Source: a virus. From it: 23,480 nucleotides of DNA. Numbering within the stretch: the first letter of the stretch is position 1; each line of letters starts with the position of its first letter. The notes under the pieces were generated by a model, which made no database searches, had not been told where the DNA came from, and saw nothing but the letters and a program-made list of their open reading frames with translations. Made by a program: the position numbers and the translations under genes. The DNA lies in IMG/VR virus record IMGVR_UViG_3300038701_001595, positions 1 through 23,480 of that record. One strand, written 5' to 3'. This document shows positions 1 through 23,480 of this stretch, in pieces.

Positions 1-518
1 GCAAACGGATCATCCCGCCTCACCCCCGCCTCCCTTGCCAACTCCATCATCTGCCGTACGCCTCCCAACATCGCATTCGCCACACTCGCCGGCCGCCCCA
101 CCCGATGCACCTCCAACCACCACCCCTCCGCATCCCCAACCGACAACCGAGCGACCAACGCATCCGCCGCGAACCCCTCCGTCAAATACCGCGAAATCCG
201 CTCATAATAAATCCGCGTATTCGTTTTCAGCTCCGGCCGCCTCATCTGCCGATCAAGCCACACCTGCACCAACCCGCCCCACGTCGCCCGATCCCCGGGC
301 CCGTCGCCTCTGCGCCCCGCGCGAAAACTCGCCACCTGCTCCGCCTCCGTCCGCACCCGATCCAGCTCATCCGCCAACTTTGCCCGCGCCACCTTTTTCG
401 ACGTCGTCCGCAGCGACTTCCGCACCTTCTTCCCGGCCACCTTCGCCTGCAAATAATACCGGCCCGACTTCCGATGCCGGATCAAATTCGTAATTCCCGT
501 CGGTGCAAAATCGCTCAT
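1..518 (-). CDS. int: Tyrosine-family phage integrase, N-terminal part (runs off left edge)
   Basis: Only the first 172 residues are inside the window; the frame is open to base 1, so the catalytic domain with its Arg/His/Tyr residues lies outside. Translation from ATG at 518 gives an N-terminal basic strand-rich segment (about residues 8-55, with SGRYYLQAKVAGKKVRKS) like the arm-DNA-binding domain of tyrosine integrases. A SAM-like core-binding domain follows at about 79-165, beginning TWGGLVQVWLDRQ and including ELKTNTRIYYERISRYL. The protein would recombine attP with a chromosomal attB. It starts 116 bases from a tRNA 3' fragment and next to repeated sites that it could bind, which supports the call. 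A TTGACA hexamer lies at 557-552 but the -10 partner is poor. Seen: the domain-like sequence. Inferred: catalytic activity, since no active-site residue is visible. Confidence 0.88.
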   Translation of the reverse strand, partial: MSDFAPTGITNLIRHRKSGRYYLQAKVAGKKVRKSLRTTSKKVARAKLADELDRVRTEAEQVASFRAGRRGDGPGDRATWGGLVQVWLDRQMRRPELKTNTRIYYERISRYLTEGFAADALVARLSVGDAEGWWLEVHRVGRPASVANAMLGGVRQMMELAREAGVRRDDPF

Positions 519-562
519 CCCGACCCCAAAACACCCCGAACGGGGCACCCTTGTCAAGGATA

Positions 563-586
563 GGTGGGCAACTGCGGTGGGCAACT
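563..586. repeat. Two tandem GGTGGGCAACT sites, candidate integrase arm-binding sites
   Basis: GGTGGGCAACT occurs at 563-573 and again at 576-586, a 13-base period. The same sequence occurs on the other side of the tRNA fragment at 794-804. Short direct repeats flanking the core are typical arm-type sites for integrases with an N-terminal arm-binding domain. The function is inferred from position. Confidence 0.6.
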
Positions 587-633
587 GCCCCGTCATGCAA
601 AACCCCAAATAGCCCTAACCCTCTGAAAATGAA

Positions 634-688
634 TGGTGCGCGCGAGAGGAATCGAACCTCCACGGGGTTGCCCCCACATGAACCTGAA
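634..688 (-). other. attP: attP core: 3' half of a tRNA-Leu (CAG-type loop) with encoded CCA
   Basis: Read on the minus strand, the stretch has the anticodon loop TTCAGGT, the 3' anticodon stem TCATG, a long variable arm (GGGGG-CAA-CCCCG), a T arm (GGAGG-TTCGATT-CCTCT), the 3' acceptor strand CGCGCGC, discriminator A and CCA. The 5' half of a tRNA is missing: upstream bases neither pair with TCATG nor supply a GCGCGCG acceptor strand. A tRNA 3' half beginning at the anticodon loop is the classic crossover region of tyrosine integrases. The long variable arm and A73 fit tRNA-Leu. With the integrase on one side and endolysin on the other, this reads as attP of a circular or unintegrated phage. 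Confidence 0.75.
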
Positions 689-792
689 ACACTCGTTTCC
701 CGTCTGTCACGCCCGCTTCCGTTGTGTTTTCGGCATTTCCCGGCACCGTGTCACGCGATTTTTTCGGCACGGTGGGGAGGTTTTGGGCTCGT

Positions 793-821
793 AGGTGGGC
801 AACTCCTCATTTTTGCCCACC
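793..821. repeat. GGTGGGCAACT site plus inverted TTGCCCACC copy (candidate arm sites)
   Basis: AGGTGGGCAACT lies at 793-804 and its inverted partner TTGCCCACC at 813-821, just after the endolysin stop codon. The repeat matches the pair at 563-586. As a hairpin it could also be a weak terminator for the lysis genes, but no T-run follows on the minus strand, so an arm-site role is preferred. A second inverted repeat, CACCGTG/CACGGTG, lies at 744-750 and 768-774 between this site and the core. Confidence 0.5.
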
Positions 822-829
822 CCTGCGGG

Positions 830-1480
830 TCAGTCGCGGGCCACGTAGGCAATGTGCATCATGTCCCGGCGACCGCTGCCACGCTTGAACCCCACCTGCA
901 AACCATGCTTGCGGAAGATCTCGACCGCGCTCCGGGGCATCTGGCGCGTGCCATTTGGCGCGGCTTTGCCAGGCTCCCACATCGTCCAGTTCCCATTCGC
1001 GGCGGGGTTGAGATCCAGCGCGATGCCCCAGGCGTGATCGCTGGTCGCGGTGCTGGATCGCGACGGCCGATTCACGTAGTCGCCCCCGAAGAGGTCGAGT
1101 CCGTATTTTCGGACGTAGTCCATGCCGTGCTTGGTTTTGATTTCGGTCAGGGCCTCGATCATCTTGTCGGCAATAAGCCGGTGCATCCGGATCGTTTTGC
1201 GCGTGCCACCTCCCCACGCGATCTTCATCGGCCAGGGGAGCTTGACGCGCTTGAGAGCGGCTTCTCGGCCCGGGTCGCCAAACACACGGACCTTGTCGCG
1301 ATGATTCGGTTTCGGGCGCGGGACATCGGAGGATTTCCCGGATTTCCCGAGTCGCGCGGTGGCGGATTTTTTCAGCGCCGCCCGGGTCTTGGGCCCGTCC
1401 AATCCATCGGCGGGCCCGGGATCGAATCCGAGGGTTTTTAGGCCGATTTGTTGGCAGTAGATCGCGTGATCGTAGCTCAT
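830..1480 (-). CDS. Endolysin: peptidoglycan-binding segment plus M15 (VanY-type) peptidase
   Basis: This 216-aa protein should cut peptide cross-links of the host wall at lysis. Residues 5-40 (YCQQIGLKTLGFDPGPADGL and following) resemble the first part of a PG_binding_1 repeat. Residues 85-212 form an M15 peptidase. The zinc ligands appear as His149 and Asp156 in SDHAWGIALDLNP and His209 in DMMHIAY, the family's SxHxxGxAxD and terminal H motifs. There is no signal peptide, so release would depend on a holin. ATG at 1480 overlaps the stop of the holin-like gene as ATGA, indicating translational coupling. It is the last late gene before the attachment region. Seen: zinc motif. Established: M15 enzymes are common phage endolysins. 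The exact bond cleaved is not known. Confidence 0.9.
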   Translation of the reverse strand: MSYDHAIYCQQIGLKTLGFDPGPADGLDGPKTRAALKKSATARLGKSGKSSDVPRPKPNHRDKVRVFGDPGREAALKRVKLPWPMKIAWGGGTRKTIRMHRLIADKMIEALTEIKTKHGMDYVRKYGLDLFGGDYVNRPSRSSTATSDHAWGIALDLNPAANGNWTMWEPGKAAPNGTRQMPRSAVEIFRKHGLQVGFKRGSGRRDMMHIAYVARD

Positions 1481-1803
1481 GATTTTTTACCGTTGTCCAG
1501 GAATGACCAGACCAGCGCGAAAAGCGGCGTCAGGAGACCCGCGAGCGACACGGCGCGCTCCTCATCGATCACGCCAAATGCCAGGAGCACTCCAGGGAGC
1601 AGGGAAAAACATTTGCGGAGCGCGCTTTGCAAAATGGCCATGCCCTCGTGGTGGCTCAGGGCCCAGGCCACCGCCGCGATGGCTACGATGATCCCGATGG
1701 CAGCGGTGTGCCGCTCATCGGCCATGCCAAAAATCAGTGCACCTCCGGCCGTCAAAATTTCCCGGAGGAGCCCGAGGGCCCGGTCTTTTTTCATGGCGGT
1801 CAT
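1477..1803 (-). CDS. Holin-like small membrane protein
   Basis: This 108-aa protein has about three hydrophobic segments (near residues 34-50, 66-80 and 86-102), with a weaker one at 15-27, and charged ends (MKKDR at the start, DNGKKS at the end). Size, topology and position directly before the endolysin, with a 4-base ATGA overlap, fit a holin or a phage_holin-type membrane protein. I chose ATG 1803 because an ATTGACA box lies 13 bases upstream, the spacing seen before many other genes here; an ATG at 1794 is also possible. No family signature is recognisable by eye, so the call rests on topology and context. Confidence 0.65.
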   Translation of the reverse strand: MTAMKKDRALGLLREILTAGGALIFGMADERHTAAIGIIVAIAAVAWALSHHEGMAILQSALRKCFSLLPGVLLAFGVIDEERAVSLAGLLTPLFALVWSFLDNGKKS

Positions 1804-1816
1804 GACTCCCAAGAGA

Positions 1817-1823
1817 TGTCAAT
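1817..1823 (-). promoter_or_regulatory. ATTGACA box before holin-like gene
   Basis: Six of seven bases match (ATTGACAT); 13 bases before ATG 1803. It lies in the 14-base stretch between the preceding stop and the holin-like start region. Confidence 0.4.
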
Positions 1824-1838
1824 CAACAACGCCCGCAT

Positions 1839-2318
1839 TTACAGTTGAGCCGCCGCGATAAATAGTTGATCCACCGTCGCCTCATCCATCCCCAGCGCCG
1901 TCGCCAGCTGCCCGATGAGGGGATGCGCCCGCTCGAAATCCCTGGCCTCCTCAAACTCGATCAGCCCCAGCTCGTTACCTGCCAGCATCCCCCGGATTGC
2001 CTCCCGGGTGATGGCCGGATCTTGCGAGGCCAGCACCAGCAAAAGCTGCCGCCGCGTCACCGATGCCGGTACCGTCCGCTGGCGAATCTCCGCCGCCGTC
2101 AGATCGATGCGCTTCCACCCGTAGCCATCGACCGTCGGCGCGGCCCGCTCAATCCGTTGCCGGTCGGGATCATAGGTCGGCGGCGGTAGGTCGGGAACGT
2201 AAGCATGACCCGGCGGCTCCGGCGGCGTCCGGCCATCGGGAATGTCGAGGGTGGCAGGGTAGCCGGAAAATGCCGGGGCGAGGTCGTTTTTGGTGGGGTT
2301 GTAGAGATAGTGTATCAT
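1839..2318 (-). CDS. Phage tail-fibre-associated protein (possible fibre assembly chaperone)
   Basis: A 159-aa protein starting MIHYLYNPTKNDLAPAFSGY. A Pro-rich middle (residues 28-48) is followed by PTYDPDRQRIERAAPTVDGY and GWKRIDLTAAEIRQ, a pattern common in small proteins coded just after phage tail fibres. The C-terminal half is helical and acidic. Its position two bases after the stop of the DNRLRE-like fibre gene and before the holin supports a role with the fibres, either as chaperone or as a small adhesin tip. No Shine-Dalgarno site is seen; expression may depend on reinitiation from the preceding gene. I do not recognise a firm family. Confidence 0.5.
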   Translation of the reverse strand: MIHYLYNPTKNDLAPAFSGYPATLDIPDGRTPPEPPGHAYVPDLPPPTYDPDRQRIERAAPTVDGYGWKRIDLTAAEIRQRTVPASVTRRQLLLVLASQDPAITREAIRGMLAGNELGLIEFEEARDFERAHPLIGQLATALGMDEATVDQLFIAAAQL

Positions 2319-2320
2319 TT

Positions 2321-2845
2321 TTATATGAGCTGAGGGGATTCGTTTGCTGAGGGTGCTGTCTCCTTGCTGTAAAATGACCGAGCCCCAGATTGGGATGTAT
2401 TAGAGGTGGGTTTCAACCGCAACGAACTGATACCATTTGAATTTTGCAGTCCGGCCAGCGAGAATTCTTTGACCGCTCCGACGGCATCACAAACTACTGT
2501 TAATCCGGTCGCGATTGTTACCCACGGTCGCGCGTTGACCGATTCATATGTGGCTGACGTTTCGTCTGTTGATTCCGGCAGCGTTTGGACATCAAACGTT
2601 GTCGTCACTGATGGCACCGCATCGGACGAGGATACAATCCTCAACTTACAAGCGGATTTTTTCACGTTATCAAAACTCAGCACAATTTCCCGTTGGAAAC
2701 CCACAACGGACTCATGTTTGAGAACCAACCCGCCCCCGTCATAATTTGTTGCGGAGTTAGCTCCGTCTCGAACGTATGTATCTCCTGTTAAAATTGGCGC
2801 AATCGCTCCCCCAAACCTCCTCCGATGTTTACCGATCAGGCTCAT
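2321..2845 (-). CDS. Virion adhesin-like protein with DNRLRE/CBM96-like fold
   Basis: A 174-aa protein with the pattern TGDTYVRDGANSATNYDGGG, then LVLKHE, a GFQREIVLSFD strand and SACKLRIV. This is the D-Y-R-G...NY...L-vK...R-x-x-L-F-D...A-x-L-R layout of DNRLRE/CBM96-type beta-sandwich domains, which bind polysaccharide or decorate surface proteins. It starts inside the stop of the repeat fibre (ATGA, 2845-2842) and so is probably made with it as a tip or accessory. The gene is poorer in GC than its neighbours (28 of 60 bases in 2461-2520, counted by eye), a sign of recent acquisition or module exchange. Binding to host surface glycan is inferred. Confidence 0.55.
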   Translation of the reverse strand: MSLIGKHRRRFGGAIAPILTGDTYVRDGANSATNYDGGGLVLKHESVVGFQREIVLSFDNVKKSACKLRIVSSSDAVPSVTTTFDVQTLPESTDETSATYESVNARPWVTIATGLTVVCDAVGAVKEFSLAGLQNSNGISSLRLKPTSNTSQSGARSFYSKETAPSANESPQLI

Positions 2846-4167
2846 GACGTCGGAAGAGCGTTCGCGCTAACAAGGAGCGTCGATCCAATCAGAGTCGCGT
2901 AGGCGATGCCCCACTCTCCCGCGCCCAGTCCGGCAATCGCCGTCGTCAATCCCACCTCCGACGTCGTCGCGTGAGCGAATGACAGCGTATGCCCACCTGG
3001 AGCCAGCGACCGCACAAAAACTTCAACCGTCTCTCCATCATCAAGATTCGATATCGTGATTGTCGTGTCATGCGCCAGGCCTACCAATTTCGCGGTTTTA
3101 CCCGCGCTCGCATCGTAGGAGATCGCCGCCGCACTCGTCAGCGGGACTGGACCCACATAATCCTTCACCGGCGTCGCACTCACCCCCAGGGCCGTCCTTG
3201 CTCCAGCTGCATCCGTCGCCCCGGTCCCACCATAAGCCAGCCCTACCGCCGTCCCCTGCCAGGTCCCCGTCGAAATCGTCCCCACGCTGGTCAGACTCGA
3301 TGAAACCACCGTCGCCGCCAGCGTCGTCCCCGTCAGCGTCCCCGCCGCCGCCGGGATCGTGATGTTGCCCGATCCGTCAAAACTCACCCCGTTGATCGTC
3401 ACCGCCGACTCCAGGGCCGTCGCCGTCGCCGCATTCCCCGTCGTCGATTGGTTGAGCGTCGGGAAAGTGCAATTTGATAGATCCCCACTCGCCGGAATCC
3501 CCAGCGCCGGAGTGATCAACGTCGGCGAATTCGCAAACACCAGCGCCCCCGTCCCTGTCTCATCCGAGATCACCCCCGCCAGCTCTGCGCTCGTCGTCGC
3601 CGCAAACTGGTCGAGTCCGTTACTCGTCAGCGCATCGCCGCCGCCACCGATGGCCTGCCACGTGCCGTCCCCCCGCAAAAACTTCGTCCCAATGCTCGTG
3701 CCGGTCCCGAGATAGCCAGGCGCGATCACATCTCCCTGCCAGGTGCCCGTCGAGATCGTTCCCACTGCGGTGAGGCTCGAAATAGTAATCCCAGCCGGGA
3801 GCGTGGTCCCGGCCAGATCTGCCGCACTGCCCGAGGTGGCGATGGTCGCCAAATCCCCACTATTCGCCTTGAGCCCCAGCGCCGTGCCCAGCGGAGTGTT
3901 CACAGCCGGGAGATCGACCGTTCCCGAGTCCGAGAGATCTCCGAAATCGACCACCAGCGACGGCTTGCCGGTCAGATCTGCGTAGCCCCCGCTGGTCGCC
4001 ACCGCTGCCAGCGACGCCGCGTCCGCCTTGAGCCCCAAGGCCGTCCCCAGCGGCGTATTGAGCGTCGGCAGGTCCGCCGTAGTGGCATCGCTCAGCGCAG
4101 TGTAGGAGGTGGCACCGGCTCCTGATCCGGAGGGTCCGCGATTGATGATGACAGTGGCGAGAGGCAT
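2842..4167 (-). CDS. Repeat-containing phage tail fibre
   Basis: This 441-aa protein is rich in Ala, Gly, Thr and Ser, as expected of a trimeric fibre shaft. Internal repeats are visible: DLPTLNTPLGTALGLKADA (about 32-50) and DLPAVNTPLGTALGLKANS; and VGTISTGTWQGDVI and VGTISTGTWQGTAV, the signature seen in many phage tail-fibre shafts. A fibre-like segment FLRGDGTWQAI follows the first TGTWQG block. The C-terminal part (from about 345) changes to beta-rich sequence with GGHTLSFAHA and may be the receptor-binding or trimerisation tip. ATG 4167 lies 10 bases after the adaptor gene's stop. It likely attaches to the tail end through the 109-aa and 437-aa proteins upstream. Confidence 0.8.
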   Translation of the reverse strand: MPLATVIINRGPSGSGAGATSYTALSDATTADLPTLNTPLGTALGLKADAASLAAVATSGGYADLTGKPSLVVDFGDLSDSGTVDLPAVNTPLGTALGLKANSGDLATIATSGSAADLAGTTLPAGITISSLTAVGTISTGTWQGDVIAPGYLGTGTSIGTKFLRGDGTWQAIGGGGDALTSNGLDQFAATTSAELAGVISDETGTGALVFANSPTLITPALGIPASGDLSNCTFPTLNQSTTGNAATATALESAVTINGVSFDGSGNITIPAAAGTLTGTTLAATVVSSSLTSVGTISTGTWQGTAVGLAYGGTGATDAAGARTALGVSATPVKDYVGPVPLTSAAAISYDASAGKTAKLVGLAHDTTITISNLDDGETVEVFVRSLAPGGHTLSFAHATTSEVGLTTAIAGLGAGEWGIAYATLIGSTLLVSANALPTS

Positions 4168-4177
4168 GGGTAAAAAA

Positions 4178-4507
4178 TCAGGATGCGAGAGCGTTTCGTT
4201 TCTCTAGGATAAGCCGTACGGGCTGGCTCCAATAATCATTCCCATCCGGGTCGGTCAGCCGCACATCCCACCAAAAGACCCCCACCTCAAAGGGTGCATC
4301 TCCGGTATCAATGTCCACCCGCGCCTTGCCCCCGGCGATGGCCATGGCACCGGCCACCACCTCCGTGCCATTGATCTCATCTTTGCAAAACCGATAGGCG
4401 GCCGACCACGTCCCGTCCATCGCCACGGCCTCGCCATCGGTGTCGCGGCCCTCCACCTCGAGGTCGTAGCTCTCGCCGTAGGCTCTGCGGTCGGTCAAAA
4501 ATCTCAT
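4178..4507 (-). CDS. Small tail/baseplate protein, possible fibre adaptor (BppU-N-like)
   Basis: A 109-aa protein beginning MRFLTDRRAYGESYDLEVEG. It is predicted to be all beta: GTWSAAYRFCKD, KARVDIDTGDAPFEVGVFWW and VRLTDPDGNDYWSQPVRLIL alternate as strands. This reminds me of the N-terminal sandwich of BppU-type receptor-binding complexes, in which a small Ig-like domain carries the fibre. It starts in the stop codon of the lipoprotein gene (ATGA at 4507-4504) and lies immediately before the fibre gene. The adaptor function is inferred from position and strand pattern only. Confidence 0.5.
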   Translation of the reverse strand: MRFLTDRRAYGESYDLEVEGRDTDGEAVAMDGTWSAAYRFCKDEINGTEVVAGAMAIAGGKARVDIDTGDAPFEVGVFWWDVRLTDPDGNDYWSQPVRLILEKRNALAS

Positions 4508-4683
4508 TTCGCGGGGATCACTACAGGCTCCGGGATGCTCTCCAGAATCCGCCTCCCCTCATCATAGATCACCAAGGCGCGCCCTACATTCGCAGGCGTC
4601 ACCACGCGCTCCAGTTGCGCGCACGATGAGCAGAATGTCAGCGAGAGAGCCATGGCACTGAGCTGGATGAGGCGGAGTTTCAT
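4504..4683 (-). CDS. Short lipoprotein, candidate outer-membrane spanin subunit
   Basis: A 59-aa protein with a lipoprotein signal: MKLR, a hydrophobic stretch QLSAMALSLTF, then CSSC with a likely lipidated Cys near residue 21. Mature length is about 38 residues and ends IPEPVVIPAK. ATG 4683 is preferred over an in-frame ATG at 4710, because only then does the protein begin with a signal peptide and follow a TTTGACA box by 14 bases. The gene directly follows one for a single-membrane-span coiled-coil protein; such a pair resembles i-spanin and o-spanin, which fuse the membranes of Gram-negative hosts at lysis. The Cys at -3 of the lipobox is unusual. The spanin role is inferred. Confidence 0.55.
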   Translation of the reverse strand: MKLRLIQLSAMALSLTFCSSCAQLERVVTPANVGRALVIYDEGRRILESIPEPVVIPAK

Positions 4684-4697
4684 TTCCGGCCCGGCAA

Positions 4698-4704
4698 TGT
4701 CAAA
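4698..4704 (-). promoter_or_regulatory. TTTGACA box before lipoprotein gene
   Basis: Exact TTTGACATT in AGCTTTGACATTGCCG, 14 bases before ATG 4683. Confidence 0.5.
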
Positions 4705-4706
4705 GC

Positions 4707-5075
4707 TCACCGCGACTCCAGCTTCTCCATCTCGACTTTGAATTCCTGCAGGAGCGCCTTGATTTCGCGGATATTCGCCGAAGTCTCAGCCGTGTAGGAG
4801 ATCATATCGCGCCGAAATTGTTTCAGATCATCCACATCCGACCTCAGATTTTTCACCACCTCCACCTGCACAAACCAGGTGCCCCCCAGCACCGCCAGCA
4901 TCCCGCTCAGGGTGAAAAGGGTCAGCAGGGTTTTGAAATTCAGACTCTTAAATGCTTCGCGTTCTTCTCCGTTCATTCCGTGAGGGCTATCATGCGGGTA
5001 GTAGTCCTCATGATGGATCTCTCCACAGCATTCTGGGTCGGTTGACTCGATCATGATTACGCCATCCGCTGGCAC
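4707..5075 (-). CDS. Single-span membrane protein with coiled coil, candidate inner-membrane spanin
   Basis: From GTG 5075 this is 122 aa; an ATG at 5054 would give 115 aa. The N-terminal part holds ECCGEIHHEDYYPHDSPHG, rich in Cys, His and acid residues. One membrane segment (about 49-69, LLTLFTLSGMLAVLGGTWFV) is followed by a charged coiled coil to the end (VVKNLRSDVDDLKQFRRD, then EIKALLQEFKVEMEKLESR). That N-in, C-out layout matches Rz-like i-spanins, and the adjacent gene codes for a lipoprotein. The GTG start is favoured by a TTTGACA box 11 bases upstream, though this spacing is the shortest of the set. It could instead be a virion membrane or tail protein. Confidence 0.5.
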   Translation of the reverse strand: MPADGVIMIESTDPECCGEIHHEDYYPHDSPHGMNGEEREAFKSLNFKTLLTLFTLSGMLAVLGGTWFVQVEVVKNLRSDVDDLKQFRRDMISYTAETSANIREIKALLQEFKVEMEKLESR

Positions 5076-5086
5076 GGTCGCGGAAA

Positions 5087-5093
5087 TGTCAAA
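5087..5093 (-). promoter_or_regulatory. TTTGACA box before i-spanin-like gene
   Basis: Exact TTTGACATT in the context AGCTTTGACATTTCCG, nearly identical to the next box at 4698-4704. It lies 11 bases before GTG 5075 or 32 before ATG 5054. Confidence 0.4.
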
Positions 5094-5094
5094 G

Positions 5095-6408
5095 CTACGG
5101 CAGCGTGCTGGAATCCACCCAGAAGGGAGCCCCTCCACCGGAGGCGAGCAACCATTGCGCCCCCGTCACGGCCGTCGGCCCCAGCGGAGCCGCCAACGTC
5201 ACCCAATCATTCCCATCATGATACAGGATATCTCCGAGGTCGCCCGGCGGGAGTCCGTCAATCTCGATATCCACCGTGCCATTTTGCTCCCACAGACCAT
5301 CAACCCAGCTCGCGATCAGCTCGCCATTCACCGCCAGGAATCCATTCCGCCCATTCCCCTCCACCTGGAAGACCCGGCCGACCAACCCCACCTGACTCAC
5401 GCGCACTTGCGGATTGGCCGCGCGCTCCTGCACCGCCGCCAGTTTCAGCTCCAGTTCCAGCGGGTCAGGGAGCGGATCTTCATCGCCATTGATCTCTTCC
5501 CCGGTTTTCCAGAGCCCATCATTCCACTCCACAAACGGCTCCGATTGCTCGAAATCCCCCAGGAAAACTTTGATCAACCCATCCCGCTTGTTCCCGCGCA
5601 CCACCACATTATCGGGGTCCGTTCGAATGATCAATTTCCCAAACTCCCGGATCAATGGGCGGAGCTTGTAGGCCCGCGCATCCTGATCCCACTTCTTCGA
5701 GATCAGCCCCGTTTCCGTCGCGTCGTTGCTCGTGTTGAGGATGCTCGGCAGGTCCCGCCAGTGGTCCAGGTGCGAGCCCGCCAGATGGTTCTCCAGCTCG
5801 GGGGCTCCGCTCGGGCCGTTGATCAATCTCGCGAGTTTGTAGTAGTAGGTGCCCACCACCCCGTCGGGAGTCTCGTCGTCCACCTTCGGCTGATAGTGGG
5901 CCGACTCGATGTCATCCTCCCCCACCTCGATCAACACCGGCTCCACCTGCGGATCATCGATGCCCACGCCGCCGTCCTCATCGACTTCCACTTTGATATA
6001 AACCGACTCCCCCACCTCGATATCAAATTCTGCCAGCTGGTCGGGATTCGCCTCATCCCACAGGTTATCCGGCTCGTGATCGATCAGGGCCTCGGTCAGG
6101 TCGGGAATCCTCTCATTCACCCGGCCCGGGGCCACGCTGATTTTATAGGTCACCGCCCCCCCTTCCGACTCCGGCGGATCGATCAGCAAGATCACCTCGA
6201 AGGGCAGGAATTTCTTCTTTTTGAACGGGATCTTCCGCTTCAGCCGCACCCGCTTCCCCTTGTTCGTCTGCACCCATTCGAAGTCGCGTTCGGAAAAGAT
6301 CGTTTCCAGACCCGCCAAGGTCGCCTTGATTTTTTCGTACGTCGTGCGCTTTACGAAGTTGATTCGCCCGCGCGCTTCGGGCAGGTCATTGCGTGGTCCT
6401 TGTGGCAT
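5095..6408 (-). CDS. Tail-tip/fibre base protein
   Basis: This 437-aa acidic protein has a basic N-terminal segment (KRKIPFKKKKFLPFEVILLI around residues 57-76), a long acidic beta-rich centre, and a C-terminal end LGDILYHDGNDWVTL followed by GAQWLLASGGGAPFWV. The last pattern (GDILYxDGxxWxxL ... W) is common at the foot of phage fibre proteins. It starts in a TGATG overlap with the 232-aa gene. Position after the tape measure and before the fibres supports a tail-tip or fibre-attachment role. No lambda gpJ-like hub is recognisable, so this and the preceding gene may take its place. The specific role is inferred. Confidence 0.55.
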   Translation of the reverse strand: MPQGPRNDLPEARGRINFVKRTTYEKIKATLAGLETIFSERDFEWVQTNKGKRVRLKRKIPFKKKKFLPFEVILLIDPPESEGGAVTYKISVAPGRVNERIPDLTEALIDHEPDNLWDEANPDQLAEFDIEVGESVYIKVEVDEDGGVGIDDPQVEPVLIEVGEDDIESAHYQPKVDDETPDGVVGTYYYKLARLINGPSGAPELENHLAGSHLDHWRDLPSILNTSNDATETGLISKKWDQDARAYKLRPLIREFGKLIIRTDPDNVVVRGNKRDGLIKVFLGDFEQSEPFVEWNDGLWKTGEEINGDEDPLPDPLELELKLAAVQERAANPQVRVSQVGLVGRVFQVEGNGRNGFLAVNGELIASWVDGLWEQNGTVDIEIDGLPPGDLGDILYHDGNDWVTLAAPLGPTAVTGAQWLLASGGGAPFWVDSSTLP

Positions 6409-7106
6409 CAGTCGGGGGCAGCTACTTGTTTGAAAGCATAGGTGTCGGTCACCAGGTAGATGTTGCCGAATGCGTTTTCATAATCTCGCGCTTCCAGCAC
6501 CCAGCCATTCGGGTGGCGAAATCTCATCGGGTCGCCGTAGCCACTCCAAATGTAGGCGGGCGATGGAGGCGCATTCGGCGGCGTCTGTTGCGTGCCGATC
6601 AGTTTCGTCTCCGGTCGCGAAGTTGTGAAGTAGGTATCCACCACCCCGAGGATGGGCTCGGTAATCAGCCACCGGTCCCCCTGCCCGCTGGGCGTCTGGA
6701 TCGTGCGGAGCGTCTCCACCAGCTCCTTCGCCGTGTCATCCGGCTGGCCATCGCCATCGGTATCCAGCCCCACCGTCTCAGTCGTTTCATACACCACCGG
6801 CCCCACCGAGACCTCCTGCCCAAAGGCCGACACGCGACGGATGTTTTTCGCTGGGCCCAACGTGAGCAGGCCGATGTAGTCCAGCGTGACCTTGGAAAAC
6901 CCCTCGCCCAGGTCATCCTCGCTCGTGGCCTCCAGAAACATCGCTGATCCGACCGGGAAGTAGGTCCGGAAGTCGAGATCGAAGACTGATCCATCGCTAT
7001 GGTAGACCAGCTGCGCGGTATCATACTGCGCCGGGCCCGCCCGGTTTTTTCGGAAACTCTCCACGATGGGGAAGGTTCCGTGCGCGATGTTACATTCAGT
7101 GCTCAT
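6408..7106 (-). CDS. Tail-tip protein, possible distal tail protein
   Basis: A 232-aa protein placed just after the tape measure, where siphophages usually code for the distal tail protein. It starts MSTECNIAHGTFP, closely like the start of the putative tail-tube protein at 11265 (MPAFDCNIDHGSLP), suggesting a shared tail-tube-like fold or contact. An acidic DTDGDGQPDD stretch near residues 120-130 could bind calcium. ATG 7106 was chosen over 7124 because it places the shared CNIxHG motif at the same distance from the N-terminus. It lies 7 bases after the tape-measure stop and is probably coupled to it. No sure family match by eye. Confidence 0.5.
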   Translation of the reverse strand: MSTECNIAHGTFPIVESFRKNRAGPAQYDTAQLVYHSDGSVFDLDFRTYFPVGSAMFLEATSEDDLGEGFSKVTLDYIGLLTLGPAKNIRRVSAFGQEVSVGPVVYETTETVGLDTDGDGQPDDTAKELVETLRTIQTPSGQGDRWLITEPILGVVDTYFTTSRPETKLIGTQQTPPNAPPSPAYIWSGYGDPMRFRHPNGWVLEARDYENAFGNIYLVTDTYAFKQVAAPD

Positions 7107-7113
7107 AGTAGAT

Positions 7114-9228
7114 TCAGACAGCATTCAGCCCGCGCCAGATTTCCAAAAGGCTCTCGGATTTCTGGATCAGCTGCTCAAAGTATTTCGCCGTGTTCGCCTC
7201 GCCCACCCGCTGCCGACCGGCCGCCGCGCGCTCCCCATCCCGCTGCCGACGGATGGCATTGCCGATCCCCGCCCGCCCGATGTCCGGCACTCCTCGTAGA
7301 CGCTGCCCGGCGAACTCCTGCCCGGCCTTCGGCGAGAGCTTGAACGATCCGCGCGCCACGATCTCCGCCAGATCATTATCCCGCCGCCGCCGGTCCGAGA
7401 TTTGTTTTTCGAGCCGGTTCCGCTCTTGCAGCAGGGCCAGGGCGCGTTCCTCGCTCATCCCCGTTTCCTCCGCCAGCCGGGCCGCCTCCTTCCGCAGGTC
7501 AAATTCCTCCCGCAGCCGCTCCGCCATCTCGCCGCGGCCGCTCGCTTCCAGCTGCAGCGCCTTGAGCTCCACCGCCAGGTCGCGCTTCTGCCGCGCCTGC
7601 CGCTCTTCATCCTGCGCCTGCATGCGCGCCGCCTCCGCCTGCCGCGCCCGATCCTCCGCGATGCGCGCTTCCAGCTCCGCGCGACGGTCGGTGGCCTCGC
7701 GCATTTTCTGCGCGACTTGCAGCAGTTGCTTCCCAGCTGACAGCTGCCCCGCATTCCCGGCATTCGCCCCGAGTCGCAGGAGGTTCCGCGGGCTGGTATC
7801 CCCGCCCGTTTCCAGACCGGCCCGCTCTGCGATCCGCTCAGCCGCCGCGCTCAGTTGCTCCACCGTTGACTGCACCTTCGCCAGCTGCTCTTCGGGAGCC
7901 AGAAATGAGACCTCCACCTCGAGGACTTGCTTTGCCATCGCCGCCAGCTCGCTTTTCAGAGCCGCCTGCCTCTCCTCCCGGATCTTCGCATTCTTCGCAC
8001 GGGCCTCCGCCGTCTCCTTCTCCACCTGAGCCCGAAAGCGCGCATTTTCGAGGGCGTTCTCATCCAGCGATTCCCGCTTGGTCGCCTCGCGATTGTATTC
8101 CGCGAGGATCTTCCGCTCTTCCTCAGCCCGCTCCGCCCGTTCCCGGGACTTGCCCTCGGCATCGCTCAATTTGTCGAAGAGATCATTCCCGATCCCCTCC
8201 CCAAGTTTGAAAAATTCCGGAATCGCCAAGGCCAGCCCCGCCGCCCCCAGGGCACCGCTCGCCCCGCCCATCTTGATCCCCGCATTGCGACTCTTCGCCG
8301 CCGTGTTCGCATTGATCGCCGCCGTCTGACTCGTGATCGCCCCCGTGCTGGTCCGGAATGCCGTGGCCGACATCGCCAGCCCTTTGAGCAGCGGCACAAA
8401 CGAGATCGCCTTGAGGGCCACCCGATACCCGACGTAAAGTTTCACCAGCCCCGCCAGCGCGTCTCCATTCCGCGCGATGAATGAGGTCACGTTCCCGAGG
8501 ACCACCCCCAACTGGCTAAGAGCATCGACCAACTTTTCCAGGTCTTCTTCCGAAAAAGCATTCGCCAGCCCCGCTTGGAGATTGGTTTTCAGAACCGTCA
8601 GCTGATCGTTGAAATCCTCGATGGCCTTAATTTGCCCGGCATCCAAAGTCTCAAGATTCTCCGAGATATCCTTGATCCCATCCGCCCCGCCTTTGAGCAG
8701 TGGGATCAGCTCCGCCCCCGACCTACCGAGAATGCGATAAGCCGCCGTAAAAGCCGCCGATTGATCCGTCGCATTGGCGAAGGCATCTGCCAAAATGGCC
8801 AACTTCTGATCCGGTGCCGCCCGGTTGAACTCTTCCACATTGATCCCCAGCGCGCGGAATTGCCGCACGTAGGTCTCCAGTCCGTCGCCCGCTTCCGTGC
8901 CAGCCACCGTCGCCTTCCGCAGCGCACCTACCAATTTCTCCAGGTCACTCCCCGTCAGCTCCGCCGCCAGCTTGAGTTTCTGCACCGTCTCCACCGGCAG
9001 GTCGAACTGAGCCGATAGTTTTCCTATCCGGTCAAACTCATCCCGCAGATTTGATAGCACTCCCAACCCCGCCCGCAGCCCCAGCAAACCCGCCCCAAAG
9101 GCCGCTAACCGCTTCAAGGAATCCGTCGCATCCTTGCCAAAGCTCTTCACCGACTTCTGAGCCTTCCCAAACTCCGCCCGCAGCGGCTTACTATCCGCCC
9201 GCAGATTGATTTTGATATCTTCGGCCAT
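7114..9228 (-). CDS. Tail tape measure protein
   Basis: A 704-aa protein with the features of siphophage tape measures: helical start (SKPLRAEFGKAQKSVKSFGK), the segment AYRILGRSGAELIPLLKGG near residues 163-181 seen in many tape measures, hydrophobic Gly/Ala-rich stretches (about 250-295 and 320-337), and a long charged coiled coil from about 355 to 640. It follows the G/GT chaperone pair, the conserved place for this gene. At roughly 1.5 angstrom per residue, a rule known from lambda-type phages, a tail near 100 nm would be expected. An AATGACA box lies 15 bases before the start. The short length relative to lambda gpH (853 aa) suggests a shorter tail. Confidence 0.9.
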   Translation of the reverse strand: MAEDIKINLRADSKPLRAEFGKAQKSVKSFGKDATDSLKRLAAFGAGLLGLRAGLGVLSNLRDEFDRIGKLSAQFDLPVETVQKLKLAAELTGSDLEKLVGALRKATVAGTEAGDGLETYVRQFRALGINVEEFNRAAPDQKLAILADAFANATDQSAAFTAAYRILGRSGAELIPLLKGGADGIKDISENLETLDAGQIKAIEDFNDQLTVLKTNLQAGLANAFSEEDLEKLVDALSQLGVVLGNVTSFIARNGDALAGLVKLYVGYRVALKAISFVPLLKGLAMSATAFRTSTGAITSQTAAINANTAAKSRNAGIKMGGASGALGAAGLALAIPEFFKLGEGIGNDLFDKLSDAEGKSRERAERAEEERKILAEYNREATKRESLDENALENARFRAQVEKETAEARAKNAKIREERQAALKSELAAMAKQVLEVEVSFLAPEEQLAKVQSTVEQLSAAAERIAERAGLETGGDTSPRNLLRLGANAGNAGQLSAGKQLLQVAQKMREATDRRAELEARIAEDRARQAEAARMQAQDEERQARQKRDLAVELKALQLEASGRGEMAERLREEFDLRKEAARLAEETGMSEERALALLQERNRLEKQISDRRRRDNDLAEIVARGSFKLSPKAGQEFAGQRLRGVPDIGRAGIGNAIRRQRDGERAAAGRQRVGEANTAKYFEQLIQKSESLLEIWRGLNAV

Positions 9229-9243
9229 TCTCTATGCGTGCGA

Positions 9244-9250
9244 TGTCATT
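9244..9250 (-). promoter_or_regulatory. AATGACA box before tape measure
   Basis: Five of seven bases match, TGACAT kept; 15 bases before ATG 9228. The TGA is the stop of the preceding chaperone frame. Confidence 0.35.
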
Positions 9251-9470
9251 TCTTCCCCACCAACCCGCGGGCCCAATCCTTCACCTTGTCCAGCATCCCG
9301 CGCCGCCGCTGCGCCTCCCCGGGCCACCGCATCCGGTCGCCGTCGAGCAAGCGGCTCATGTGATAGTAAGCCCACCCGCGCGCCAGCGGCAGCTCCCACC
9401 TGATAAATTGCTCCGTCCAGCCGGTGCGCGAGGAAATCACAACCACGTATTGTGCCTCCCACACCGGCAT
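9246..9470 (-). CDS. Tail assembly chaperone, downstream (T-like) part
   Basis: A 74-aa frame with WTEQFIRWELPLARGWAYYH and RLLDGDRMRWPGEAQRR, a small basic protein placed between the acidic chaperone and the tape measure, as lambda T lies between G and H. It has its own ATG at 9470, but the same frame is entered without a stop after a -1 slip at GGGAAAC (9482-9476) in the preceding gene. The fused product would run 9994-9246 and be 249 aa. In lambda-type phages the fused GT protein recruits tail tube subunits to the tape measure. Free translation from ATG 9470 is possible but no Shine-Dalgarno site is seen. Confidence 0.75.
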   Translation of the reverse strand: MPVWEAQYVVVISSRTGWTEQFIRWELPLARGWAYYHMSRLLDGDRMRWPGEAQRRRGMLDKVKDWARGLVGKK

Positions 9471-9472
9471 TG

Positions 9473-9994
9473 CTAGTTTCCCAGGTCATCCCCGTGCGTG
9501 GGAGTATCGACCGGGGCCGACTCCGCGTGGTTCTGGTGCGCCCGATTGTAGATCCGCATCGCCATCATCGTCGCCTCCTCATGTTGGCCGATCTCCACGT
9601 AATCATCCGCCCACTGATCCACCGCCGCCTGAAATTTCAGCGGGTCTCCCCGCAGCCCTTCCAACTGCGCCTGGGGCGCGTGACAGAGGAACAAAATCCG
9701 AAAAGCATCGGGAAGAAAAGTGTAGCTCGAAAGGATGCACTCCGAAATGTGCCGGGCCCCCAGCGAGTGCCGCACCTCGATCCACTGCGCCTCCCGCGCA
9801 CTTGTCCACGGCCGCAGCTGCTTGCCATTCCAGCTCAGCGCACCGGCCCCGAAGGCCCCTTCCCTCGCCCGTTCCTCGCCCTCATCCGGCCCCTCGTCTT
9901 CCAGCATCTGCGGTGCCGGTTCCACCCGCCCTTCCGGCTTTTCGGCATCATACAGCCCGTCATCATAATCATTCTCAGAATCGTCGTTGCTCAT
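9473..9994 (-). CDS. Tail assembly chaperone, upstream (G-like) part
   Basis: This 173-aa acidic protein starts MSNDDSENDYDDG; residues 35-173 include WTSAREAQWIEVRHSLGAR and FQAAVDQWADDYVEIGQHEE, helical like known G-type chaperones. Its last sense codons are CTG GGA AAC followed by TAG, so it ends in a G-GGA-AAC slippery heptamer. A -1 slip there extends it through the downstream frame. It precedes the tape measure gene, whose product it would coat during tail assembly; it is not expected in the virion. No TTTGACA box lies before ATG 9994, and the gap to the upstream stop is 22 bases. Confidence 0.75.
   Translation of the reverse strand: MSNDDSENDYDDGLYDAEKPEGRVEPAPQMLEDEGPDEGEERAREGAFGAGALSWNGKQLRPWTSAREAQWIEVRHSLGARHISECILSSYTFLPDAFRILFLCHAPQAQLEGLRGDPLKFQAAVDQWADDYVEIGQHEEATMMAMRIYNRAHQNHAESAPVDTPTHGDDLGN
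9476..9482 (-). promoter_or_regulatory. Slippery heptamer GGGAAAC for -1 ribosomal frameshifting
   Basis: On the minus strand the zero frame reads CTG GGA AAC TAG. The heptamer G GGA AAC fits the X XXY YYZ rule and differs by one base from the lambda G/GT site (GGGAAAG). After a -1 slip the reading is GGG AAA CTA GCA ATG CCG, entering the downstream frame. The zero-frame stop directly after the heptamer should favour slipping. I did not define a downstream stimulatory structure. Confidence 0.75.
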
Positions 9995-10016
9995 CGTTTT
10001 TCGTAGTTTGAAATTC

Positions 10017-10775
10017 TCACATCCCGAAGTGCCGTTGCACCCGGTCCCATGCCGGATCGCTCGCATCCGCCCGCACCAGCGCGCTCTTCATCGACCGAGG
10101 CTTCTGCACGATCACCATCTGCACCTGCTCCCGCATCGCCTTGATCAGCTTTGCCCGATTGTATTGCGCCAGCATCGCATACAGCAGCGGATGCTCCGGC
10201 ACCTCCGCCGCCAGCCGACCCTTTCGATAATCGTACACCAGCTCATAAACATTCGGCACCTCCATCCCCTTCCCGCTCGGCTTCGTATTTGCGAAATGAA
10301 AAAGCCGATCCCCTTTCGGCCCGGAGCACGAGAGCAGCGGCACCCCCAACGTCACCAGCGAGACCGCCAGCTCCAGTTCCTTCACCCGCATCACCACTCC
10401 CGACTTCTCCGGCAATCCCGGCAACCCCGTATCCGAATCCCGCAAGATGAATTGCCCCCCGACCAGCGGCACCGACCGTACGAACCGCCCTTGATTCACC
10501 AGGTCCAGCACCCGCTCCCGATTCCGCAGCGCGACCAGGCACCACACCATCGGATGTTTCGGAGCCTGTCGGGCCAGTTCCTTCTCGCGATACATCTTCC
10601 GCAGCCGGGCCACCTGCCGCCGCGAGTCGTCATCTTCTGCTCCCAGATAGAAGGTATAGTATTCCTTCCCGCTCTTGCCATCCACCGCCTTGTCGATGCG
10701 CACACGCACGCCCATCGTGCTCAGAGCCGCCGCCTCTTTCGTGTCACGCGTCGCGGACCATGTTTCTTGTGCCAT
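10017..10775 (-). CDS. Phage tail-region protein of unknown function
   Basis: A 252-aa mixed alpha/beta protein with basic patches (RRQVARLRKMYREKELARQ, and KAMREQVQMVIVQKPRSMKS near the end). It sits between the putative tube protein and the chaperone pair. I do not recognise a family. It is separated from the upstream gene by a strong terminator whose T-run ends 23 bases before its ATG. A TCTGACG box lies 13 bases upstream. This suggests a protein needed in smaller amounts than the tube protein. Its neighbours indicate a tail assembly or minor tail role. Confidence 0.7.
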   Translation of the reverse strand: MAQETWSATRDTKEAAALSTMGVRVRIDKAVDGKSGKEYYTFYLGAEDDDSRRQVARLRKMYREKELARQAPKHPMVWCLVALRNRERVLDLVNQGRFVRSVPLVGGQFILRDSDTGLPGLPEKSGVVMRVKELELAVSLVTLGVPLLSCSGPKGDRLFHFANTKPSGKGMEVPNVYELVYDYRKGRLAAEVPEHPLLYAMLAQYNRAKLIKAMREQVQMVIVQKPRSMKSALVRADASDPAWDRVQRHFGM

Positions 10776-10788
10776 GAAGTAAAGGAAT

Positions 10789-10795
10789 CGTCAGA
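10789..10795 (-). promoter_or_regulatory. TCTGACG box before 252-aa tail gene
   Basis: Five of seven bases match; 13 bases before ATG 10775, just after the tail-tube terminator. Part of a 21-base leader also found before the capsid gene. Confidence 0.35.
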
Positions 10796-10797
10796 GA

Positions 10798-10838
10798 TAA
10801 AAAACCTCCCACCTCAGCAGAACCGAGATGGGAGGTTG
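10798..10838 (-). terminator. Rho-independent terminator after the putative tail-tube gene
   Basis: On the minus strand AACCTCCCA-T-CTC is followed by a 9-base loop and GAG-G-TGGGAGGTT, pairing 12 of 13 positions, then TTTTTTAT. It stands 14 bases after the stop of the 137-aa gene and only just before the next ATG (10775), so it probably lets part of transcription through. Confidence 0.85.
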
Positions 10839-10851
10839 GATCAACACACAA

Positions 10852-11265
10852 TCACGAGACAAACGGATGTTGAACAATCTTAGCCTGCGCCTTGCACAGG
10901 TCCTCATTGGAAAGCTGTAGCACCGGGTCCTCCATCACCAGCACCCCGTCGGCCGGGTCGAATCCGTAGATCGCCCCCGTGTAGTTCGCGATGCTCGCCA
11001 CCGCCGTCCCAGGATGGATCTTGGACAGGTTGGAGGCATCATCGGCCACGTCCGCCGTGGCCACATACCCGTCAAAGTCGAAAGTCAGGGTCGGGTCCTG
11101 ATACCGCAACCCCTCCGTGCACCCTGCCGAGCCTTTGAAAATTTTCTTCTCCCGCGTCGCCGAAATGTTCAGGGAATTCACGAGAAGGCCGATCTCATCC
11201 ACAATGTCGCAGCCTTCGCCGCTGGGGAGTGAGCCGTGGTCGATATTGCAGTCAAATGCGGGCAT
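10852..11265 (-). CDS. Putative tail tube (major tail) protein
   Basis: A 137-aa protein, MPAFDCNIDHGSLPSGEGCD..., rich in beta-strand-forming segments and ending KIVQHPFVS. Position fits the tail tube gene: after the connector and terminator genes and before the chaperones and tape measure. It has both a TTTGACA box 16 bases upstream and a strong terminator directly downstream, as expected for a highly made structural protein. Its CNIxHG start is shared with the tail-tip protein at 7106. It is shorter than lambda gpV (246 aa) but near single-domain tube proteins. The assignment is by context, not by recognised family. Confidence 0.6.
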   Translation of the reverse strand: MPAFDCNIDHGSLPSGEGCDIVDEIGLLVNSLNISATREKKIFKGSAGCTEGLRYQDPTLTFDFDGYVATADVADDASNLSKIHPGTAVASIANYTGAIYGFDPADGVLVMEDPVLQLSNEDLCKAQAKIVQHPFVS

Positions 11266-11281
11266 GTCGCAGGCGGCGGAA

Positions 11282-11288
11282 TGTCAAA
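11282..11288 (-). promoter_or_regulatory. TTTGACA box before putative tail-tube gene
   Basis: Exact TTTGACATT, 16 bases before ATG 11265. Confidence 0.5.
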
Positions 11289-11309
11289 TCACGGGGGCCA
11301 AAATACGTT

Positions 11310-13691
11310 TCAAAATTCATTTCGCGCAAATGGCAACGTCTCCGTCTCGAAACATTGAATTGAGCGGACATCCAGCACCGCGGCAGACGCAGGGGCCGGA
11401 TTGGCGGCGGTGATCGATGCACAGACGGTCCCGTTGCTCGTCCCACCACTCGACCCCTCGGGAGCACCGACTAGATCGATTTGTTGCCAGACCGCATATC
11501 CCGTGGCGCCTGAGTTATGCTGAGTGTAAAAAAGTGAACACAAATCCCCTTTGGCAAAAATGAGAATCTTAATGTTTGGAGCCGTATTTATAGTTGTCCA
11601 ATCCCCCGTCGCCTGAGTGCCGGTAGCATCAATCGCCACGACTCGTAGTTCATAGCTCGAGCCGACTCGCCGAAACTCGAACCCGAAAGCAGCATCGTCA
11701 AAATCCGTTCCCGATGTCCCTACAGACACCCGGAAAATGTGATCTTCGGTGAACGCCGTATTATCGAAATCCACCAAGATCCCCCGATATTTTTCGGTCG
11801 CCCAGTTGATGCTATTCGTCGTGCTGAGGACCGGCCAAAGCAGCCGAATTGCCGCCTGACTATCAGCCACCGCAGCTGCTGTCAGGCGTTGGTAGCCAAA
11901 CCAGTTCTCCACCGTCCCCGAGCTCACTTCGGTTTTTTGGGCGGCGGAAAGCTCGAACGGAGGGAAAAGCTTCCGACTCGTCTGCACCAGCGCGGGCACC
12001 GCCTGAAATTCCATGACCGAGCGAGCCTGCCCGCCCGGATCAACACTTCTGGATCGATCCTTGTTCCCGAGAATTTTAGCAACTTGATCCGCGATGAATT
12101 GATTTCCTGCCGAATCAAAATGAATGTAGTTATCTCCTACGATTCCATATGTTGTCTCTTCAGGCATCAGCTTGTGAAGCGGAACCAAGAAATCATAGTT
12201 TTCCGTGTCCGCCAGAATCAGCCTGTTCAGCTCTTCCTGCCTCTGCTCAGCCTCCGTTATCCCGGCCGCAGCAAAAGAGTGTTGCGGAAGCGTGAACGCC
12301 ACGACTTCAAAACCCAACGCTTTCGCGCTGGTCCAGAGAGTCACCAGGTTCTCATAGATCTCCCTTGGCGATTCGACGCTCCCCGAAATCTGGAACACGT
12401 CATTGACGCCGACAAGACACATGTAGAGCCCTCGCTCATCCGATCCCGGAGCCAACGGATTAACGTCGACCGAGAAATCAGAGACACGGTCCCCCGATTT
12501 CGCCCCTGACACCGCCACACTCGTTACCGTTGCGAGATCGAATGGTTTGATTGATCCCAGCAGAGTCGGCCAAGTCCCTACCCCCGACCCAGTAGACCTC
12601 GAGTCCCCATCCACGACGATAACGTCGTATTTTGGGTGTGCCACCGCCTCCGGCCAATTCTCAGCCAGCTGATCTTTCTGAGTTGGCGTCAAAGTTTGCG
12701 GATTTTTATAGCTCAGATACCCGTTGAAGTTGCTGACATCGACCAACATCCAAGCCATCCCGCTCCAAATATAAAACAGCTCATCCCCTGTCAGATAGCC
12801 CAGATCCCCCACCTTGGGGGCGGCCAGGGCCGGGTCAGGATTCAGCGTTAGAGTCTCCTGACCATTCTGATCCGGGACCAGCTCCAGGCCACCAGGCCAC
12901 GCCACCGCTGACGTCAATTTCCAAACCAGATCCGAGCCCGTCGAAGGGCCGCTGTAGGTCAGTCGCCAGTCCCCCGAGTCTCTGTCCAGGACCAATGTTC
13001 CACCCTCCGCCAGAGCCACATCATAGCTCGGGAACCCCTCACTATCAGTGCCCGTATAAATCAGATTTTCCGTGACAATCGGATCGCCAAGATCATCAAA
13101 AACCGTCCCCGTGATCGATACCTCATCGGGGAAAAAATGAGTCGCCGCCGTCCGCACCGGCTGCACATTTCGATTTGCCAGTTGCGCCGTCAGCCAAGTC
13201 TCCGGATTCTCAAGCTGCGTCGGCGCATCTTGCCCCTCGTAGACCTCCGGCCGCACCACCATCGGAAACTGCAAACTTTTTCGCCCTCCGTTATCATCGC
13301 TCACCTCGATCTCCGCCACGATCGTTTTCGCCCCCACCGGCGTCGCCTCCAGGTGCGCTACGAGCTCCGTCGTATTCAGATCCACCTCACCTTCCCACAC
13401 CCCCGCGCTCACCTCGGTGAAGGTGTCCGCCAGGAAGAGCAGGTCCGTCCCCGGCGGCACCGTCGCCGGGCGGCCCGAGAATCGCAGAGCCGCTCCGCTC
13501 CCCGGGTCCGCCACCGACAGCACATCCGCCTCGCCGCGAGTCCAGAAATAAAATCGCACCGGCATCTTGTCCCCGCTCACCACATCCGGCGCAGGATGTC
13601 GCAGGTTTGAATTATCCCCCGAAACTATCAGCACGGTCCCAAAAGACCCGCCCACATCCACATGAAAATCCTGCCTGATCTGCCACGCCAT
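11310..13691 (-). CDS. Large virion protein with SGNH hydrolase domain
   Basis: A 793-aa protein. Residues 1-170 are beta-rich (MAWQIRQDFHVDVGGSFGTV...). A GDSL/SGNH hydrolase spans about 353-540: block I VDGDSRSTG with Ser364, block II VAVSG with Gly396, block III GVND with Asn430, and the His block GDNYIHFDSAG with His524. The region from about 600 to the end (ILVDFDNTAFTEDHIFRVSV, FGFEFRRV) looks like a lectin-type beta sandwich. Such enzymes remove acyl groups from surface polysaccharide, so a role in attachment or capsule deacetylation is likely. The gene is unusual in lying between tail-terminator and tube genes rather than with fibres, and its 3' two-thirds is less GC-rich. A TTTGACA box lies 15 bases before ATG 13691. 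Confidence 0.75.
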   Translation of the reverse strand: MAWQIRQDFHVDVGGSFGTVLIVSGDNSNLRHPAPDVVSGDKMPVRFYFWTRGEADVLSVADPGSGAALRFSGRPATVPPGTDLLFLADTFTEVSAGVWEGEVDLNTTELVAHLEATPVGAKTIVAEIEVSDDNGGRKSLQFPMVVRPEVYEGQDAPTQLENPETWLTAQLANRNVQPVRTAATHFFPDEVSITGTVFDDLGDPIVTENLIYTGTDSEGFPSYDVALAEGGTLVLDRDSGDWRLTYSGPSTGSDLVWKLTSAVAWPGGLELVPDQNGQETLTLNPDPALAAPKVGDLGYLTGDELFYIWSGMAWMLVDVSNFNGYLSYKNPQTLTPTQKDQLAENWPEAVAHPKYDVIVVDGDSRSTGSGVGTWPTLLGSIKPFDLATVTSVAVSGAKSGDRVSDFSVDVNPLAPGSDERGLYMCLVGVNDVFQISGSVESPREIYENLVTLWTSAKALGFEVVAFTLPQHSFAAAGITEAEQRQEELNRLILADTENYDFLVPLHKLMPEETTYGIVGDNYIHFDSAGNQFIADQVAKILGNKDRSRSVDPGGQARSVMEFQAVPALVQTSRKLFPPFELSAAQKTEVSSGTVENWFGYQRLTAAAVADSQAAIRLLWPVLSTTNSINWATEKYRGILVDFDNTAFTEDHIFRVSVGTSGTDFDDAAFGFEFRRVGSSYELRVVAIDATGTQATGDWTTINTAPNIKILIFAKGDLCSLFYTQHNSGATGYAVWQQIDLVGAPEGSSGGTSNGTVCASITAANPAPASAAVLDVRSIQCFETETLPFARNEF

Positions 13692-13706
13692 ACGAGATCA
13701 CCCCCA

Positions 13707-13713
13707 TGTCAAA
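13707..13713 (-). promoter_or_regulatory. TTTGACA box before SGNH protein gene
   Basis: Exact TTTGACAT, 15 bases before ATG 13691, next to the heptamer array. Confidence 0.5.
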
Positions 13714-13722
13714 CCCCCTCCC

Positions 13723-13792
13723 TCATCCTTCATCCTCCCTCCCTCATCCTTCATCCCTCATCCTTCATCCCTCATCCTTCATCCTTCATCCT
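13723..13792 (-). repeat. Heptamer repeat array, (A/G)GGATGA units
   Basis: On the plus strand TCATCC(T/C) is repeated: seven exact head-to-tail units at 13744-13792 and two more at 13723-13736, separated by CCCTCCC. On the minus strand the array is purine-rich and lies between the Erv1-like stop and the TTTGACA box of the SGNH gene. Units of 7 bases change frame at each step, so it is not coding. Each unit carries a GGA-ATG-like mimic of a start site. Confidence 0.9.
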
Positions 13793-13795
13793 TCT

Positions 13796-14137
13796 TCACC
13801 AATCCCACCTCGCCGCCGCCTCTGCGTAGCTCACCGGCGGCTTACCCTGCCTCTTCCTCACCGCATTATGCGCCGCCCATCCCCATCGCGTCGCCTGCAT
13901 CCAGTCGCGCACCTCATCCGGCGACTGCCGCTCACACCACGTCTCGAAATGCCCCCAGCACTCCGCGCACCCCGTCGCCGGAGAATGCACCGGGCTCAGC
14001 ACCTCGCGCATATACCGTACGTAACCCAGCCACGCCCCGCGCGAAAAGACCAGCTCATGCCCCAGCGCGTGCAGCCCTCCCCACATCACCGCCCCGTAGT
14101 CAGCCGGATCCACGCTCGCTTCCAGATCATCCATCAT
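13796..14137 (-). CDS. Erv1/ALR-like sulfhydryl oxidase candidate
   Basis: A 113-aa protein with the Erv/ALR layout in the right order: Trp19-x3-His23 (MWGGLHALGHEL), the redox pair Cys57-Ala-Glu-Cys60 followed by WGHF, and AAHNAV (His90-Asn91) followed by GKPPVSY and a C-terminal aromatic cluster. In known Erv/ALR enzymes these motifs bind FAD and pass electrons from thiols to oxygen, making disulfides; about 100 residues is the core size. The second Asn of HNxVN is Arg here, so FAD binding or activity is uncertain. ATG 14137 overlaps the upstream stop as ATGA. It could oxidise virion proteins in the cytoplasm, or be a structural derivative. Confidence 0.6.
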   Translation of the reverse strand: MMDDLEASVDPADYGAVMWGGLHALGHELVFSRGAWLGYVRYMREVLSPVHSPATGCAECWGHFETWCERQSPDEVRDWMQATRWGWAAHNAVRKRQGKPPVSYAEAAARWDW

Positions 14138-14568
14138 CCCGCAAATTCCTCCACCCACACCTCCACCGGCAGCGTCCACTGCCGCGACCGGTCGCCCTCG
14201 ATCTCCGACCGCACTCCCAGCGGCCGCACCTTCCGCACCCAGAAAAGTTTTTCCACCGAGAAATAATCACACACCTCCTCCATCGCGCACCCCAGCTCGC
14301 TCCAGATCAGCCGCATCGTCTCCGATGCTTTTTCGACTTCGCTATCATCCAGCTGCATCATGATCACCACCTCCAGCGTCACCTTGCTCAGCTTCGGATG
14401 TTCCAGCTGCTCCACCTCCGCGCGCACCACACAGGCCGGTTTCGCGATCTTCCCCACGTCCCCCTGGGCGTAGAAAGTCACCGCCAGCGGCAGGTTCTCA
14501 ATCCTCCGCAGGTTCTCCGCCAAGCGACCCGTGATCGCCGTCTCGATTGTTTTGTCCATCATCATCAT
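14134..14568 (-). CDS. Tail terminator-like (gpU-type) protein
   Basis: A 144-aa protein with an alpha/beta pattern: helix IETAITGRLAENLRRIENLP, strands AVTFYAQGD and KVTLEVVIMMQLD, helix EKASETMRLIWSELGCAMEE, and final strands RQWTLPVEVWVEEF. Size and position after the gp10-like gene fit the tail terminator that caps the tube and joins it to the head. The start is four ATG codons in a row (14568-14557) overlapping the previous stop, so the exact first Met cannot be fixed. Function is inferred from order. Confidence 0.6.
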   Translation of the reverse strand: MMMMDKTIETAITGRLAENLRRIENLPLAVTFYAQGDVGKIAKPACVVRAEVEQLEHPKLSKVTLEVVIMMQLDDSEVEKASETMRLIWSELGCAMEEVCDYFSVEKLFWVRKVRPLGVRSEIEGDRSRQWTLPVEVWVEEFAG

Positions 14569-15377
14569 CGCCCGCGTCCAAATGTTTTCCGGTTCTTCGC
14601 CTCAATCGCCTTTTCCATGATCTTGCCCATCCGCCGCTCCGTCCGCTTGATTGCCCGACCCATCACCGCATCCCCGAGGGCCCGACGTCCGTGCCGCACC
14701 TTCGAATAGATCACCACCCGAGGCCGTTCGCCGCCGCGCACCCCGGCTCCCCCCAGCGAAAGCCCCGACCCCGCCGCTATGACCCATTTCGGGAATGCCG
14801 CCTTCGTCGCGCCCGTCCCCGTCGTCACCCGCAGCCGCCCCCCGACGCCACGCGCCGCCTGATACCACCCCGCCTTCGCCATCCCGATCCGCTTGAGCTT
14901 CCGCTTCAGCAAGGCATTCACCCGCGAGGGAGCCGCCAGGGCGATGGGCGGCCCGTTCAGTTTCCCGTCTCTCCGTGCTCTTTCGTACGCCGCCTCATCG
15001 ACCGTGCGCGGGATGCCCCGCCGCCGCATGATCCGCCCGGCCCGATTGTAGTCCCCCTTCTTGTAATGATACCAAAACGCATCAGCCGTCTCCTTATCAA
15101 AAACATGCTCCACCAGCTCATAGATTCTCCCCCCATTCGCCGGGCCCAGCTGATTCGCCGGGAACATCCGCCGCAGGTCCCGCTCGATCGATTTCGCAAT
15201 TCCCCGCCGCGCCCGCTCCCCGAATCCCACCGGCGCCGTCTCAAAGGCCAGGTCGCGACACAGGCTCCGCGCCTGCGTCTTCAGCTGCGTCAGAGCCTCC
15301 TTCGCCAGCCGCTCCGGTTGCCGCGTCATCTTGCCCGAGATCCGCTCAATTCCCGAAATCTTGAAATCCACATTCAT
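14565..15377 (-). CDS. Minor tail/head-tail protein (HK97 gp10 or lambda Z-like)
   Basis: A 270-aa very basic protein. It begins MNVDFKISGIERISGKMTRQ, a short strand plus helix start typical of gp10-like neck proteins, then GRIYELVEHVFDKETADAFW, and ends in a basic region (RRMGKIMEKAIEAKNRKTFG). It is longer than HK97 gp10 (about 140 aa) and nearer to lambda Z (192 aa), with extra basic sequence in the middle. It lies between the completion and tail-terminator genes, with ATGA overlaps at both ends, so the three are probably translated together. Fold and role are inferred from position and the N-terminal pattern. Confidence 0.55.
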   Translation of the reverse strand: MNVDFKISGIERISGKMTRQPERLAKEALTQLKTQARSLCRDLAFETAPVGFGERARRGIAKSIERDLRRMFPANQLGPANGGRIYELVEHVFDKETADAFWYHYKKGDYNRAGRIMRRRGIPRTVDEAAYERARRDGKLNGPPIALAAPSRVNALLKRKLKRIGMAKAGWYQAARGVGGRLRVTTGTGATKAAFPKWVIAAGSGLSLGGAGVRGGERPRVVIYSKVRHGRRALGDAVMGRAIKRTERRMGKIMEKAIEAKNRKTFGRGR

Positions 15378-15706
15378 GCTTTCACCGCCGCGCTACAGCG
15401 GAAGACCCACGCCCCCTCATCCGCCGATTGTTCCAAGATCCGCATCTCTTTCGGGACATTCGCATCCCGATCTTGATAGGTCAACAAGGTCCCCACCTCC
15501 CACGGTGCCCCGAGGTTTCCTTTCGCCACTCGCACCACCACGTCCAGCTCATCCAGCTCCCCCCCGTCATCATAGCGCGAGGCATTCCGGAGCGGACTCG
15601 TCGCCGCCGCGTAGCTCGTGCCATCCACGGTCACAGTCCCCGGGAAAAGCCCTTCCAGCACCTCTTGGGACTTGGCCATGAACTTCTGCAATCCGGCTAA
15701 CTTCAC
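15374..15706 (-). CDS. Head-tail connector/completion protein
   Basis: A 110-aa protein from GTG 15706 (KLAGLQKFMAKSQEVLEGLF). The rest is beta-rich (GTVTVDGTSYAAATSPLRN, DVVVRVAKGN, MRILEQSADEGAWVFRCSA), in keeping with lambda FII-like or ATP-binding-sugar-transporter-like connector proteins. It is the first gene after the head terminator. An in-frame ATG at 15679 exists, but GTG is favoured by the TTTGACT box 13 bases upstream. It ends in an ATGA overlap with the gp10-like gene. Identification is by order in the module. Confidence 0.55.
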   Translation of the reverse strand: MKLAGLQKFMAKSQEVLEGLFPGTVTVDGTSYAAATSPLRNASRYDDGGELDELDVVVRVAKGNLGAPWEVGTLLTYQDRDANVPKEMRILEQSADEGAWVFRCSAAVKA

Positions 15707-15719
15707 ACCACCGGCGGAG

Positions 15720-15726
15720 AGTCAAA
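15720..15726 (-). promoter_or_regulatory. TTTGACT box before connector gene
   Basis: Six of seven bases match; 13 bases before GTG 15706 and in the tail of the head terminator, leaving no space for a complete promoter between hairpin and gene. Confidence 0.4.
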
Positions 15727-15728
15727 AC

Positions 15729-15765
15729 GAAAAAGCCCCCGCCGGTTCAATCCGGGGGGGGCTTT
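15729..15765 (-). terminator. Rho-independent terminator at the end of the head genes
   Basis: On the minus strand AAAGCCCCC-C-CCGG, loop ATTGAA, then CCGG-C-GGGGGCTTT followed by TTCGTTTT. Thirteen of 14 positions pair. It lies after the Lys-rich 107-aa gene and just before the connector gene, whose start is 23 bases from the stem, so it marks a head/tail boundary with probable read-through. Confidence 0.85.
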
Positions 15766-15793
15766 GCGGGTGATGCGCCGCGCAATGCGCGAC

Positions 15794-16117
15794 TTATTGG
15801 GAAGATTTTTTCGCCTGCTTCTTAGTCGGAGACTTATCCGACTTCTCGCTTTCGGCGGTCGCTTTCTCAGCCTCCGCCTTGACCTGCTCCGCCCGGGCCA
15901 CCTCCTCTTCCGATTGGAAGTATCGGTATTTATGAGGCTGCGGGAAACTCAGCATGGTCCGCAGAGTCCCCTCCGGAGGATTGTTCAGAGCATCGCGGGC
16001 CGCCTCACCATCCGTCCCCAGGTAGAGCATTTCCGGTTTGGCCGACTTGTCGCGAGATTTATATCCGAGAACGAGATTGAGCATATCAGAATCAGGGTTG
16101 CCACAGCACGATGCCAT
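15794..16117 (-). CDS. Small Lys-rich head-region protein, unknown role
   Basis: A 107-aa protein, MASCCGNPDSDMLNLVLGYK..., with CC near the start and a tail rich in Glu, Ala and Lys (EEVARAEQVKAEAEKATAES, ending KSPTKKQAKKSSQ). The middle FPQPHKYRYFQSEEE may be an ordered segment. It follows the major capsid gene by 11 bases and precedes the head terminator, a place often taken by decoration or connector proteins. I recognise no family. The helical basic tail could contact DNA or the capsid surface; that is only inference. Confidence 0.6.
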   Translation of the reverse strand: MASCCGNPDSDMLNLVLGYKSRDKSAKPEMLYLGTDGEAARDALNNPPEGTLRTMLSFPQPHKYRYFQSEEEVARAEQVKAEAEKATAESEKSDKSPTKKQAKKSSQ

Positions 16118-16128
16118 GACGTTGAAAT

Positions 16129-17082
16129 TTAGGCGGTGACCAGGCGGTGCCCGGCGTAATCGGCCACGGCTCCATCGGCCCCCCCGGCGGAGCCGACTGC
16201 CCAACCCCACATGAGCGTCACGCTCATGAAGACGTGGAAAGTCCCCGGCTGCTGCCAGGTGATCCCAAGAAGGGTGATCCCGGTCGCCGGGTCGGTGATG
16301 GTTTCGAAATTCGCCGTGGGCGGAGCACCAGTGCTCGACCGGATCGCCTCGATGTCGTTCGGCAAACCGGTCTTGATCGCCATCGCCCGCGGGTCCATCG
16401 CGAACCCGCTGAGATTTTCCGAGTTCCCGGGAAGGTCCGGATATTCCATGACCTGCTCAAACCCCGCGACGTTCCGCAGCAGCCCGAGGGCGCTGCCCGC
16501 CGTCTGTTGACCGTAGTAATCGCGGCTCGCAATGCGGGGATCCGCGTCGAGGGCCTCGAACGCATCGCTGTTCACGATGGCCGTGCGCCCGGTCGTCATC
16601 GCACCTACGGTGTTCATCGCTTTCCGGATTTTCCCGAGGGTGTCCCGGTCGGTGTTGGCGATGGTTTCGATGGTGTTTTCCGAGAAATTCGCATCGACGA
16701 TCTTGGCCAGTCCATCATCCACGATTGCCTTGCCGAGGGCCGCCCCCGATTCCCCGATCACCGCCTGATAGACCTCTTTCTGGTCCTGCAAAGCCTGCAG
16801 GTATGAGACCTTGATGGGAACGTGTTTGTGAGCCGAGATCGTCACCTCGCGGTCTTCCACGAGCGTATTGGCCTCCACCGCATCCTTGCCGTAGCCGGAA
16901 GCGTGTGCGTAGTCGTAATCCTGCACCGTCGGGCGCTTCGCGATATGAGCCACCGCCGTCTGCCCTTTTTTCAAAGGCTCGGAGGTGAAATCGGTCGCGA
17001 CTCGCGAGAGAAGCGGAGCTTGAACCGCAATCGCACTGGCGATGTCGGCGAGAATTTTTTTGGTCGGAGTGAGAGTAGCCAT
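16129..17082 (-). CDS. Major capsid protein (HK97-fold expected)
   Basis: A 317-aa protein at the expected place, after protease and scaffold-like genes. N-terminal helix TPTKKILADIASAIAVQA; E-loop-like strands REVTISAHKHVPIKVSYLQ (about 78-96); helix EVYQAVIGESGAALGKAIVD; the common capsid segment TLGKIRKAMNTVGAMTTGRT and AIVNSDAFEALDADPR (about 147-184); and C-terminal VFMSVTLMWGWAVG. These fit the HK97-fold layout, although the subfamily is not clear to me. No TTTGACA box stands at the usual distance before ATG 17082. Instead a sequence nearly identical to the leader of the 252-aa tail gene lies at 17127-17107, 24 bases farther upstream. Confidence 0.8.
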   Translation of the reverse strand: MATLTPTKKILADIASAIAVQAPLLSRVATDFTSEPLKKGQTAVAHIAKRPTVQDYDYAHASGYGKDAVEANTLVEDREVTISAHKHVPIKVSYLQALQDQKEVYQAVIGESGAALGKAIVDDGLAKIVDANFSENTIETIANTDRDTLGKIRKAMNTVGAMTTGRTAIVNSDAFEALDADPRIASRDYYGQQTAGSALGLLRNVAGFEQVMEYPDLPGNSENLSGFAMDPRAMAIKTGLPNDIEAIRSSTGAPPTANFETITDPATGITLLGITWQQPGTFHVFMSVTLMWGWAVGSAGGADGAVADYAGHRLVTA

Positions 17083-17127
17083 GACTTTTTAAGAGTGAGA
17101 TTTTGAGAAGTAGGAGAATCGTCGGAG

Positions 17128-17691
17128 TTACTCGCTTTCGAGCTTGTTGATTTTCTGAGCGATCAGACCGGCCGCCAGCGGGTCGTCGGTGCGCTCCAGT
17201 TGCGCGTAGAGTTGTTCCAGCGTCTCGCCCGGCTCTTCGCCCTGACTCGACTCTTCGGGGAGATTGCGCTCCGGGATTCCCATCTGCGCAATCTCATCGG
17301 TCACGCCCTGGGCCACCGTAGTCGCCTCGGCTTCCAGCCGGGAAAGCTGCGCTTCGTATTCCGAAACGCGCGCTTCCGCCGTCTCTGCCCGCTGCACCGC
17401 CTGATCGCGCTCGTTCGTCAGAGCCTGCACTTGCGCTTCCAGCTGCGACGCCCGCGCCGTGAGATCATTCGCCCGAGCCTGCAGCCCGCCGCGAGTTTGC
17501 AAAATCGCCGCCACCCGCTCCGAAACCGTCGGGGCCCGTGGCGGATCGTCCTCGGCATCCCCCTGGGAAGCCTCCGGTTCATCGGGATCATCTCCCTCCG
17601 CAGCCCCACCGGCCACAGGTGCAGCAGGAGCCACAACGTGAAAAACATGGAAAATCGGAAAGAGCAAAAACAGAAAGGGCAGCAAGTGCAT
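17128..17691 (-). CDS. Coiled-coil scaffold-like head protein with hydrophobic N-terminus
   Basis: A 187-aa protein. Residues 1-24 are strongly hydrophobic (MHLLPFLFLLFPIFHVFHVV), 28-58 acidic and Pro-rich, and 60-150 a long coiled coil (RANDLTARASQLEAQVQALT, then SEYEAQLSRLEAEATTV). The end reads LAAGLIAQKINKLESE. Placement directly before the capsid gene and the coiled coil fit a scaffolding protein; the hydrophobic start is unusual for a scaffold and looks like a signal or membrane anchor. ATG 17691 is chosen over an upstream GTG at 17703 because a TTTGACA box lies 16 bases before it. It is preceded by RNA element A. The scaffold role is inferred. Confidence 0.55.
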   Translation of the reverse strand: MHLLPFLFLLFPIFHVFHVVAPAAPVAGGAAEGDDPDEPEASQGDAEDDPPRAPTVSERVAAILQTRGGLQARANDLTARASQLEAQVQALTNERDQAVQRAETAEARVSEYEAQLSRLEAEATTVAQGVTDEIAQMGIPERNLPEESSQGEEPGETLEQLYAQLERTDDPLAAGLIAQKINKLESE

Positions 17692-17707
17692 AACACCCGC
17701 CACGTTT

Positions 17708-17714
17708 TGTCAAA
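17708..17714 (-). promoter_or_regulatory. TTTGACA box before scaffold-like gene
   Basis: Exact TTTGACA, 16 bases before ATG 17691 and 6 bases after RNA element A. Confidence 0.5.
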
Positions 17715-17720
17715 AATCGC

Positions 17721-17772
17721 GAACAGGTCGATGCACTCGACCCGCTACGCGGGCGCGTGATCTTGGCTGTTC
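17721..17772 (-). ncRNA. Structured RNA element A (paired with element B at 20959-21009)
   Basis: On the minus strand GAACAG (17772-17767) pairs with CTGTTC (17726-17721). Inside lie CCAAGATC and TGCATCGAC, then CACGCG opposite CGAGTG, and a hairpin CCCGC-GTA-GCGGG. Element B has the same outer arms and internal segments but a different inner stem that also pairs. The TAG stop of the Cys-rich gene falls in the apical loop. A TTTGACA box begins 6 bases after the element and the scaffold-like gene follows. Confidence 0.65.
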
Positions 17773-18086
17773 TGCTCTAAATTCAGAAGCTGGCCGAAGA
17801 TCGGTTCCATAGCGTCAACGTGCCCTTGAAGGCGTTTTATTTCTTTACGCGACCGGAAGATCGCGCAGCTCATCGCTTCGGCATAGGCTTCCAGCTCTTG
17901 GGGCGTCGTGGGTGATTTCCACTCGGGGCGCTTCTCACATTGGCCAGCGGTCGCACATGATTTAATCGTGCTTGCGCAGCACCCAACGCAGTTCACCCAC
18001 AAGGCAGAACAAGGCGGTGATGCCAAGCCCTCTCCCGCTGGGAGTTCGACTTGGCGTTCTGGTGGTGATTCGGTTTTAGTTTTCAT
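17745..18086 (-). CDS. Small Cys-rich head-region protein, unknown function
   Basis: A 113-aa protein with a Cys cluster between residues 26 and 49 (PPCSALWVNCVGCCASTIKS, then CATAGQCEKR), seven Cys in about 24 residues, then a helical region EAYAEAMSCAIFRSRKEIKR and EPIFGQLLNLEQNSQDHAPA. The cluster suggests a metal-binding knuckle or disulfide-rich lobe. ATG 18086 overlaps the preceding stop as ATGA. The last nine codons and the stop are part of RNA element A, so the coding end is constrained by the RNA structure or vice versa. I do not recognise the family. It could be regulatory rather than structural. Confidence 0.6.
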   Translation of the reverse strand: MKTKTESPPERQVELPAGEGLASPPCSALWVNCVGCCASTIKSCATAGQCEKRPEWKSPTTPQELEAYAEAMSCAIFRSRKEIKRLQGHVDAMEPIFGQLLNLEQNSQDHAPA

Positions 18087-18307
18087 GATCTGTTTTCGTC
18101 GGAGGGCTGGCATACCTCGGCGTTCTCAATCAAAAACTCACACTCAAAAGCGATAATCGGCGGAGGCTCCATCATCCGCACCGTCTCCCCACGAGGCGCG
18201 ATCCGCCTCAAACATCTCTCGCATCCTTCCCGCCATCCCTCATCCGGATCATCACTTCCCACGCCGTCACACCGGGCCACATCGGCCGCCAAACTCCCCT
18301 CACTCAT
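18083..18307 (-). CDS. Small phage protein with CxxC motif, unknown function
   Basis: A 74-aa protein: GWREGCERCLRRIAPRGETV followed by PPPIIAFECEFLIENAEVC. The GCERCLRR...PPxIIxFECE pattern recurs, as I recall, in small unassigned prophage proteins and looks like a zinc-binding fold with Cys from CxxC and the later Cys. ATG 18307 uses the last base of the protease gene's stop (TGATG) and the gene ends in an ATGA overlap with the next. The tight coupling places it in the head operon, but such proteins are not known virion parts. Confidence 0.6.
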   Translation of the reverse strand: MSEGSLAADVARCDGVGSDDPDEGWREGCERCLRRIAPRGETVRMMEPPPIIAFECEFLIENAEVCQPSDENRS

Positions 18308-19134
18308 CACCCCACCAAATCAGCCACCAACATCGGCAACGTCTCCGCGAACCCATCGACCAGCGACCCCTCAACCTCCTTCGCCTGCCACGTCTGCCCC
18401 TGCATCTGCTCATCACTCAGAGCCCGCCGCGACCGAACGAAATTCTTGAACTGTCCGTCCACCACCGTCAACCGCTCCCGCAGGTGCGCCTCCTCCTCAT
18501 CGGTCCACCGCTTCCCGGGCATCCCAATCGCCTTCAGCGACCCACTCGCGAAAAGTTTCAACTCCAACCCCTCATCCTCCCACTGTTTGCTCGAATCAAC
18601 CCCCGCCATGATCGTCGAGATCGATCCCACCACCGCCGCCCGGTCCGCGTAGATCGTATCGCACGCCGCCGCCAGGTGATATCCCGCACTCGCACACAGA
18701 CTTTCCGAGTAAGCGATGACCGGCTTCCCCGCCTCGCTCACCTCCCGGATCGTCGCCGCCGTCTCTTCCAGTCCATAGGCCAGTCCGCCCGGCGTGTTGA
18801 AATTGATCACCACAATCTCCGCGTCATCATCATCGCGCACGTTCCGCAGCTGCTCTTGCAACAGAGCCGAATCCGCCATCCCGAGATACTGCATCAGTGG
18901 CGAAATGTTCCGCCCAATCGGTCCGCGCACCGGCACCACCGCCACCGGCCCGACCAACTCCACCTGCGGATAAAGCGGGCCCAGGAATTTGTGCACGTAG
19001 CCCACCTTATCATCCGCCCGTTGCTCGAAATCCTGCACCCGCTGGATGAGTTGAGCCAGAGCCTGCGGCATGATCGCCCACGGCTCGGAGTAGAGTTGAG
19101 TCGCGAAAGTCTGGTCAATCATCGGTTTCATCAT
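18307..19134 (-). CDS. Head maturation protease, S49 (SppA/ClpP-fold) family
   Basis: A 275-aa protein with the S49 layout: strand AVVPVRGPIG (about 65-74), FNTPGG (112-117), nucleophile Ser149 in SLCASAGYHLAAACD, and catalytic Lys201 in FASGSLKAIGMPGKRW. Like lambda gpC it should cleave head proteins and be removed during prohead maturation; lambda gpC also contains the scaffold in its C-terminus, but here the C-terminal part is short, consistent with a separate scaffold gene. It overlaps the portal stop. ATG 19134 is given; ATG 19122 (MIDQTFATQLY) is equally possible because neither has a clear ribosome site. Confidence 0.9.
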   Translation of the reverse strand: MMKPMIDQTFATQLYSEPWAIMPQALAQLIQRVQDFEQRADDKVGYVHKFLGPLYPQVELVGPVAVVPVRGPIGRNISPLMQYLGMADSALLQEQLRNVRDDDDAEIVVINFNTPGGLAYGLEETAATIREVSEAGKPVIAYSESLCASAGYHLAAACDTIYADRAAVVGSISTIMAGVDSSKQWEDEGLELKLFASGSLKAIGMPGKRWTDEEEAHLRERLTVVDGQFKNFVRSRRALSDEQMQGQTWQAKEVEGSLVDGFAETLPMLVADLVG

Positions 19135-20611
19135 CTTGAGTGTTTGTCGTAGTTTCCCCGCTCACCGCCGCCCCTTGCCGCGGCCGGAAGACCTCATCCG
19201 GATCCACTCCCTGGGCGCGGCATTCTTCGCGGATCGTCTTCCTCTCCAAAATCTTTTGCTTCACCTGCTCCTCCCAATCCTTCCCGCGCTGCGCGTAGAA
19301 ATCGGAGAGCGTCGTCATCCCCCCATCGTAAAGGTCCAGCTGATCTTTGTCCCGGCTCCGGTCGATGGTCATGCTCTTCTGCCCGATCCAAGCGACTTTC
19401 CACCACCGCTCATCCCGACACGGTCGCAGCCGCCCCGCCTTCATTTCTTTGGCCAGGTGGTAAATGTAATGCCGCGAGGCCCACGCCCGCAACGGCTTCT
19501 GCCGCGCCGCAATCCACCGGTCCAGCCGCTCCATGAGAAAACGCACGCCCGGACCATTCAGCCCCGACAGCTCCCAAATGATCTCCGGAGGGCACCCGGT
19601 CCCCAGCGCAATGTCCCGGATCAGGTCCCGGATCAGATCTCGGATATTTGGATGCGGCCGCGCATCGTGCAGGATTTTGAAATCCTTCCCCTTCGGCAGG
19701 TCCGGCACCCCACCGCCGCCGCCTCCTGCCCAGACCTCCGCCGAATTGAACGCATCCCCCTCGCTGTTCTTCTTCGCCACCATGTTGTGGCCAAGTCCGG
19801 GACGTTCCCGACTTCCCTTCTCGTCCGAGTTTGTCAGGTAAGCCCCGAAGAGCCCCGCCGTCTTGATCGCGTGTTTCGTATCGGCCCAGACTTCCGTTAT
19901 ATCAATCGCGTGGTTCACCGCATGGGCCAACGGCGGAACCGACCGATGGTGCCCGCAGCTCTGCCAGTCGCCAAAGTAGATCACGTCCCGCGCATCCAGC
20001 TGCCGCACCCGCCCGTCTTGCGACGAAAGCCCGTAGCGCACATGCCGACCCATGTTATTCGCCTGCACCCCGTCCAACCAGGTCGGCCCCGACTCCTTCG
20101 GATTCGCCAACCGATGCGCCTCGTAAAATGCCACCCGCGCACCGCCCGTCGGTGTCTCCGTCAGAGCCGTCAGCAACTCCCCGTCTCTCAGCCAGGACCG
20201 GGTTTGCAGCAGCTGCGCATCGTAAACATCGAATTTTCCCGACGCATCAAACACCAGCGGAGTCCCGGCCCGGGCATTGTAGTTCACCTCCGCCGCCGCG
20301 TTCCACTCCTCATCCCCCGTCCGCGCCTGCGGCATCAGATAGCCCACCAGATCCGAGAGACCATTCACGATCCCCTTCATGAATCCGACGTTCTTCGTCA
20401 GCCACCGCACCCGGCGGATCAGCTCCTGCCGCGAAAACGAATCCAACTCGATCCGCGTGTCCAGCGTGCTCCAATCGACATACCCCCTGCGCTCCGACCA
20501 ATTCGCCCCATCGTAGCTCGACCCGAAGGCGAACGATTGCGGCTCCACCGCCTCCGCCTGGGTCGCCGGTTTCGGAGCCGACGAGCGTTTGTTTTTCCTG
20601 CGCTTCGCCAT
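19115..20611 (-). CDS. Portal protein, lambda gpB-like family
   Basis: A 498-aa protein forming the DNA channel at one capsid vertex. Recognisable lambda-portal features: RVRWLTKNVGFMKGIVNGLS (about 64-83), LLQTRSWLRDGELLTALTET (about 133-152), FYEAHRLANPK, HHRSVPPLAHAVNHAIDITE, and IALGTGCPPEIIWELSGLNG followed by FLMERLDRWIAARQ. The N-terminus is basic (MAKRRKNKRSS) and the C-terminus acidic. Length is close to lambda gpB (533 aa). It starts 3 bases after the gpW-like stop and overlaps the protease start, as in lambda. A Gly run near the middle (AGGGGGGVPD) is a local oddity. Confidence 0.93.
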   Translation of the reverse strand: MAKRRKNKRSSAPKPATQAEAVEPQSFAFGSSYDGANWSERRGYVDWSTLDTRIELDSFSRQELIRRVRWLTKNVGFMKGIVNGLSDLVGYLMPQARTGDEEWNAAAEVNYNARAGTPLVFDASGKFDVYDAQLLQTRSWLRDGELLTALTETPTGGARVAFYEAHRLANPKESGPTWLDGVQANNMGRHVRYGLSSQDGRVRQLDARDVIYFGDWQSCGHHRSVPPLAHAVNHAIDITEVWADTKHAIKTAGLFGAYLTNSDEKGSRERPGLGHNMVAKKNSEGDAFNSAEVWAGGGGGGVPDLPKGKDFKILHDARPHPNIRDLIRDLIRDIALGTGCPPEIIWELSGLNGPGVRFLMERLDRWIAARQKPLRAWASRHYIYHLAKEMKAGRLRPCRDERWWKVAWIGQKSMTIDRSRDKDQLDLYDGGMTTLSDFYAQRGKDWEEQVKQKILERKTIREECRAQGVDPDEVFRPRQGAAVSGETTTNTQDDETDD

Positions 20612-20614
20612 CTC

Positions 20615-20923
20615 TTACGTGCCGACCCGGCGAAATGAAAAATCGTAAAAAGCCCCGCCGTTACTCGGCTTCGCCACCCCACCAGCCGCCGCCGCTTCCA
20701 GCTCTTGCAGAGCCACCTCGCACGCCGCCATGATCTCCTCCGGGTCCCCCGCGATTTGCCCGGCCGTCCCCCCACCTTCGAACGATCCCGAAGTGATCAC
20801 CACCTCCGTTTTCCGTTCTGACATTGCCGTCCCGGCTTTTTCATAAGCCGCCGTAATCGCCGCCTCAGTGGTCAAAAACCGTTTCACCCACGCCAGAATC
20901 GTGGAGTTCGCCCGAATGCTCAT
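20615..20923 (-). CDS. gpW-like head-tail joining protein
   Basis: A 102-aa protein between terminase and portal, the position of lambda W. The helical start STILAWVKRFLTTEAAITAA and later helix DPEEIMAACEVALQELEAAA are joined by GSFEGGGTAGQIAG; the end is GAFYDFSFRRVGT. It is longer than lambda gpW (68 aa), and sequence similarity is weak by eye, so the name rests on order. A TTTGACA box lies 14 bases before ATG 20923, and RNA element B fills most of the gap to the terminase gene. Confidence 0.6.
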   Translation of the reverse strand: MSIRANSTILAWVKRFLTTEAAITAAYEKAGTAMSERKTEVVITSGSFEGGGTAGQIAGDPEEIMAACEVALQELEAAAAGGVAKPSNGGAFYDFSFRRVGT

Positions 20924-20937
20924 CGGGGACAGCGCAA

Positions 20938-20944
20938 TGTCAAA
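20938..20944 (-). promoter_or_regulatory. TTTGACA box before gpW-like gene
   Basis: Exact TTTGACATT, 14 bases before ATG 20923 and 14 bases after RNA element B. Confidence 0.5.
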
Positions 20945-20958
20945 CCCCCCCGCGATCA

Positions 20959-21009
20959 GAACAGGTCGATGCAGGAGACCGCTACCGCGGCTCCCGATCT
21001 TTGCTGTTC
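20959..21009 (-). ncRNA. Structured RNA element B (paired with element A at 17721-17772)
   Basis: On the minus strand it begins one base after the terminase stop codon. AGAACAG pairs with CTGTTCT; CAAAGATC and TGCATCGAC are kept as in element A; GGAG pairs with CTCC, and the apical hairpin is CCGC-GGTA-GCGG. Compared with element A the inner stem has different bases on both sides but still pairs. A TTTGACA box and the gpW-like gene follow. Confidence 0.65.
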
Positions 21010-21010
21010 T

Positions 21011-22795
21011 TCACGCCGCCTCATCTTCATCTTTCCTCGCCGCCAACAACACCGGCGAAACAATCGACCACTGCGGCAAAAGATATTTCAGAGTATCCCA
21101 AAAATCATTCTCTCCCTTCTTCACCCATTCCCATTTCTCATGCCCGAAGCTGTTCTTTTTCTTCACCGGGATTTCCTGCGTCAGCTCTTTGAGAAACGCA
21201 TCATCCTCATCCACATCCGCCGGTAGATAGAGCGGCACAATCGACGCCTGCTTTTTCGATGAGTAGTGATTTTTCCGCAATCTGAAAAGCAAATCCCACT
21301 TGAACATCGGATCGTTCACGTGATAGGTCATCACCTCTTCCCCTTCGTGCCACGTCTCCGAAGTCGTGATCATCGTATCAATCTGCGTCCGGCCCCGGCC
21401 TTTCACCGGATAAAACCGATCCCCGTTCGCCAGGCAGAACTCCCGCACCGCCTTCGTATCATCCCCGTTCCCCTCATCGATCAGCCCGCACTGCACCGTC
21501 ATCTCCCGTCCGGCCACCACGAGCGGCACATCCGCAAACTCTAGGATCTCCTCAAAGTTCACGAGCGTGTCCCAATCGATCACGTAGATCTCGCCCGACG
21601 CCGCGAAGATCGCTTTCGTCGCCTTGTAGCAGTCCCTCTGCACATCCACCGCCATCGCATAAAAGAGCGGATCGATCCCCACCGGCGGCTCTCCCCTTTT
21701 GTAAGCCCCCTTCAAATCCAGCAGCTCACTCGTGGAAACTCCCCCTCCGGCCCGCTCGTAAGCCAGCCCCCGACGGCCGTTCATGAACCGTTCCATCTTC
21801 GCCGGATTCCCGTCCGCATTGATCCGCTCAATCGCCAACTGCCCGAACGTCACAAACCTCGAGTAAGCATCCCAAATGTGCACCGACCGCACTCCCGGCG
21901 GAGCCTTCGGATTCGTCGCCCGATATTGATACCGCAGAAGAGCCGCCGCCTTGTGCTTCTCTTCAAACCGACCGCCGCACAACTCGCACTTGAAATACGC
22001 ACCCTCCGCCACCTTCTCCAAATCCAGATCCCCCGCCAGGTCGCGAAACTCCTTCGTGTCGTAAACAAAGTTTTTCCACTCAAGCGGGGCCATCGCCTCG
22101 CAATGAGGACACGGCAAATCAATCACCTCCCGAGTCCCCTTCGCGTGCTCCACCGTGATCAGCCCCGAATCCCCCGGCGTCGAAAACCCGATGATTTTCG
22201 CATCCCGAGGTCGCTTCACCCGCTCACGCGCATGGTCGGACGTCGGGGCCCCCTCCACCAGCGGATGCTTATCCAGCTCATCCAAGATCGCCAACACCAG
22301 CGACTTGTTTGCCCAGGCCCCCGTCGAGTGCGCCCCCATCAGATAGACCGTGATCCCCGAGAGGAAATAGGTCAGATTCGAAAGCTCGTCATCCTCATCC
22401 CCCTCAACCTCCGAAAGAATCCGGTTCGAAGTAATCCACTTCTTCAGCCGCGTCTTCGACAACTTCCTCGCCTCATCCAGCGAATCAATGGCATAGGCCA
22501 CCTGCCCCGACCGGTGAACAATCATCCAACAAATCAAGATCAAGATCGCCATCGTGAACCCCACCTGGGAACTCTTCTTAATCCAAAACTCCCCCTTCCC
22601 CGGCCGCTTCGCCCACTCCAACACCTCCCGCACATACGGCGTCAGCTCGCTCGACCAATACCGATCCGCCCACTCCTCATTCTCCGTCCGCGGCACCTTC
22701 AACGTCCGCTCCGCCCACTCCCACGGCTCCTCTTCCGGCTCCGGCTGATACACCCCGGCCAGCACCCCCGCCACCCATTCCGTCACCGCCGTCAC
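21011..22795 (-). CDS. Terminase large subunit, lambda GpA family
   Basis: A 594-aa packaging motor and nuclease. The ATPase half has the GpA-type Walker A variant IKKSSQVGFT (72-81), which lacks the usual GKT as in lambda gpA, Walker B LVLAILDELD (166-175), and GFSTPGDSGL after it. Two CxxC pairs (CPHC and CELC) lie in between the halves. The nuclease half begins MAVDVQRDCYKATKAIFAAS, where GpA proteins have the first acidic site. GTG 22795 overlaps the small-subunit stop as GTGA and gives a product close to lambda gpA (641 aa). The frame is open farther upstream but there it runs opposite the small-subunit gene and is not used. Confidence 0.92.
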   Translation of the reverse strand: MTAVTEWVAGVLAGVYQPEPEEEPWEWAERTLKVPRTENEEWADRYWSSELTPYVREVLEWAKRPGKGEFWIKKSSQVGFTMAILILICWMIVHRSGQVAYAIDSLDEARKLSKTRLKKWITSNRILSEVEGDEDDELSNLTYFLSGITVYLMGAHSTGAWANKSLVLAILDELDKHPLVEGAPTSDHARERVKRPRDAKIIGFSTPGDSGLITVEHAKGTREVIDLPCPHCEAMAPLEWKNFVYDTKEFRDLAGDLDLEKVAEGAYFKCELCGGRFEEKHKAAALLRYQYRATNPKAPPGVRSVHIWDAYSRFVTFGQLAIERINADGNPAKMERFMNGRRGLAYERAGGGVSTSELLDLKGAYKRGEPPVGIDPLFYAMAVDVQRDCYKATKAIFAASGEIYVIDWDTLVNFEEILEFADVPLVVAGREMTVQCGLIDEGNGDDTKAVREFCLANGDRFYPVKGRGRTQIDTMITTSETWHEGEEVMTYHVNDPMFKWDLLFRLRKNHYSSKKQASIVPLYLPADVDEDDAFLKELTQEIPVKKKNSFGHEKWEWVKKGENDFWDTLKYLLPQWSIVSPVLLAARKDEDEAA

Positions 22796-23406
22796 GAAAA
22801 CACCTCCTGATTCAGCAACTCGAAAACCTCCCGAACCTGACTTTCCGACAACATCGATTTCAGCACCGAAACAATCTGCCCGTGAAAAGTCTTCAACTCC
22901 GCAGCCACCTCTTGCTTCGGCACCAGCTTCCCTTGCGCCTGCAGCTCTTCCCGCACCTTCGTCGAAACCGACGTCATCCGTGAAATTGTATCCAGCCACG
23001 GCTTCGCCTGCCCTGGATCCGTCGCGCGCTTCGCCAGCTCCACCTCCACCTGCTCCAACCGCTCCAACGCACCTCCCAGACCCGTCTGCTGATTCGTCAG
23101 ATTTACCACCGGCGCGGGCCGAGGCTCCACCTCTTTCGGTTCCCGGGCCACATCCACCGCCGCCTGCACAATTCCCGGCGGACACCGCAGCGACATACAC
23201 CGTGACCACCAAGCCCGCATTTCCCCCGGCTGATCCAGCGGCAACGGATCATCCCGATCCCGCCCGATCTTAACCCACCGCTTGATCGTCCGGGGCGACG
23301 CCCCATACCGCTCCGCGTAAACCGCGTAGCTCTCATCGTAACCGGTGACCGCCGCCCGCCCGCTCCGCGCGCGCCCAGCCCCCGCCTCCAACAGCTCCTC
23401 GCCCAT
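22792..23406 (-). CDS. Terminase small subunit-like DNA-binding protein
   Basis: A 204-aa protein directly before the large terminase. Residues 25-48 (SYAVYAERYGASPRTIKRWV) form a helix-turn-helix of the kind that recognises packaging sites in Nu1-type subunits. The middle (RLEQVEVELAKRATDPGQAK) and end (QIVSVLKSMLSESQVREVFE) are helical and would mediate oligomers and contact with the large subunit. ATG 23406 is chosen over an in-frame ATG at 23445 because a TTTGACA box lies 14 bases before it. It ends in a GTGA overlap with the terminase. Sequence is not closely lambda-like; the role follows from HTH and position. Confidence 0.8.
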   Translation of the reverse strand: MGEELLEAGAGRARSGRAAVTGYDESYAVYAERYGASPRTIKRWVKIGRDRDDPLPLDQPGEMRAWWSRCMSLRCPPGIVQAAVDVAREPKEVEPRPAPVVNLTNQQTGLGGALERLEQVEVELAKRATDPGQAKPWLDTISRMTSVSTKVREELQAQGKLVPKQEVAAELKTFHGQIVSVLKSMLSESQVREVFELLNQEVFS

Positions 23407-23480
23407 CCCCAACAGCCAAGTGTCAAAGGGCCAAACAAAAAACACACACTTCTCCCTCTTTTTGGCTGGGCCCTTCCCTT
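23407..23480. other. Non-coding leader at right edge
   Basis: Seventy-four bases before the small terminase start. It holds a TTTGACA box (23427-23421) and, on the minus strand, an imperfect GGGCC...AAA / TTTGGCCC pairing around a purine-rich stretch. A packaging (cos/pac) site often lies here, but nothing decisive is visible. Confidence 0.3.
23421..23427 (-). promoter_or_regulatory. TTTGACA box before small terminase
   Basis: Exact TTTGACA, 14 bases before ATG 23406. No Shine-Dalgarno purine run other than GGGG directly before the ATG. Confidence 0.5.

Follow-up and report, generated by a model that had tools for sequence, protein, structure and literature searches.

The window analyzed here is a 23,480-base IMG/VR virus record. 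The part of it considered here carries, on the minus strand, genes for a large terminase, a portal protein, and a head protease, a probable scaffold gene, and several small open reading frames (ORFs), and three hairpin elements lie among these genes (Table 1). At the left end of the window is a truncated integrase ORF that corresponds to a phage integrase (phrog_1, 7e-11) and not to an integron integrase; its presence suggests that the phage is temperate. The nearest named relative of the terminase belongs to Akkermansia phage Moulinsart, at 26% identity, and a host in the Verrucomicrobiota is possible. When named phages and plasmids were searched for DNA similar to the window elements, chance matches only were returned, and a portal-based search for relatives of the window yielded none of use. 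Two of the genes had been named in an earlier note on this DNA as gpW-like and scaffold genes. No Pfam or PHROG family match supports the first name, and the second is backed by a head scaffolding match that is weak. The Cys-rich protein encoded between two of the hairpins had no match in Pfam or PHROG.

Table 1. Genes, attC-like sites, and predicted cassette in the window, from right to left (extrahelical bases in square brackets)
Feature	Coordinates	Strand	Evidence and parts
Large terminase, GpA type	21011..23212	-	PF05876, 3.3e-28; PF20454, 4.8e-25
Site c2, attC-like, type A, short tip	20956..21012	-	62.5 bits; 5' box GAAGAAC, spacer AGCAAA; stem GAT-CGGGAG-CCG / CGG[T]CTCCTG[C]ATC; spacer GACCT, 3' box GTTCTGA
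102-aa protein, gpW-like in the earlier note	20615..20923	-	No family support
Portal protein	19115..20611	-	PF05136, 2.2e-28; located between c2 and H
S49-type head protease	18307..19134	-	PF01343, 1.3e-20; located between c2 and H
75-aa ORF, no assigned function	18083..18310	-	C-terminal end ..IENAEVCQPSDENRS-stop inside site H
Site H, attC-like, type B, long tip	18004..18128	-	Found by prediction; 5' box TGAGAAC, spacer GCCGA; stem GGT-ATGCCA-GCC / GGC[T]TGGCAT[C]ACC; spacer GCCTT, 3' box GTTCTGC
Predicted 353-nt cassette	17770..18122	-	H from the C of AAC, Cys-rich gene, and up to the AA of c1
Cys-rich cassette gene, 113 aa	17745..18086	-	122 aa with the start at 18113
Site c1, attC-like, type A	17718..17775	-	62.4 bits; contains the stop codon of the Cys-rich gene; 5' box GCAGAAC, spacer AGCCAA; stem GAT-CACGCG-CCC / GGG[T]CGAGTG[C]ATC; spacer GACCT, 3' box GTTCGCG
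Probable scaffold gene	17128..17703	-	3' of c1; phrog_3760 head scaffolding, E 0.0025, weak

The earlier note had described two minus-strand hairpins, at 17721-17772 and 20959-21009, with common outer arms and internal segments, and had proposed that they are copies of an undescribed structured RNA. The arms and internal segments are present as described, in c1 and c2, and both copies adjoin gene ends, with c2 beginning 1 nt past the terminase stop and the Cys-rich gene ending within c1. The inner stems pair, apart from one G.A mismatch in CACGCG/CGAGTG of c1, and the compensatory change seen between the two copies extends to 14 relatives, in which 92% of cells are paired and 10 of 18 pairs are altered on both sides. 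Two-sided changes occupy 37 cells; shuffles gave 12.2 +/- 2.8, and slid controls gave no more than 10. The covariation is biased upwards because several relatives were chosen with a descriptor that requires inner pairing. Both c1 and c2 fold better than shuffles, as RNA (z of -3.7 and -4.9) and as DNA (z of -3.3 and -3.7), and H is weakly better than shuffles as a bare fold (z of -1.5). The earlier proposal of a functional hairpin under structural constraint is upheld; the element recurs at gene junctions in other phages, and the hairpins are probably protein-bound.

One explanation of these features is a cis-acting RNA element at phage operon junctions, such as a processing site, a translational coupler, or a protein-binding hairpin. 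The covariation is in keeping with such an element, as are the sense orientation, the stop and start codons found inside the hairpins, and the position of the next start, often 12 to 35 nt downstream. Against it, G-U intermediates are rare (5 one-sided changes versus 37 two-sided changes), and a search of Rfam with the window elements gave no family above its gathering score; low-score matches to Transposase-2 (9.9 bits) and istR were attributed to chance.

The anatomy of the element became apparent from its relatives in other phages, which were obtained by pattern scans of viral contigs and with a structural descriptor. Where the flanking genes were read, the relatives sit at gene junctions in sense orientation, and in several of them unrelated upstream genes terminate within the element, all in one frame and reading ..NSQD(R/H)-stop. 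G023 was the single clear addition from a scan of viral sequences for the GAAC/GCTTC form. The first of two scans of genome contigs found no relatives, and the second contained no clear member by the descriptor among the matches listed. In one phage contig with several tandem copies, the outer boxes have the sequences GCCCAAC and GTTGGGC, those of R'' and R' in integron attC sites. The rest of the structure is also that of attC, with unpaired spacers of 6 and 5 nt, an L stem, two extrahelical bases spaced 7 nt apart, and a tip that varies. Over the whole set, the spacers measure 5 to 7 nt and 4 to 6 nt, and the sites are 45 to about 180 nt long.

By definition, the extrahelical bases of an attC site number two or three and are confined to a single arm, 6 to 8 nt apart; a C in the first position is tolerated, at the cost of only a 2.7-fold loss (Bouvier et al. 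2009, PMC2727003). The phage sites have their extrahelical bases, T and C, on one arm only and 6 to 8 nt apart, with AAC and GTT boxes at both ends of the folded strand, an unpaired central spacer, and a variable terminal structure. A finder that specified only AAC, a stem, two extra bases on the 3' arm, and GTT recovered 32 sites at a score of at least 11, versus 1.0 per equal length of dinucleotide-shuffled sequence, and the extrahelical bases of these sites were T and C even though their identity had been left free. A mirror finder was unusable as a control, as it recovered the same sites on the opposite strand; gene direction and bacterial sites were used in its place. The GTTRRRY/RYYYAAC consensus is present in G010/L336 (GTTGGGC and GTTAGAT), and the window boxes GTTCTGA, GTTCTGC, and GTTCGCG depart from strict GTTRRRY. 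Nonconsensus boxes (GTTCGAT and GTTCGGC) are also found in bacterial genomes that carry intI.

If the sites delimit cassettes, a relationship between neighboring sites is expected. An excised cassette is a circle, so its left and right boxes are complementary, and the boxes of a single integrated site need not be. We compared the 7-nt boxes across the intervening gene in 18 pairs of neighboring sites from 8 phage records, with the G010 repeats excluded. Fifteen of the 18 pairs are complementary at 7/7 and all at 6/7 or better, versus a mean of 1.38 perfect pairs and a maximum of 7 in 20,000 trials with permuted partners. Within the same site, the boxes match at a mean of 4.8/7, and an own-site match was rejected as the rule. 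The units therefore have the complementary end boxes of gene cassettes, a pattern across the intervening gene that an RNA element does not predict.

The same rule located a third site in the window. From the 5' box of c1, GCAGAAC, we predicted that GTTCTGC would lie upstream of the Cys-rich gene, and it was then found at 18010-18004 as the 3' box of H, 7/7 complementary to the c1 box. Both copies reported earlier are real, and a third of the same kind had been overlooked. The Cys-rich gene starts within the tip of H and ends (..NSQDHAPA-stop) within c1, and the clearest cassette unit in the window consists of H and this gene and stops at c1. As a circle, the predicted cassette would rebuild a perfect GCAGAAC/GTTCTGC box pair; its ends at AA↓C (the arrow marks the exchange point) are inferred by analogy with the related phages described below. 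The boxes of c2 and H match at 6/7 across approximately 2.8 to 2.9 kb containing the portal and protease genes. Because 24% of unrelated pairs match equally well, we do not claim this c2-H block, with its portal gene, as a cassette. c2 is absent from a relative with a 55% identical terminase and may be the trace of an earlier insertion beside the terminase gene. With three neighboring attC-like sites and no integron integrase, the window qualifies as a CALIN (at least two sites), and the same is true of G001, G003, G004, G006, and G010, with several sites each.

A filled and an empty form of such a unit occur in two related phages, G003 and G006, outside the window's own lineage. A gene common to both is >90% identical as far as GGAGAA↓C. 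Past this point, G003 enters one site, and G006 enters another site and its genes, rejoining the G003 sequence 466 nt later at GACGAA↓C. When the 466-nt unit is left out, the flanks align without gaps (263/284 identical), and the unit ends at AA↓CG. Its presence in G006 and absence from G003 are therefore precise, with both ends in the R box. The exchange point falls in the 5' box, and the arm that carries this box has no extrahelical bases; a coding strand acting as the bottom strand of attC would be expected to give this result (PMC2727003). Exchange at the 5' box also means that the unit consists of a site and the gene downstream of it. This explains why cassette genes can start inside the tip of a site, as about half of them do in the left-hand site, including the Cys-rich gene of the window. 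A clean 466-nt insertion of this type is not predicted by an RNA element. Indeed, no RNA role predicts either the cross-gene boxes or cassette insertion at AA↓C, which argues against the regulatory RNA, processing site, and assembly signal suggested in the earlier note, and we consider a cis-acting RNA element very unlikely. An additional effect of the hairpins on translation is possible.

Related phages also exchange genes between sites. At one locus, L100, L348, and L131/L178 carry different genes between the sites, with boxes matching at 7/7, 7/7, 6/7, and 7/7. Among the phage cassette genes are those for a C5 methylase, a Mom-like DNA-modification protein, and an N6/N4 methylase. Such swaps could instead reflect ordinary phage recombination, with the boundary repeats serving as homology and no site-specific enzyme involved, as in the boundary-sequence homology model proposed for lambdoid phage gene junctions. 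The nearly identical copies in G010 fit that model as well. Against it, sites within one phage differ in sequence yet keep their structure and both extra bases, homologous exchange does not create a complementary 7-nt box pair specific to each cassette, and AA↓C breakpoints between unlike sites are left unexplained. Boundary homology thus has very little chance of being the correct explanation.

Bacterial genomes give independent support to the preferred reading, that the hairpins are attC-type sites. A covariance model, R1, trained on phage sites only, was run against 274 gammaproteobacterial genomes, of which it matched 3, and against 396 genomes from the phylum of G016, of which it matched 4; the phylum-level samples for G019 and G017 were nearly identical to each other and added little. 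Five of the seven matched genomes encode an integron integrase that scores over the curated cutoff. The sixth, G781, has a broken integron integrase (223 bits), and the seventh, G177, has a generic partial match only (75 bits). In G189, intI lies 3 kb from the attC site. These matches in intI-bearing genomes are not predicted by an RNA element. They also bear on a REP/RAYT-like or other hairpin transposon family recognized by a Y1 transposase, a reading suggested by the small size, imperfect pairing, and conserved bulges of the hairpins and by their place at gene ends. We give next to no credence to such a family, since, besides the likeness to attC sites of intI-bearing genomes, the units are bounded by complementary boxes that flank a gene rather than being single hairpins, and their orientation follows the genes. 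In the 12 phage records, several of which are fragments, there was no match to TIGR02249 (integron integrase) or PF00589 (recombinases), so they lack the intI gene that, with attI beside the array, makes a complete integron.

The phage sites differ from canonical sites in how they are turned relative to their genes. In canonical sites, the extrahelical bases are on the R''-L'' arm, which in the coding strand is the 5' arm, nearest the gene. The phage sites have them on the opposite, 3' arm of that strand. The phage coding strand, AAC-GCCAGA-GAT..[T]CCGGTG[C]ATC-GACTT-GTT, aligns with the bottom strand of canonical attC sites, those of class 1 among them. Where flanks of the bacterial R1 matches were read, the gene direction is opposite to the phage arrangement, that is, canonical. 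The inversion therefore belongs to the phage cassettes and not to the model. The mismatch in orientation bears on gene direction, not on the site itself.

Taken together, the hairpins are, with high probability, attC-type sites of integron cassettes carried as a CALIN by a phage that lacks an integron integrase. Counting against this reading are the lack of a recombinase match in the 12 records, the GTTC-type boxes of the window, the arm on which the extrahelical bases lie, the weak fold of H, the 6/7 match of c2 and H, and the fact that the precise insertion comes from phages of another lineage. The structured element reported earlier is thus best explained as a recombination site in folded single-stranded DNA. 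When the coding strand is single stranded, each site would fold into a hairpin. An integron integrase, supplied presumably by the host or by some other element, would bind the AAC/GTT boxes, the L stem, and the extrahelical T and C and cut at AA↓C of the 5' box. Recombination with another attC or attI would then insert or delete the site and its downstream gene as a unit. The identity of the enzyme, the passage through single-stranded DNA, and any activity today in the window's phage are inferred.

attC sites in phages are already known. Integrons and CALINs, methylase cassettes included, have been reported in 21 phages, and 5 of 6 tested phage sites recombined with IntI1 (Qi et al. 2023, PMC9892861). 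By their anatomy and the cassette rule, the present sites are of the same kind and, by their orientation, a variant. The phage CALINs of Tetrasphaera phage TJE1 and Shewanella prophage M16-3 (PMC9892861) are likewise clusters of attC sites, many without an integrase, with methylase cassettes. When we checked these two directly, the finder matches among their cassettes were opposite to the gene strand, which is the canonical orientation, whereas those of the phages described here are inverted. The present phages also differ in being uncultivated, and the window sites lie among head genes. Chromosomal integrons of bacteria have attC sites with the same AAC/GTT boxes, unpaired spacer, two extrahelical bases 6 to 8 nt apart, variable tip, and box complementarity across cassettes, but the strand with the 3'-arm extrahelical bases is antisense to the genes at the bacterial sites checked and is the coding strand in the phages. 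Extrahelical bases select the recombining strand in VCR/attC, and their inversion has been engineered (Bouvier et al. 2009, PMC2727003), whereas in the phages described here nature has turned the entire site around relative to the gene.

These results extend integron cassettes to uncultivated phages and, in the window, place them inside an operon of structural genes, in a consistently inverted design, with each site followed by its cassette gene. They offer a testable route by which phages could gain or drop small genes, including those for DNA modification, through host integron machinery. They also call for caution: hairpins that covary at the ends of phage genes may be taken for new RNA families in error. 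We found no description of inverted phage cassettes in the open literature on attC orientation and virus surveys, a body outside which most subscription papers and all preprints fall. A broader proposal, which could equally well prove right or wrong, is that phages hold their own circulating pool of cassettes built in reverse of bacterial ones. The attC site would form the 5' leader, often with the start codon in its tip, the coding strand would recombine, and cassettes inserted into phage operons would invariably be oriented for expression. Host integrases or a novel phage recombinase would shuffle the cassettes, some of them for DNA modification, during infection.

A TTTGACA box had also been noted downstream of the hairpins. 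We considered it as part of the element and rejected it, as the relative L004 has TTTTGACA directly after its terminase stop with no hairpin; the TTTGACA box therefore belongs to the phage.

In a phage record (G010), almost identical attC sites follow one another in tandem (L336), and open reading frames run through these sites, which are read as ..PNARDHRAPEGRSGASTCW..; the C-terminal tails of those proteins are therefore encoded by the sites. At another locus (L035), the 263-amino-acid ORF terminates inside an attC-like site, as ..TNQDH*. A family search with the 242-amino-acid ORF of the L414 cassette gave a match that assigns it to the C5 methylases.

BrnT-like toxin genes, recognized by eye, adjoin the attC matches at two bacterial loci (L457 and L460). 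Such genes are typical cargo of chromosomal integrons.

The TTTGACA-like box may be a -35-like signal or another phage signal. At L004, a locus in a related phage, it lies at 9794-9801, immediately after the terminase stop, and the hairpin is absent. GGTCGA/TCGACC pairing is possible within the 3' half of site c1 (window 17724-17746, minus strand), forming an alternative hairpin that site c2 lacks. The partial integrase ORF suggests that the window's phage is temperate.

Features in the window and in other loci
Locus	Position	Strand	Feature	Remark
L336 (G010)	1040-3350		attC sites repeated in tandem, almost identical to one another	
L414	4896-5657		Two overlapping ORFs in different frames: C5-methylase (242 aa), 252-aa ORF	Both fill one cassette
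L035	3234-4025	-	263-aa ORF, family 2 glycosyltransferase-like (by eye)	Within late operon
Window	~20939-20946	-	TTTGACA-like box	Between gene end and following start
Window	~17708-17716	-	TTTGACA-like box	Between gene end and following start
Window	3-608	-	Phage integrase, N-terminal part	phrog_1, 7e-11; cut by contig end
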